64,000 nt of DNA from Synechococcus sp. M16CYN (GTDB taxonomy: Bacteria > Cyanobacteriota > Cyanobacteriia > PCC-6307 > Cyanobiaceae). The stretch is taken from NCBI RefSeq assembly GCF_040371545.1, contig NZ_AP029048.1:1550001-1614000 (forward strand). The letters run 5' to 3'. The stretch's first letter is position 1. Each line of letters opens with the position of its first letter. The notes beneath the pieces are model-generated. The model made no database searches, was not told the origin of the DNA, and was given only the letters and a program-made list of their open reading frames with translations. Below, piece by piece: positions 1-64,000 of the stretch. The position numbers and the translations under genes were made by a program.

Positions 1-231
1 TCGTTATCAGGTTCACGGGGAGGATTGCGGGAAAGTGGTTTGCGCTTGCACTCTTTGCGATTACCCGGCCTTGTAGCACACCAAGAAGTCATATTTGGTG
101 CTCTTGGCGAGACGTACACCCTTCGCCACGACACAATTGATCGATCGGCTTACATGGCTGGGGTGCTGCTCACAGTGAGAAAGGTTGGTTCTCTGAAACA
201 ACTGGTCTACGGTCTTGAACGGCTTATTTAA
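1..231 (+). CDS. dapB: 4-hydroxy-tetrahydrodipicolinate reductase, C-terminal part
   Basis: The frame is open from the first base of the window, so this is the 3' end of a gene that begins outside. DapB reduces 4-hydroxy-tetrahydrodipicolinate with NAD(P)H in lysine and diaminopimelate synthesis in the cytosol. The visible part shows the conserved C-terminal segment of the family: [15 protein letters not shown] followed by [13 protein letters not shown] and a final helix ending in YGLERLI. The TAA stop is immediately followed by the ATG of the next gene with no spacer, so the two are probably co-transcribed. Identification rests on the C-terminal third only; the NAD-binding domain is not in view. 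Confidence 0.85.
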
Positions 232-891
232 ATGATGGTTCCGCTTCGTCCTGGTGAACTGCAGCGGCTCATCCCGGCTGTGGCCACAGGTAGTCAGTTT
301 CGATTCTCACTCGGATCTCCGCAAAAGATTTTGCAGCGGGTAATGATCGCCACGATCGGTGGCGTCATTTCATTACTGATCAGTCAAAGCCAAATGTCCG
401 GTCGCTGGGGACCTTTTTGGCTTATCGCCGGTGTGGTGTTCCTACTTTACGTCCTTTGGGGACCGGTTATCCAAGCAGGCCGGCGCAATGCTACGCTGCG
501 GCGCTATCCCGCAGCCGCTCTTTTTAAGGGTGAAGTTGCTAACATCGTTACCCAAGAGCGTGTCAGTAACCGCTACGAACAGGCAGATAGCCGCGGAAAA
601 CTTCAAATTGTCGAAAACCGATGTACCTGGATGTTACTGGAGATTGAAGATGAAGAGGGCTATCTGGGCAAGGTAGCCTTCCCCATGAATAAAAAACACC
701 AGTTAATCCATCCTGGAACAGCAATTCAATGTTTAGTCCTGAGTGAGAGAAGAGATTTTTCACGGGTAGCGGCCCTCAGCGATGCCTGGCTGCCAGGACT
801 TCGTATGTGGGTTGGAGAATACCCTTTCCTGCTACGGCCGGCGTTTGAAGAGCTTTGCCAGCTACGTCTTGCCCATCAAGTCGAAAACTGA
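232..891 (+). CDS. conserved cyanobacterial membrane protein of unknown function
   Basis: A 219-residue protein that starts directly after the dapB stop. Two hydrophobic segments near residues 40-55 and 62-80 form a likely transmembrane hairpin, followed by a soluble domain of about 130 residues containing a [16 protein letters not shown] strand region. I recognise the type from marine Synechococcus genomes, where such proteins have been labelled phosphate ABC transporter permease without good reason; nothing here looks like an ABC permease loop. The function is unknown. Tight packing with dapB suggests one transcript. Confidence 0.8.
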
Positions 892-958
892 CCATCCATT
901 TGCAAACATTCCGCAAGGTTGGTTTACACTTCGTTGCAAAGACGTCAACACTTGCTTT

Positions 959-1210
959 ATGACTCAATTCACTTCTTCTTCCCCGGTAATCCGCGGTACC
1001 ACTGTCACTACCGAGGATGGAGGCCGTCTCAACGCCTTTGCCACTGAACCCCGCATGCAGGTGGTAGAGGCTGAGCAGGGCTGGGGTTTTCATGAACGCG
1101 CTGAGAAACTAAACGGCCGGATGGCCATGCTCGGGTTTATTGCCCTACTTGCCACCGAAATCGCCATGGGAGGAGAAGCTTTCACCCAAGGATTGCTCGG
1201 CCTAGGTTGA
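959..1210 (+). CDS. hli: high-light-inducible protein (Hlip/SCP family)
   Basis: An 83-residue protein beginning at ATG 959; the frame is open further upstream but conservation starts here. The C-terminal half has the single chlorophyll a/b-binding helix typical of Hlips: [22 protein letters not shown], with the Glu and Asn-Gly-Arg that ligate chlorophyll. Hlips sit in the thylakoid membrane, bind chlorophyll and carotenoid, and protect photosystems under light stress and during photosystem II assembly. The N-terminal 40 residues are polar, as in the longer cyanobacterial forms. Its stop overlaps the TTG start of the next gene in TTGA. A stress-regulated promoter would be expected in the 67 bases upstream, but I cannot point to one. 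Confidence 0.9.
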
Positions 1211-2358
1211 TAGCAAGCAACTCATTTGACATCCATGTTATGGGAGCTGGTCCAACCGGCTCCCTGGCGGCTTTACTACTGGCTCATCAGAATCGGTGCG
1301 TAGTTTTATATGATCCTCAAAGCCCCGAGACACTTCAGGCGCGGAGCCGTGCTTATGCCATCACCCACTCAAGTCGTCGATTATTGAGCCAACTCGGGCT
1401 ATGGGATGCTTTGCAAGATCATCTAATTGCCTTTGAGCGATTAGATCTGCGTGATTTGACTTTGGGTCACCAGGTGTTGTTCTTGAACGATGATCTAGCA
1501 CTGAGAAATCGTGGTCATCGAGCAATCGGATGGATCCTCGACCACCGCCCGTTGATGGATATGCTCTTCGGTCGCCTACAACAAGCGGCCTTGGTGCAGT
1601 TGCACCTAGGCGGTTCTACGCCACCGGCCCCGGGACAGAACAGCCTGGTCGTCGCTGCCGACGGCCCATTGTCACCGACACGGGAAAGCTGGGGGATCAG
1701 ATGTTGGTTCAACCGCTACCATCAAGGGTGCCTCACTGCAAAGGTGGTGCTCAGGGGTGCCAAGTCAAATCAGGCTTGTGAGCTATTTCGTCCGGAAGGC
1801 CCCCTCGCCATACTACCCCTCGGAAAGAACAATTTCCAAATTGTCTGGAGTGCACCGATGCACCGGTGTCAAGAACGTAGCGCACTGCCCAGTAGCACTT
1901 TCCTTGATCAATTGGCTAGCGTTTTACCTCCTGGAATGGAGCCTGATCTTCTGCTGGACCAGCCTAAAGCTTTCACTCAGCAATGGATGCTGGCACATCG
2001 ACTGAGTCACGGCCGCGGTGTCCTCATCGGAGAGGCCGGGCATCGCTGTCATCCAGTAGGCGGTCAAGGACTGAACTTATGCTGGCGGGATGTCGACGTC
2101 TTAATGCGTGTCGTAAAGCAAGGCGGACCAGCTGCTCATGTTGCAGCGCGCTATGGGCGCAAGCGCTGGATAGACCTAATTCTAGTTGGTCTTGCTACCG
2201 ACCTACTCGTACGGGTTTTTTCGAATCGCAACTGGTTCTTGATGGTTTTCAGAAATGTTCTATTAAAACTTCTGCGCAATAACGCAGGGCTGCGTCAACT
2301 CAGTCTTAAGGCAATGACCGATGGTCCAATGCAAATCTGGCGAGCATTGCCAGACTGA
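1207..2358 (+). CDS. FAD-dependent monooxygenase of the UbiH/COQ6 family
   Basis: A 383-residue flavoprotein. The N-terminus has the dinucleotide-binding fold ([13 protein letters not shown], residues 8-20) and the C-terminal half has the second FAD motif, [16 protein letters not shown] followed by RDV. These are signatures of aromatic-ring hydroxylases acting on quinone precursors; in cyanobacteria the substrate is probably a plastoquinone or related intermediate, which I infer from the family. The TTG start at 1207 is chosen because the first beta strand requires sequence before the internal ATG at 1240; it overlaps the hli stop by four bases, suggesting translational coupling. Last gene before the DUF2949 gene. 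Confidence 0.85.
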
Positions 2359-2381
2359 CTGCTCCACTCATCAGTATTGCC

Positions 2382-2618
2382 ATGGTGATGTGTAGCCATC
2401 CACAGCCAACAGCATCGGTGGAACTGAAACAGTTTCTACAAAGATGCGTTGGCCTGAGTTTAAGTGCTCTTCAGCTGGGATCAAAGCAAGCCGAACTAGA
2501 ACAAGCACCCCTACCAATTGTTCTATGGAGCTTTGGTTTACTAAGCCTTGATCAGCTACAAATAGTTCTGGATTGGCAAGACGCTCAGTCGTCACGAAGA
2601 AAAACTTGGATGGGTTGA
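2382..2618 (+). CDS. DUF2949 family protein
   Basis: A 78-residue soluble protein with the pattern of the cyanobacterial DUF2949 family: an N-terminal helix (LKQFLQRCVGLS), a short helix with SALQLGSKQAEL, then LPIVLWSFGLLSLDQLQIVLDW, where the LP-VLW-GL-LEQL-DW residues are the conserved core. A second ATG at 2388 would remove two residues. The function is unknown. It lies 23 bases after the hydroxylase gene on the same strand. Confidence 0.75.
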   Translation: MVMCSHPQPTASVELKQFLQRCVGLSLSALQLGSKQAELEQAPLPIVLWSFGLLSLDQLQIVLDWQDAQSSRRKTWMG

Positions 2619-2952
2619 TTAAAAATTCTCAACAGAACCATTCTACTGTTTACTCTCTTCAGCTTAGTAAAAAGGCAAAACCCATTTGATGTCTGCCGAC
2701 ACCGTTTTGCCGATTGAAATATCAATCATAGTGATACCTCCGTAGCGATTGGATCATCCGCAACAAGAATTTGAGGTTATCTAGACAAGGCATCAGTTTT
2801 GATTTCCCAACATCTCGCTATCTAAGCTTAAAAGTGTAATGTATTAACCACGTGTTCCAGCGACTTTCCAAATTTTCGCACCAAAATTAGAGTCAGGATT
2901 ACAGTAAATAAATACCCTATACATGAAATTAATGAACTCTCGGTATTCAGTA
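2619..2952. other. non-coding stretch
   Basis: I see no gene here. The only local structure is a short 6-bp hairpin with a 4-base loop at 2712-2727, without a T-run, so it is not a convincing terminator for the upstream genes. Confidence 0.5.
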
Positions 2953-3153
2953 CTAAACGATTGAATCCAAGTTAGCGCTTTCACAAATAAGCGCAAGCTG
3001 TTGGATCACTTCTGCAGTAACTTCGGGTAAGCTAAATATCGAGTCAGTATCTCTGATAGAGAATCTCGGGTTTGAAACAATCTGGAACCATTCTGAACTA
3101 TGCAATCGAAGATCCAAAGCTAGGCGACGAGAGGATGTGACTCTTGGTGTCAT
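2953..3153 (-). CDS. possible small protein, 66 residues
   Basis: An ATG-initiated minus-strand frame whose residues look protein-like rather than random: LALDLRLHSSEWFQIVSNP, then FSIRDTDSIFSLPEV, then a helix ending LALICESANLDSIV. It is divergent from the DUF3038 gene, and its start would overlap the 17 bases between GTG 3137 and 3153, which favours the later GTG 3161 as the DUF3038 start. No family is recognised. It may equally be the tail of a decayed longer gene. Confidence 0.4.
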   Translation of the reverse strand: MTPRVTSSRRLALDLRLHSSEWFQIVSNPRFSIRDTDSIFSLPEVTAEVIQQLALICESANLDSIV

Positions 3154-3160
3154 CGCAGCC

Positions 3161-3703
3161 GTGACAAAAACCCCAACGCAACCTGGTTCTGGTGCCCGCC
3201 TCAGCCGTCGTGGTGTTCAGCGTCTCGATCTTCTATTGCTCACTATTGAAGCCCTCGACCTTAACGGTAGTGAAGCGATGCTTTGGACGAGCCACCAGAT
3301 GGGGTTTCAAACCCAGTTTCCTAATCGAGTTGAACTGTGGAAGCGTCGGTGTCATAACCCCTTGCGTCGCACCACGCGACGCGAACAGCTAGATCCAGTT
3401 GATGCTGAATCCATGATCTGTTTGGTGTGCGCGATGGCTGAACGTCTCTACCCGATGCTTCACCAGTTACTTTCAAGCCGTGAACCGGCTTGTCTTACTC
3501 AACAACGCTGGCTGCTACTCAAAAAACGCCTAGGTGATTTGATTGAAGAGCGAATGAACCTTCGGCGTGGAGCTGTGCTGCACCTGTTGAATCCCGATAA
3601 GGAGGGAATTTTGCATCATCAACTAATCAGCACCCTAGCTCTCTGTGCAGGAGCCGGCGGGGTAAACAGACTTCGTGCCACGTTGCTCGACCCTACACCT
3701 TGA
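3161..3703 (+). CDS. DUF3038 family protein
   Basis: About 180 residues, all-helical and soluble. RRGVQRLDLLLLTIEALDLNG near the N-terminus and WLLLKKRLGDLIEERMN in the second half are the hallmarks of DUF3038, found only in cyanobacteria and nearly always paired with DUF4335, as here. No membrane segment or catalytic motif is visible. The start is uncertain: GTG 3161 gives MTKTPTQPG and matches the usual short lead; GTG 3137 adds eight residues. Neither has a clear ribosome site. The function is unknown. Confidence 0.8.
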   Translation: MTKTPTQPGSGARLSRRGVQRLDLLLLTIEALDLNGSEAMLWTSHQMGFQTQFPNRVELWKRRCHNPLRRTTRREQLDPVDAESMICLVCAMAERLYPMLHQLLSSREPACLTQQRWLLLKKRLGDLIEERMNLRRGAVLHLLNPDKEGILHHQLISTLALCAGAGGVNRLRATLLDPTP

Positions 3704-3710
3704 CTTAGCC

Positions 3711-4337
3711 ATGCAAAAAAACATATACAGCTATGAGCAAACCGCCGCTCTTCTTCTGATTGAAGGGTATCCGGATTTATCCGCTAGCCATGGTAACGAT
3801 GCCATCAGCATCCTTTCTGCATGGCGACTGCAAATTATCGGAGCTCCAGAATTAGAGGGAACCTGTGAACATCTTGAAGCATTGATGACAGTTGTCATGC
3901 CCTATGCCCGACATTGTTTATCAGGCGTGAGGCGTCGTTTTGGTGCCACCGACAGTTTTGTATCGATCAGCCCCAATGGCTCTGGTGCAGGACACCAACT
4001 AGAACTGCGAAGCAGCCGTGACGAAGTCGAACCATTGCAAATCAATCTTGATGACGCTGACCTTGCTGACCTAGTGCAATGCTTGGATTTACTCCGTTTA
4101 GACGAGCGAGTGAAACTTGCCTGGACGATCCCCGCAGATCATCCGCTTAAACGAAGAGAGATTATGGATCGCATTCCCCTGCAACATCGTCTCGTTGCCC
4201 CGGTTTTTGGAAGTCTTGCACTGGGAGCCACAGTTGCGATAGCCATGATTCAACCATTGCCGCTAACACATGAAGAGGCAACGTTACAATTGTCGACTCC
4301 TGCCGCCGAGACAATACAGCCTACTGTCAAACAATGA
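3711..4337 (+). CDS. DUF4335 family protein
   Basis: A 208-residue protein beginning at ATG 3711, seven bases after the DUF3038 stop. The core YSYEQTAALLLIEGYPDLS, then RLQIIGAPELEG and a segment ending in YARHCLSGVRRRFG, is typical of DUF4335. A hydrophobic stretch near residues 160-180 (VFGSLALGATVAIAMIQ) is a probable membrane anchor, followed by a polar tail. The DUF3038/DUF4335 pair is conserved in cyanobacteria, so the proteins probably act together, but the role is not known. This is the last gene before the AT-rich block. Confidence 0.8.
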   Translation: MQKNIYSYEQTAALLLIEGYPDLSASHGNDAISILSAWRLQIIGAPELEGTCEHLEALMTVVMPYARHCLSGVRRRFGATDSFVSISPNGSGAGHQLELRSSRDEVEPLQINLDDADLADLVQCLDLLRLDERVKLAWTIPADHPLKRREIMDRIPLQHRLVAPVFGSLALGATVAIAMIQPLPLTHEEATLQLSTPAAETIQPTVKQ

Positions 4338-5228
4338 TGTTTAGCAATTAACCTTTGTCAATTAATAAAACTAGCAATGTTGTTATACTTCAAGTCTAGG
4401 AGCTGGCCAGTTAGACTCGATATGATTCGTTTGCTCGCATAAGAGCCTGCCAGTCGCAACAAGCTGTCACTATAGCTACGAATCACTAAGTAAGTTTCTT
4501 CCGACCATATATATCGCCCTAACTAGGATTTGCTACTGTGCAAGGCTTGGTTAAAGAGCACGAAAAGAACCAGCATGGAAATAGAGGTACCAATAAGATA
4601 ACGATTACTTTAGAGTCGATAGTTAGCATTTCATAAACAACATGCAACAAGAATTGCTCTATATTCAAGATGAATTTAATTGAATGATTGATAGAGTTAT
4701 CAAATTTTAGGAATTACACAACCATCGTAGTAAAAATATTTTTTATCAATCTAAAAAATTAAATAATATTTTAATACCACGTTAAAATTTTTACACATAT
4801 TGGAAAGCTAATAATGAATATTAAACTACAATTAATATAATTAAACTGATATAAAAGTGAAAAATTTTTATTGTACTAAAAATTAAATTAATCGTATATA
4901 TCTTATCTATAGTTTAAATCAATAATCGTAAGTAACAACGTTTTACTAAAATATTAACTTCTAATCAATATAAAAGAATAACAGAAATGATTTCAAAATA
5001 AGATTAAAAATAAATAATACGATTAGCAATTTGATTCTAGCAACACTAAATTATGTGATTAATACCTCAAAAATGAAAATACTACAATGAGTTAAGCAAT
5101 ATAATTCTGAAGTAACTTAATTAATATCAAAAAAAGATATCAACGAATATACTCGTCTAAACCATCTCTACTACATACTAAAGCAAAGCACTTTTGAAGA
5201 TAAAAGTATAATTTTATTTAGCTTTTAA
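4338..5228. other. start of AT-rich non-coding block
   Basis: The first 250 bases keep moderate GC, then composition falls to roughly a quarter GC and stays there. All six frames are dense in stops and I see no gene, tRNA or structured element. Confidence 0.6.
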
Positions 5229-5634
5229 AGAGTTAAAGTAAGCAGTAAATACGGAGCAAAGCACCTACTAATTAATGAAAAATTATCCATACTAAGTTAC
5301 CGTCGCTATGAACAACAATTACTGACTCTTATTGATAAGAAGAAAATTAGATATTGAAAAATAAATAATACAAAACCTTGTTATTCAAAGAAATGAATTA
5401 AATGCAATCGCACAAGATATTAAAATTTAAGATCTCATATACTCTGATTCAGAAATAATAAACAGTACACCCACGCTCTTGATCTGGTTAATTGAATACA
5501 AAAAATATCTTGACCTGGTTGAGAAAAAGTTTATCAGTGAAGCTGAATTGTTAAGAGTAGAAATTAATGAAACTCTCCTAGATATTGAGTTGAGTTGGGA
5601 AGACTTTGAGGATGCACCACAGAATTTCCCATAA
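5229..5634 (+). pseudogene. decayed helical-protein gene, family unknown
   Basis: Two overlapping open frames join into one plausible protein of about 135 residues if one frameshift near 5346 and two in-frame TAA codons are ignored. The first frame carries SYRRYEQQLLTLIDKKK, the second continues IQRNELNAIAQDI, then TPTLLIWLIEYKKYLDLVEKK and ends ELSWEDFEDAPQNFP before TAA at 5632. The charged, leucine-rich pattern suggests a mostly helical soluble protein. There is no start codon at the expected place. No family recognised. It is the only relic in this part of the AT-rich block long enough to reconstruct. Confidence 0.45.
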
Positions 5635-7882
5635 CATCGTCACTTGTACTAGCAAAGTTTTGATCCAGAATAACTAATAGAAAATCTTATAAAGATAATA
5701 AAAAGTCAAAATAACATTTGACTAATTTAATCAGATATTACTAACTCAATAACAGCCAAAAACATATTCTTAGCCATTCCCATGTTTTGATTATATTCTT
5801 TATATTCATGATCATACAATCAATTTATTAAAAAATATTAGCCATGCAACCAAATATTAACTAATATTAGAAGTCACATGAGTACAAAATATCTACTTAT
5901 TCCTTATAATAAAGCTATTGATAGCAATTAATATAACCAATAGCAGACTTATCAAATGAACAAAATTATATCGAAACAGTAGATTTTATTACTAAAAATA
6001 TTTCGCGATAAATTTTTACAAACATTTGGTAAAATTGTGTATTACTTTATTGAAAGCAAATACATCATTCTAACAATGAGAAAAAATAAAAGTCTTGATA
6101 TAGAAAAATTAACTAAAAATTTTCTAATTAAAAGTAAGCAGATTTTAGCCTTAACTATTATATTTAGCGTGATTTATACAATTATCCTTAATGTTTTAAA
6201 TTAAAAGTAAGTTAATCAATATAAATTCTAGAATAATTAGATAATTTACAACTTAGTAAAGTCTTATTGCTATTAGTTAAATACTTAAAAAGTAAAAACT
6301 ATTTATTATAATTAAGCCTATGCTTTGCTACATTTGCTAAAATACAATAATTCGATGAATCTAGGTTAATTATATAGTTTTTTATTTAATTATAAATCAG
6401 AGCTAAACTAAGTAGCTTAATTTTAAGCTTATTATTTATTAACAAAAAATGATAAGAAAATCTCAGAGAGTTTGTCATGTTGAGTGGATTAATTCTTGTC
6501 TTTTAAATCAAAAAATTTTGCTTTAGCTTAACTTTAGTTTTGCTAGAAATTTATCTCTTTAACTATGAAACTGCACTTCACCTGGTGAAAATAGAAGTAA
6601 TATTATTACAACCATGACCTTATCAGTAAGTTACTAGATAAATTGATTATCAGAAAACTAGCTAATCCCAATTAGCTAAAAAACTATAATTGCAAAACTA
6701 TTTATAGTATTTCAACTCTGTAATAAAGAAAAACTATTTTAAGTTGAAGACCTATTTTTTAGTTAACCTAACCCAATAATACCAAACCGAATGCTAAGAT
6801 AAGTGAATATTGTTATAGAGCATCTTATTAGTCACTAAGTTCTTAATATAACGAGTTTTTAACAGGATAAATATAACCGTTGTATATACTTCTTACGATA
6901 CTATAGACAAGTTTGAAACTTCTTATATGCCTATAAATTGTGAGAATTTCTACATTAGGAAACCTCTGTAGCTACGTTATGAATACTCTAGCTAATTAGC
7001 TGATAGCAATGTTAGTTTTTTGTTGTTGATTACGCTGAAGATAAAATTTTATGTCAATGCCAAATAAAGCCTTATAAAATAACAGTAAAGAAAGGTAAAA
7101 ATTTTGTATATAAAAGAGTCTTATACTCAGCAACAATCATTAAATTAAAGATAGTCTAATCAATATACATAAATTTTTCGTAGACTAATGCGTTCAATAT
7201 ATTATATATTTATAGAAATAATGAATTTATTTTCTCTTAGTACTTTTAACTACTGGCTTTTTACAATATATGAATACCTTCAAGGGTTTAACTTTGTTAA
7301 GGACAAATTACCAGAGAAAATAGGATGCTAATTAAAAACTCATTTACAAGATTTTAGGGTCAGACAATTAAAATTTGTCCTTTGTCACGAGTTTTATTCG
7401 ATTTCAGCGACTAACTATTAATTTATAAAAAACTTGAGGCATTTTAAATGCTACCATGGCGACAATCTTAATAACTAGCAAATAATATAAAGAAAGTATT
7501 ATTTATTTGAATTTACCAACGAAATATGATATTGTAAGATAAGTAATGAATTGGAATGTTTGTTTTTTGATAGCTCAAGCCAAACAGCAATCACAAAAAA
7601 TGTTAGTTACGATAGCTACTTCTACGAACTTGGCTTAAACGCAACCGATATTGATAAGTACTAACTATAACAGACTTGAGCTCTAATTATTAGGAATCAG
7701 TCGAGGCTGTTGATGTATCCGTTGAACAACATTTATGTTTATAAGCGATCAGCCCGATGTACAACCGGTCGTAACTAAGGATGTTTCTATCTGCTCAAAT
7801 CACTACGCATTAAAACTTGGTAGGCTCTTGAATTCAAAAGCCAATCACGATTAAGGTGCTGAATCTTCGAAGGTTGTAACAG
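5635..7882. other. AT-rich block, no confident gene
   Basis: Apart from the tiny frame at 6076-6204, I see only fragments. A 36-residue ATG frame at 7221-7331 (contains YEYLQGFNFVKDKLPEK) and an open stretch near 7568-7666 (contains YDSYFYELGLNATDIDKY) look protein-like but are isolated and short; they may be debris of former genes. Confidence 0.5.
6076..6204 (+). CDS. possible 42-residue single-pass membrane peptide
   Basis: A short ATG-initiated frame inside the AT-rich block with a lysine-rich N-terminal half and a hydrophobic C-terminal half (QILALTIIFSVIYTIILNV) that would span a membrane. No ribosome-binding site is evident. In sequence this poor in GC, hydrophobic codons arise easily by chance, so this is only a candidate. 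Confidence 0.2.
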   Translation: MRKNKSLDIEKLTKNFLIKSKQILALTIIFSVIYTIILNVLN

Positions 7883-8116
7883 TTGCTTGGTTCTTGGCAG
7901 GTATTGATGCGATGTGTAGCAAGCGTCCTTTTCTTAATAGCACACAGCTTGCTAGTGCTCGAGCACATTGCTATAGGAACAGCATTGCATGGTATTGCAG
8001 AACTATTTCTTGCCCCATGGGCTATCCGTCATCGAGCCTGGGATATCATCGTAATCGGATTAATCTTTTGTGTCTTTGACTTATGGGGGACGCTTAGACT
8101 TATAGGAATAACCTGA
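7883..8116 (+). CDS. small membrane protein of unknown function
   Basis: A 77-residue frame (TTG 7883, or 69 residues from ATG 7907 preceded by GGCAGG). It has two or three hydrophobic segments: VLFLIAHSLLVLEHIAIG, ALHGIAELFLAPWAI and WDIIVIGLIFCVFDLWGTL. The patterned Trp, His and Arg residues between hydrophobic runs, and a local GC content well above the flanking AT-rich DNA, argue that this frame is maintained. I recognise no named family. It converges with the small minus-strand frame at 8146-8256. Confidence is moderate because it is short. Confidence 0.55.
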   Translation: MLGSWQVLMRCVASVLFLIAHSLLVLEHIAIGTALHGIAELFLAPWAIRHRAWDIIVIGLIFCVFDLWGTLRLIGIT

Positions 8117-8145
8117 AACTATAAATTTAGGTCCACGAATTCGAC

Positions 8146-8256
8146 TCAACCACGTAACTGTGGCAGCCAAAACTCGATAAGCTGCCAGGAAGACCACAGA
8201 AAGATAGCTAAGAAAACCCAGTTTAACCAGGCTGGTCGTCGATGATTTTCAAACAT
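8146..8256 (-). CDS. possible 36-residue membrane peptide
   Basis: An ATG-initiated minus-strand frame encoding MFENHRRP followed by a tryptophan-rich hydrophobic helix (AWLNWVFLAIFLWSSWQL) and IEFWLPQLRG. The arginine-rich N-terminus and aromatic belt are typical of real single-span peptides, and TAGG four bases before the start could act as a ribosome site. It lies in the same GC-richer islet as the 77-residue membrane protein, tail to tail with it across 29 bases. No family recognised. Confidence 0.45.
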   Translation of the reverse strand: MFENHRRPAWLNWVFLAIFLWSSWQLIEFWLPQLRG

Positions 8257-10221
8257 TTGCCTAAGTCAATTAACCTAGTCTATCAGTTCTATATATATCT
8301 GAACATCAAAGTCATTACATAAAACCCTTGCCTCAAGTTTTTGTTTAAAATTAGTAAAAAATATGTAAGATTTTATCTAGCAAGTAGCTGAATAAAAGAA
8401 TATACTTTTGTTGATAAAACACTTAAAACTGTATATATTTCTCGACTAATTATAGATTAATAGTAACTGTCTAAGCCTATGACTGGCATAAAATAAGGAA
8501 ATAAATTAAGACTTACTTTCAAGTAATTACTTTGCATAAGCTGCAATATATTAGCCTAGACTTGTATATCTATTAAGTGCGGTAAGGTTAGATTAATTCT
8601 TTACCTAAAAGTACTTAGATTTGAATATTTTTATCTTTATAAGAGTTTTAGTGGGAACAGTATAACTACATATTTTGTTACCGTATTCCAATAATCCTTG
8701 ACCATTAGAAAATAAATTAAAAATTGACATTAGCACTTTTAGTCACTTTCTTGAAATCAAGACAATTTGATTGTCAATAATACCAAAACAGCTATGAAAT
8801 ACTGTAAGCAGCTTTTTGCAGCTTAACTATTTTTTAATATCTCTTTTATTGACTAACAGACTTTTTGCTAAATAATCATAAATATTAAAAGCATAGACTA
8901 CATATCACATAATTATTTTATATCATATAAAATCTAAAAGCTAGATTAATAGTTTGGCTTATTTTTGATTCGAATAACAACAATAAATAATGCAACTATT
9001 TCAAGTTTAATCATAATTAAACCTCAAAGAAAAAATCTGAAGCTAATTAACTAAGGTAGCCCTATCATTAATGATTAATTTTTATTGGTAATCTGAATAT
9101 GTAAATGTGAAAACTATCGGGCATGTAAAGCAATCAGCTCAAATAGTGCAAAGTTTTCATAATTATTATATTAAAATTATCAATATAATAAAATCTCTCA
9201 TAAGATTTTGCTTGTATTTACTTTTTATTTTTGTATGATAGATTTAATGCTTATTTACGCATACACAATCTCAAATAAAATTAGGTTTTTATTCTAAAAC
9301 AAGAAAAATTTAGTTCAGGCTCAGATTACCAACTAATGTATAAACCTTAGAAAGACTTACAAAAAGAAAACTATGTTTTTACTCAGGCTAGGTTAAACTT
9401 TTAACTTATGTCAAATTTAAATTTGACTGAGCTTTAATAACTCCTTAAGAAAGCATTTCTGCTTAATATATACTCTGCGTAAAACTATAGATTTGATCTT
9501 ATATTTTAATGAATCTTGAATAGTTACGAATGAATGAAATAAAATAAATTTTTCTTTTACTTATCATGTAATTCTATCTCAATAGCTAAAGTTTTAAGAA
9601 TCATGTATATTTTACTTAGACAATAAAATCAAGTTCAACTTGGAAAAATAAATATTTTATTTGGAGAGTAGTTTCTTGATTGTTACGAGTAGCTTTCATT
9701 GAAAACACTAGTTTTTTGCTTTGATTACCAGAGCTACTAAGTTATAAGATGAGCGATTAATAATCAAAAGCAAAACTATCTTAATCAAGGCAATCAGCAA
9801 TAATGTTCGGATAATATAAGGGCTTGGGAAACATTGCGAAGCTTGCATAAAATTAAAGTCTTTATACCCTGATTTCTAGAAAGCAGTCTAGCGTTATTGA
9901 CTGTGATAGGGTGCTGTTTACTTCGGTCTACCGCAACTTAATTAAGATAAATATAGAATTTTTGTGTTAAGTTCCATGGTTTCTGGAAAATGGCATGAAT
10001 ATGGTAATAATAAATAATTACTGATACCATTTTAGTATCCTTTTCCTTCCAATAAGTCAACAAGTCAAATGGGTAATTCACGGAGTTCACTCATAACTCA
10101 TACAAAGACTATTCACAAAATAGTCGATGGCACAATGACTTTGTTTAAAAAAGAGAGCACACCTTTGGGTACCTCATCATGGTCGGGTGTCTGGCAGGAT
10201 TCCACTAGCCCTATCGGTACC
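8257..10221. other. AT-rich block, second half, no gene
   Basis: Composition returns to very low GC by about 8300, and every frame is closed within a few dozen codons. The open frame at 10069-10221 is an upstream extension of purS with no conservation visible and is taken as leader. I see no RNA gene, repeat array or mobile element remnant. Confidence 0.6.
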
Positions 10222-10476
10222 GTGCCACACTATCAAGCCCGTGTTCTGGTTCACCTACATTCCTCTGTACTAGACCCCGCGGGAGAAGCCGTTAGAGGCG
10301 CAGCCGCTCGTCTTGGTGTACATGGAATCAACAAACTGCGCATTGGAAAAGCGGTAGAAGTGGAAATTGAAGCTGTTAGTGAGATTGAGGCCCGTCATCG
10401 TCTTGAACTACTCAGTGACCGGCTACTTGCCAACCCAGTCATTGAGCATTGGTCCCTGGAGCTAAAAGATTCATGA
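10222..10476 (+). CDS. purS: phosphoribosylformylglycinamidine synthase subunit PurS
   Basis: An 84-residue protein starting at GTG 10222 ([12 protein letters not shown]). The frame is open for 51 more codons upstream, but the family is about 80 residues and begins exactly at this strand, so the longer start is rejected. [18 protein letters not shown] and [11 protein letters not shown] are the PurS core; the [16 protein letters not shown] end is typical. PurS bridges PurL and PurQ in the complex that converts FGAR to FGAM in purine synthesis. The TGA stop overlaps the purQ ATG (ATGA), so the two are translationally coupled. Confidence 0.9.
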
Positions 10477-11126
10477 CCATTGGGATCGTCGTTTTTCCTG
10501 GTTCTAACTGCGATCGGGATGTTCAATGGGCTGTTGAAGGTTGCCTTGGCATACCGACACGCCGTCTCTGGCATGACGAAACAGACCTAAGTGGCATAGA
10601 TGGAGTAATTCTGCCAGGTGGCTTTAGCTACGGCGATTACCTGCGCTGTGGCGCGATAGCCCAATTTGCGCCAATACTCCAATCTTTGATAGACTTCGTC
10701 TCCAAAGGTGGACGTGTGTTAGGCATCTGTAATGGTTTTCAAATCCTTACAGAGTTAGAATTATTACCCGGAGCACTAACACGCAATCAGAACCTTCACT
10801 TCATTTGTGAAGATTCATCACTCCGTGTATCTAGTGATCGAACGAATTGGTTGAAAAGCTACGGTAAGGACTCTTCACTGCTACTGCCGATTGCTCATGG
10901 AATGGGTTGTTATCAATGCAGTAAAGATACCCTTAAGCAACTTCAAGATGACGATGCCATCGCCCTACGCTACAACACAAATCCTAACGGATCAGTAGAC
11001 GACATCGCTGGGATTACCGATGCATCAGGTAACGTTTTTGGCTTAATGCCTCATCCGGAACGAGCCTGTGATCCTGCAACAGGTGGAACCGACGGACGCT
11101 CGCTACTTGAGGCCCTATTGAACTAA
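10473..11126 (+). CDS. purQ: phosphoribosylformylglycinamidine synthase subunit PurQ
   Basis: A 217-residue class I glutamine amidotransferase. The nucleophile is Cys86 in [14 protein letters not shown] and the His-Glu pair is in [10 protein letters not shown] near the C-terminus. The N-terminal strand [14 protein letters not shown] and the [12 protein letters not shown] motif are characteristic of PurQ rather than other amidotransferases. It hydrolyses glutamine and passes ammonia to PurL for FGAM formation. It overlaps purS by four bases; purL is not in the window. After its stop follows 1 kb without intact genes. Confidence 0.95.
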
Positions 11127-12121
11127 TAATTTAGTGTCGTTTGCTTGTGATCTTAAGAGCGGTATTTGCACCTGAAACCGAGCTAATGTAGCAGCGCCGG
11201 TTGACTAATTTTGACGTTTTCCTCCGCGCTGCGCACAGGACACCCCTGCGGGCTGTGAATCCAGATGAACTTGACCAGAAAGCTTATTAGATGGTGTGAT
11301 AACTGCATAACTGCACGATGGAGAAGGTTTTGCAAGAGCGTTTCAAGACTTGGGCATTTCTCTGATCATAGATAAGCCTCATAGTTCATAAATAAACCTT
11401 ATAGTCAACCTTAGCTATTTAAACTCAGCATTGCTCTTAGTTAGGGCGGGAAGCATCGCTTTGAAAGCCCATATGCGTTGTATAGATTACCGGCAACGGT
11501 ACAGCGATCCAGTCACAATGTCAGTAATCAAGCGTTCGCAGCAGGTTTTAAGATCTATGAGAACTCTCCACTATTAGGAACTGCTGCTACTGACACAGAA
11601 GGGAATAGAGGACCAGCTTCATCATTAGGGTTGAATCCGTGCAGTAGCACCACTGAGGCTAATCTATAAATACGGGACCTGCATATGATCGCGTCACGGA
11701 GCTGTAGATCGACCTGAACCTACCTTTGCTTCTAGGTTTGCGGCACAGATTCAGCCTTTAATAAACCTTCATCAACGGAAACATCATTGTAGTGCATCTG
11801 GAGCCCGTGAATGGTCTGAAAATCACCCATTTACAAATCATCCGAGAACCAGTGAGTTGGTCAGTGATTTCATTATCGCGATTCTAGCGCTGGGAGAGTA
11901 ATGCGATCTATTTATTGGGGGTGGGGGGGTTAAATGTTGGTGTAACAGACAGTTTAGTAAATCAGAATCTTTAACAGTGAATCAGGAACCATTGCTTCCC
12001 GGGAAGAGCCACATCAGGCAACCATAAACATTGGAAGATTAGTAATCGGATCACAAATAGTGGTTACTAGTCAGAAGCAAATTTAGTGGTTGTTTTAAGT
12101 GGTAAAGCAGCTGCCCAACGA
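11127..12121. other. non-coding stretch, probably gene debris
   Basis: One kilobase with no intact gene. A 63-residue frame at 11478-11669 and an open stretch around 11700-11900 contain protein-like runs (for example FASRFAAQIQPLI and TSELVSDFIIAILALGE) in one plus-strand frame interrupted by several stops. This may be a dead gene, but I cannot name it. Confidence 0.4.
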
Positions 12122-12147
12122 CGAGGATGCCGTTAAAGGCACCCTCG
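12122..12147 (-). terminator. hairpin after the class II aldolase gene
   Basis: An inverted repeat, CGAGGATGCC with GGCACCCTCG around a 6-base loop, with one mismatch. It lies 40 bases past the stop of the minus-strand aldolase gene. No T-run follows on either strand, so it is a weak terminator or a 3' stabilising stem. Confidence 0.4.
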
Positions 12148-12187
12148 GTCTCTTAAACCGTTCACTTTACTTATATTAAGTCAATCA

Positions 12188-13264
12188 TCAGGCAGCAACA
12201 ACAGCAGTCTTAGGATCAAGAACGCCCTTAGCGTACTGACTGGCAAAGTAGTTTATGTCGCACTGTTTTATCTTACTAGCATTACCAGCAGCCCAGAACT
12301 GCCGATAACGGTCCAAACAAACTTGTTTCATGTATTTCCGAGCCGGCTTGTTGAAGTGGCGAGGGTCGAAATTAGCGGGATCAGCTATGGCGGCTTCGCG
12401 GACAGCCGCGGTGAAAGCAAGGCGGTTATCAGTATCAATATTCACCTTACGTACACCATTACGAATACCTTCTTGAATCTCTTCGACAGGTACACCATAA
12501 GTTTCAGGGATCGCACCGCCGTATTTATTGATCATCTCAAGCCACTCTTGTGGGACAGATGAGGAGCCATGCATTACCAGGTGGGTGTTGGGTATTGCTT
12601 TATGAATTTCAGCAATGCGGCTGATTGCTAGCACCTCGCCAGTAGGTTTGCGGGTGAATTTGTAAGCACCATGACTGGTACCAATGGCGATCGCCAGAGC
12701 GTCCACTTTGGTTTTGGACACAAAATCAGCTGCTTCAGCAGGGTCAGTCAGCAACTGATCTTTGGATAACTCACCCTCGAAACCGTGACCGTCTTCGGCT
12801 TCACCCTTGCCGGTTTCAAGAGAACCAAGACAACCCAATTCACCCTCCACGCTAACGCCGATTGCGTGGGCCACATCAACTACTTCCCTTGTGACTTTAA
12901 CATTGTAGTCGTAGCTAGCGGGAGTCTTGGCGTCAGCTTCCAAAGAGCCGTCCATCATCACGGAAGTAAATCCATTCGCTGCAGCACCGAAACAGGTGGC
13001 AGGGCTATTGCCGTGATCTTGATGCATCACCACCGGGATATCCGGATACGTCTCGACAGCAGCCAGAATCAGATGACGTAGGAAATTTTCGCCTGCATAG
13101 GTTCGCGCACCACGAGAAGCCTGCAAGATTACAGGAGAATCGGTTTCATGCGCTGCTTCCATGATCGACTGCACCTGCTCGAGGTTATTTACGTTGAATG
13201 CAGGGATGCCGTAGCCGTTTTCTGCGGCATGGTCTAGCAGTAATCGAAGAGGAACGAGCGCCAT
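12188..13264 (-). CDS. fbaA: class II fructose-1,6-bisphosphate aldolase
   Basis: A 358-residue zinc-dependent aldolase that joins or splits triose phosphates and fructose or sedoheptulose bisphosphates in the Calvin cycle and glycolysis. Start ATG 13264 ([27 protein letters not shown]) matches the family; the frame continues 51 codons upstream without conservation. Zinc and active-site motifs are visible: [40 protein letters not shown] and [11 protein letters not shown]. It is now the only working aldolase gene in the window, because the class I gene upstream is dead. It is followed by a hairpin at 12122. Confidence 0.95.
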
Positions 13265-13459
13265 AGTAAAGTCCCAAATAAAGGCCGATAAACGGACATA
13301 GAGTCTGTAACCGCGAGACTTTACCTGTGAACCATGTGAAATGTCACTATGTTCAGGTGCCTTAACGACACGAGGATGTTGCATGAAATAGATTCGGTTA
13401 GGTGCAGGCAGCAACAAAAGCTGTTCATTACATCGCTACAGGACAGTTGATGTCTAGGA

Positions 13460-14450
13460 ACGCAACACCCTCACGAGGCTTCAGAATTGGCTCTTGCTTT
13501 AGACTGAGGAGCCGCTTTCTCTTTTTCCGTATGCGAGCCTTGCCAAGCTTCAGGCATGAACGCCGAAGAGCTTTTCCATAAGAAGTCAAAGATTCCAGTT
13601 TGCTTTATTTAAGTAGGTTGTTCGTCGTGTTGAGATGAGCAGACGCGGCTTCTCTCACTTAAACCACCAGAGAGAAAAACAACCCCAGGAACACTGGCAG
13701 GTACTCTTCTTGTCTCTCTAATGCTTGTATGGCCAGTCCGGCGACAATTTCAGGATCGGCTTTCTGAGCTCCGCGTCCTATATCGTCATGGGTGGCTTGA
13801 GCGGAGTACCTTCTAGAAGAATGCTATCAACATGGCAAGCGTAGTATAATCGACTCAATAATCCGTTCTCAAACAGGTACAGTGGCCTCGAAGCGCGATA
13901 GCTGTCCATAGAAACTCAGGCTCAATGATTGGGACGAGGCCAGACTGCTGAACGCTTCTGGCATAACGGGCAAGGACCTACGCATTTTCACAAATCGACG
14001 ATTCAGAAAGACAACCGTTAGAAGCGATTTGAAGCACAGTACGCCATTTAGCGAAGCGAGCGCCACAAGCCTGGTAATCGGTAGCTCGCTCCGCTGGGTT
14101 GTCCAGGCCTGTGCAAAGGGGCTCAACGGAACCTGTCCTAGGGAGAAAGCGAAAACCTTCATCAACCTTGATTCCTGGAATCACTCCCAGCTTCTGTAAT
14201 TTTTGAATTATCGAATCACCACCTGCATGATTTTGAAAAAGAGTCTCTTAACAAATAATTGCACCGCTCATGTAAGTAGCTAGGCCTTGCGTAATGAAAA
14301 ACATGCCGCGGTTACGCCAGGCGGTTTGCTTCTATGTTTCCAACATTGATTGGACCTAATCCCTGACCAATTGTTTTGGTAAATTCATCTACAATAAGAA
14401 TTCTTTTCCGAGACTCTACAAGAGATTGAGCTGTCGCTATCAGCTCCTAA
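13460..14450 (-). pseudogene. fda: class I fructose-bisphosphate aldolase, decayed
   Basis: Reading the minus strand across three frames recovers nearly the whole family in order: TAQSLVESRKRILIVDEFT-KTIG-GPINV (N-terminus, near 14437), then MFFITQGLATYMSGAII, ETLFQNHAGG, VIPGIKVDEG, ARFAKWRTVLQIAS, ARYARSVQQSGLVPIIEPE, ILLEGTPLKP (the Schiff-base lysine region), VPGVVFLSGGLSE, and AWQG plus ARANSEAS at the C-terminus (near 13470). It is broken by frameshifts and by in-frame stops, including TAA after SGAIIC where the family has Glu, and TAG after SICENA where it has Trp. The order of the blocks is intact, so this is point decay, not rearrangement. It sits directly upstream of the class II gene. 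Confidence 0.9.
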
Positions 14451-14595
14451 AAAAGTCAGTAAGAAACATATCGAATAAAAAGTAATATTCAGCCTAAAAA
14501 TCCATAATATTTGTAAGTTACTGACAACTTATTGTTTCAATTAAAACAGTTTAGTTTGTTTATGATTCATCGCATTAAATGTTCAAAAACTCAGG

Positions 14596-15663
14596 CTAAT
14601 TGGTAGCCGCAGCGTCGCAGCAGAGTCTGCTTGCTATTCCTTCCATTAGTCCGGGAACCATAGGTTTGCCACTATAAATGCTCTGGGCCCACCAACTCTG
14701 AACTCGCGCCACTGGTGCCACGCGCCCATCGCTCCACGTGGTTGAAAAAGCTAAATCTGTGTCGGGTTGAATATGGCGTAGCGATTCTCCGGATGCCGCA
14801 TGCCATAGCGTAAAACCATGAACATAATCTTTTTGATTCTCGCTACCCAGGATTAAGCTACCTTCAGACCCATAGACCTCAAACCAACAGCCGCGTCCGT
14901 TGCGCGCAACGGAGGCAAGGGTTATCTGTGCTGGAACTGAGCAAACAGAACTCCCCTCCCATTGCAACGTGGTCTGAATCAAAGATACGTCTTCTGCATC
15001 CACCGACACCATCCTCCCGTCCAAACCAGGACGCTTTCCAATCGAAACTTTGTTAAGCGCTTGGACCGAGCCAACAGGACCTATTAGCCACGCCAGAATA
15101 TCAAAAGCATGAGTGCCCAGAGCACCAATGACACCACCGCCAGCGCTGCGATCAGAGTACCAATTCCAACCTCGGCCGGCATCCGCGCGACTACTCATCA
15201 ACCAGTCCAGTTTCACTAACCAAGGAGTCCCAATCGCACCAGCGCGAAGCAAGCGCTCCGCTTGCATAAACAGCGGTACTGCTCGGTATTCGTAGTCCAC
15301 AGCAACACTGAGACGCTGTTGCAAAGCCAACCTTTGAAGTTCCATCGCCTGATCCACATGTAATGCAATGGGTTTTTCCAATAAAAGATGTTTACCTGCA
15401 TGCAAGGCCTGCAAGGCAAGGTCAAAACGAGGAGCAGGTGGCGTAGCGATAATGACCGCATCAACGTCAGGATCGGCAACTAAAGCATCCCAGCTGTCGT
15501 AGCCGTTGAGCCCTGACAACGTACAAGCTAAATCTAGTCGCTCTCGGCGTGGATGCCAGAGAGCAACGGCCTTTAAGTCTGGATTGGATTCCAAAGCAGG
15601 CAGGTGTACCTTTTCACCAAAACCAAGTCCGGCGATAGCAACTCCTATGGGTTGGGTGAACAT
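14596..15663 (-). CDS. Gfo/Idh/MocA family oxidoreductase
   Basis: A 355-residue NAD(P)-dependent dehydrogenase-like protein. Residues 6-20 (GVAIAGLGFGEKVHL) form the Rossmann nucleotide site, and LLLEKPIALHVDQAMEL is the EKP motif of this family. The C-terminal half is the alpha/beta substrate domain, with GVIGALGTHAFDILAWLIGP. The substrate, probably a sugar or sugar acid, cannot be read from the sequence. ATG 15663 is chosen because it lies just after the stop of the upstream gene; the frame could begin 12 codons earlier. It is the last gene of the accD cluster. Confidence 0.85.
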   Translation of the reverse strand: MFTQPIGVAIAGLGFGEKVHLPALESNPDLKAVALWHPRRERLDLACTLSGLNGYDSWDALVADPDVDAVIIATPPAPRFDLALQALHAGKHLLLEKPIALHVDQAMELQRLALQQRLSVAVDYEYRAVPLFMQAERLLRAGAIGTPWLVKLDWLMSSRADAGRGWNWYSDRSAGGGVIGALGTHAFDILAWLIGPVGSVQALNKVSIGKRPGLDGRMVSVDAEDVSLIQTTLQWEGSSVCSVPAQITLASVARNGRGCWFEVYGSEGSLILGSENQKDYVHGFTLWHAASGESLRHIQPDTDLAFSTTWSDGRVAPVARVQSWWAQSIYSGKPMVPGLMEGIASRLCCDAAATN

Positions 15664-15664
15664 T

Positions 15665-16036
15665 TCAGCTAGAAAGAGGCTCATTACAGACAGCCTCAAT
15701 AACAGACATGATCAAATCGTCATTTTCGACAGACCGCAAAGTGGTACGAAAACGTGGAATCCCGTTGACTTGTCTATCGCGATAAAGCCGCTGGCCACAG
15801 TCAAGTTCCATCACATAAAGCCCCCCCTGACGTTGTTCACCGTCTGGTGATAGGGCTGGGGTGAAACGACTGAGCACGGTGCGCAATCCATTCTTATTCT
15901 CTCGTACGCTGCCGCGATCCCACCATTGTTGCCCAGCATCAGTGCTAGGAACCTCAATCCAGTCGATAGGACCAGCCCAAGCCATTCCGACACAACAAAA
16001 CAGCGCGACAAGCAAAACAAGTAAGCGTCTAATCAT
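15665..16036 (-). CDS. small secreted or periplasmic protein
   Basis: A 123-residue protein with a clear signal peptide ([21 protein letters not shown], cleavage after AWA near residue 21). The mature part begins [22 protein letters not shown] and is polar, with [12 protein letters not shown] near the end. I recognise it as a conserved neighbour of accD in marine Synechococcus, but its function is unknown. It overlaps the accD stop by four bases (ATGA) and ends one base before the oxidoreductase start, so the three genes probably form one operon. Confidence 0.75.
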
Positions 16037-16914
16037 GCACCAACGGATTTTAAAGATTTGGATCCATGAAGGCGGAGCAGCGAAGCTAGCGTGCTTCGGA
16101 GCTGGGTCCGCGGAACGATGGCGTCTACAAAACCATGATCTTGTAGATATTCGGCTGTTTGAAAGTTGTTGGGTAATTTTTCACGCAGCGTCTGTTCGAT
16201 CACCCGACGACCGGCGAAACCAATTAAAGCCTTTGGTTCTGCCAGGATCAGATCACCTAGCATAGCGAAACTAGCCGTCACTCCCCCGGTGGTGGGATGA
16301 GTTAGCAGTGGCAAGTATAGGAGTTCAGCTTCCCGATGACGCTCCAGCGCTCCCGAGATTTTAGCCATCTGCATCAGGCTTAGCATCCCCTCTTGCATAC
16401 GAGCGCCTCCCGAAGCACAAACAATCAGTAATGGAAGTTTGCGCGAAGTGCATTCCTCAACCAAACGGGTAATTTTCTCGCCCACGACCGAACCCATAGA
16501 GCCGCCCATAAAGCGGAAATCCATCACTGCCAAGCCGATTAGAATCCCGTCCACCTGGCAAAGCCCTGTTACGACACCGTCGTTTAATCCGGTGGCAGCT
16601 TGGCTTTCGCGAAGACGGTCAGCATAGGCGCGTCGGTCTCGGAATTCCAACGGATCCATGGGCGAGAGATCCACGTTCAGAGGCTGGAAACTGTCGGGAT
16701 CAACAATCAGGGCAATCCGTTCGGCACTGTCGATTCGGTGGTGGTAGTCACAGCCAGCACAAACGTTAGCGTTGAGGCGTAGATCCTTGAGGTAAACAAC
16801 TAGACCGCACTCTGGACACTTACTCCAAAGACCATCACCCTCTTCGGGTTCCCGTTTGATGTTGCCGACGTACTGACCTTTACGGCGGTCAGCAAACCAG
16901 TCGAACAGAGACAC
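16033..16914 (-). CDS. accD: acetyl-CoA carboxylase carboxyltransferase subunit beta
   Basis: About 293 residues from GTG 16914 ([13 protein letters not shown]), which fits the length and start of the cyanobacterial family; ATG 16938 and ATG 16983 are longer in-frame alternatives. A zinc ribbon, CPECG then CAGCDYHH, is at the N-terminus, followed by the crotonase-like carboxyltransferase core with [17 protein letters not shown] and [16 protein letters not shown]. Together with AccA it transfers carboxyl from carboxybiotin to acetyl-CoA, the first step of fatty acid synthesis. The C-terminus couples to the secreted protein gene. Confidence 0.92.
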
Positions 16915-17343
16915 ACGAACCGGCCGATTATTTTCCATTAAAGACCCAGCCACGACGTCAGGAAAGCCCGTCATCGATCTCACTAGCTAAAAGGATCCAT
17001 TAACCAAAACAGCTCAAATATCTAGAGTGATGAGCGATCTAAGCGGAGAAAGGGTTGTCGTAGAATCAAAGACGGCTGCCTAACCTGAGTCAACTTTCCC
17101 ACAAACGCGCCAATTACGCGGTCCTATCGCCATGCCAAGCTCTTAGAGAGGCCCAGCCAAGTCTCGTCATCGCTGTAAACCCAGCACCTCTAAACCGAAG
17201 AACCGGTTTGTCAACGAGCCAAAGTGTTTCGACTCTCTAAATAACAGCAAAAGGACATCACCGTTACGATCTAATGGTCCTTAACCGCATTCAAGCTGCC
17301 TCTAGGATTAAACATCAGTCTTAATAACAGTGCTACTCAAGTA

Positions 17344-17379
17344 ACACGTGGTAGGCCCAGGACAGGGCCTACCACGTGT
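17344..17379. terminator. perfect 15-bp hairpin, terminator-like
   Basis: ACACGTGGTAGGCCC and its exact reverse complement flank a 6-base loop. On the plus strand the stem is followed by an A/T-rich tract without a pure T-run; on the minus strand there is no T-run either. It lies 750 bases beyond the prk stop and 430 before accD, so it may have served a gene that has since been lost. Confidence 0.5.
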
Positions 17380-17566
17380 GATTAAAAATCGGTTAAAAAA
17401 TTGCGGAAAGTCAGCGTTAAGTAAGATCTTATCACCATAGGGCAATGCATCTGAAAGTGGTCTCCTTGGCGCTTGTTTATAAAAACCGGCAATCAACATA
17501 ATCGTCCAGCGCGCAATGTTTCTAGGACAGGATGTTGGTCACTGATGGGTGATCAACAACTACAAC

Positions 17567-17698
17567 ATGGCAGAGACCAACTCAGCACCAGAATTTATAT
17601 TGCGCCGAATACATAACACAACCACATCAGGAGCGTTAACTGTTCGCGACGATCATCCAATACTTGCTTTGGCGGGTGCCAAATGGCTCTTCTGTTAA
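17567..17698 (+). CDS. possible 43-residue protein or gene fragment
   Basis: ATG frame with MAETNSAPEFILRRIHNTT, then SGALTVRDDHPILALAGAKW and LFC before TAA. The composition is unlike random sequence, but there is no recognised family and no obvious ribosome site; it could be the surviving 5' end of a dead gene. Confidence 0.25.
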   Translation: MAETNSAPEFILRRIHNTTTSGALTVRDDHPILALAGAKWLFC

Positions 17699-18130
17699 AG
17701 CCAATGACATAGAAGTCGGAAGTGGTTAGCAGAATCTATATTTATACCGATTTCATCTCCACTCAATTAATTGTAACCGCAAATTCAGCTGATCTCAGCA
17801 AGCTCTTGTTGAGGCACCAGTACGGGTCAGCCAGCCTAAAGGTAACGCGAACATTCTATTTTAATAAATCAGCTACTACACCAAAGAGAAGCGTAAGCTT
17901 GAGGATGCATCGGCAGGATGCTCAGACTAAACTACTTATATCAAAGCGACTCAGCGTACGAACGCCAGCACGGCATGAGACACGGAGATATTTTGATTCA
18001 TCACAGCGTATGAGCAGCATCGCCGATCTGCAAAGAAATCAATAACAAAAGGATCGTCTTACTCAAGAAAGCATGTCAACCTTCGGTATGAAGACGAAGG
18101 TTAGACTTTATTGTAGCCGGATTGTTTAAT

Positions 18131-19033
18131 TTAGCTGGGATTATTTTTATCTTCGATCATGCGGTGAATGATTGGAGTAAGGATGAGTTCCATGGCAAAA
18201 CCCATCTTACCGCCGTTTACAACGATACTGGTGGGACTAGACATGAAGGAGTCGTGAATCATTCTCAACAAATAACCGAAATCTATGCCCCACTTCTCGC
18301 GGGCTCCCTTGCGGAAATGGATGATCACAAAACTTTCGTCAGGAGTTGGGATATTTCGGCAGATGAATGGGTTAGAGGTATCAATTGTTGGAACCCGCTG
18401 GAAATTGATGTCAGTCTGACTGAACTGCGGGCAAATATGATTGATGTAATCCGGCATCCGGCGCAAGATCGTATCCACGATCGCCTCAGCCGAATAACCA
18501 CGTTCTGCGTTATCGCGATGGATTTTCTGAATCCACTCAAGGTTGGTGATCGGCACTACGCCCACAAGCAAGTCGGCAAGGCTAGCTACGTCGTAACCAT
18601 CACCTTGGACTCCGCCGTGGAGGCCTTCGTAGAAGAGCACATCGGTATTTGATGGAATGTCCTCCCAAGGGGTGAATTGACCTGGATCAAGGTTTACACC
18701 CAACCGGGCGTTATGTTCGGCCGCTTCCTCAGGGCTGTGCAGGTAGTAGCGCTTTTGGCCAGCTCCTGTTTCCCCATAGGTGCGGAATAATTCTGCAAGT
18801 TCATCAAAGAGGTTGGCCTCAGGTCCGAAGTGAGAAAAGTTCTGTCCTGCCGATAGGGCATCAGCCATTGCCTGCTTCATCGGCATCCGCTCGTAGCGAT
18901 GGTAGCTATCACCTTCCACCACGGCAGGGGTAATTCCCTCACGAGCGAAGATGTGCTCAAAAGCGCGCTTAACGGTGCTGGTTCCAGCTCCGGAAGAACC
19001 GGTGACAGCAACTACCGGATGACGCTTCGACAT
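18131..19033 (-). CDS. prk: phosphoribulokinase, proteobacterial (class I) type
   Basis: A 300-residue enzyme that phosphorylates ribulose 5-phosphate to ribulose 1,5-bisphosphate for RuBisCO. The P-loop is VVAVTGSSGAGTST (residues 7-20), followed by EGDSYHRYERM and YYLHSPEEAAEHN; LFYEGLHGG contains the catalytic region. This is the shorter type found in proteobacteria and alpha-cyanobacteria: the P-loop lacks the GCGKS cysteine that makes plant and beta-cyanobacterial enzymes redox-controlled. It lies 65 bases downstream of leuB on the same strand. Confidence 0.95.
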   Translation of the reverse strand: MSKRHPVVAVTGSSGAGTSTVKRAFEHIFAREGITPAVVEGDSYHRYERMPMKQAMADALSAGQNFSHFGPEANLFDELAELFRTYGETGAGQKRYYLHSPEEAAEHNARLGVNLDPGQFTPWEDIPSNTDVLFYEGLHGGVQGDGYDVASLADLLVGVVPITNLEWIQKIHRDNAERGYSAEAIVDTILRRMPDYINHICPQFSQTDINFQRVPTIDTSNPFICRNIPTPDESFVIIHFRKGAREKWGIDFGYLLRMIHDSFMSSPTSIVVNGGKMGFAMELILTPIIHRMIEDKNNPS

Positions 19034-19098
19034 CGACGCGAAAATTACAGACTTGGAGATCTTGCCAGATCAAAGCCCAAAATCACCACCTGAAGTTT

Positions 19099-20172
19099 TT
19101 AAAGAGCTTTAAGTAGTTGCTCACCCATAGCCCGACATCCCAGAGGAATACAGCCATCTGACATCAAATCGTTGGTTCGAAATCCAGAAGAAAGAATAGT
19201 ATCTACGGCTCGTTCAATATCATCAGCAGCAGAGTTCTGCTTCAAACCAACGCGTAGCATCATGGCGGCGGAAAGTACCATGGCGATCGGATTTGCCTTG
19301 TCTTGGCCTGCTATGTCGGGAGCAGAGCCGTGAACCGGCTCGAACAAGCCCGGATTTTCACTACCTAGAGAAGCAGAGGGCAGCACGCCAATCGAACCCG
19401 TCAGGACTGCCGCCTCGTCGCTCAGTATGTCGCCGAATAAATTTTCGGTGAGTAGCACATCAAACTGACGTGGGTCACTCACCAGCTGCATAGCGGCGTT
19501 ATCTACATACATGTGGCTCACATCTATGTCGTCGTGACTGCGTGCCATTGCATCGACACGGTCGCGCCAAAGTTGGCTTACATCCAGTACGTTAGCCTTG
19601 TCCACCGAGCAAAGACGACCGTTTCGCTCCCTAGCAATTTCAAAAGCTACCCTCGCGATGCGATCTACTTCTGAAGCGGAGTACGTCATGGTGTTAAATC
19701 CTCTTTCGTCACCATTGACTTCGATACGTCCCTTTGGCCGACCAAAATAGATCCCACCGGTGAGCTCACGAACCACTATCAGGTCAACCTCCTCAATCAC
19801 CTCTCGCTTGAGGCTGCTGGTGTCAATCAGCGCGGGAACGGTTCTGACCGGTCGCAGATTGGCAAATAGGTTGAGTCCTGAACGAAGTTTGAGCAATCCA
19901 GTTTCGGGTCGTTTTTCCCGAGGCAGGTTGTCGAAGCGGGGGCTACCGATCGCTGCCAAAAGCACGGCATCGGCTGTTTTACATGCCGTAAGCGTGGCCT
20001 CAGGCAGTGGATCGCCGATCATGTCGATGGCGCTACCACCGATAGGTTGCTCTTCGAAATCGAGTTGAAATCCATATCGTTGTGCTACAACATCCAGCAA
20101 TTGGCGGGCAACAGCTGTAATTTCGGGGCCAATACCATCGCCAGGTAAAAGAACGACACGGTAATGAGCCAT
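19099..20172 (-). CDS. leuB: 3-isopropylmalate dehydrogenase
   Basis: A 357-residue enzyme of leucine synthesis that oxidises and decarboxylates 3-isopropylmalate with NAD. ATG 20172 (MAHYRVVLLPGDGIGPEI) is the standard start; five extra upstream codons are ignored. Motifs include LRSGLNLFANLRPV, ELTGGIYFG, VDKANVLDVSQLWR and the metal and NAD region ENLFGDILSDEAA followed by FEPVHGSAPDIAG. The partner leuA is at 60656 in this window, far away, so the pathway genes are dispersed. Confidence 0.95.
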   Translation of the reverse strand: MAHYRVVLLPGDGIGPEITAVARQLLDVVAQRYGFQLDFEEQPIGGSAIDMIGDPLPEATLTACKTADAVLLAAIGSPRFDNLPREKRPETGLLKLRSGLNLFANLRPVRTVPALIDTSSLKREVIEEVDLIVVRELTGGIYFGRPKGRIEVNGDERGFNTMTYSASEVDRIARVAFEIARERNGRLCSVDKANVLDVSQLWRDRVDAMARSHDDIDVSHMYVDNAAMQLVSDPRQFDVLLTENLFGDILSDEAAVLTGSIGVLPSASLGSENPGLFEPVHGSAPDIAGQDKANPIAMVLSAAMMLRVGLKQNSAADDIERAVDTILSSGFRTNDLMSDGCIPLGCRAMGEQLLKAL

Positions 20173-20204
20173 AATCAACCCTTGCAACAGAGCAATGCCT
20201 GAGA

Positions 20205-21248
20205 TTATCGAGAGACATCGCGTTTCAATTCCTTCAACGCCTTCACGATTTCAGGCAGCTTGCTAAACGTGGCGGCGCAACGCAACCAGAGACGATGTGG
20301 AATAGCCGGGAAGCCACTAACCAGCTCACCAGCCGCCACTTTGCCCTGGATACCACTCTTGGCGCTCACAGTCGCTCCATCACCTACAACGGCTCCGTTG
20401 CCCACGCCGACTTGTCCAGCTAAAATAACGCCGTTGCCCAGTTTAGCACCCCCCGCGATGCCTGCTTGAGAGGCAAAGGCGCAGCTGCGACCAATAGTTA
20501 CCCCGTGGCCAATTTGAACAAGATTATCGATCTTGGAGCCGGCTCCGATGCGAGTTTGTCCTACGGATGGACGGTCAATCATGGTGCCACAACCCACTTC
20601 AACGCTGTCTTCCAGTACCACTTGACCGGTTTGAGGCATCTTGCGCCAGCCGTGGGTCGTAGGTATGAAACCAAATCCCTCTGAACCAATTACAGCGTTT
20701 GAACTCACCACACATCCATGCCCGAGACGACTGCCAGGATGGAGTACGGCATTGGCATGCAACTCACACTCATCACCAACTTCAACGTCGTTGTAAATCA
20801 CCACGCCAGGATGAACAATGCAATTTGCTCCAATGCGACTACTCGCACCAATGCAAACCCGTGGAGCGATGAAGGTGCCGGGACCTACCACCGACCGCTC
20901 ATCGATCACAGCGGTGGGATGAACCTCTGCTAAAGGACGTTTACGCGGGTGCAGCAGTTCTAGCGCCTCTGCGAAAGCTAGGCGTGGATTGGCGATTACA
21001 GCAAAAGGAATGTTTCGCTCGCTTGCGATTTGAATTAAGTCTTGCTGATCGGGAAGAAGTAGAGCACCAGCGACTGATTTATTGAGTGCAGAGACTAGGG
21101 AATGACCCTTTTCCAAGAAACTTAGCTGGTTTTCATGAGCTTGTTCGAGAGAGGCTGCACCAATAAGTATCGGATCGATGTTCAATTGGCTCCAGCGAAA
21201 TCCTGCTTCGCTGGTTTGTAAGTTTTCAACTAGGGCACTAAAACGCAT
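20205..21248 (-). CDS. lpxD: UDP-3-O-acylglucosamine N-acyltransferase
   Basis: A 347-residue left-handed beta-helix acyltransferase of lipid A synthesis. The N-terminal uridine-binding domain (residues 1-100) is followed by hexapeptide repeats such as [20 protein letters not shown], with the catalytic histidine in [11 protein letters not shown] and a C-terminal helix. It adds the second fatty acyl chain to glucosamine in the inner membrane leaflet. Its presence means the cell still makes lipid A. It is 32 bases upstream of the leuB start. Confidence 0.92.
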
Positions 21249-21301
21249 AGTCTTGTGAAACGGCTTCTTGGGTTCTAGAAGTGTTTGTAATCTGTATGAA
21301 G

Positions 21302-22375
21302 TTATCGATTTTTGAGAACTAAAGCATCACGGTGTATCACCACCGGAGATCCAGTTACGCCGAGCCTTGATACCAAGGCTCGGCGTAACTGGACACTGGT
21401 CTGAGAGCAAAGACCACGTCCCAGTTCAACACCGTTGGGATCCAACAACATCACAACTTGATTAGCATCAAAGTCTCCATTCACCGCAGTAACACCAACT
21501 AGAAGTAAAGACGCTCCTCGATACAGAAGCGCCTCACAGGCTCCCGCATCTAATTGAAGCTCTCCCTCTGGTTCAAGAACATGAGCTAACCAACTGCGAC
21601 GATTACCCAAAGGCTCAGGATGGGGATGGAAAATGGTACCTCCTCGCTCTCCTTGAAGGAGCCTCCCTAATCTTGTGGGATCACGTCCGTCTGCTAACTG
21701 AACAGTGACCCCACTAGCTGTAGCGATTCTTGCGGCGGCTAGTTTGGTAATCATGCCTCCAGTACCCCAACGCCCTCCATTACCAGCATCAATCTTCAAA
21801 TGTTTTAGCTCCTGAGGGTGTTGAACATCTGTGATTGGTCGCGCGGCGGCCTCGATACGCGGATCAGAAGAATACAAGCGATCCACGTCAGTTAGTAGGA
21901 TCAGTTGCTGAGCCCCCACGGCTGCTGCAACTAATGCAGACAGTGTGTCGTTGTCGCCGAAACGTAGTTCAGCCGGTGAAAGGGCATCATTTTCGTTAAT
22001 TATAGGGAGCACGCCCCAAGTCAAAAGCTGTTGCAATGTGCCTGACGCATTTTGATAACGGCGACGATCTACTAGATCAGATCGGGTCAGCAACACCTGA
22101 GCGACAGATAAGCCGTGTGCTGCCATCGCACGCTCGTAAAGAGCCATGAGATGTCCCTGACCGATAGCGGCGGCAGCCTGGAGAGCTATTACGGAATTGG
22201 GTCGCTGACTAAGGTTCAGTTTCTGACAGCCCAGACCTACAGCTCCACTGGTTACCAGTAATACATGATCCCTGCGTCGTATAGCCGCGGCAATCACTGC
22301 GGCATAGCCATCAATCATTACAGCTGTATTCTCCCGCAAGAGGCTCGTGCCAAGCTTCACGGTCCACAGCGTCAT
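21302..22375 (-). CDS. proB: glutamate 5-kinase
   Basis: A 357-residue enzyme that phosphorylates glutamate for proline synthesis. ATG 22375 ([13 protein letters not shown]) is the family start and overlaps the stop of the YqeG gene in ATGA, so the two are coupled. The amino acid kinase domain (residues 1-260) shows [17 protein letters not shown] and [12 protein letters not shown]; the C-terminal 95 residues are a PUA domain. A 19-bp perfect inverted repeat lies within codons 328-342 (see the repeat entry). Confidence 0.93.
21350..21393. repeat. perfect 19-bp inverted repeat inside proB
   Basis: TCCAGTTACGCCGAGCCTT is followed, after a 6-base loop, by its exact reverse complement. It encodes part of [14 protein letters not shown] near the end of the PUA domain of ProB. 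The mRNA would form a very stable stem about 50 bases before the stop codon. Confidence 0.9.
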
Positions 22376-22893
22376 GCCGTAAGGACCCCCATGCATCTCG
22401 CCAGGGTGCGCTCTAAGCGCTGAATTCGATCGTTTGAGCATGCACCGCCGTCGACACGAACCGGGCGCACAAGCACAGTGTAAAGTCCGAGTCGATTCCC
22501 GCAGAGCACATCAGTAAACAGGCGGTCACCAATCATCGCGATGCGTTCAGCAGGTAGATCAAGATCCGCTATCACACGTCTTAAGGCTCCGCGTCGGGGC
22601 TTGCCAGCCCCAGCAGTAAAACTCACCCCGATCTGAGCAGCTACGTCTGAGATACGGCTGCGCGAAGGGTTATTGCTGAATAGATGCAATTGCAGTCGCT
22701 GGCCGGCTTCCATTAGCCAAGCTAGAACCGGTCCCGGCAGCGTGACATCATGCCCCGGCAAGAGAGTGCGATCCACATCTAGTACAGCGGCTCTAATGCC
22801 TCGAACGGTCAGATGAGATAACGATAAATGAGCAACGGTGAGGCCGGGATCCCAGTTGGGCTGCAACCAGTGCCGACATGTTATTTTGACCAC
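22372..22893 (-). CDS. YqeG family HAD-type phosphatase
   Basis: A 173-residue member of the haloacid dehalogenase superfamily. The nucleophile motif is VLDVDRTLLPG (near residue 38), the second motif LHLFSNNPS, and the third IAMIGDRLFTDVLCGN. The family is close to phosphatidylglycerophosphatase GEP4/YqeG, so a role in phosphatidylglycerol synthesis is possible but not proven here. The N-terminal LQPNWDPGLTVAHLSL is typical of cyanobacterial members. Its start overlaps the end of the DUF3727 gene by 13 bases and its stop overlaps the proB start. Confidence 0.85.
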   Translation of the reverse strand: MVKITCRHWLQPNWDPGLTVAHLSLSHLTVRGIRAAVLDVDRTLLPGHDVTLPGPVLAWLMEAGQRLQLHLFSNNPSRSRISDVAAQIGVSFTAGAGKPRRGALRRVIADLDLPAERIAMIGDRLFTDVLCGNRLGLYTVLVRPVRVDGGACSNDRIQRLERTLARCMGVLTA

Positions 22894-23435
22894 TCGCGTT
22901 CCCCAAATTCAGCTTCGATGCGAGGCTGAATTTGATCGAGCTCGCTCTTACTAAGAAGTTCTGCTTGACCATCTACCATCCGCACTAAAATGAGAAAAGG
23001 ATCGAGAGGAATGTACAAACCATATTCCTGAATATCCACCATAAAGCTCACCAAAAGCTCAAAGGTCTCTACGTCATCACCAAAATCATCTTCATCCTCT
23101 AGTTCTTCCAAATCCTCTTGTTCAGGGTCCTCAAGTTCCCCACCCACTGTAAGAGTGATAGCCGAACGCATTAAAACCAAATCATGCTCCTGAAGCACCA
23201 CATCTGCAACAGAGAGAATTAGCTCGTTACTCGCTACGCCTGTGATCGGTTCAGGTTCATCGTCGTCTCGTAACCGGAACAGCGAAACCGGTGTATCAAC
23301 GGGTGAGAGCAGGGCATAGTCCTGACCATTCAATGGAATTAGATACTCGAGAAAGCACAGAAGACCATGACCTTCTTGATCGTACACCAACAGCGTTGGA
23401 TGGTCACCACTCTTTTCTGCTCCGATGTCCGACAT
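22881..23435 (-). CDS. DUF3727 family protein
   Basis: A 184-residue soluble protein. The N-terminal part (LLVYDQEGHGLLCFLEYLIPLNGQDYALLSP) is of the DUF1292/YrzB type, and the C-terminal part, including YGLYIPLDPFLILVRM and LLSKSELDQIQPRIE, is typical of DUF3727 of cyanobacteria and plastids. A strongly acidic insert lies at residues 102-121. The function is unknown. It belongs to the ruvX-DUF3727-yqeG-proB series, with a 40-base gap after ruvX. Confidence 0.85.
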   Translation of the reverse strand: MSDIGAEKSGDHPTLLVYDQEGHGLLCFLEYLIPLNGQDYALLSPVDTPVSLFRLRDDDEPEPITGVASNELILSVADVVLQEHDLVLMRSAITLTVGGELEDPEQEDLEELEDEDDFGDDVETFELLVSFMVDIQEYGLYIPLDPFLILVRMVDGQAELLSKSELDQIQPRIEAEFGEREWSK

Positions 23436-23475
23436 CGTTGCCCCCTAACTAGGGTTAGGATCCACCATTGATGAA

Positions 23476-23934
23476 TTAGGTGCTCACTTTTAGAGCGATC
23501 AGCTGGACCGGTTTAAGCGCCGGCCCCTCCCAAAGCCACTGCTCCAGTAACAAAACAGCTGCCGCACTGTCTAGCTTACCAGTCCGATCATTCCGCAAAC
23601 CGTAGCGTTCCTCTGCTGCCCAGGTGCTACTGTGCTCATTAACCCAAGCCAAACGCAAGTTCAGGTTACGGGCCAATCGTGAGCCATAACGACGATAGTA
23701 CTCAGCTTGTGGTGTGAACTGACCCGCTGCATCCATGGGCAAGCCAATAACAAGTCCCTTTACTGTTCTGCGAAGACAATGGCTACGCAGAACCGTGAGA
23801 TCTGCTTTAAAATGCCTTCTGTGGAGAGCAGGCAAGGGCGTCACAGTGATGCCTAAAGGGTCACATCCAGCGAGACCGATACGTCGCCGGCCTATATCCA
23901 AACTGAGCACGGAACATACAAAAGACATGATCAA
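23476..23934 (-). CDS. ruvX: RuvX/YqgF family putative Holliday junction resolvase
   Basis: A 152-residue RNase H-fold protein. The first catalytic Asp is in VLSLDIGRRRIGLAGCDPLG; VKGLVIGLPMDAAGQ and VNEHSSTWAAEERYG are the second and third motifs; the last Asp is in KLDSAAAVLLLEQWL. Members act on 16S rRNA 5' ends or Holliday junctions. Its ATG overlaps the stop of the GNAT-like gene by four bases. The start may be ATG 23934 or the ATG two codons later. Confidence 0.88.
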   Translation of the reverse strand: MIMSFVCSVLSLDIGRRRIGLAGCDPLGITVTPLPALHRRHFKADLTVLRSHCLRRTVKGLVIGLPMDAAGQFTPQAEYYRRYGSRLARNLNLRLAWVNEHSSTWAAEERYGLRNDRTGKLDSAAAVLLLEQWLWEGPALKPVQLIALKVST

Positions 23935-24962
23935 CGAGGCCCAAGGGTTGGGTTGGGCAAGGGTGTCCCCTGTGGACGAAGTCGGCTGAATACTTCATCC
24001 AGGGAACGACTGATGTGAAGGTTCCGGTGGGCGATGTGGCGCCGCCACATACTTCGACCAAGAAGCAGTTGCTCAGCTCCCCGCTGCCAACCTTGCGCCT
24101 CAAGAATTTGTCCGAGTAGCACATCATCAAAGTCAGTAACTAGAGTATGAGGAGCACCCTGTTGCAAAATCCGTGCAAGCATCACGGGCAACGCTCGATC
24201 GAGTCGGGTGTCCCAAGCCATACCACGAAGTAACTCAAAGTTGCGTTGCTCACTGCTTTCCGTGAGACGAATGCAACCTGCAAGGACGGTCTCACCATCC
24301 ATCAATATACCGCAACCAGGGCCACTTCTATCTAGAATATCTAACCAATGCCGATCTTTAATTTGGCGAAGGTGACTGAAATTACCAATTTGTTCAACCG
24401 ACCAGAGTAACTGGGCCGTATGGCGATTGATGGGACACCAAGTCACGCTATCCGCCAAGACAGTCTGCTGAGCGTTGATGGATAACCGCGGAGGTAACCA
24501 ACTTTGATATGGCCTCAAAGGCTGAAAACCCAGCTCTCTTAAAAGTGCGATGGCATCGACATCGGATGCTGGACAACGAATCACCCAGCTGTAGGACTGA
24601 GGAGTGCCTAAATGGAGGGCATTTTGCAGTAAATCGTGCCGCACCTCTCGAAGACTATGGTTGCGGACCTTCCCAATCAGTTCTGGCAAGTGCAGCGTCC
24701 AGCACGTGCCACGGCGGTTGTAGGGATAGATCACTATCATTGCCAAAAGCTGATCGGCTTCCAGGGCTACAAGACATCGGGGCGAACGGCTGGGCAGTAT
24801 GTCGGGGAAGCGTTGCTCAAATCGAGCCAGCCAATCGCTGATCAGAAACGTCTGAAAACGCGGCAGACTCCCTGAGTCGGCGATCACCCTGCAACGCGCC
24901 AAGTGGGCAAGATTAAGTGGTTCAATACGCAGGGAAGACAGGACTGGTTCAGCCATCACCAC
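23931..24962 (-). CDS. GNAT-like protein, conserved in cyanobacteria
   Basis: A 343-residue soluble protein with two halves that both resemble acetyltransferase folds: the first includes CLVALEADQLLAMIVIYPYN, the second CGILMDGETVLAGCIRLT and LVTDFDDVLLGQILEAQGW. The acetyl-CoA P-loop is not clearly preserved, so activity is uncertain. It lies between the CofE-like gene and ruvX on the same strand and overlaps ruvX, which suggests a shared transcript. No substrate can be inferred. Confidence 0.65.
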   Translation of the reverse strand: MVMAEPVLSSLRIEPLNLAHLARCRVIADSGSLPRFQTFLISDWLARFEQRFPDILPSRSPRCLVALEADQLLAMIVIYPYNRRGTCWTLHLPELIGKVRNHSLREVRHDLLQNALHLGTPQSYSWVIRCPASDVDAIALLRELGFQPLRPYQSWLPPRLSINAQQTVLADSVTWCPINRHTAQLLWSVEQIGNFSHLRQIKDRHWLDILDRSGPGCGILMDGETVLAGCIRLTESSEQRNFELLRGMAWDTRLDRALPVMLARILQQGAPHTLVTDFDDVLLGQILEAQGWQRGAEQLLLGRSMWRRHIAHRNLHISRSLDEVFSRLRPQGTPLPNPTLGPR

Positions 24963-24996
24963 TCCCTACTACAACACTGCACTCACAATGTATCGC

Positions 24997-26166
24997 TCAA
25001 TTCAGCCCTGGGCGTATAAGGACCAGCGGTGTGCGCTGATTTGCATTGCCAGCCGGATTAAGTCGTAGAGCGCGATGCAGCAAAGCTTCATCACAACCAG
25101 CACTGGATGCCAGCACCTTCACCCGACTGAGATCATTAACGTCAACGACGGCAACGTCGACTCCCAGGGCAGTAGCAGCCTCGCGACAAAAGGAAGCAGA
25201 GTGCCTAGGTCCGAGAACAAGGCTTTGATCGTAAGGCGGCGTCGTTCCTGTAACGTCATCGATCAAACGCGCTTGACATCCTGCTAAGCGGTAGAACCAG
25301 CCCGGGACTCCGACCAATCTCATTAGCAATCCACCAAGGAAGGCAACTAACACGCGGCTTGGTCCCACCACATCAATCAAAACCTGCATGCCACAGGCCG
25401 AGGCCAGACTACTGGTAGGATGGAAAGCCCGACAAACTAATCGCGCCACCATACTCGGTTCTACTTCGCTAGGATGCCGATACCGCCCCTGAATTGTAGC
25501 CAAAGGAGTTTCACCAAGGGTTAACACATCGCCGGGCTCGACGATAGCAGAAGCGTATCTCCGAAGTACCTCGATTGCATCATCCAGGGGTCCTAAAAGG
25601 TGAGTTTGTAAAGGCAGGACCTGACAGCCATCACCAGGTATGAATTGGGCTTCGGCTGCAGTGAGTGGTAGTGGATGAGACAAAGGTACCACCACGCCCT
25701 GACGACGCTGAAGGTGGCCGAACGGTCCGTAGTTTCCCCAATGCACGTCTACCCAAAGGCTGTCGACACGTTCGAGAGGATATGGACCTACGATGTCAAT
25801 GGTGATCTGAACCCGCGTAGTTTTGCCACCTTTTACGATATAGGCCACCCAATACCTATCCGGCCTGGTCTCCTCATCGGGATGATCGGCCTTAATGCTT
25901 GTGTTAACTTGAAAAATTGATGGATCGGCTTTGCCCAGGAGAACAGGATTCACCCTCAATTCAGGTATGAAAACTTCCATCTGTAAATGGGGGTTATGAA
26001 TCTCAAGTACTCCTTCAGCTCTGAGTTTTCCAGGACAGCTGCTCACTGTCCAATTAATGGGGTGCATCTGCAGAGGTGAGGAGGGCCTTAGCCGGTGACG
26101 AAGCTCCAACCAGACCACGCCAAGTCCGAAAGCAAGTAGAGCAATCAATAGAGACATGGTAAACAC
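24997..26166 (-). CDS. membrane-anchored F420-0:gamma-glutamyl ligase (CofE)-like protein
   Basis: A 389-residue protein with one N-terminal membrane helix (residues 1-20), a beta-rich domain to about residue 190, and a C-terminal domain resembling CofE: EPGDVLTLGETPLATIQGRYRHPSEV and VDVNDLSRVKVLASS. Cyanobacterial genomes often carry this family annotated as F420 ligase, although most of these cells are not known to make F420, so the true reaction is open. It is followed by the GNAT-like gene 34 bases away. Confidence 0.7.
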   Translation of the reverse strand: MFTMSLLIALLAFGLGVVWLELRHRLRPSSPLQMHPINWTVSSCPGKLRAEGVLEIHNPHLQMEVFIPELRVNPVLLGKADPSIFQVNTSIKADHPDEETRPDRYWVAYIVKGGKTTRVQITIDIVGPYPLERVDSLWVDVHWGNYGPFGHLQRRQGVVVPLSHPLPLTAAEAQFIPGDGCQVLPLQTHLLGPLDDAIEVLRRYASAIVEPGDVLTLGETPLATIQGRYRHPSEVEPSMVARLVCRAFHPTSSLASACGMQVLIDVVGPSRVLVAFLGGLLMRLVGVPGWFYRLAGCQARLIDDVTGTTPPYDQSLVLGPRHSASFCREAATALGVDVAVVDVNDLSRVKVLASSAGCDEALLHRALRLNPAGNANQRTPLVLIRPGLN

Positions 26167-26212
26167 CGGGGAATTTGGCCCGGCAGCGTAGGCGGCATTC
26201 GCTAGCGAGACC

Positions 26213-26755
26213 TCAGTGTGCCGTCACCTCAATGTTGACTTCGTTGAAGCTGCCTTCTTGGTTGATCTCACCCAGGTTAGGGGCTGGAAGCCCAGTGGCG
26301 GAACTAATGGCCTCATTAATCGCAGCGAGTGGCACTTGGCCTTCACGATCAAAAACAACCTGGCCATCCGGCCTGATGACTACCACCTGGGGGATCAATC
26401 CATGCCAGTATGTCAGTGGATCGGAAACACCAGTTGTCGCTCGCCCCTGCAACCTATCGGTAGTAAGTGGAATTAGGTCAATGCCACGCCCCCAAAGACG
26501 CTGAAGTTCAGATACCACAGGCGCAAAGCGCTTGCTGACGGCGCTATCGTCCAGATAATAAACAATTACAGCCGTGCGGCCAGCTTCCATTGCATCATCC
26601 AGCGTATTCACTGACGGCACGAGCGAGCCATTACCCGCATAAAGGGCATAGATATTGCCATCATAGCTATCGCTGTTAAGAACTGCACCAGCAGGGGAAA
26701 CCCCTAATAACAGCGCTGCAAACGTACTGAGCAGTAAGCAAAGCAGAGAGGTCAT
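26213..26755 (-). CDS. lumenal thioredoxin-fold protein, photosystem I accessory type
   Basis: A 180-residue protein with a signal peptide (LLCLLLSTFAALLLGVSPAGA, residues 4-24) and a thioredoxin-like domain: VIVYYLDDSAVSKRFAPVV takes the place of the active-site helix and LIPQVVVIRPDG has the cis-proline. No CxxC is present, so it is not a disulfide reductase. Related cyanobacterial proteins carry the name thylakoid membrane photosystem I accessory factor; I infer a thylakoid lumen location. It lies 46 bases before the CofE-like gene. Confidence 0.7.
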   Translation of the reverse strand: MTSLLCLLLSTFAALLLGVSPAGAVLNSDSYDGNIYALYAGNGSLVPSVNTLDDAMEAGRTAVIVYYLDDSAVSKRFAPVVSELQRLWGRGIDLIPLTTDRLQGRATTGVSDPLTYWHGLIPQVVVIRPDGQVVFDREGQVPLAAINEAISSATGLPAPNLGEINQEGSFNEVNIEVTAH

Positions 26756-26794
26756 TCAACCGATGTCGCAGACGCCATTATGAGATTCAAATTA

Positions 26795-28420
26795 TTAGTT
26801 ACGACTGAGACTGCGCCCCATGCCTTGGGCCATGCCACGACTTACCAAACCGATCGCACGTCCGAGCACCTGTGTGAGAAATACGGCTGCAAGGTCACCG
26901 AATCGGCGAACCAAAACTTGCACCTGCGGTGCCAAAGCATCACGTATCTCTAATAACAATGCCACCTGACGTTGCCACCAGCCCAATTGGTTTAGTTCCT
27001 GGTCACGTGGTTCGGTAAGCTGGAGCGGTTCGATCCGACCCTGACGCAGCTGGAATAACATGCGACGGCTTTCATACAGTTGAATTGGGCGCTCAATCCA
27101 ATCAGACCAGCGCATTTGAGTATTAAGCCGATTCCGTAAGCGATCCAATTCCCGTGTGGCTAAAAGGGGGTCGCATAGCAGGTATCTCCGTAGCTCTGGC
27201 CATCGACCACAGGACTCGAGTAATTCAGATCCAATCAGCTCTGCAGTTCGAACCAACCAATTGCTCACCAACGTTTCCATTTGTAGGAGAGCCCGGGGGT
27301 CATAAGACGGCAACAACTGACCATTCACCAGCACTGGTTGATCCACCAGTAAAGGCGCAAGCATGGCAAGGGAACTCAGTAATTCTCCATCGTCTCCACT
27401 GAGATCGGCTTGCTCTAACAAAACAGCAACGACAGGCCGAAGTTCACCATCACGGGGAATCTGCACGTAGCTGCCCACCATGGCAGTTATGGCACGCTGT
27501 CGCAATTCAAGCTGAAGTTGAACCCACATCGCGTGCAAATCTGCTGCATGATCCATCGTCCGCAAATGAATCAGCACACGATCCAGTTGCTGAAGTAGTG
27601 CAAGCAGTAACTCGCGACGACGCTCAGGGTGTAAGCCTTCGATGGCCAGCAATCGACCAGTCGCATTGCTTAAGCCTGCCTGAACAGACCCATCAAGGCG
27701 CTCTCGGATTGCTTCCCAAATGGCTGTAGCATTACACCCACGTAGGGTGATTGCCGTTTGTTCGAGCTGGGCTGGGCCACGAGACAGTGGTTGGCGCGCA
27801 GGTAACGTATCTTCGAAGCCGAACCGCAGCGGCCCCCAGAGTACGAGCAAGACTTCGCGGGCACTCCGCAATTCGCGCGACCGCCCCTCGAGTAGCAAGC
27901 GTAGCAATGGCTGCGACAGCGACGGGTTCAACATCGCCTCGATTGATCGAAGCTCGTTGTTGATCTGTCGGAGGCCACTTACTAGTAACGACTGACCGAA
28001 GCTCATGGTGGCGGACTTAGAAGCGGAGGCACGGGCTTGAACTTTTAAGCGCACCACCCGTCCGCCGGTCAATAACAACTGGATCGATTCGGTGAGCGTA
28101 TTCAAGTCGCAGTTTTGCAATAGCCCACTAGCAGAGAGGCTCAGCAGCTGCTCACGAGTAGCGGGAAGATTCGGAGGTAGGAGTAGAAGAAGTGGTGCCG
28201 GTTGCCAGCGCTTTTCCAACCTGGTTACTTCCTGCTGGATAACTTCAATGGAAACAACGGCATCGATAGACCATATGACTAAAGCCGGGTGGTTAGCCAA
28301 ATGCTCCGCCTCGAACCTAACATCCCAATCCGGGTTAGCCGTAGCCAGTCGCATAGCTAAAGATTCCTTGAGCAGATCTGGGGCCAGCAACAAAATCTGT
28401 ATCGAAAAAGAAAGAGACAA
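26795..28420 (-). CDS. DUF3685 family protein (Ycf55-like)
   Basis: A 541-residue protein. Residues 1-120 resemble a response-regulator receiver fold (IQILLLAPDLLKESLAMRLA, ALVIWSIDAVV) but without a clear phosphorylatable aspartate set. The rest is a long helical region with ELRSAREVLLVLWGPL and a C-terminal LVRRFGDLAAVFLTQVLGRAIGLVSRG that matches DUF3685. Related proteins occur in red-algal plastids as Ycf55. The function is unknown. It heads the minus-strand run ending at the class II aldolase gene. Confidence 0.8.
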   Translation of the reverse strand: MSLSFSIQILLLAPDLLKESLAMRLATANPDWDVRFEAEHLANHPALVIWSIDAVVSIEVIQQEVTRLEKRWQPAPLLLLLPPNLPATREQLLSLSASGLLQNCDLNTLTESIQLLLTGGRVVRLKVQARASASKSATMSFGQSLLVSGLRQINNELRSIEAMLNPSLSQPLLRLLLEGRSRELRSAREVLLVLWGPLRFGFEDTLPARQPLSRGPAQLEQTAITLRGCNATAIWEAIRERLDGSVQAGLSNATGRLLAIEGLHPERRRELLLALLQQLDRVLIHLRTMDHAADLHAMWVQLQLELRQRAITAMVGSYVQIPRDGELRPVVAVLLEQADLSGDDGELLSSLAMLAPLLVDQPVLVNGQLLPSYDPRALLQMETLVSNWLVRTAELIGSELLESCGRWPELRRYLLCDPLLATRELDRLRNRLNTQMRWSDWIERPIQLYESRRMLFQLRQGRIEPLQLTEPRDQELNQLGWWQRQVALLLEIRDALAPQVQVLVRRFGDLAAVFLTQVLGRAIGLVSRGMAQGMGRSLSRN

Positions 28421-28875
28421 ATCTTAATAACTAAAAGGTTTAAGATTAACGTAACTACGTCTTTATGCAATATCTCAAAAATAGACGACCCTATGTACTG
28501 CTTACTGCTAATCTGAATGCGTAAAAGTTGATGCAGAAGCGTATATGTTATTCGACGATTGCTCCCACATCGATATAAGTAAAGTGGTTTGTGCAGAGTC
28601 ACTCTGCGGCGCAGTTGAGTCACCCGTCACTCGCTAGCGTTTCTTTGTTTGGTGGATATTAGGCTTTTTGAAAATATCGCGAGTATTCAAATCTTCTTCG
28701 TCATCCCCCAGTAAGATTGCCGTCATTCGTCATTGATAGTTCAAATGCACGCCAAGTCATTAGCGCCGTCTGAACCAATGCCTAAGATGGTTTATGTTTA
28801 TTTGGTTTAGGTGATCACCGGTATCGGCAGAGGGACTTCATACCAGCCACAAAACGCTCTTCACAAGCTCAGCGA
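28421..28875. other. non-coding gap
   Basis: I see no gene, hairpin or RNA here. It presumably holds the promoter of the DUF3685 gene on the minus strand. Confidence 0.5.
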
Positions 28876-29643
28876 TTAAGCCAGATTGCTAGAATTACCT
28901 GTTATATCTTGCAATCGGTCCTCACTAATCGCGCTGATAGCCTCAGCTAAATCAACTCGACCATCATAGAGTGCCCGCCCGACTATGACACCTCCCACAC
29001 CAAGGGCCTCTAACGGAAGAAGGGCGAGTAGATCGGCCATGCATCCAATTCCCCCAGAGACAATTACAGGGATGTTGCTTACCTCAGCTATTTGACGCAG
29101 ATATTGAATATTGGGGCCAGCCAGCGTGCCGTCGGTAGCAATGTCTGTTGTAATGATCGCTGCGATTCCAGATCCACTGAAGCGGCGAACGAGATCCGTT
29201 GCCAGGATATCGCTTTGCTCGAACCAGCCTCGAGTTGCAACCTTACCGTTCTTGGCGTCGATACTAACTACAACGGCACCCGGGTGATGCTTAGCTAAAG
29301 CATCCACCAAATCGGGTCTTTCGACGGCCACCGTACCTAAAATAATACGATCTAATCCACAGTCGAGTAGTTTTTCAGCGTGCTCCAATGAGCGTAAACC
29401 ACCCCCTAGCTGCACAGGAATTTCAAGAGCAGCGACAATGGCTTGGACTACAACACTGTTCGTCGGTTGACCTCGCTTAGAGCCGTCTAAATCCACAAGG
29501 TGTAACCGTTTTGCCCCTTGGTTTTGCCAGTGAAGAGCTTGTGTCACAGGATCTTCACTGAAATGGGTAATTCGATTGTAGTCTCCCTGATACAAACGCA
29601 CACAGGCACCGTTAAGCAGATCGATAGCAGGAATAATTTCCAT
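28876..29643 (-). CDS. hisA: ProFAR isomerase of histidine synthesis
   Basis: A 255-residue TIM barrel that isomerises ProFAR to PRFAR. MEIIPAIDLLNGACVRLYQGDY contains the N-terminal catalytic Asp; LHLVDLDGS, PVQLGGGLRS, ITTDIATDGTLAGPN and VSGGIG are the family phosphate-binding and active-site motifs. The start at ATG 29643 is standard. It is transcribed away from the epimerase gene at 29950, leaving a 306-base divergent promoter region. Confidence 0.95.
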   Translation of the reverse strand: MEIIPAIDLLNGACVRLYQGDYNRITHFSEDPVTQALHWQNQGAKRLHLVDLDGSKRGQPTNSVVVQAIVAALEIPVQLGGGLRSLEHAEKLLDCGLDRIILGTVAVERPDLVDALAKHHPGAVVVSIDAKNGKVATRGWFEQSDILATDLVRRFSGSGIAAIITTDIATDGTLAGPNIQYLRQIAEVSNIPVIVSGGIGCMADLLALLPLEALGVGGVIVGRALYDGRVDLAEAISAISEDRLQDITGNSSNLA

Positions 29644-29949
29644 GAAGTTGGACTAAAAAGGACCATCCATCCTGCAGGAGTGCAGTCTTAATGGGTCTAA
29701 GGTTGATGATAGTGATAATAAAAGTTCTTCCATCAGAACCCTTCTTAAATTAAGCTATTAGAGAAGCTATTAATTTCAATGTTTCCTCTGACATTTTATG
29801 TATACATCTTAGATTACGATTAAATTATTAACTTAATGAGATAACGCTGGGTTTACAATACGATCCAGGATTCACTCGATCCCTTGGGTTTTCGTGTCTA
29901 AAATTATTTGTCATCACTCTTGTGCTGACTAATCCGAAGATTCAACGTC
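29644..29949. promoter_or_regulatory. divergent intergenic region of hisA and the epimerase gene
   Basis: 306 AT-rich bases between two divergent starts, so promoters for both genes must lie here. I cannot single out -10 and -35 boxes with confidence. No ORF is present. Confidence 0.4.
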
Positions 29950-30870
29950 ATGCAAATTTTGGTGATGGGAGGAACCCGATTTGTCGGCAGGCCTTTGGTG
30001 GCGAAGCTACTAAACCAGGGCCATGCGCTCACCCTATTTACTCGCGGAATACATCCAGTTCCCGCAGGCGTCGAGAATCTCAATGGTGACCGCAGCAATA
30101 GTCAGGGGCTCGCCGCACTTCGAGGCCGTAACTTCGATGTGATAGTTGACAGTTCTGGTCGAACACTGGACGATAGCCGTCGAGTTCTTATGGTTACCGG
30201 CGTTCCCAAGCATCGCTTTGTGTATGTGAGTTCAGCCGGGGTCTACGCCGCATCAAGCCAATGGCCACTAAATGAAGACAGCCCTACGGATCCCAAAAGC
30301 CGTCACGCTGGCAAAGCGGATACTGAAGCTTGGCTACGGGCTGAAGGTATTCCTTTCACGAGCTTTCGGCCTACTTACATCTATGGGCCGGGAAACTACA
30401 ATCCAATTGAGCGTTGGTTTTTCGATCGAATTGTCTACGCCCAGCCGGTACCCCTACCCGGCGATGGTTCCACAATTACCCAACTAGGCCACGTTGACGA
30501 TCTTGCGGAGGCAATGGCTCGCTGCATCGATGTGGAAGCAGCCACCAACCGCATCTATAACTGCTCAGGGAAGCGTGGTGTCACATTTAAAGGCCTGGTT
30601 CGGCTGGCCGCTCTGACCTGTGGAAAGGATCCTAATGGTGTTGAACTACGGCCTTTCAATCCCTCTAGCTTAGACTCAAAAGCGCGCAAAGCGTTTCCGC
30701 TGCGATTGAACCATTTCTTCACGGATGTCAGTCGCGCCGAGAGAGAGCTTGCCTGGAAGCCACGCTTCGACCTTGCAGCCGGTCTGCTCGACAGTTACAC
30801 TAAAGATTACGCCTTGACGCCTAAGTCAACACCCGACTTTAGCCCTGACGCTAGCCTCATCGGGGTTTGA
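29950..30870 (+). CDS. NAD-dependent epimerase/dehydratase, CSP41-like
   Basis: A 306-residue short-chain dehydrogenase. The nucleotide motif is MQILVMGGTRFVGRPLVAKLL, and RFVYVSSAGVYAAS holds the Ser-Tyr region. FRPTYIYGPGNYNPIERWFFDRI and the C-terminal TDVSRAERELAWKPRFDLAAGL are characteristic of the CSP41 (chloroplast stem-loop binding) group, thought in plants to bind RNA and ribosomes. Whether the cyanobacterial protein acts on nucleotide sugars or RNA is not settled. Its end overlaps the convergent pgsA-like gene by 14 bases. Confidence 0.85.
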   Translation: MQILVMGGTRFVGRPLVAKLLNQGHALTLFTRGIHPVPAGVENLNGDRSNSQGLAALRGRNFDVIVDSSGRTLDDSRRVLMVTGVPKHRFVYVSSAGVYAASSQWPLNEDSPTDPKSRHAGKADTEAWLRAEGIPFTSFRPTYIYGPGNYNPIERWFFDRIVYAQPVPLPGDGSTITQLGHVDDLAEAMARCIDVEAATNRIYNCSGKRGVTFKGLVRLAALTCGKDPNGVELRPFNPSSLDSKARKAFPLRLNHFFTDVSRAERELAWKPRFDLAAGLLDSYTKDYALTPKSTPDFSPDASLIGV

Positions 30871-31390
30871 GATAATCGGCGGCAGATATCAAGGCCAGTA
30901 TCCATGATAACCAAAACAGCCACCACCCTAACGCAACTAGTGTTGGTTGACCAAACCACGTAGGCGGCCAGAGCAGCAACAATAAGCTGATAAACTGAAG
31001 TGTTGTTTTAACCTTTCCACTGGTTGACGCCGGTGCACCATCATTGGCTTCAGCACGCCATCCAGAAATCAAAAGTTCACGGGCTAAAAGTGTCCATATC
31101 GCCCAGAGTGGGAAGGTCTCGCTGGTTGCCAACCAAAGAAGTGGCGCCAATAGCAATACCTTATCGGTGAGGGGATCAAGCCTGGCCCCCCAACTAGTAC
31201 CACCACCGGCGCGGCGGACCAACCAGCCGTCAGCGGCATCGCTCAAACTCGCTAACAACAACAGCCACCAGGCCCCCACGATCCACCCCTGTTGTAGTGC
31301 GATAATCAGGGGAAATCCAGCAATGGCCCTGGCCAAAGTAAGAATATCGGCTAGTGAACGCAGGAAAAGAGACAACGGCGCAGAATGCAT
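30857..31390 (-). CDS. pgsA: CDP-alcohol phosphatidyltransferase, PgsA type
   Basis: A 177-residue integral membrane enzyme. The family signature is seen at residues 50-78: SDAADGWLVRR, then WGARLDPLTDKVLL, with all the metal-binding aspartates. Four or five hydrophobic helices are present. It probably makes phosphatidylglycerophosphate from CDP-diacylglycerol and glycerol 3-phosphate; phosphatidylglycerol is essential in thylakoids. The assignment to PgsA rather than another CDP-alcohol transferase is inference from length and cyanobacterial context. It is divergent from the CBS gene by 17 bases. Confidence 0.82.
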   Translation of the reverse strand: MHSAPLSLFLRSLADILTLARAIAGFPLIIALQQGWIVGAWWLLLLASLSDAADGWLVRRAGGGTSWGARLDPLTDKVLLLAPLLWLATSETFPLWAIWTLLARELLISGWRAEANDGAPASTSGKVKTTLQFISLLLLLWPPTWFGQPTLVALGWWLFWLSWILALISAADYLKPR

Positions 31391-31407
31391 GCAAATTGTT
31401 CTGAATC

Positions 31408-31884
31408 ATGTTCTTGCAGCTGACGAAGGTCGCCGACGTAATGACCCAACCCGTTCTCAGTGTTAGAGCCGAAACCTCGCTACAGGATGCGGTGCAGATA
31501 ATTAGTGACCACCATATAAGCGGTCTTCCGGTAGTGAATGCCAATGGAGCATTGGTCGGTGAGTTGAGTGAAAAAGATTTGATGGTGCGAGAAAGCGGGA
31601 TCGACGCTGGTCCGTACATAATGCTGTTAGATAGTGTGATCTATCTACGCAATCCGCTCAACTGGGATAAACAAGTGCACCAAGTACTCGGAACTACAGT
31701 TGGCGAACTGATGCAACATGACACCCATAGTTGCTCTGGGGAATTAGAATTACCAAAAGCAGCACTAATGCTGCATAACAGGGGCACGCAGCGTCTGTTT
31801 GTTCTCGACGCATCGAAACGATTGGTTGGTGTGCTCACACGAGGAGATGTAGTACGTGCTATCGCCTCCCAACAGTCTAACTAA
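31408..31884 (+). CDS. CBS-domain pair protein
   Basis: A 158-residue protein made only of two CBS motifs: VADVMTQPVLSVRAETSLQDA with HISGLPVVNANGALVGELSEKDL (residues 8-58), and VGELMQHDTHSCSG with QRLFVLDASKRLVGVLTRGDVVRAI (residues 98-153). Such proteins bind adenosine nucleotides and, in chloroplasts, regulate thioredoxins. The target here is unknown. Start ATG 31408; the divergent pgsA-like gene begins 17 bases away. Confidence 0.85.
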   Translation: MFLQLTKVADVMTQPVLSVRAETSLQDAVQIISDHHISGLPVVNANGALVGELSEKDLMVRESGIDAGPYIMLLDSVIYLRNPLNWDKQVHQVLGTTVGELMQHDTHSCSGELELPKAALMLHNRGTQRLFVLDASKRLVGVLTRGDVVRAIASQQSN

Positions 31885-32268
31885 ATTAGACGCCTTCGCG
31901 AACTATAGTTGCAGTCAGGGTGAGATAATCGCGAAGAATTAAATTAAATCACCCACCTTCAGAGTTTCCACCTAATCACTCTCGATTCTGTAATACAGAA
32001 ACTGAAATCACGCACTTCGTTCAAGAAACTGCAAGGGTTAGATTCCCTATTCTGCTTCTGCGCCCTGGCATTTTTGTGTACCCATTGTCGTGACCATTGT
32101 GGCTTCTTAACATATCAAACCAAATTACTTCAAGATAATTATATTTTCGTGGGTTAAACCCAGCCTAGAGGGTGCATCCTTCCTTTAACCAAGGATTAAG
32201 CCATCAAAAAATGAACCAGATTGAGGATTGTTTCATTACTTGTGTTAATATGCGAATTAAGTAAGAGT
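31885..32268. other. non-coding gap
   Basis: I see no gene or structured element in these 384 bases. Confidence 0.5.
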
Positions 32269-32451
32269 CTATACCGCTGACCGGCAGCATATTGGGCTGT
32301 GGGGACCGTTGGGTTGGAGCATTTTCTCTGCCGAAATAATCTTCTGAACGGTGTCAATCGCCTCAGGAGTTGCAAAGCGTTGCAGAAGCTCCGCCCCTAT
32401 GGTTGGTATCCGACCACTACAACTGTGGTTCGGATCTAGCACAGCCGTCAA
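32269..32451 (-). CDS. possible small protein or gene remnant, 60 residues
   Basis: A minus-strand frame with only a TTG start. It contains SGRIPTIGAELLQRFATPE followed by AIDTVQKIISAEKMLQP, which reads like a real helical protein, and it follows the 65-residue ORF on the same strand after 25 bases. No family recognised; it may be the remains of a longer gene. Confidence 0.3.
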   Translation of the reverse strand: MTAVLDPNHSCSGRIPTIGAELLQRFATPEAIDTVQKIISAEKMLQPNGPHSPICCRSAV

Positions 32452-32476
32452 AAAGCTGATGAACAGACATCAAAGC

Positions 32477-32674
32477 TCATACATTTACGTCATCCCATTT
32501 GGCTTTGCCATCAAGAAGTAAAACAAGTTTTTCAAGCTTTTGATTAGTTTCTCGAACATCAATAACTTCTGGCATTGTTCCACTAGCCACGACGTTATAG
32601 TGATCTCGACATCTGTTACGTAGTTCCTGTAGGCGCTTTTTTGTAATGATCTTCTTTTCTGCAGCGGTCGCCAT
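32477..32674 (-). CDS. small hypothetical protein, 65 residues
   Basis: Starts at ATG 32674 (MATAAEKKIITKKRLQEL); seven further codons upstream are ignored. It is a lysine- and arginine-rich helical protein with TMPEVIDVRETNQKLEKLVLLLDG and a short acidic end. No membrane segment or known domain. It lies on the same strand and 89 bases after the phosphopantetheinyl transferase gene. I do not recognise a family. Confidence 0.55.
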   Translation of the reverse strand: MATAAEKKIITKKRLQELRNRCRDHYNVVASGTMPEVIDVRETNQKLEKLVLLLDGKAKWDDVNV

Positions 32675-32763
32675 AGTGATGATTCGAACTTTCAACAGTT
32701 TGCCTTATGGTACCCATGATTCAATCAAAAGAAGCTCGAGAACGCTTGCAACAATCGATTGAA

Positions 32764-33345
32764 TTAACCTTGAACCTCCTCCTCAGCAATAGTGATCAGA
32801 CAATTCCGGCTACGTAATGTCGTAAGCGAGTAACGCTGACCAAAGAGCCATGCCGAGCCGCTCAACGGATCAATAGCAACATTTAAAAGTCCTCCACTTA
32901 GCCCATAACCTTTGGCTTTAAGTACGGCTTCCTTAATGGTCCAGAGCTGTATTAGGTCCCATCGTTCTAAACATGCCGCTGCATCCTGTTCTGTTCGAAA
33001 CATCCGCTGCAGCAATAGTTCTGGTGCCGCTTGGATGCGTCGATCCTCGGCTTCAACATCAATACCAATTGCCCTCATTCCCAACACACCAACGGTGATC
33101 GATCCGGTACTAGCGATATTGTAGTTCCATATACAATCATGACGATATCTGATTTGAGGTTTACCATAAATAGTGCGGCCAATTTCTGCTGGCTCAATCT
33201 CCAAACCTGCAGCGCTAAACAAGCGCAAAGTAAGCTGCTCGCTTATATAAGCTTGTTCCTCTCGGTTTGGGAGCCAAGGCAACTGACTTAACAAAGGTTG
33301 ATAACCTAAGGCCACTCCCTCCAGCGATTCCCATTCTAAACTCAC
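32764..33345 (-). CDS. 4'-phosphopantetheinyl transferase, Sfp/HetI type
   Basis: A 193-residue transferase that loads the phosphopantetheine arm of CoA onto acyl carrier proteins. Magnesium-binding motif IGIDVEAEDRRI and the LWTIKEAVLKAKGYGLSGG motif are both intact. It is shorter than typical Sfp proteins (about 220-240), mainly at the N-terminus, but the two catalytic blocks are present. In cyanobacteria an enzyme of this class is generally needed to activate the fatty-acid ACP. ATG 33345 is the first start. Confidence 0.85.
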   Translation of the reverse strand: MSLEWESLEGVALGYQPLLSQLPWLPNREEQAYISEQLTLRLFSAAGLEIEPAEIGRTIYGKPQIRYRHDCIWNYNIASTGSITVGVLGMRAIGIDVEAEDRRIQAAPELLLQRMFRTEQDAAACLERWDLIQLWTIKEAVLKAKGYGLSGGLLNVAIDPLSGSAWLFGQRYSLTTLRSRNCLITIAEEEVQG

Positions 33346-33519
33346 TATTGGCTTCTTACAGAGAGCAGGGATTTCGGCAGCATCAAATCCAGCGAAGGAA
33401 GCTCTGACGAGAGTGGAGCATCGCCTAAGCTTTCAGCAAATCCAGAGGAAGTAAAGCTGGTCTCTTATGCAGAGCTGATGGATCGCTGATGACGGGCACC
33501 TCACGCAGAGACAGGCTCT
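33346..33519 (+). pseudogene. possible remnant: start-less open frame
   Basis: Between the PPTase and the next gene, a plus-strand frame of about 49 codons is open without any start codon and ends with a coherent tail: ASPKLSANPEEVKLVSYAE then LMDR and TGA. It may be the 3' end of a gene whose beginning has been lost. Weak evidence. Confidence 0.2.
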
Positions 33520-34743
33520 CTAGCTCGATGTAACGGCAGCATTAAAACGATTTTGGCGGGGTTTTATGTTGGAAGATGAAATCCCGCTCATTCTAGACCA
33601 AGCGTCTACTCCCTGCTCCATTACTCGGTTCAATCCAGCTAAAGCTTTATCCATTAAGTGGCCGCCAAACATCTGAATGCAATCTAGAATCCTCTCACAA
33701 GAAGTTTGTTCAACCAACTTGGGAGTGAGTCCGACCATAAAATTGTTGCGCAGCTGTATTTGACGGAGACTGAGCCGAAGCATGTAAGGAACATGCACAA
33801 AACTTGTGGCACCACCGCTGATCCAATTGGCATCATCTTCGGTAAAGCCTTTGTCACCAGGAATGATGAAACGACTTTTAGATGCGTGATCGGGCATATA
33901 CGCCGCGAGATAACCGCGACGCTGAGAGAGTTCTTTTGTCTGCTCAAGGGTGAGGCCGTCCCTACTCATCAGAACCTCTAGACGGCCATCCTCGCGAAGG
34001 CCCATCACCATACGGATACGAGGTAGGTAGTAGCGAATACGCTGTCCCATACTGACGCTGTATGCCCCTTTGTAGGTCTCTGGTGGGCTTTTAAGATCGT
34101 TGTAAAGGCTATGCAACCCTCCAATAAAGGTGTCGTAGGCATCACTGCGAGCATCTGTCAGCTCTCCATAGCCGAAGTCAACATTGCCGTCTTGTCGGAT
34201 GCCAATAAAGGCACGTTGGCGAGCCGCGGCCCGGTTGCGTCCACGCCAAACCTCAGGTCCAAATTTGAGATCACCAAGTGGGAGGGTAATTTCTTGCCCC
34301 GCATCATCAGTATGGAGTTCGTACATTGGACCTGACACGTAGGCCAAAGCCGAGCTGTCTTGAAAGGCATATTCCTCCATATCCCAGCCTTCCAATAGAC
34401 TGAAACGTACCCGGCTAGGGTCCAGGTTGAGAGCGTAAACTTCCTCATCGGGAATATAGCGGAACGGCGAAGTATGTTGATTATGGCCAGCTTCAGTAGC
34501 CGGATTCCTACTATCTTCGTCTGACTGTTCTGGGTCGCCCGGGGCCAAGATGACAAGACCGGTCAAAATAATGACTGGTGATGCTAGCAGTAGCCAGCAT
34601 TTAGTGATACGCCTTGATAAAGTGCCGACTGTAGTGATTTTGAGGCCCTCAGCTTTTTGGGAATGAGTCTGACCAAGAAGTAATGGCATCATCGGCCACA
34701 CGCTGGCATTGGTAACGCTCGTCGCAGTTGTGATTTCCGTCAA
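33520..34743 (-). CDS. membrane-anchored protein of unknown function, possibly phosphodiester glycosidase-like
   Basis: A 407-residue protein with one membrane helix near residues 49-68 (CWLLLASPVIILTGLVILA) and a large soluble domain. Within it are ALAYVSGPMYELHTDDAG, RAFIGIRQDGNVDFGYGEL, MVMGLREDGRLEVLMSRDG and YMPDHASKSRFIIPG. The alternation of short strands and the DG turns recall the NAGPA-type phosphodiester glycosidase (DUF2233) fold, but I do not see enough to assign it. The N-terminal 48 residues are polar and would lie in the cytosol. Confidence 0.6.
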   Translation of the reverse strand: MTEITTATSVTNASVWPMMPLLLGQTHSQKAEGLKITTVGTLSRRITKCWLLLASPVIILTGLVILAPGDPEQSDEDSRNPATEAGHNQHTSPFRYIPDEEVYALNLDPSRVRFSLLEGWDMEEYAFQDSSALAYVSGPMYELHTDDAGQEITLPLGDLKFGPEVWRGRNRAAARQRAFIGIRQDGNVDFGYGELTDARSDAYDTFIGGLHSLYNDLKSPPETYKGAYSVSMGQRIRYYLPRIRMVMGLREDGRLEVLMSRDGLTLEQTKELSQRRGYLAAYMPDHASKSRFIIPGDKGFTEDDANWISGGATSFVHVPYMLRLSLRQIQLRNNFMVGLTPKLVEQTSCERILDCIQMFGGHLMDKALAGLNRVMEQGVDAWSRMSGISSSNIKPRQNRFNAAVTSS

Positions 34744-35395
34744 CTACCTGTAGAAGAGAATCTTTGGATACAGATTTTCTAAATCGGAGGTAAAGCGTAG
34801 CAAATGCAATCAATCTGAGCGGCTCTAGGACTAAACTACTGGGCGAAAACGGTCACAAACATTTAGCTAGTTAGGTTATAGTCACACCCTCGATACATAG
34901 CTTAACCAAAGGTAACCGAGATTCGCAGACAGTTGTCGCAACCAGTTTTCGTCAAGTCAGATCACTGTGAGTGTAGACGTTACAAATAAACATCGGACCC
35001 CTATTCGTAGAAATCCGACCAATGTTTTCAATATCTCTAGCAACAATGACGTCAGATCCAAACTGGCACAGACTAGATCTTTTAAAAGAATCTCCATCCA
35101 GGACGTCGCACATGGCAAAAATAGGTTGAGAGTTTTACAATCACCATTATCTGAGTAAAGGCACACTGTGAGGTTGAAAAACTTTCGCCGTAATCAAAAT
35201 TGAAAAGATCAACCAACATCAGAGCGCAGTCTTTTCCCCGTTAGAACCTTTTCTTCGACAAACAATAATGAGCATCTCCACCTCGGTTCTAGATATGGAA
35301 AGTAATCATTCGGAGAAACAAGCCAACCTGACCCATCTCGTGCACCATCTTAGACCCAACGATCATCGGATAACAACCTGCTAAGAACCTACACT

Positions 35396-35533
35396 ATGCC
35401 TTGCTGTCCTCTCAAGGGCTACTCTGACCCAGCGTTAGCGATTTTGGGTCCAAACGTCACCAGTAGACAAATGGTAATTTTCAAACACCGTGGTGCCAGG
35501 CTGATGCTACTCGTAGAGTATCTGAGTTTCTGA
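35396..35533 (+). CDS. possible 45-residue ORF coupled to the next
   Basis: ATG frame MPCCPLKGYSDPALAILG continuing to a hydrophobic LMLLVEYLSF end. Its TGA shares an A with the ATG of the following 26-codon frame (TGATG), an arrangement typical of translational coupling. No family recognised; low confidence. Confidence 0.25.
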   Translation: MPCCPLKGYSDPALAILGPNVTSRQMVIFKHRGARLMLLVEYLSF

Positions 35534-35613
35534 TGACAATCGCCCTGCTGATAGCTTTAGCCATTTCTTTGGTTGCCATGACTGTGATTGTGCGTCGCCT
35601 GTCTCAGCATTAA
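35533..35613 (+). CDS. possible 26-residue single-pass membrane peptide
   Basis: MTIALLIALAISLVAMTV then IVRRLSQH and TAA: a clean single membrane helix with a positively charged C-terminal end, the size and shape of the small subunits of photosynthetic complexes. It does not match PsbT, PetN, PetG, PetL, PsaM or Psb30 as I know them. Conservation in relatives would be needed to accept it. Confidence 0.35.
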   Translation: MTIALLIALAISLVAMTVIVRRLSQH

Positions 35614-36978
35614 CTTGATGTGCGAATGGGCAAATCTTGCATTTCATGGCATCCTGAACCCAAGATGCCCCGCTGCATCCATGCAGTGTTTCCAATAGGG
35701 AAACATAATATTGTTCTAGCCGCTCTTCTTATGACTGGGGTGCTAGCGCAGGCACGCAGGTTGCAAGTAGGTATCAGTGATCCCTACCACCTGCTATCCA
35801 GAGCAGCACATCACACTTCCTTTGAGGGAATCGGTCTTGACGTCTAGCGCAAAGTGGTCGACGTCAATAGCCGAATTTGCGACTTTGTGCGGTAAGAAAC
35901 CCTACAAAAAAGACCGCTTTTATTGGTGAAGGTGTAACTAATATACTAATGATTGGGTCCACTTAGCATTACTCCGCGTCAGTTATCTGTCTTGAGCATT
36001 GATTTCCGTTTGGTGTGCTACTGGCAATGGCTAGTATAATTTGATTTGTCAAATAGCAACCGATTCCCCAAAGCTTAATTACCAGCCATCGCCAATTGGT
36101 GTGTGGCTTGCTTTCGTCATACTTACCGCTGTAGATTACGAGGACAAAACACTCATCACCTGTACAGGGCGAGTAATTGCCGCCATATGAATGTTGGTCT
36201 CTCGAACTGCTTTGTCATCATTCACGTTAACCTTAATCTTTACCTTCACTGTGTTTCTGTCAGGAGCTATATAGATCGCAATTAACACACCGCTTTAGTT
36301 TCAACAGCAACGAGTGGTAGTCATTGAAGGAACAAGTGGAGTTGAATTGACCAAGCAGGAAAATATAATGCATCACCCAGATAAAAATCTGACAACCGGA
36401 GTTAATACAATTTTATTGGATGCAACAGAAGCCTTGATCTTCGATCGGCCGACTATTACATCAAAGAAAATCTCTGGCTTGCCGTGCAACCAGCATCATT
36501 CATTTTTACGGAAGAAACCTATGGCTTTGTCCTCAAAACGGGCAATCTGCCCTAGAATCTTTTAGATGTATCGATTTAAAACCACAAGGTTTGCAGCAAA
36601 TCTAATTCGTTATTAACAAACTTTTAGATTAATCAACAGCGGAAGTTATGGTAATGCGGTGCCGCTTTTAAGCGATAAGACGCAGGATCACCGCAATCTT
36701 AGCCCAAGGCATGCCACTTGAAATCGTTTATAAAATCATGAGAGAGACTCACAACTAACACGCTTAGGAGCCGACAGGTGTCCACAACAATCACACGCGT
36801 GGTTTATCGAACACGTTTCCCACCATGTTCTACTGAGGGTAGCGAACAAAACCTTGAAAAAGCAATAAGATCTGATGCTCAACACTAAAAAGCGGACTCT
36901 ACGTATGATCGCGTTTTTAATCGGCTTACGCCTGGAAACAACATCTAGACGTACCCTTAAGCAGATTTTCGAGGTGCC

Positions 36979-37581
36979 ATGCGTCCCCTGCCACTGAAGC
37001 TTGTACCTGGCAGTGACCTACGCCTCAGTCTGGAAAGTTTGGCCCGAAACGAAGGCCTTAATGGGTTTCTACTGGGAATCGTTGGCAATCTCAGCCGCGC
37101 AGCCTTTCGATGTCCGGGGCAATCGGAGCCTACCGTTTCTGAGGGTGACTTGGAAATAATCACGCTGAACGGCACCATCAGCCCTGAATCAGTTCACCTT
37201 CACCTCAGCTTCTCCGATAGCGCCTGTCAGGTCTGGGGTGGTCACCTCGAGCGTGGCACTTTGGTGCAGAAGGGGGCTGACCTACTGGTGGGCATCCTCA
37301 ATCAAAAGAAACCGACTAAAGCTTCGATCTCCAGTGAGCCTCGACTGGAGATCGCTGTTTTGCCAGGATGTCCATGGTGTAGTCGAGCTCTACGCCTGTT
37401 GCGCAGTTTGAATCTGCCCCACTCTGTGACGACAGTGAATGACGACGCGACATTTGCAAACGTCCAGAACCGTAGTGGGATGCGAACATTTCCTCAAGTG
37501 TTCATAGACGGTACAGCCATTGGTGGCTACGACGATCTCACTATGCTCCATGCCAGTGGTGATCTCCAAGCTCTCCGCTAA
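36979..37581 (+). CDS. fusion of a DUF296/PPC domain with a glutaredoxin domain
   Basis: A 200-residue, two-domain protein. Residues 1-110 form a PPC (DUF296) domain: FLLGIVGNLSRAAFRC, EGDLEIITLNGTIS, VHLHLSFSD and WGGHLERGTLV. Residues 122-200 are a glutaredoxin: the active site CPWC is at 131-134, the cis-proline in RTFPQVFIDG (169-178), and the glutathione-binding GGYDDL at 182-187. Stand-alone PPC proteins bind DNA or nucleotides in some organisms; glutaredoxins reduce disulfides or carry iron-sulfur clusters. A combined redox-sensing role is inference. The next gene starts within its 3' end. Confidence 0.85.
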   Translation: MRPLPLKLVPGSDLRLSLESLARNEGLNGFLLGIVGNLSRAAFRCPGQSEPTVSEGDLEIITLNGTISPESVHLHLSFSDSACQVWGGHLERGTLVQKGADLLVGILNQKKPTKASISSEPRLEIAVLPGCPWCSRALRLLRSLNLPHSVTTVNDDATFANVQNRSGMRTFPQVFIDGTAIGGYDDLTMLHASGDLQALR

Positions 37582-37810
37582 ACAAGCCTCCCAACCTGCC
37601 TCTTTTTGGAAGCTCAAGCCTTGGTGGTGTCAACCTTGGTCGATCGTGTTAACGGGCGTAATCGTAATTGCTGGGTCTTGGATTGTTTTCCATCGATTTT
37701 GGATCAGTTTGCCGGCTGCTGTTGCAGTCGGCATTTGGTGGTGCCTTTTTTTGATATTAGTTCCTGCAGCTTACCAGTTCAATTCTCTGCAAGATGACCC
37801 CAGACTTTGA
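37550..37810 (+). CDS. small membrane protein, DUF6737-like
   Basis: An 86-residue protein from ATG 37550, overlapping the end of the glutaredoxin fusion gene by 32 bases in another frame. After a polar lead comes FWKLKPWWCQPWSIVLTG, then two membrane helices (VIVIAGSWIVFHRF and AAVAVGIWWCLFLILVPAAY). The KPWWCQPWSI block is a signature I associate with a short cyanobacterial family, DUF6737. The function is unknown; overlap suggests coupling to the upstream gene. Confidence 0.75.
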   Translation: MPVVISKLSAKQASQPASFWKLKPWWCQPWSIVLTGVIVIAGSWIVFHRFWISLPAAVAVGIWWCLFLILVPAAYQFNSLQDDPRL

Positions 37811-37877
37811 AAAATATCCAATTAATTGATTTCTACTAAAGAAACTAGTTTCGATAGATATTGATTTATATAAACTT

Positions 37878-38093
37878 TCAATCAATCTTGCCAACAGATG
37901 AACGCGCTTCTTCGCGAAAGCATTGTTTCTCATCGAAGAGTTCCTTCTCAAGCTGTTCTATTAGACGGCTTACCAATCTTTGAAGTTCAGGTTGGCAACC
38001 CCGGAATGCAGCTTTGTGCCGGATCGGCTCGTTACGCGTGCGTAGATCTGTCAACATCAACTGCAATGAATCAATCCTAGCGTTGGAGTTCAT
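37878..38093 (-). CDS. small helical protein conserved in picocyanobacteria
   Basis: A 71-residue protein from ATG 38093 (MNSNARIDSLQLMLTDLR). The block RNEPIRHKAAFRGCQPELQ followed by RLVSRLIEQLEKELFDEKQ is well patterned for an alpha-helical, probably coiled-coil protein, and looks familiar from marine Synechococcus genomes, where it is of unknown function. It converges with the DUF6737-like gene. Seven upstream codons are not included. Confidence 0.6.
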   Translation of the reverse strand: MNSNARIDSLQLMLTDLRTRNEPIRHKAAFRGCQPELQRLVSRLIEQLEKELFDEKQCFREEARSSVGKID

Positions 38094-38147
38094 ACCTGGC
38101 GCTGGTTCACGCACAGAGGCTATAACGTAGCGGTCCGCCCAGAAATT

Positions 38148-38170
38148 CCAAGCTCGTGGAACGAGCTTGG
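38148..38170. terminator. 10-bp hairpin with 3-base loop
   Basis: CCAAGCTCGT and its reverse complement surround GGA. No T-run follows on either strand, so it is either a weak terminator or an upstream structure of the small minus-strand gene starting at 38093. Confidence 0.35.
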
Positions 38171-38644
38171 ATATCGGAAGATTATGCTTGCCGCCGTCTC
38201 TACGCTCGCCGTAAGGGGTGTAACTCTAATCCCTAGGAAATTACCTCTCCATAAAGATGCAGATTTTCGGAGGGGTCATGTACCTAGAAGAGCAAATCCC
38301 TCGCGGTTGAAAATGCCGAGCCATAGCTGCTTCGCTGCATCTTTGAGAAGCGCTATGAGTCGATTGCATACCCTTTATCGTTAGGTCCAGCCGAGAAACG
38401 TGTGATCCGGAATACGCCAAAACACTTAACAATGCTTACGCTTAAGCGCATTGCGCGCCTTCCGTGCCGAGAAAGCGTACTCACGTCGCAATGACAAGGG
38501 TTCATTTGCTGGCGCATGGTCATGCAAAGTATGCTGTCTCACTAGTGCCATCGGATATATCTAAAACAAATGAAACTGAGAAAATAACCACATTGTATTT
38601 AGGCAACAATACTTAATTCTTAGTTATCTGTCTATGCCAAACAG

Positions 38645-38773
38645 ATGAGCAAGTATCGAGTCCGCTGGCATCATAGTCCAGATGAAGATGCAAATAGCTG
38701 CTGCAAGCGGGCATCAGAGAGGGGACTAAGCCAATATCGAGCCTTTATTTTAAGAGGTATTAAAGGATATTAA
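38645..38773 (+). CDS. possible 42-residue protein
   Basis: ATG frame with MSKYRVRWHHSPDEDANSC, then KRASERGLSQYRAFILRG and a TAA. Charged and helical in pattern, with no recognised family and no clear ribosome site. Could be real or chance. Confidence 0.25.
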   Translation: MSKYRVRWHHSPDEDANSCCKRASERGLSQYRAFILRGIKGY

Positions 38774-39422
38774 TAGGATACTTTATAGGTGTGGGCCTTG
38801 CACATGACCTGATGAGTAGATAAAGATCAACCCATCATTTTCAGCCTTCGTATAGACTGTCGCTGCTAATATAATTCTTACTATTAGTGCCGACGGTATT
38901 GTCTCGCTATCATCAATTAGGTAACTAGAACAGATTCCGAAATGCAATTATCTTCCAAGTCTGTAATTGTAGCGTCCTTGTTAGTATAGGCTGTTAACTT
39001 TTTATTGATGCAGGAGTAAAGTAAATCAATCTAATAATACAAAAGTTAATTCTGAAGATGCTAATTTATTTGATTACTTATTAATATCACTTAACTAAGG
39101 TAAAATACTGTTTTCTAATCATATTTAGCGCAAATGTAGAGTACTCAGTGGCCACAGTAACTAGAAGGGCGGCAGTACAGCCATGAAATAACGCTGCTTC
39201 TCAACAATTAATGTATTGCAGGGTTCATACACAACTGACCCAGGCCCATACATAGCCAATGGCATTATTAAGATTATTTCTCAACTAGGATATACTCTAA
39301 GTAAGTATGGAGCTATCTCAAGTGGCTGAATAAGCTTATATAGCATCCAGGCTAAAAAGTTATTACTAGGTTTAGATTAGTAGGCTTAAATCGCTTTTAA
39401 GTAAAAAATTTTATTCAAGACG

Positions 39423-40160
39423 ATGTTGATAGCACGCCTACTTCTAAGAATTGTGCACTATATCTCTGGGTTGCTGATTGGCATCGGGTACCATCCTAGC
39501 CTAGTTAATATTGCACAGAGCTCTGTGCAGTCAATAATAACCGAAAACCATCAACACCTTCCTCCATCAAAAATTAGACAAGAAAATCATCGCTTTTTCA
39601 CTATGCGTAATTGGTTTTTGCTACCAATTCTGATGCTGGTAATGGCCTGGACTCAAGAATTAATCGATCAAATAGTATTTAACGGAACCTGGAATTTGCC
39701 TATGGGATCAGGGTTGCCCTGGTGGAGAGTAATTACAGCACCATTTAGCCATTCTGGCTTTGGGCATCTGATTTCTAACAGCATAATTTTCTTGACTCTA
39801 AGTTGGCTAGTGTTAACGCGAGGCATCAGAGATTACATTTTTATATGGGTCGCCGTAGTGTTCGTTAGTATGCCGATTGCGCTTCTATGGCCAACCCGTA
39901 GTCATGGACTCTCCGGTGTAGTCTACGGGCTGCTCGGTTATCTGTTGCTTGTTGGTTGGCTTGAAAAAAGAGTTGGCTCCATTTTCCTAAGCGCATTAAC
40001 ATTTTGGCTGTATGGCCCCACACTCATAGCTCTTATTCCTGGCCTATCACCAGCAAATATAAGCTGGGTTAGCCATGCTGCTGGTTTTGGAGCTGGTCTA
40101 CTATCTGCCTTGACCCGGCAAGAAAGAGCCAACAGCGCGGACTCTCATAAAAAATATTGA
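39423..40160 (+). CDS. rhomboid family intramembrane serine protease
   Basis: A 245-residue polytopic membrane protein. The catalytic serine is in HGLSGVVYGLLGY (Ser164) and the catalytic histidine in SHAAGFGAG (His218); the HLISNS motif of helix 2 and the WWRVITAPFSH loop are also present, so the dyad is intact. The first 60 residues before MRNWFLLPILML are not typical of picocyanobacterial rhomboids, so the true start could be ATG 39603. The substrate is unknown. It converges with the AhpC/TSA-like gene with a 16-base overlap. Confidence 0.85.
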   Translation: MLIARLLLRIVHYISGLLIGIGYHPSLVNIAQSSVQSIITENHQHLPPSKIRQENHRFFTMRNWFLLPILMLVMAWTQELIDQIVFNGTWNLPMGSGLPWWRVITAPFSHSGFGHLISNSIIFLTLSWLVLTRGIRDYIFIWVAVVFVSMPIALLWPTRSHGLSGVVYGLLGYLLLVGWLEKRVGSIFLSALTFWLYGPTLIALIPGLSPANISWVSHAAGFGAGLLSALTRQERANSADSHKKY

Positions 40161-40882
40161 TCCAAAAATGCTAAAGGTGTGGCCATTGTCTCGGAGTATT
40201 TGAGAAGACTCTGGTTACGATATTTATATAACAAAGTATCGTCAACATCCAAGAAATAAGTGGCGCCACGTTGGGTGATGTAGTCATCGCAAGGCACATA
40301 GGTGCGCCAATGTCTCAAAACCTCACTCATATTTCGAAGTCGCCAAGTGGCCAATTCAAACGGCCGCTGGAAACCGTCGCCACCTACACAGCGGAATGCA
40401 TTTCCACGAAATGTTAAGAATGGCAAGGCCTGTACCAAATCATCGTCAGTAAATATTTGTGGTGCGCTGCGATCGCCGGTGTAACCACGCAAAACTTCTT
40501 GTAATGTTCCTGGTGATCTAATACCAGCACACATTAATAAAAACCCAAGCCATGGACCCCCTGGCAGCTTCAGCCCTGCTTCAAGTTCCAAGTCCTCATG
40601 CAATGTAGGAATAGCACTAACCTCTAGTTGCTGGCGAGGAAAGCCGGTAAAGTCACAGAAACGATTGGCGCCAATATTAGTTCCAATCGCTAGCATTTGC
40701 ACCTTGATTCCCCTATCCTGCAATTGATCTAACCTTCGCACGAGTACTTGGGCGTATTCAAGGGAGTCAAAATCGCCAAGTTGCCCTGTCACAATTATAA
40801 GGCGCTTTCTGCCAGTTTCCATACCTTTAATTTGAGCAATTCGATTAAGCAATGGCTTTGGTGTTTTCATAGCTCTATTCAA
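40145..40882 (-). CDS. AhpC/TSA-like (peroxiredoxin-fold) protein
   Basis: A 245-residue protein of a cyanobacterial family annotated as AhpC/TSA. RLIIVTGQLGDFDSLEYAQVL and IKVQMLAIGTNIGANRFCDFTGFP represent the thioredoxin fold; GGPWLGFLLMCAGIRSPGTL and EVLRGYTGDR are conserved in the family. A single cysteine in RFCDFTGFP could be the reactive residue, but the classic peroxiredoxin PxxxTxxC motif is not obvious. ATG 40882 and ATG 40867 are alternative starts. The role is probably redox-related; unproven. Confidence 0.7.
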   Translation of the reverse strand: MNRAMKTPKPLLNRIAQIKGMETGRKRLIIVTGQLGDFDSLEYAQVLVRRLDQLQDRGIKVQMLAIGTNIGANRFCDFTGFPRQQLEVSAIPTLHEDLELEAGLKLPGGPWLGFLLMCAGIRSPGTLQEVLRGYTGDRSAPQIFTDDDLVQALPFLTFRGNAFRCVGGDGFQRPFELATWRLRNMSEVLRHWRTYVPCDDYITQRGATYFLDVDDTLLYKYRNQSLLKYSETMATPLAFLDQYFL

Positions 40883-41663
40883 AATGATGTTGATAAGGAA
40901 CGTGTAAACGACGACATAATGAGTGCCTCATCGAGCAAACTAAAAACCTCTACTTCCATCAGCTACCTATATTAAATTACTCACCATTAAAATAACTATT
41001 TTATCACAGTTTGTTTTTTAATCTAGGCTACTCATCATCCTAGCATAGAGTAAGATTATTTATAAAACAAACAGTAATCAAACATTAATCCTTGTTTAAG
41101 AATTTATATATTCTGCTACTTTGTTAATATTTAGGGAAGAAGTAATCTTATATGCTATTCTTCTTTTTATTAGTTTGTAATCACACAAACCTAATTTAAA
41201 AGTTAAATTTACATTACATTAAGATTTTTTGCAGTAAAAAATGCTTCTTTAATTTAGAACAAATGTGTATTTTTCTTTCTAAAAAGATGATGAAAATCAG
41301 TTTTCTGAAGAAGTTTTATCGTACAAATATCTAGATAATATCAACGAAATTAACAAAATAATTTTGATGCTGAATTAAAGATAGATCTATATATCAGAAA
41401 GAAAAATAAAGAACTCTCTCGGTGTAGTTAATGCTTATAATTATGAATTCGACATATAATTCTTATATTTACTAACCCATAGAATAATCTTATCAATAAA
41501 TATTAGCAACTATTTGATTTTAAATTTCTTATACAGAAATATCTTAAAATCCTTACTCTGCTATAAATTTTTATGTACTTAATTGAAGATCTAGGAGTGC
41601 TACTATCTTAGTAGTATTAATAAAATAACCTAAAAGGATCTAATACTGAACTAAACAGAACTT
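40883..41663. other. AT-rich non-coding gap
   Basis: Composition drops sharply, as in the 4.6-10 kb block, and all frames are closed. No RNA or repeat seen. Confidence 0.55.
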
Positions 41664-41879
41664 GTGGCTAATAGTGTTTGCCAAAACTGTGGAAGTCGTC
41701 ACTTTCGTGCAGATCGCTCTATGGCTGGTCGACTAATTTGCCAGGGTTGCGGTTTAGCCGTCGGAAGCCGAGTTAGACAAACGTCACTCCGTCAATCCAA
41801 ACAGCCTGGCTCACGCAGCTGGAAATGGATCTTGGGATTAATGGTACTTGTAATCATCCTAGTAATCATTACAGGCTAA
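41664..41879 (+). CDS. small zinc-ribbon membrane protein
   Basis: A 71-residue protein beginning at GTG 41664. Two CxxC pairs (Cys6/Cys9 in CQNCG and Cys26/Cys29 in CQGCG) form a TFIIB-like zinc ribbon, followed by a basic linker and a C-terminal membrane helix (WILGLMVLVIILVIITG, residues 54-70). It would be tail-anchored with the ribbon in the cytosol. Its last 11 bases overlap the end of the convergent pepN gene. The function is unknown. Confidence 0.75.
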   Translation: MANSVCQNCGSRHFRADRSMAGRLICQGCGLAVGSRVRQTSLRQSKQPGSRSWKWILGLMVLVIILVIITG

Positions 41880-44472
41880 GTAACTGTACCACTTCAGCAG
41901 TATTAATGGAAAGAGTGTGAGAAGCCAACCGGTCGATTGCCTCGCGCATTACTTGCTGACGCTCAAGACCATAACTTTTATAGCGACTAAATACCTTCGC
42001 CATGCGGGAAGCCGTAATCGGGTTGCGGGTATCTATCGCGGCCACCTGATCGGCCATAAACCGATAGCCACTGCCATCTAAAGCATGGAACGCAGGAACA
42101 TTGGCGGCAAAACCACCGAGTACTGCACGCAGCGAGTTGGGCGCCAGAGGGTCAAAATGGGAATGATTTAGCAGTTGCTGTACGCGCTTGAGTCCATCCA
42201 CCCTCGGAGTTGAGGCCTCAAGTGCCAACCATGCATCGAAGATGATCGGCTTGTTGTGCCATCTCTCATAAAAGCAATTAAGAGCTTGATCACGCTCTAC
42301 TAACTCAAGTGGCTGCAAGGCACGTAGAGCTGCCCGGGCTAGGGTCATTGATGGACCAGCAACCGCCTCGAGCGCCTCGCGACGGGCTTCCTTATCACCT
42401 GCTGCTATCAGCCAACTCCAAGCCAAGCCTGTCAACGCACGGCCCCCCTGGCCTTCGGGCCAGGCCAGCGACCAGTCGCGACGACTGAAACTCAACAGAT
42501 GATTCAAAGGAGATTGGAGTTGGCGACCAAGCTCCGATATCCATGAACGCATGGCTTTGTAGAGAGTCAAAGGATCCACCGGGGTCTCCAAGGCCTCTAA
42601 CTCGGCCATGCCTGGCAGGGCTAGAAGCGTAGCTAGATCAGCACTCTCCTTGGGTCGACAAGCAGCCATTCGCTGAGCTATTGCCTTAATCAGAGCGCTT
42701 TCTACTTTGTGTTTGCGTTCACCTCGTGCTCGTGCCAGAATAACTTGGCCAGTTAGGCTCTGACCCGCGTTCCAGCGACAGAACGGGTCGTCATCCATAG
42801 CTAAAAGTTGCAGATTTTCCTTCAAAGATTGTTCTATCTGGATCTTTAGCGGAGCCGAAAAACGGCGTGGCAAAGACAGTGCCGGGGCAGGGACGTTTGC
42901 CTCGCCTTGAAGTTTGATAGTCATTGCTTCGCTTTCCATAACCACTAACTGCTCTTCGCCAACTCTTCCCTCAGGACCAATTAGAGCCACTGCCAACGGC
43001 AACACAAGCGGTTGTTTCTCGAGCTGACCCGGGGTGGGTAAGGTCGTCTGCCTAAACTGGACCGTCATCTGTCCAAGCGCCTCGTTCCATTGATATTCCA
43101 CTTTCAATTGGGGTGTGCCCGCTTGGTAATACCACTGTCGAAACTGCTCCAGATCAAAACCAAGCGGTTGACCATTAGAACAAGCACCATCAGCGATGGC
43201 CTGTACAAAATCTTCTGTGGTAGCAGCCATTCCATCGAAACGATTCACATAGGTCGCCATCCCACGCATAAAGCGCTTTTTACCCAGTAAGGTGTGAAGC
43301 ATCCGGATTAATTCGGCCCCTTTTTCATAAATTGTTGTCGTATAAAAGTTATCTATTGCTTGATATTTAGATGGCTTTACTGGATGAGCGGTAGGGCCGG
43401 CATCTTCGGAGAATTGCGCGTTGCGTAACATTACGACATCTTCAATACGCTTCACTGCAGCTGAATGTAAATCTGCCGTGAAGCTTTGATCACGGAAAAC
43501 AGTGAGTCCTTCTTTTAAGGAAAGCTGAAACCAATCTCGGCAGGTAATCCGATTACCACTCCAATTATGAAAGTACTCATGGGCTATAACACTTTCGATG
43601 CGCTTTAACTCAGTATCAGTTGCCGTCTCAGCATCAGCAAGAATAAGCTTTGAATTAAAGATATTGAGACTTTTATTTTCCATCGCACCCATATTGAAGT
43701 GACGTATAGCAACAATGTTGTATTCATCAAGGTCATATTCTAGGTTATAGACAGACTCATCCCAAGCCATCGATCGCTTTAATGATGCCATGGCATGATC
43801 TGTAAAGACCTCGTCACCGGTTTCTACATGAATACGTAGCGTTACATTTCTTCCTGAAGCCGTAATGTAAACATCGCGAACCTCACGCAAATCACCAGCC
43901 ACTAAAGCAAAGAGATAAGATGGTTTTGGAAAAGGGTCTTCCCAAATCACCGCATGACGATCTGACCCTAAAAACTCTTCGGTTACAACATTGCCATTAC
44001 TAAGCAACACAGGAAAACTAGTTTGTGACGCCTCGATTCGTACCCGCCATCGACTGAGCACATCTGGACGGTCGGGATGCAGGCTAATCCGACGGAATCC
44101 TTCAGCTTCGCACTGTGTGCTAAGCAACCCACAACTAGCATAAAGACCTTCTAGCGAGCTGTTGTTATAAGGATTAATTCGACAGCGAGTTGATAAAATG
44201 AACGAACGTTTCGGACACTTTGCAATCGTGAGAAGGTCATCCTCAAATACCCAATCTGAGGAACATAAGGGTACTTCATTGATGGCAATTGCCTCGATTA
44301 CTAGGTCAACACCGCGTAGTTGTAATAATGCATCAGGTATTTTTGGCTGCAGTTCAAAACGGCTACTCACAACAACATGATCAGACTGGATGTTTACATC
44401 TAGATCGATTGTAGGAAGACTGAAAGCCCAGGGTGTGTAGTCCTCTAAATGGATGGGAGCAACAACGACCAT
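41869..44472 (-). CDS. pepN: aminopeptidase N
   Basis: An M1-family zinc metallopeptidase of 867 residues from ATG 44472; GTG 44493 would add seven. The substrate motif GAMENKSLNIFN and the zinc motif VIAHEYFHNWSGNRITC with the downstream LKEGLTVFRDQ glutamate are intact. The C-terminal helical domain is full length, as in E. coli PepN. It removes N-terminal residues from peptides in the cytosol. A 7-bp stem with a TTCG loop at 42447-42464 lies within the coding sequence and is probably coincidental. Confidence 0.95.
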   Translation of the reverse strand: MVVVAPIHLEDYTPWAFSLPTIDLDVNIQSDHVVVSSRFELQPKIPDALLQLRGVDLVIEAIAINEVPLCSSDWVFEDDLLTIAKCPKRSFILSTRCRINPYNNSSLEGLYASCGLLSTQCEAEGFRRISLHPDRPDVLSRWRVRIEASQTSFPVLLSNGNVVTEEFLGSDRHAVIWEDPFPKPSYLFALVAGDLREVRDVYITASGRNVTLRIHVETGDEVFTDHAMASLKRSMAWDESVYNLEYDLDEYNIVAIRHFNMGAMENKSLNIFNSKLILADAETATDTELKRIESVIAHEYFHNWSGNRITCRDWFQLSLKEGLTVFRDQSFTADLHSAAVKRIEDVVMLRNAQFSEDAGPTAHPVKPSKYQAIDNFYTTTIYEKGAELIRMLHTLLGKKRFMRGMATYVNRFDGMAATTEDFVQAIADGACSNGQPLGFDLEQFRQWYYQAGTPQLKVEYQWNEALGQMTVQFRQTTLPTPGQLEKQPLVLPLAVALIGPEGRVGEEQLVVMESEAMTIKLQGEANVPAPALSLPRRFSAPLKIQIEQSLKENLQLLAMDDDPFCRWNAGQSLTGQVILARARGERKHKVESALIKAIAQRMAACRPKESADLATLLALPGMAELEALETPVDPLTLYKAMRSWISELGRQLQSPLNHLLSFSRRDWSLAWPEGQGGRALTGLAWSWLIAAGDKEARREALEAVAGPSMTLARAALRALQPLELVERDQALNCFYERWHNKPIIFDAWLALEASTPRVDGLKRVQQLLNHSHFDPLAPNSLRAVLGGFAANVPAFHALDGSGYRFMADQVAAIDTRNPITASRMAKVFSRYKSYGLERQQVMREAIDRLASHTLSINTAEVVQLLSL

Positions 44473-44672
44473 AAGAACGCCCAGGGTAAACACACTTCAT
44501 CATGGCGAGGTGACAAGACAATCGCCTAATGGAAAAATGCTAGTGCCCAATAAAACAGTAAAACCAAGTTGGATTTAGGTTAAAATTGTTTTATTAATAT
44601 TAAGATAAAAAGTTTTTACTAAAAATCTTGAGATGCATAAGTTCAGCATACTGAAGAGCAAAAAATCTGATT

Positions 44673-45107
44673 TCACCTCATTGTTCTTTTAAGTTGTTCT
44701 AACATTGCTTCGAACTTTTTCTTTTGCTCTGGTGGTACAAAATTTGGACATGCACGCAAAGCATTGCCGACTAATCTAAACTGAGACGATGCAATAAATT
44801 GCTTTTTATCGAGGGGCTCATTTAACTCAACTGCTCTTCCACCATGCTTTTGAAATATTGTGAACACCTCGGCTGAGATGCCAACCTTGATGGATTTAAC
44901 AAAATCAATATCAAGTGCCCTGGCTTCACAAAATGAAATTACAGACATGGATGAATATGTTAGCAGTTCATCTTTAGTAACAGGGGTTGACTTTGCTCTA
45001 GGTAGAGCTGATGCGAGTGGAACAAGTACTACACTGCCTAGTACAATAGCAGCCTGCAGAGTGGCAGTTGAAACGCAGAGAAATGCCTTTAAATTCAATA
45101 TACTCAC
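44673..45107 (-). CDS. secreted protein of unknown function
   Basis: The frame is open from 45275, but the N-terminal 56 codons look unlike a protein; a start at GTG 45107 (or TTG 45098) places a good signal peptide at the front: LKAFLCVSTATLQAAIVLG then LVPLASALP with a cleavage site after ASA. The mature part of about 105 residues includes TYSSMSVISFCEARALDIDF, VFTIFQKHGGRAVELN and ACPNFVPPEQKKKFEAML. I recognise the pattern as a small exported protein of marine picocyanobacteria, sometimes mislabelled a cAMP phosphodiesterase. The role is unknown. Confidence 0.6.
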   Translation of the reverse strand: MSILNLKAFLCVSTATLQAAIVLGSVVLVPLASALPRAKSTPVTKDELLTYSSMSVISFCEARALDIDFVKSIKVGISAEVFTIFQKHGGRAVELNEPLDKKQFIASSQFRLVGNALRACPNFVPPEQKKKFEAMLEQLKRTMR

Positions 45108-45943
45108 TAATTCAGTGCAATTATCTACTGCAAATACGTACTCTTTCAACTGCAAGGCTAGATTAACGAACCAAGATAGAAGCGATAGGGACTGATATTT
45201 GGAACGTTCCTTCAATGCTGATTCTATTGGAACACCAGGCAGAAATAATGAGCTAGCCACTTCAAATTGCATCATTCCATCTGTGAACAGTTAATCCAAA
45301 TCGGTTTCTATTAAAAGAAGAAATAATTAAAAAATGATGTAATTAATGTCCACTCATTCCGATGTCGTGATTTTCAACAGGATACATTCAACCGGCAGAT
45401 TTCGTGGTAATACGCAACGAATATAAATATGCTATATTTTTAGGTACAAACTTTTTGATAGCGATTTTGATTTAATGACTCAATGTGCTTATAGTTCACA
45501 TTTGAGATATGCAGGACCGCATCGAAACCACTACCTCCAAAATTATAATCTTACTCGCACTCTTTTGCTATTACTAAGGTTTCTCTTAAAAGCTCTCAGC
45601 ACTTGTATTTGTGATTACTAGCTCAAATAATAATGGTTTTCATCTTAATTTAGATTAACATCAAAGTCTTAGGTTCATGCCTAATTTGAAGAATTGGATT
45701 ATTATTGAGACTGTATAAACAAGTCATGACTAAGATCGAAACAGCGGTACAGGCTAATGTTCATCTACATGCTGTGCGAACTTTGATAGTCTCGCGGAGC
45801 GACGATGAAACGCACGGCTTTGCGCAAAAAACAACATGAATCACTAGTTAAATGTGGTGGAGTTTCCACAAACATCCTATTAGAGATGGTTATCCAGTCA
45901 AAAACCCATAAGGTAAGCATCGGTTTTGTAGCCGAGATTCCCC
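45108..45943. other. gap before sasA
   Basis: No confident gene. A 49-residue ATG frame at 45805-45954 overlaps the sasA start in another frame and is doubtful. Promoter elements for sasA are expected but not identified. Confidence 0.4.
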
Positions 45944-47044
45944 TTGGTCGATGACGGTCTTAAAGGACGCCAGCAGCTGGAGTTGTTGCTAGTAGCCGCC
46001 CGTCACCATCTTTCCGGCCAAGATTTGCGTGGTCTGGTGAGTTACCTTGAGCGAGAAGATGTCGGTTTTGAAATTACCCTTCAGGTAGCAGACCCAACCC
46101 AACAGCCGGAGCTACTAGAGCTACATCGACTGATCGTGACGCCAGCTCTAGTCAAGCTTGTGCCGTCTCCCAAACAAGTGTTTGCAGGCAGCAATATCCT
46201 CGAACAGCTCAAAGGGTGGATTCCCCGCTGGAAACAAGACGGCGTGGTGAGCGGACTGGGACTCAGATTACGACCGGCTGAACTCGACGGCAGCCGAACC
46301 CAAAAAGAGCTGCAGCTCGAGGATCAGTTGCTAGTCCTGCGTCAGGAAAATGAAACCCTTATCGACCGCATTCATGCACAGGAGCGGCTGTTGCGAATGG
46401 TAGCCCATGAGCTACGCACTCCTCTAACAGCAGCGGCTCTAGCTCTACAAAGTCAACGGCTAGGGCAGATCGACATGGATCGCTTTCAGGATGTCGTCAC
46501 CAGACGCCTTGAAGAGATGGAAGCTCTCTCAAAAGACCTTTTGGAGGTTGGTACTACCCGCTGGGAAACCCTCTTTAATCCTCAGCGACTCGATTTGGCC
46601 AGTGTTTCGGCAGAGGTGATCCTCGAACTGGAAAAACTTTGGCTTGGTCGCAACGTGGAAATACGGACCGATATTCCAAGCGATCTTCCCAAAGTTTTTG
46701 CCGATCAGCGCCGGATGCGCCAAGTACTGCTCAATTTATTGGAAAATGCTCTCAAATACACCGGCAACGGAGGACATATCGCTCTAGCTATGCTTCATCG
46801 AACCAGTCAATGGGTGGAAGTGAGCGTTTGCGACAGTGGCCCTGGGATACCCAAAGAAGAACATCAGCGCATTTTTCTCGATCGTGTGCGGTTACCACAA
46901 ACTTCGGATCGCACTACAGGCTTTGGGGTGGGACTGTCAGTTTGTAGACGGATTGTGGAGGTCCATGGCGGCCGAATTTGGGTTGTCTCAGAACCAGATG
47001 AAGGAGCTTGCTTCACTTTCACTGTACCGATTTGGCAAGGATAG
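45944..47044 (+). CDS. sasA: circadian clock output histidine kinase SasA
   Basis: A 366-residue sensor kinase. Residues 10-100 are the KaiB-like thioredoxin-fold domain that binds KaiC ([35 protein letters not shown]). The phosphorylated histidine is His155 in [16 protein letters not shown]; the ATPase domain has the N box [25 protein letters not shown] and [14 protein letters not shown]. It reports the KaiC state to RpaA. TTG 45944 is the only possible start, because a stop lies four codons upstream. There is no kai gene in the window. Confidence 0.92.
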
Positions 47045-47143
47045 GAACAAAAACGGGGACAAAGCCATCTTGACGGAGGGTTAGGCTGACCCGTAGCTTC
47101 ACAGAGTGGACAAAGGTTGAGATCACTTCTCAATCGCGTCTTC

Positions 47144-47216
47144 GGCCCCATCGTCTAGAGGCCTAGGACACCTCCCTTTCACGGAGGCGACAGGGGTTCG
47201 AATCCCCTTGGGGCTA
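47144..47216 (+). tRNA. tRNA-Glu (anticodon UUC)
   Basis: A complete 73-nt cloverleaf: acceptor stem GGCCCCA with TGGGGCT (G-U first pair, as in other cyanobacterial tRNA-Glu), D arm GTCTAGAGGCCTAGGAC, anticodon stem CCTCC/GGAGG with loop CTTTCAC (anticodon TTC at 47178-47180), and T arm AGGGG-TTCGAAT-CCCCT. CCA is not encoded. Besides translation, this tRNA feeds tetrapyrrole synthesis through glutamyl-tRNA reductase. Confidence 0.97.
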
Positions 47217-47224
47217 TTAAAAAA

Positions 47225-47243
47225 CGGATAAATCACTTATCCG
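47225..47243 (-). terminator. short hairpin with T-run on the minus strand
   Basis: CGGATAA/TTATCCG stem with a 5-base loop; on the minus strand it is followed by TTTTTT. It is a second terminator behind the SRPBCC gene and may also stop antisense reading into the tRNA. Confidence 0.6.
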
Positions 47244-47255
47244 AATTAGTAAAAA

Positions 47256-47291
47256 CAAGAATACCCCTCCTGGCTAGGAGGGGTATTCTTG
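47256..47291 (-). terminator. strong 15-bp terminator hairpin
   Basis: CAAGAATACCCCTCC pairs perfectly with its downstream complement around TGGCTA. On the minus strand the stem is followed by TTTTTACTAATT, so it terminates the SRPBCC gene, whose stop is 34 bases upstream. Confidence 0.8.
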
Positions 47292-47324
47292 GGGCGAAAG
47301 CTCGAGGTAATTGCGTTTGCTAGT

Positions 47325-47867
47325 TCAGTTTTGACGACGTTTGGCTTCCAACATCACAGCTCGGAGATTGCTTGACAGGTCATCACGCAGTCGCTCCTCA
47401 ATCAAGGCTATAGGCATGCCAATACAGCCTTGAACGGTAAGCCCGTAGACTAAAGAGCATCCGTCCGACAGCTTACAGACTTGCCAAGAACCTTCAAAAC
47501 GCCGAAAATCTCCTTTCACCATTTTGAAACTGAGAAGACCTTTGGAACGAAATTCTGTGAGTTCCAACTGAACCTGAGCCGAGAAACGCAGCCCTAGTAA
47601 CTGCTGACTGCCCACCTGCTGAAGCCAGACTGTGTCTCCATCACGCTGGATGAGCCGGCTAGAGCTGAGATTTGGAATAAATGCAGACAGATTTTCGTAG
47701 TCAGTGAGCACTCCCCATAATTCTTCGAAACTTAAAGGTGTCCTCAACTGGGCAGCAAGACGACGCACGCCCTGGGGCAAACGCTCCATCGTCTGTTCGA
47801 TCGTCTCGCTCTCAATTGAAGTGGTGGCGCTGGACTCACGCTGAAAAAGTGCCTTAAGAGGGACCAA
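47325..47867 (-). CDS. SRPBCC (polyketide cyclase/COQ10-like) protein
   Basis: A START-like ligand-binding protein of 180 residues from TTG 47867, or 153 from ATG 47786 (MERLPQGVRRLAAQL), which is where conservation seems to begin. Key features are LSFEELWGVLTDYENLSAFIP, FRRFEGSWQVCKLSDGCSLVY and a C-terminal helix LIEERLRDDLSSNLRAV. The family binds hydrophobic ligands such as quinones; the ligand here is unknown. Two hairpins follow its stop. Confidence 0.8.
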   Translation of the reverse strand: MVPLKALFQRESSATTSIESETIEQTMERLPQGVRRLAAQLRTPLSFEELWGVLTDYENLSAFIPNLSSSRLIQRDGDTVWLQQVGSQQLLGLRFSAQVQLELTEFRSKGLLSFKMVKGDFRRFEGSWQVCKLSDGCSLVYGLTVQGCIGMPIALIEERLRDDLSSNLRAVMLEAKRRQN

Positions 47868-47935
47868 TGCTGCTGCTTCTAAAGAAAACTAGACTGCCGG
47901 TCAATTCTAATAAGATCTTCCCGAAAGCATCGGCT

Positions 47936-47965
47936 TTGTGCAAAACGACGATAAAAGTGTATAAA
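47936..47965 (+). promoter_or_regulatory. possible promoter of petH
   Basis: TTGTGC and TATAAA separated by 18 bases, ending about 50 bases before the petH ATG. A fair sigma-70 match by eye only; no NtcA site of the GTA-N8-TAC type was evident. Confidence 0.3.
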
Positions 47966-47987
47966 TTAAGCAAGACCACGTCTATAG

Positions 47988-49289
<1,302 letters not shown>

Positions 49290-49442
49290 GATCAATAGTG
49301 AAGTTAGCTTTTTCGGCCCAATCTTACAGGGGTTAGCTTTCTTGGGTTGCTAATAAGAACAATTTCAGACTCGGATGAGATTTTGCTAGACGGTGTGCAT
49401 TTGCTCTTTCGCGTCTAGACCTTTCTCAGAAGCCTGAGTTCT

Positions 49443-50966
49443 ATGGTCGCCACGGTCACCAATCCGCTTCGGGTTGGACTTCGCCAGGAACGCGTTATCG
49501 CGCCACAGTGTTTGGTGATATTTGGCGCCAGTGGTGACTTGACCCACCGCAAACTGGTGCCGGCGTTATTTGAATTGTTCGAACAACGTCGGCTCCCTAG
49601 TGAGTTTGCTCTCTTGGGTTGCGCCCGCAGACCTTGGAGCGATGAGGAATTTCGCAAAAAGATGGCTGATGCTCTGGCAATACGAATTCAAGACGATCCC
49701 GAAGCCTGGAAACGGTTCGTGAACAAGCTGTTTTATGAACCAGTCGATTTACAAAAACCCGAAGATGTCGCCCGCCTGAGTGGCCGCCTCAAGGAGATTG
49801 ACCGATGGTGCGCTACCCGAAGCAACCGCACATTTTACTTATCTGTTTCACCTAAGTTCTATGCCAGTGGATGTCGCTCCCTATCAGACGCAGGTTTGCT
49901 AAGGGATCCTAAGCGTAGCCGCGTTGTTATTGAAAAACCATTTGGTCACGATTACAGGAGTGCTCAAGCACTGAACCAAGTAGTCCAAACCTGCGGCCAG
50001 GAAAATCAGATTTTTCGGATTGACCATTACCTCGGGAAGGAAACCGTCCAAAACATTATGGTACTGCGCTTTGCCAACAGCATCTTTGAGCCAATCTGGA
50101 ATCGTAATTACATTTCAAGTGTCCAAATTACTGCTTCAGAAACTGTAGGTGTTGAAGAGCGGGCCGGCTACTACGAGAGCTCTGGTGCCCTGCGCGATAT
50201 GGTGCAAAACCATCTGACACAGATGCTGGCAATCGTAGCAATGGAAATGCCAGGGCGCTTCGACCCAGAGGCTATCCGCAATGAGAAAGCCAAGGTGTTA
50301 CAGACGGCTCGCCTTGCCGATGAGGTGGAACCTTGGAATTGCTGTGTGCGCGGGCAATATGGGCCAGGAGGTAGCCGAGCCAACCCCCTGATGGGCTATC
50401 GCCAAGAACCGGGAGTGGAAGCTAATAGCACCACAGAGACCTACGTGGCAATGAAATTATTCATAGATAATTGGCGCTGGCAGAGCGTACCCTTCTATGT
50501 CCGAACCGGCAAACGTTTAGCCAAGCGTCTTAGTGAAATTGTCCTCACCTTCCGTGAAGTGCCGGTGCATCTGTTTGATGCCGCCACCGGTAGACCCACC
50601 GCAAACCAGCTCATTTTGCGCATCCAGCCGGATGAAGGGGCGGGGTTCCGATTCGAAGTTAAGTCTCCCGGTTCTGGGATGTGCAGTCGACCGATTGACA
50701 TGGAGTTCTCCTATGACCAATCTTTTGGAGAACCTTCAGATGAAGGATACGTACGCTTGCTCGCTGATGCCATGCTCGGCGATCCTACTTTATTTACCCG
50801 CGCTGATGAGGTAGAAGCAGCTTGGCGCTTATATACCCCCTTGCTTGAGCTGATTGAAGACAGCCCTTGGCGATTGCCTATACATCCCTACGAATCCCGT
50901 ACCTGGGGTCCTGCCGCTGCTGATGCTTTGCTAGCCCGCGATGGACTACTTTGGCGACGCCCCTGA
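49443..50966 (+). CDS. zwf: glucose-6-phosphate 1-dehydrogenase
   Basis: A 507-residue enzyme that opens the oxidative pentose phosphate pathway, the main NADPH source in the dark. Nucleotide motif VIFGASGDLTHRKLVPALFE (residues 22-41) and the active-site RIDHYLGKE with the preceding VIEKPFGHD are complete, as is FYVRTGKRL. Start ATG 49443. It overlaps the ORF of opcA upstream extension only; opcA starts 47 bases after its stop, and the pair is probably an operon, as in other cyanobacteria. Confidence 0.96.
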   Translation: MVATVTNPLRVGLRQERVIAPQCLVIFGASGDLTHRKLVPALFELFEQRRLPSEFALLGCARRPWSDEEFRKKMADALAIRIQDDPEAWKRFVNKLFYEPVDLQKPEDVARLSGRLKEIDRWCATRSNRTFYLSVSPKFYASGCRSLSDAGLLRDPKRSRVVIEKPFGHDYRSAQALNQVVQTCGQENQIFRIDHYLGKETVQNIMVLRFANSIFEPIWNRNYISSVQITASETVGVEERAGYYESSGALRDMVQNHLTQMLAIVAMEMPGRFDPEAIRNEKAKVLQTARLADEVEPWNCCVRGQYGPGGSRANPLMGYRQEPGVEANSTTETYVAMKLFIDNWRWQSVPFYVRTGKRLAKRLSEIVLTFREVPVHLFDAATGRPTANQLILRIQPDEGAGFRFEVKSPGSGMCSRPIDMEFSYDQSFGEPSDEGYVRLLADAMLGDPTLFTRADEVEAAWRLYTPLLELIEDSPWRLPIHPYESRTWGPAAADALLARDGLLWRRP

Positions 50967-51013
50967 TTCTGCCTTGTCTTTATTCGGATCACCGCTCACG
51001 CATCATTAGCACC

Positions 51014-52303
51014 ATGTCTCCCCAGCTTACTCTGCAAACCCCTCTGGAACTGATCCCTTCTGAAGTTCCTGCTTATCTCGAACAGCTGTGGTCATTAAAG
51101 AAACAGCAGGGCAGCACGAGCACTGGTGCCAATACGTTTTGCCTATTGATCTGGCAGCCAGCTTGGGCAGAACAACACATGGTGCGCAGCGGTCGTCTCA
51201 AGGGACCCATTACTGGCCAGCAAACGGGTCAGTTGATTGCTGCTGGACGCCAGACTGTTTCAGAAGCCGATTTACCTCTGAGCACCCCCCCTCTAGATCG
51301 TGCAGTTATAGAAGTCGTTGCCCAGCTTCAAGGCGATGCGACTGCAGAGGATCTGCGCGGACAGTACATTAATCCGGCGCTGAGTGCCTTAATGCCACGC
51401 CGACTAATCACTCTAGCGCCTACCATTGCACCGAAGCAGAGCCTCGAAACCCTTGTGGCGGCTTACTGCCCACTACCCGAAGAAGGTGGTGGCACGACGG
51501 CTTGCGGCGATGTCGTGGTGCTAAGGGGGGGATATGCCGCCCTTGATGACGGCATGGCAATTCTGGAGCCTCTCATGCTCACATCCATGCCTACTTGGGT
51601 GTGGTGGAACGGCTGCCTCGATGAAGCCCCTGAATTGATGGAGCGTCTCACAAGTGCCCCGCGCCGCCTCATTATCGACAGCGCAGTTGGCCAGCCACGC
51701 CAGTGTCTCGATGTCTTGCGTCAGCGTGTCGAAGCCGGCCAAGCGGTAAATGACCTTAATTGGCTACGTCTACGCAGTTGGAGAGAGACACTGGCTATGG
51801 TCTTCGACCCACCACATCGTCGCGACGCTCTCAGCCATATCACCCAACTGGAAATCGACGTTGAAGGGTATCACCTAGCGCAGGGTTTGCTATTGGCAGC
51901 GTGGATAGCTGATCGACTAGGGTGGGACCTACAAGGTTCTGACGCAACCGATAAGGGAACTAACGCACGTTTTTATCGTCCTGATGGCGCTGTAGTGACT
52001 GTCCAATTAATGACTGTCCCACTGGGACAGCCCAGTGTTCATGCTGGTCAAATCGTTGGCGTGCGGTTGATTTCTCAACCTGAAAAAGGCAAAGGTGTTT
52101 GTGTAATTCTCTGTGCTGAATCAGGGGGCTGCATGCGCTTGGAAAGTGGTGGTATGGCTAACTTGGAATTACATGAAGATATTGTTCCGGTGCAGCATGT
52201 TACTCCAGAAGTGGATGTAGCCCGACTACTTGGCGGAGGGCACGATAGCACCAATCCCCTTCTGGCAGCGGCAGCACCGCTGGCTGCCAGGCTGTTGGGC
52301 TGA
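51014..52303 (+). CDS. opcA: glucose-6-phosphate dehydrogenase assembly protein
   Basis: A 429-residue protein from ATG 51014 (MSPQLTLQTPLELIPSEVP); the open frame extends 21 codons further into zwf without conservation. OpcA activates and assembles the Zwf enzyme. Characteristic pieces are FCLLIWQPAWAEQHMVRSG, YCPLPEEGGGTTACGDVVVL, MPTWVWWNGCLDEAPELM and LNWLRLRSWRETLAMVFDPP. Its place directly behind zwf supports the call. Redox control through thioredoxin has been described for OpcA elsewhere; nothing here shows whether it applies. Confidence 0.93.
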   Translation: MSPQLTLQTPLELIPSEVPAYLEQLWSLKKQQGSTSTGANTFCLLIWQPAWAEQHMVRSGRLKGPITGQQTGQLIAAGRQTVSEADLPLSTPPLDRAVIEVVAQLQGDATAEDLRGQYINPALSALMPRRLITLAPTIAPKQSLETLVAAYCPLPEEGGGTTACGDVVVLRGGYAALDDGMAILEPLMLTSMPTWVWWNGCLDEAPELMERLTSAPRRLIIDSAVGQPRQCLDVLRQRVEAGQAVNDLNWLRLRSWRETLAMVFDPPHRRDALSHITQLEIDVEGYHLAQGLLLAAWIADRLGWDLQGSDATDKGTNARFYRPDGAVVTVQLMTVPLGQPSVHAGQIVGVRLISQPEKGKGVCVILCAESGGCMRLESGGMANLELHEDIVPVQHVTPEVDVARLLGGGHDSTNPLLAAAAPLAARLLG

Positions 52304-52324
52304 ACTTAGTTAGGGCTCACACCA

Positions 52325-53677
52325 ATGACCGTTGTCATAGCCGCACCGGCTAGCGGTAGCGGCAAAACCCTCATCAGCATGATGCTTTTGAGTTGGGCCA
52401 GAGCACAAGGCGAGTCAATCCAACCATTCAAGGTGGGGCCTGATTATCTTGACTCCCAGCTTCTGAGTGCGGCAGCTGGGCGTTCCTGCCGGAATCTCGA
52501 TGTCAATCTCTGCGGGAATCCCTGGGTTAACAGGGCCTTTTGTGGGTATGGAGGGGTCTGCACGATGGCCTTGGTAGAAGGGGTAATGGGATTGTTCGAT
52601 GGCATCGGTAGCACAGAAGAAAACAGCACGGCGGCCTTTGCTCGTCTGTTCAACTTGCCCGTAGTTTTTGTAGTAAATGCGAGAGGTCAAGCCGCCTCCT
52701 TGGGAGCCTTGATTAGTGGATTCCGAGATCACGACCCAGAAATCTCCTTGGCGGGCGTTGTAATCAACTGCGTAAATAATGATCGCCACCGTTTGCTCTT
52801 AGAAGACGTGCTCGACCGGCTTGGTGTTCAGTTACTGGGCTGCATACCTCGTACCGATGCGTTGCAACTACCCAGCCAACACCTGGGTCTTGTCCCAGTC
52901 CACCAATTGAAGCAACTAGAGCAACGACGCCAAGCTTGGGCTGACCTTGCCAAACGTCATCTTGATCTTAAGAGGCTTGAGCCCCTGCTTCAGGCGCCTA
53001 CAGCCGGTCCATCAGTGTTGTCGGATATACCCAAAAACACCGGACTATCTTTACCCGTGGCAGTAGCCACTGACGCTGCTTTTCATTTCCAATATCCCGA
53101 AACCACTGAATTACTAACACATTTGGGGATGCCGATTCTGGAGTGGAGCCCACTAGCAAATGAAGCTATCCCTAACAGAGCTAAAGGCCTCATACTTCCT
53201 GGAGGCTTCCCTGAGCAATATGCGGAGCAAATTAGCCATGCCACGCGAAGTCTGCGCTCATTGCGACAATTCTGCCAACACAAGCCAGTCTATGCAGAAT
53301 GTGGTGGCATGTTGTTGCTAAGCCGTCAGCTCAGAGATCTAAATGATATTGACCACACCATGGCCAATGTTCTGCCATTCAATGCACGCCAAGGTCGACT
53401 GCAGGTTGGCTACCGTCATCTAAGGGTTCGAAAAGATGGTTTGCTTGTGCGGAGGGGGGAGCACTTTACAGGCCATGAACTACATCACTGGGAAATGGTA
53501 GATCGCGACGATGCAACGGGTGACTCTGTGTTGTGGCAAATTAGGGGCTGGCTAATAGACCAACATTTGGAAGGATGGAGCCGACGAAAACTGCACGCAA
53601 GCTGGGTACACCTGCATTGGGCCAGCCGTTTGACGATGTGTTATCGGTGGCGTGACGCACTCGCAATTCAAAGTTGA
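52325..53677 (+). CDS. cobB: cobyrinic acid a,c-diamide synthase
   Basis: A 450-residue glutamine-dependent amidotransferase that amidates the a and c side chains of cobyrinic acid in cobalamin synthesis. N-terminal ATP site VIAAPASGSGKTLISMMLL and VEGVMGLFDG; the C-terminal GATase domain has ILPGGFPEQYAEQ, the nucleophile in VYAECGGMLLLS and a final histidine in WVHLHWAS. Many would name it CbiA in the anaerobic route, which cyanobacteria use. It starts 21 bases after opcA and may be co-transcribed. Confidence 0.93.
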   Translation: MTVVIAAPASGSGKTLISMMLLSWARAQGESIQPFKVGPDYLDSQLLSAAAGRSCRNLDVNLCGNPWVNRAFCGYGGVCTMALVEGVMGLFDGIGSTEENSTAAFARLFNLPVVFVVNARGQAASLGALISGFRDHDPEISLAGVVINCVNNDRHRLLLEDVLDRLGVQLLGCIPRTDALQLPSQHLGLVPVHQLKQLEQRRQAWADLAKRHLDLKRLEPLLQAPTAGPSVLSDIPKNTGLSLPVAVATDAAFHFQYPETTELLTHLGMPILEWSPLANEAIPNRAKGLILPGGFPEQYAEQISHATRSLRSLRQFCQHKPVYAECGGMLLLSRQLRDLNDIDHTMANVLPFNARQGRLQVGYRHLRVRKDGLLVRRGEHFTGHELHHWEMVDRDDATGDSVLWQIRGWLIDQHLEGWSRRKLHASWVHLHWASRLTMCYRWRDALAIQS

Positions 53678-53965
53678 GTCGCTGTAAGGCGGTTCGCGTG
53701 CTCAAAGAGCTATTCGTAGTAAATGTAAATCGACTGTGATCATATTTTTAGTGAACAAGATTGTAAAAATTTGATTGTGACCGCTACGCTGGGATGCTGA
53801 ATCCAAAAGAATAATCGGCAGTCCGAGAGGCAGCCGTATAAAAAATAAAAATGCAAGCAAAAGCCTCCGATCATACCAGCCCAACTGAGGAGCTGGGTGC
53901 GAATAAGGCTCCCTCAATGCCGGAACGAAATTTCGTCAGTTGCATCAACAGATTGACAAGTTGCG
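53678..53965. other. gap after cobB
   Basis: A 47-residue ATG frame at 53851-53994 (MQAKASDHTSPTEELGANK) exists but overlaps the start of the relic at 53966 in another frame. I see no terminator. Confidence 0.35.
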
Positions 53966-54296
53966 ATGCTCTTAACCCTGCCTCTCTTGCTTAGTAGTCT
54001 CTCCAAAAGTACTGGCCTGATAATCCTACCTCTCTTTGTCAAAGGTAGAACGGCGACTTTTTAAAAGCTCACCTCCCAAAAAAATTACCTACAACATCGT
54101 CTCGCACATCACCTTATTGATTACTTTTGACTGCGGCGACATTCTTTGCGAAGGGAGTAAGAAACACCTCCCCGAAATTGCTATCTCACTTTGGATGCAC
54201 AGTTAAAACAACTGCGAGTCAAGGGAAACAAACACATCACCAATGAGGAAATATTGTCACTGAACGCTACGTTCTTTTTGCGCCGGCGTACATAGC
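53966..54296 (+). pseudogene. possible decayed gene of unknown family
   Basis: One plus-strand frame reads as a protein with a signal-like start (MLLTLPLLLSSLSKSTG, ATG 53966), then FVKGRTATF, KNYLQHRLAHHLIDYF, LRRHSLRRE and CYLTLDAQLKQLRVKGNK, ITNEEILSLNATFFLRRR. It is cut by three in-frame stops (TAA, TGA, TAA) before the final TAG. All blocks lie in the same frame, which favours decay by point mutation. No family recognised. Confidence 0.4.
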
Positions 54297-55336
54297 AATT
54301 GCCACACTATCCAGTTGAAGACCGCCTGGACTGCCCATATAGAGCTGCGGCTGAAGGGTAAATACTGAGTTGCCAAATCGACCTTCGCCGAGAGCACGTT
54401 GGTCACCTGCACGGCTCCACTTAACCCCTGTCAAGCGGATGCTAACCGAGTCGCATAGTTCCGGCGCTACATTCTAATTTTCTTTAGTTGTCTTGCCATA
54501 GCTGAAGACCGGAATTAGCCCAGCAGTGCGGCCAATCATCAACCTCACTTGGCAACGTAGACACCTAATCGATGATACAAACATGGATTTCTCATTAGGC
54601 ATAAAGCATAAAATCTTTCCAGAGTTTGGTTGGTTTGGTACAGCAGAGAATGCGAGCAATACCGGGTTTGTTTTGTCATGAGGCTACATCGAGAGATTAG
54701 CGGGCTTAACCTAACCACTCCTTCTAGAATAGACATTGCACCTAACCTTAAAAACTGCAAATCGGCTTAAGTAATAAATAGGAATTGATAGGGAAGTACT
54801 TTCTCTCGAAGTTGACTAGCCAGCTGCCATAAGAAGTCCTTGGTGCCACATATTCTTTTGCAGTAAGGCTCATAACGAACATGGGGTTTTCTTCTTCACT
54901 AAACTGGAGGCAGTTGTATTCGGGTCCCCCATAAGCATCAAGTAAGTTTTAAATCAATATATACACGGTAGTGTTCGACCCTTAGCAGAGCACTGCCAAC
55001 CGTTGAGGCATCATCAATGAACACCAATCCAAACTTTTCCAACGCCATCGCCGTTTGTTCAGTGGGCTCATCGAGGTACGTTACCAGAACGTCTAAGCTA
55101 TGGTTGTAATAGTTGGTGAATGATGGAAGGATATGAGCTTGGGTGCGATACCTCGAGATCTGTATAGCCTAACGCGACACACTCATGGATTTATGAGCAG
55201 GAGTCACGACATTTCAACGTAAGTCACCAGCCTTTACTCGACCTAACAGGCGCAGCGACAATAAAGAGGTCATACCACCTCCGGCACAACTACTTGGCAC
55301 AAACAGTATTCTGTTAATAGGAGAGCGACCGACCAT
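54267..55336 (-). pseudogene. decayed gene of about 350 codons, family unknown
   Basis: From ATG 55336 (MVGRSPINRILFVPSSCAGG) the minus strand reads through in-frame TGA and TAG codons into AHILPSFTNYYNHSLDVLV, EPTEQTAMALEKFGLVFIDD and LLRVEHYRVYIDLKLT. After a frameshift it continues LDAYGGPEYNCLQFSEEE, MFVMSLTAKEYVAPRTSYG, LVNFERKYFPINSYLLLKP. The 3' part (54659-54267) resumes in one frame with a single TAG, giving LTGVKWSRAGDQRALGEG, FTLQPQLYMGSPGGLQLD and a TAG end. The blocks are clearly protein, but I cannot name the family. It lies just beyond the DUF212 gene. Confidence 0.65.
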
Positions 55337-55396
55337 GCAGTAGGAAAGGCACCCGCTGCCCAAGGTGCCGACCAAATGTGAGGTTCGTAGTTGCGG

Positions 55397-55909
55397 TCAG
55401 CCCAAACCAGCTCCGATCACAGCTACAAGATGCAATGGAGAACCAACAAGTACTAGTCCCGGTAGGGCAACGGCGGGTCCCATTAGGCTGCCCATTAGCA
55501 CCTGCAGCCGACTGTGACCAAGGCTCTCTTTCAAAGGTTTTTCAAATGGTTCTGCCCAACTCTCTGAGGGTAGGGCATTTACTCGTGCGGCCGTAAATCC
55601 AGCCGCGCGGCGGATCCCGCTGGCGTCATACATGACCACAAACGCCATTAGTGATGCTAAGGCGAAAAAGGGATGATCAAAGCCCAAAGTCCAGCCGATG
55701 CAAGCAGCCGTACCCGTTACAAGAGCCGAATGGCTGGATGGCATTCCCCCTGACTTCACCAATGCCGCAGGTTGCCAACGACGATGCACAACTAATTCGA
55801 CGATGAATTTCGCGAATTGCGCTGCTCCACAGGCCACCAATCCCCAAGTTAGGGAACTATTGTCGAGTAGCTCACGCAGAACCGCATGGGGATGTGAAGA
55901 GTCGATCAT
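55397..55909 (-). CDS. divergent PAP2 family (DUF212) membrane protein
   Basis: A 170-residue integral membrane protein with [21 protein letters not shown], the conserved phosphatase-like motif of the acid phosphatase/vanadium haloperoxidase-related DUF212 family, and [19 protein letters not shown]. Four or five helices are evident. Its ATG overlaps the crtE stop by four bases (ATGA), so it is coupled to isoprenoid synthesis genetically; a role in prenyl diphosphate dephosphorylation is a reasonable guess only. Confidence 0.85.
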
Positions 55910-56796
55910 CTGTCTCGACTGGCGATGAAGTCAGCCAAGGCTAAGAGAGGCCTTGCTCTAGTTGACCAGGGTTGTAGAGCTGTCTTAGCCTCCTGCACCA
56001 AATCAATTGCCCGTTTTCGAGACTCTTCTAGACCGAGGAGCTTAGGGTAAGTCGTCTTGTCCGAGATTAAATCTTTACCGGCTGTTTTGCCAAGGACGTC
56101 GCTACTGCCAGTGACGTCGAGTATGTCATCAATTATCTGAAACGCCAACCCAATACCTCGAGCATAAGTACGCAAGGCAGCGATCAGAGTGTCATCAGCA
56201 TCGCCTATCAGAGCTCCGGTAATCACGCAAGCACCGAGAAGCGCACCGGTTTTGTGGAGGTGGATGTACTCAAGCGTATCGAGATCCACTTGCTTACCTT
56301 CACTTTCCAGGTCCACCACCTGGCCCCCTACCAACCCTGGTGCCCCAGCTACAAGCGACAGCTCGCCAACCACCTTGAGCAAGCGCTCAGCCGGTACCCC
56401 CGGACTCCGTAAAGACACCATCTCAAAAGCTCTGGTGAGCAATGCATCCCCGGCTAGAATCGCCACCGCCTCACCATATACCTTGTGGTTAGTAGGACGT
56501 CCTCGACGAACATCGTCGTCGTCCATGGTCGGCAGATCATCGTGGATCAGTGACATGGTGTGGATCATCTCGAGAGCCACGGCCGTCGGTAAGGCTTGCT
56601 TTGCCTCGCCTCCAGCTAGCTCACAAGCCGCGAGACAAAGAATCGGGCGTAAGCGCTTCCCTCCCGCTAACAAAGAGTAACGCATCGCTTCTCGCAACGA
56701 TTCGGGATGTTCAGGTCCGAGAGATCCATCAAGGGCAGCCTCAACGGTTGCCTTAGTCTTGCCGAGATAGGTTTTGAAATCGAACTCGGCGGTCAT
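55906..56796 (-). CDS. crtE: geranylgeranyl diphosphate synthase
   Basis: A 296-residue all-helical prenyltransferase. The first aspartate-rich motif is [19 protein letters not shown], the second [13 protein letters not shown], with GGKRLRP binding the isopentenyl diphosphate. It elongates farnesyl or shorter diphosphates to C20 for carotenoids, chlorophyll phytol and plastoquinone. ATG 56796 is the standard start. It precedes DUF212 and follows folD after about 300 bases. Confidence 0.93.
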
Positions 56797-57099
56797 GGAG
56801 GGACCTTTGCTAGCCGGATTCTCTCAGGTTGAAGATAAACCGTTAATAAAAACCAACCCACGAGATCGCAGGACTCGAGCATTGCAGTGTTTCTCCATTA
56901 TAGAAACCGGAGCGGCAGGAGCCGGTGAGATTCTGAACAAATCGTTGATAGGGTTATTGAAATCGGGCACCATACCCCCCAAAAGTTATCACGGTCAATC
57001 AACTCGAGCTGCTCGCTTGCCGTTGCACTGCTTGATCCTTTAAATCTACAATCTGCGAAACAGAAGTAGGAAAACAGCAGATGGAACTGTGTCAACTAT
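56797..57099. other. gap between folD and crtE
   Basis: 303 bases with no protein-like frame or hairpin; probably contains the crtE promoter. Confidence 0.45.
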
Positions 57100-57984
57100 T
57101 TAGATCATCAAGTCATCAAGGCCATGCTTGAAGCCGTGACGGCGACACCAAGCTGCAACTGTGTTCACTAAAAGCATGGCGACGGTCATAGGTCCCACAC
57201 CTCCGGGTACTGGTGACAGCACCGCAGCTATAGAATCCGCCTCGTTTGCTCGAACATCACCGCAAAAGCCTCCCTCAGGCTTGCGGTGAATGCCGACATC
57301 AACTACAGCCGCACCAGGCTTGATATGCTCCGCACCTACTATGCCAGGACACCCTGCGGCGACTACTAAAATGTCAGCCTCACGCGTATAAGCCGCCAGA
57401 TCGAGCGTGTGGGAATGCACCACAGTGGTGACTGTCGCGTTGGCGGCTTGAAGCATCAATGCCATAGGTTGGCCTACAAGAATACTGCGACCAACCACCA
57501 CAGCTCTTTTTCCTGCAGGATCAATGCTTTGACTTCGAAGCATGGCCATTACCCCGGCCGGCGTGCAACTGCGAGGCCCTTGTTCTCCTTTTAGTAGACG
57601 TCCCAAGTTGAGTGTATGCAAACCATCCGCATCCTTTTCTGGATCAATGGCCATTAACAGTGCGTCCTTATTTAAAGTAGGGGGAAGGGGTAGCTGCAAT
57701 AGGATACCGTCAACGCAGGGATTAGCATTAAGTCGTTGAATCGTTCTCAACACCTCAGTTGACGGGGTGTCGCCGGAAAGATAAGACCCGTAACTAGCCA
57801 CGCCGACACGAACACAAGCCTTCTCCTTATTAGCCACATACACTGCACTTGCCGGATCATCACCCACCCGTAGTACTGCCAACCCCGGAGGACGACCCAC
57901 CTGGTCTCTGAGGGATTCAATTTGGGTTTGGAGACGACTTTCAACGGTCTGCGCCAGTGCTTTACCGTCCAGACGCAGAGCCAT
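57100..57984 (-). CDS. folD: methylenetetrahydrofolate dehydrogenase/cyclohydrolase
   Basis: A 294-residue bifunctional enzyme that interconverts methylene-, methenyl- and formyl-tetrahydrofolate. ATG 57984 ([12 protein letters not shown]) is used; nine upstream codons are dropped. The catalytic lysine is in [12 protein letters not shown], followed by [10 protein letters not shown]; the NADP site is [12 protein letters not shown] and the end [15 protein letters not shown] is diagnostic. It supplies one-carbon units for purines, thymidylate and formyl-methionine. Confidence 0.95.
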
Positions 57985-58813
57985 GCCTTTGGGAATCGCT
58001 CCTCCCAGCATGCCTCTTCAAGAGAGCTGGCGTGTTGGATCAACGTATCATGCTTGATCCAATTTCCACGCGCTAACAATATTCGAAGATATTTGCTGTG
58101 TCTTCAATCTCCGACTCGTCACTGATTGCAGTGGACACGTTTACAAATAGAGCTCGATTCGAGCGTCTGTTTTACTGCAGCGATGGTTGTCAACCTACCC
58201 TGATCCTGGCTCATTGAGTGCAATCTAGAGTCTGAGTCCTGCACGCCTGTTAGGTAGTAAGGTTATCTACTCGAAAAAACCTTGGTGGTTAGTATGCACG
58301 CTGTCAAATCCATCCTCTTCGCTAAGAGAGCTGGCAGCAACACACGACAATGCCCTTATGGTCTTAACAGGCACAAAACGCTGCCCGAGATACAGTAGGA
58401 CCATTGAACAGACAGTATGTCTCTATACATCACTATAGTTCGTTCGTCCTAGCAAAGTGTCTCTACCAAACGCTTGCGACAACCCCAAGCCGTAAGCGAT
58501 TAGACTCTAGTTTTTCTTGCAAACTGCAGACAAAAACCGACACAGTCTCAAGTTGTAACTTGTGCCCTACATAAAACCAGGAGAGGGGCGGTAGTTCAAA
58601 TTTGTCCAATTTTAACAACCAATGCATAAACCCAGAGTAGAGAAGCGGTCCTGTTTCTTGGCTTCGACGGCCGAGTAAATGCGATTTAAATTTTAGTCTT
58701 GGGGTCGCTCGCTAACAATGACAAGTGCATGCAAGCAAGTGTACTAGGTTGCGAAGTAGCGTGAGTTGGAGAAATCCCGGCAACTCTGACACATAGGCAC
58801 TTCCGAACATGAA
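57985..58813. other. non-coding gap upstream of folD
   Basis: No protein-like frame, tRNA or hairpin recognised. The GGTAGTTCAAATTTGTCC stretch near 58590 resembles a T loop but has no pairing partner. Confidence 0.45.
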
Positions 58814-59080
58814 TTACAACTTTGTTCTGGTGGCCTTTGATCGCTGTATAGGTAGCTGTGACAAAAGACAACCGACAGGGTAGTCAATGGTGCGCCAGTT
58901 CCCACTGTCAGTCCATACCTCGACGGCAATGCCACGCTGACCAAGCGGAAGGCACAAACCTTGTCCCGTGCACCAGTTACTGGCCTCGGTCAAAGCGAGC
59001 TCAAGGGTTTCATAGGGCGTATCTAACACTGGGTGGGGACGGCCATCTAAACCAACCAAGCGGTAGCGATAAACAACCAT
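58814..59080 (-). CDS. small conserved hypothetical protein, 88 residues
   Basis: ATG 59080 starts MVVYRYRLVGLDGRPHPVL, followed by TPYETLELALTEASNWCTG and a strand-rich VEVWTDSGNWRTIDYP. The single compact domain of about 70 residues looks familiar from marine Synechococcus, where it has no known function. The last 15 residues are basic and less convincing, and may be an extension caused by loss of an earlier stop. No close neighbour on this strand. Confidence 0.55.
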   Translation of the reverse strand: MVVYRYRLVGLDGRPHPVLDTPYETLELALTEASNWCTGQGLCLPLGQRGIAVEVWTDSGNWRTIDYPVGCLLSQLPIQRSKATRTKL

Positions 59081-59823
59081 TGCGGTAAAGTCCTGCAGAT
59101 GGCGCCATCATCTCATGATTTATTGGCGTCGCCTGAGACTCTTTGTCATCCGAGACACTGACACAAAGCTGAACGGACTCCTTGCCGTCAGGTAAGCGAC
59201 TTCTCTGCAAGCTTGCAATGCTCTTGTGCGGAAAGCTTTTGGGACTAGTTTTTATCATGCACTAAAATCGTATCTAAAATGCCATCAGATTTGAGTCTTA
59301 CTTCGGGTGATGAAGTTAGGTTTTCAGTCGGTTATTTTTAGTTCTGGTAACTAAGATTGCACTCTACTCATGAGATGTAGGTTATCAAATCTGGTGCAGT
59401 CTCCACTGGTTTTGCATTTCCGATAGTGGGGCTTACTAACACCTAAGCAGTAGTATACAGAGTAGTTCTGCAATTTGAAGAAAAGCTCTCCCTAGCATAA
59501 CTACCGCTGACACTGAAGAGGGAATTTTACTTCCTCTGTGCACTGATTGATAGGTCTTACTTGCTACCTCCTTTGCATTTTGAGCGATTATCGGACCATC
59601 CTTTAATATTGTTGTCTATGGTGTCTACCCAGTAAAAACGCCGACTTTATCGAAGCTAAAGCCGTCTCAGAGGCTAGAGCTAAAAGGCGGTCCAACTTCT
59701 GTTTCAGATATGCTATACAGCAATAAATCTATCTGTTGTATATAGAAAAATGGACTGAGATAAGTTAAGGCAATGGAAATTAAATGAGCCCCCCATAGTT
59801 TTAGATCGAACTAAGTGATCTGC
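59081..59823. other. gap with one doubtful frame
   Basis: A minus-strand frame from 59258 reads SIASLQRSRLPDGKESVQL then CVSVSDDKESQATPINHEM before running into the preceding gene in a different frame. It may be a relic or a real short gene. Nothing else is seen. Confidence 0.35.
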
Positions 59824-60651
59824 TCAACCCTTAACACTGTCTCCACTCGAGTTGGGTAGTATAAAGCGCTGCAGAAGAATAAAGAGAGTTAGGACTGGAA
59901 GTATGGATACCACAGACCCTGCTGCAACAATCCGCCAATCGAGCGAAAAAATGCTGGAGAGCTGTTGCAATCCAAGAGGCAAGGTGTAAAGACGTGGATC
60001 GTCCAGGATCACCAATGGCCAAAGGAAATCACTCCAGGTACTTATGAATACAAACATAGCGAGAGTAATTAAATCAGCCCGTGCTGCCGGAATCATCACA
60101 TTCCACCATTCGCCAATGCGTGTACAGCCGTCAATGCGAGCAGTCTCCTCTAAGTCTTTGGGAACACTAAGAAAACTCTGACGCAGCAAATATAACCCAA
60201 AAGCTGTGGCCGCTTGGGGAATAACCAAGGCTAGCAATGTGTTGCGCAACCCTAACTGAACCATCAATAAATACAGCGGAATCATTACCACTTGAAAAGG
60301 AATCAAGATTGTTGCTACTACTAAAGCCAAAACTAAACTCCGTCCTGCAAAATGAAGTCTGGCTAAGGGATAGGCTGCCAAAGAGCAAAACAATAAGTTT
60401 GCGACAACTGCTAAGGAACTCACCACGACGCTATTAATTAAATAAGTGGTTAGCGGATTATCCTGAAAAAGGCGCACATAGGAGTTAACACTCGGTGTTA
60501 CCGGCAACAGTACTGGCGGGTTAGCAAATATATCCTCGGTCGGCCCCTTCAACGATGTGCTCACTAACCAAAGCAACGGCATCAGCATCAACAGGGCCAG
60601 TAAAATAGACAACAACAATTGGACAGTTTTTAGCAAGACATAGCGCTGCAT
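59824..60651 (-). CDS. sugar ABC transporter permease, MalG/GgtD type
   Basis: A 275-residue inner-membrane permease from ATG 60651 (MQRYVLLKTVQLLLSIL); the frame extends 11 codons upstream into leuA. Six hydrophobic helices are visible, and the EAA loop that contacts the ATPase is intact: KDLEETARIDGCTRIGEWW then MIPAARADL. Such permeases work as a pair with a second permease, a binding protein and an ATPase. In marine Synechococcus the closest type transports the osmolyte glucosylglycerol or sugars. No partner gene is in the window. It starts 4 bases after leuA. Confidence 0.85.
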   Translation of the reverse strand: MQRYVLLKTVQLLLSILLALLMLMPLLWLVSTSLKGPTEDIFANPPVLLPVTPSVNSYVRLFQDNPLTTYLINSVVVSSLAVVANLLFCSLAAYPLARLHFAGRSLVLALVVATILIPFQVVMIPLYLLMVQLGLRNTLLALVIPQAATAFGLYLLRQSFLSVPKDLEETARIDGCTRIGEWWNVMIPAARADLITLAMFVFISTWSDFLWPLVILDDPRLYTLPLGLQQLSSIFSLDWRIVAAGSVVSILPVLTLFILLQRFILPNSSGDSVKG

Positions 60652-60655
60652 CCGG

Positions 60656-62278
60656 TCAGAGGGTCGGCTTAGCGCCCAGCACAATGGGATCTTTTTGGGG
60701 ATGCAATGGCCGACGTTTCTGGCCTGCTACTAAACGATTCAGGGCATTCACAAATGCCATAGCTGTTGCCACAACTACGTCTGTATCTGCGGCATGACCA
60801 GAATATAAGGAACTATCATGCCGCAAACGAATGGTAACTTCGCCCATAGCATCAATGCCTTCGGTTACCGATTTCACGGAAAACTCAACCAAGTTATTTG
60901 GAATATCAGCGAGCAAATTCAAGGCATGGCACACTGCGTCAACGGGTCCCGTCCCAACAGCGGAGATGGTGTTCTCACCACCCTCCTCATCCGCTAAAGT
61001 TACCGTAGCTGTCGGCCGTGAGCTGCTACCACAGCTCACCTGTACAAATTTAAGTTGAAAACGGGCCTCTGGCTGTTGTACCTGATCGCTTACAATTGCC
61101 TCAAGATCTCGATCGGTGATCTCGCGTTTGCGATCCGCTAACTCCTTAAATCGAGCAAAGGCTTCATCAAGGTCGTCGCGTGCAAGGCAGTAGCCTAACT
61201 CTTCCAAGCGAGCTCGCATCGCACTCCGACCGCTAAGTTTGCCTAGAGAGATACGACTATCCTTTAAACCTACGGTGCACGCGTCGATAATTTCATAAGT
61301 GAGCCGATTTTTCAGTACTCCATCTTGATGGATGCCCGACTCATGAGCGAAGGCATTAGCCCCCACAATGGCCTTGTTGGGTTGCACCACCATGCCAGTG
61401 AGATTAGAGACCAGCCTTGAAGTTTTAGTGAGTTCTTTCGTGTGCACAGCAGTGAGAGGTGTGGGACTGTTTTCGTTTCGACCTAAGAATGGATTGAAGT
61501 AGCGACGGCGCACATGCATTACCATCACGAGCTCCTCTAATGAGGCATTGCCAGCCCGTTCTCCAATACCGTTGATGGTGCATTCCAGCTGACGTGCACC
61601 GTTTTTAATGGCCTCAAGGAAGTTGGCAACGGCCAACCCGAGGTCATTGTGGCCATGCACAGAAATCACTGCTTCACCAATATTGGAAACATGCTGATTT
61701 ATTCCAGCGATTAAGGTACCGAATTCCGATGGAGTGGTGTATCCAACTGTGTCGGGAATGTTGATTGTAGTAGCACCAGCCGCTATAGCAGCTTCGATTA
61801 CCTCGTAAAGAAACTCTGGATCAGTACGTACAGCGTCTTCACAAGAAAACTCGACGTCTTCAATCAATGAGCGTGCATAGCTGACCATATCAGGAACAAT
61901 TGCAAGTACATCTTTGCGGCTTTTGCACAATTTGTGCTCGAGGTGAATGTCACTGGTAGCGATAAATGTGTGAATCCGTCGCCACGGTGCCGGAGCAACG
62001 GCATCTGCACAAGCCTTGATGTCGGCCCTCGAAGCACGGGCCAAACCGCAAATGATTGGACCGTGCTCACCACCTACCTGCTGAGCAATCCGTTGCACAG
62101 CAGCGAAGTCGCCGGCACTGGCAAAGGGAAAACCTGCCTCTATTACATCAACACCCAGACGCGCCAGCTGTTTGGCAATGGCAAGCTTCTCCTCCAAATT
62201 GAGGCCAGCCCCTGGCGACTGCTCACCATCACGAAGGGTGGTGTCAAAAATCAGAACGCGACCCGGATCTTTTGCCAT
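60656..62278 (-). CDS. leuA: 2-isopropylmalate synthase
   Basis: A 540-residue enzyme that condenses acetyl-CoA with 2-oxoisovalerate, the committed step of leucine synthesis. The HMGL-like barrel begins [19 protein letters not shown], with [18 protein letters not shown] and [18 protein letters not shown]; metal ligands are all present. The C-terminal 150 residues form the leucine-sensing LeuA dimer domain ([16 protein letters not shown]), so feedback inhibition is expected. ATG 62278. It is divergent from the GH57 gene, with 134 bases between starts. Confidence 0.95.
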
Positions 62279-62412
62279 GACGACGCTCCGTCGACAGTTT
62301 TGGTCGAAGTAAGCATTGGATCAACAATCGTAGTCGAGATAGTTCAATTATTCCCAAACACTCGACCATGTACAAGAATCAGACTAGATTTAGCTGCCAC
62401 TCGGGCTGATTT
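62279..62412. promoter_or_regulatory. divergent promoter region of leuA and the GH57 gene
   Basis: 134 bases between two divergent starts must hold both promoters. No operator or leader peptide could be made out. Confidence 0.35.
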
Positions 62413-63990
62413 GTGACCAAAGGCGCTGTCGCCCTGGTTTTGCACGCCCATCTGCCTTACGTCCGTTCGGCGGAGCCTGGGTCTTTGGAGGAAGATTGGT
62501 TTTTTCAGGCTTTGGTTGAGTCTTACCTCCCTTTGCTGGAAACTCTTGAACAAGCGGCTAACGATCCGGTTTGCCAAGCAAAGCTGACAATTAGTCTTTC
62601 ACCCACCCTGCTCACGTTGTTTAGCGCATCGGATTTGAAGCAGCGTTTTCCGATATGGCTGGACCAGCGTCTGAACCTACTACCTAAGGCTGACCCAAGC
62701 CTTAGAAATGCTGCCGACCAATTGGCTTATACATTTCAACGACATTTGGCCTCTTGGATAGCCTGCGCCGGTGATTTGATTGGACGTTTTGCGACACTGC
62801 AATGCCAAGGAGTGGTGGATTTACTCACCTGTGGGGCCACCCACGGTTATCTTCCCCTTTTGCGCCAGCCTCCAGAAGCGGTACGAGGGCAATTACGTAC
62901 ATCAGTGCGCGAACACCAACGCTTGATTGGTGAACGGCCTCTTGGCATCTGGCTACCAGAGTGTGCCTATTACGAAGGACTAGATCATTGGATTCGAGAT
63001 GCTGGGCTTCGCTATGCGGTGCTAGACGCCCATGGCCTGCTTTATGGCCAACCCCGACCACGCTACGGAGTGTATGCACCGATCTGCAGCCGTAAGGGCG
63101 TGGCGTTTTTTGGTCGGGATAGCAAAGCCACACTGCCGGTATGGTCGGCTAGAGACGGCTATCCAGGAGACCCCAACTATCGAGAATTTCATCGAGATTT
63201 GGGGTGGGACTTACCTATTGAACAACTTGCACCCCTGGGACTTAATGAATCACGCCCCCTCAGTCTGAAATTGCATAGAGTCACTAACTATAGTGCACCG
63301 TTAGATAAAAAGCAGCCTTACAATCCTGTTATTGCTGCCGAACGAGTAAAACAACACGCGCTCGAATATCTAAAAGGACGATGTCAACAGCTCGATCAAC
63401 TCGAAACAATTATGGACGTTGCTCCGCTGCTTGTAGCGCCATTTGATGCTGAACTCTTTGGCCATTGGTGGTTTGAAGGACCAGCTTTTTTGGGCGAGTT
63501 ACTATGTCAAAGCCATAAAGAAGGAGTCAGTTTTACTCGACTGTGTGATGTTTTAAACAGCAGTGAGCAATTGCAACTCTGTGATCCTTGTCCATCCAGC
63601 TGGGGACAAGGGGGTTATCACAATTATTGGCTCAACGATAGTAACTCCTGGGTAATTCCTCAATGGGAGAAGGCTGCTGCCGCTATGGTGTTGCGCTGCA
63701 GTCGAGGCGTTGCCCGTGAAACTGATCTAGCTCTACTTAAGCAGGCAGCCCGTGAGCTCCTTCTCGCTCAATCCTCGGATTGGAGCTTTATTCTGCGATC
63801 CGGCACTACCACAAAGTTGGCTAAAAAACGGATCGAGCGTCATCTCGGCCGCTTTTGGCGCTTAATGGATGCTATGGATGGCAATGACATCTTGCCAGGC
63901 GGATGGTTAAAACAGGTTCAAAATGATGACAATATTTTCCCATTAATACAACCTCTAGACTGGAATCAGTTACCAACACAATCAGACTAA
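62413..63990 (+). CDS. GH57 family 1,4-alpha-glucan branching enzyme
   Basis: A 525-residue glycoside hydrolase family 57 protein starting at GTG 62413. The N-terminal VALVLHAHLPYVRS motif, the nucleophile Glu183 in PLGIWLPECAYYEGL and the acid/base Asp345 in VAPFDAELFGHWWFEGP are all intact, and the helical C-terminal domain is present. Members of this subgroup introduce alpha-1,6 branches into glycogen. This would act on the carbon store made by day and used with zwf/opcA by night. Assignment to branching enzyme rather than amylase rests on length and motif spacing. Confidence 0.88.
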   Translation: MTKGAVALVLHAHLPYVRSAEPGSLEEDWFFQALVESYLPLLETLEQAANDPVCQAKLTISLSPTLLTLFSASDLKQRFPIWLDQRLNLLPKADPSLRNAADQLAYTFQRHLASWIACAGDLIGRFATLQCQGVVDLLTCGATHGYLPLLRQPPEAVRGQLRTSVREHQRLIGERPLGIWLPECAYYEGLDHWIRDAGLRYAVLDAHGLLYGQPRPRYGVYAPICSRKGVAFFGRDSKATLPVWSARDGYPGDPNYREFHRDLGWDLPIEQLAPLGLNESRPLSLKLHRVTNYSAPLDKKQPYNPVIAAERVKQHALEYLKGRCQQLDQLETIMDVAPLLVAPFDAELFGHWWFEGPAFLGELLCQSHKEGVSFTRLCDVLNSSEQLQLCDPCPSSWGQGGYHNYWLNDSNSWVIPQWEKAAAAMVLRCSRGVARETDLALLKQAARELLLAQSSDWSFILRSGTTTKLAKKRIERHLGRFWRLMDAMDGNDILPGGWLKQVQNDDNIFPLIQPLDWNQLPTQSD

Positions 63991-64000
63991 TAGCGAGAGA

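What the first reader, a model, noticed from the sequence alone, without database searches (positions are those of the whole stretch)
13460..14450. A whole class I fructose-bisphosphate aldolase gene preserved as a corpse beside its class II replacement
On the minus strand, family blocks from the N-terminus to the C-terminus are readable in order (for example VIPGIKVDEG, ARFAKWRTVL, GLVPIIEPE, VPGVVFLSGGLSE), but separated by frameshifts and by at least two nonsense codons, one a TAG where the family has tryptophan. The intact class II gene lies directly downstream. My understanding is that marine Synechococcus often keep both enzymes; here one has been dropped recently enough that about 1 kb is still legible.
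Basis: partly seen in the sequence, partly recalled or inferred. Interest (0 to 1): 0.75.

Follow-up and report, generated by a model that had tools for sequence, protein, structure and literature searches.

The report
Dead copy of algal-derived aldolase gene
A marine cyanobacterium, probably a symbiont living on a dinoflagellate, carries the decayed but full-length remains of a sugar-metabolism gene that its ancestors once took from red algae, next to the working original; it is an ordinary pseudogene, but similar remains in relatives show how that borrowed gene keeps being lost.

Summary
Minus strand, about 14469-13398, is a full-length class I fructose-bisphosphate aldolase pseudogene (PF00274, E 2.4e-50 and 2.5e-5; no other match in the genome). 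It has 13 frame-shifting indels and 7 internal stops in the ancestral frame, including TAG for tryptophan at codon 164. Class II downstream is intact and single. Three corrections. (1) Class II is not a replacement: it is the ancestral enzyme; class I is the newcomer, known since Rogers 2007 (PMC1919352) as taken from red algae and inserted just upstream of class II. (2) The loss is not very recent: 71% identity to G006's intact copy, and roughly 16-44% of its branch unconstrained. (3) It is not alone: four more genes in the window are in pieces and a fifth is a stub, and class I remains lie in the same slot in six other genomes. Genome size (1.940 Mb + 17.3 kb) fits CregCyn, the reduced Citharistes regius symbiont (PMC11150560), whose main text does not mention pseudogenes or aldolase. 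Ordinary decay of a known gene in a reduced genome; modest interest as a loss intermediate.

The parts
13398..14469 (-). full-length pseudogene of class I fructose-bisphosphate aldolase (red-algal plastid type), start codon still ATG
   Evidence: PF00274 matches; alignment to intact 355-codon orthologue, 754/1058 identical, 13 frame-shifting indels, 7 internal stops
12188..13264 (-). intact class II fructose-bisphosphate aldolase (358 aa), the only match of its family in the genome
   Evidence: PF01116 single match E 5.2e-92, no stops; 97% aa identity to G006 and G014
13265..13397 (-). leader of the class II gene, less eroded than the spacer on the other side of the remnant; holds a GGTAAAGTC box also present in 6 of the 7 class I-bearing relatives aligned, G011 differing (promoter role is inference)
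   Evidence: 93 of 126 aligned bases identical to G006, 68 of 86 in the last 88 bases, against 67 of 118 for the mviM-side spacer; alignment
14470..14595 (-). spacer between mviM and the dead gene (its former leader), strongly eroded
   Evidence: 67 of 118 aligned bases identical to G006
14596..15654 (-). intact upstream neighbour, Gfo/Idh/MocA oxidoreductase, taken as the mviM of Rogers 2007
   Evidence: PF01408 E 4.1e-26; 82% aa identity to G006 and conserved order

Best explanation
The stretch is a unitary, vertically inherited pseudogene. In this lineage, with a shrinking genome, the class I gene stopped being needed because class II does the same reaction (inference), picked up frameshifts and stops, and has been drifting in place without deletion, while class II and mviM stayed under selection (shown). 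The cell now makes and cleaves fructose bisphosphate with class II alone (inferred from gene content).
For: Only class I match in the genome, broken; single intact class II. Same slot: last aligned mviM codon to class II start is 1335 bases here, 1322-1324 in G006, G014, G027 and G004, and 76-87 in the 14 relatives without class I. 16 relatives carry an intact 355-codon gene in that slot, a 17th a frame-split copy. Relaxed selection: differences from G006 assignable to the window side are 105 at codon positions 1+2 and 40 at position 3, against 13 and 35 on the G006 side (111 more unresolved); the same counts for intact class I are 7/20 and 4/19 (G027 against G006) and 20/27 and 28/56 (G011), for class II of the window 11/60 and 2/19, for its mviM 33/43 and 20/24. 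ML branch at position 2 is 0.214 for the window and 0.006 from the split to G006. In the class I tree of 17 sequences the remnant groups with G006, G014, G027 against the rest at 100%. Of 263 residues invariant in 13 other intact copies the remnant keeps 178, intact G027 keeps 257. Other genes in pieces in the same window.
Against: No reads could be checked; one assembly only. Positions of several indels and stops depend on alignment. The split that sets the remnant outside G006+G014+G027 has only 68% support in the class I tree. The age estimate is rough: position 3 is near saturation, its window branch differs between genes (0.484 class I, 0.734 class II, 1.325 mviM), and the window lineage is faster than G006 in class II too (60 against 19 at position 3). 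That class II covers the whole former role of class I is not shown. The organism name rests on size match and relatives, not on a named record.
Confidence: 0.95

Rival explanations
1. Sequencing or assembly errors broke an intact gene (single-cell amplified genome).
For: If this is CregCyn, the genome came from whole-genome amplification with hybrid assembly (PMC11150560); no reads were available here.
Against: The excess of substitutions at codon positions 1 and 2 (105 against 13) is not what indel errors give, and the neighbours mviM and class II in the same assembly show no such shift. Of 58 mechanical ORFs of G006 with a match in the window, 53 align in one stretch; the other five are the aldolase and four more genes.
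Confidence: 0.02
2. The remnant was retained for a use other than the enzyme, for example as leader or small RNA for the class II gene.
For: It has not been deleted: the slot is still 1335 bases against 1322 in G006, and the last 88 bases before class II are better kept (68 of 86).
Against: The better-kept part lies outside the remnant; inside, substitutions and indels run along the whole length and codon position 2 evolves far faster than in intact copies. Fourteen relatives have class II with no class I in the slot.
Confidence: 0.03
3. A translated gene using frameshifting, readthrough or another code.
For: None beyond the readable blocks.
Against: 13 frame-shifting indels, and all three stop codons occur inside; the class II neighbour reads normally under table 11.
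Confidence: 0.005

Closest known systems
Red-algal-type class I fructose-bisphosphate aldolase of marine Synechococcus and Prochlorococcus (Rogers, Patron and Keeling 2007, PMC1919352)
   Same: Same family, same slot between mviM and class II aldolase; CC9902 and BL107 reported with both genes.
   Different: The paper reports the copies next to class II without signs of decay; here the copy is dead in its original slot. That paper's only possible pseudogene (MIT9303) lies elsewhere in its genome, and its class II also contains stops.
Genome reduction in CregCyn, cyanobacterial symbiont of Citharistes regius (Nakayama 2024, PMC11150560)
   Same: 1.94 Mb chromosome plus about 17 kb plasmid, sister to clade IV, about a quarter to a third fewer proteins than closely related free-living strains.
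   Different: The main text counts missing proteins; 'pseudogen', 'aldolase' and 'remnant' do not occur in it.

Membership tests
Class I fructose-bisphosphate aldolase (PF00274) | homology over the family profile | tested here: met
   two adjoining pieces covering profile positions 1-44 and 41-331 of 349
Class I fructose-bisphosphate aldolase (PF00274) | open reading frame able to make the enzyme | tested here: not met
   13 frame-shifting indels, 7 internal stops: a remnant, not a working member
Red-algal-type aldolase of picocyanobacteria | slot directly upstream of class II, downstream of mviM | tested here: met
Red-algal-type aldolase of picocyanobacteria | groups with copies of the same lineage | tested here: met
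   tree of 17 sequences groups it with G006, G014, G027 against the rest at 100%
Red-algal-type aldolase of picocyanobacteria | specific kinship with plastid aldolases of red algae | not tested
   taken from PMC1919352; no red-algal sequences were at hand. The intact G006 copy matches class I aldolases in the PDB, best one named 'Fructose-bisphosphate aldolase 6, cytosolic', E 3.6e-110
Unitary pseudogene | no functional copy elsewhere in the genome | tested here: met
   (genome 98.54% complete)
Unitary pseudogene | relaxed constraint against intact orthologues | tested here: met
CregCyn genome | named sequence record | tested here: inconclusive
   contig sizes 1,940,073 and, by difference, 17,326 bases fit the paper; the named collection may leave out the window's own records

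The most novel reading that the evidence does not exclude
The patchy distribution of the eukaryote-derived aldolase in picocyanobacteria is made, at least partly, by repeated independent death in place of the borrowed gene while the native one stays, and the window and the six other same-slot remains are the loss intermediates that the 2007 study lacked; the reverse loss (class II gone, class I kept) marks other whole lineages.
Probability: 0.65. Interest if true: 0.45.

Novelty: new member of a known kind. Interest (0 to 1): 0.3.

Why it matters
It catches in the act the loss of a well-known gene transferred from eukaryotes to bacteria. Rogers 2007 preferred repeated loss over repeated transfer but held it premature to decide; same-slot remains in several genera favour loss for those lineages. 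It also suggests that the reduction of this symbiont-like genome is unfinished, with recognisable pseudogenes that can be used to time it.

Tried and rejected
Considered and rejected: sequencing error, alternative decoding, retained regulatory role (see rivals). Considered whether the gene moved elsewhere: no further match in the genome. The family survey sampled 400 genomes and its table of matches was cut, so broken copies that still score high could not all be seen; the count of dead copies is a lower bound. Ten of the genomes listed there had a best match weaker than 1e-100; seven of these (G000, G071, G120, G168, G186, G255, G411) have the remains directly upstream of class II; G138 and G316 have pieces elsewhere, G282 a piece near a contig end and no class II match. 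G120 is the weakest of the six relatives (tblastn E 9.9e-6, profile E 5.7e-9). Literature: three searches on class I aldolase in these cyanobacteria and three on the symbionts; in their listings I saw no title or abstract start reporting this pseudogene. The library holds open-licence papers only, and apart from PMC1919352 and PMC11150560 no listed paper was opened.

Full report
What is there. The window is base 1550001-1614000 of a 1,940,073-base contig of a genome of 1,957,399 bases in two contigs. Against the intact 355-codon gene of G006 the remnant is collinear from start codon to stop region: 754 of 1058 aligned bases identical, 7 deletions and 6 insertions, none a multiple of three, and 7 internal stops. 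Class II (PF01116) is present once and intact, 12188-13264.

Where it sits. I examined the stretch upstream of class II in 31 of the 33 other genomes held for the genus (the other two, 57% and 63% complete, gave no class II match). Seventeen have class I between mviM and class II: 16 intact with exactly 355 codons and one, G004, with a frame split near the end. Fourteen have 76-87 bases from the last aligned mviM codon to class II and no class I. The window's distance, 1335 bases, is close to that of G006, G014, G027 and G004 (1322-1324). So the gene was there and died where it stood; it was not moved or cut out.

Evidence of neutral decay. Comparing the window with G006 and using eight other genomes as outgroups, differences that can be assigned to the window side number 105 at codon positions 1 and 2 and 40 at position 3; on the G006 side 13 and 35; 111 differences are unresolved. 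No compared pair of intact genes shows such a preponderance of position 1+2 changes: intact class I 7/20 and 4/19 (G027 against G006), 20/27 and 28/56 (G011); class II of the window 11/60 and 2/19; its mviM 33/43 and 20/24. By maximum likelihood on the tree of class II plus mviM (12 genomes), the window's branch for class I is 0.339, 0.214 and 0.484 at positions 1, 2 and 3; from the split to G006 it is 0.060, 0.006 and 0.565. If the position 2 branch is taken as the unconstrained part and position 3 of class I, class II or mviM (0.484, 0.734, 1.325) as the neutral yardstick, 16-44% of the lineage's own branch was free of constraint. This is rough arithmetic on near-saturated numbers that disagree with each other, and the window lineage is faster than G006 in class II as well; still, it speaks against a very recent loss. 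The leader of class II is kept better (93 of 126 bases, 68 of 86 next to the gene) than the spacer on the other side (67 of 118).

Which gene it was. Rogers, Patron and Keeling 2007 (PMC1919352; Abstract, Background, Results and Discussion read, and passages) showed that class I aldolase in marine Synechococcus and Prochlorococcus comes from the plastid-targeted gene of red algae, lies directly upstream of the ancestral class II gene where both are present, and is patchily distributed; CC9902 and BL107 have both. The tree groups the remnant with G006, G014 and G027 at 100% against the rest; the split that sets it outside those three has 68%. Kinship with red algae was not retested here.

Which organism. 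The contig sizes fit CregCyn, the symbiont of the dinoflagellate Citharistes regius: a 1.94 Mb chromosome and a plasmid of about 17 kb, sister to clade IV, with a reduced protein set (PMC11150560, section Results and discussion read). The paper's main text does not contain the words pseudogene, aldolase or remnant. The name remains an inference. The class I gene is one casualty among several: of 106 mechanical ORFs from 100 kb of G006, 58 have a match in the window; 53 of these align in one stretch, and the aldolase and four more in several pieces and frames; one of the 53 is only a 66-residue stub of a 703-residue protein (families). ORFs without a match may lie outside the window, be lost here, or not be genes.

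Is it unique? No. In 400 genomes of the family, 224 have a class I match and 321 a class II match. Six further genomes have broken or truncated class I remains in the same slot before an intact class II: G168, G186, G255, G071, G120 and G411. One named locus among the 80, L104 (uncultured Prochlorococcus AG-892-C17, labelled MAG), has two stops in an otherwise complete copy. The reverse also occurs: the 30 genomes of genus g79 listed with class I do not appear among the class II-positive genomes listed. These are in line with the differential-loss model that Rogers 2007 preferred. I did not reconstruct the number of independent losses; G168, G186 and G255 share a genus, as do G071 and G120, so the six may be fewer events.

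Verdict. A correct and well-read observation of an ordinary process: in-place decay of a redundant, eukaryote-derived enzyme gene in a reduced genome.

Noticed in passing
window 54791-55324, 38396-38551, 36098-36457, 34774-35190 (best stretches): Remains in two or three frames of four genes open in collinear G006: an AAA_30/UvrD-type helicase, an FAD amine-oxidase-like protein, a ligand-gated ion channel (only part of it was given to Pfam) and a protein without Pfam match at 1e-6.
   Followed up: partly
window 58045-58248: A 66-residue stub at 44% identity of a 703-residue 7TMR-HD protein of G006.
   Followed up: partly
window 11127-12187: Between class II and the next gene, G006 has a gamma-glutamyltranspeptidase and an LD-carboxypeptidase; neither gives a match in the window at 1e-5.
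   Followed up: partly
L162 (G005) about 2560-4012; L075 about 3600-4700: Between mviM and intact class I, G005 holds a 41-codon diverged start of a second class I copy plus a 250-codon open frame; L075 (Synechococcus AG-673-A03) has a similar 250-codon frame. It suggests an insertion or duplication at this slot.
   Followed up: partly
L144 (G004), class I gene: A close relative's metagenome assembly has class I split in two frames near its end by two extra bases; a fresh pseudogene or an assembly error.
   Followed up: no
L143, L147, L149, L153, L155, L158, L164, L166 (8 of the 14 sites without class I): The short class II leader at these sites shares little more than a GGTAA motif and the gene start with the leaders of class I-bearing relatives (by eye), so the two allele types differ beyond the gene itself.
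   Followed up: no
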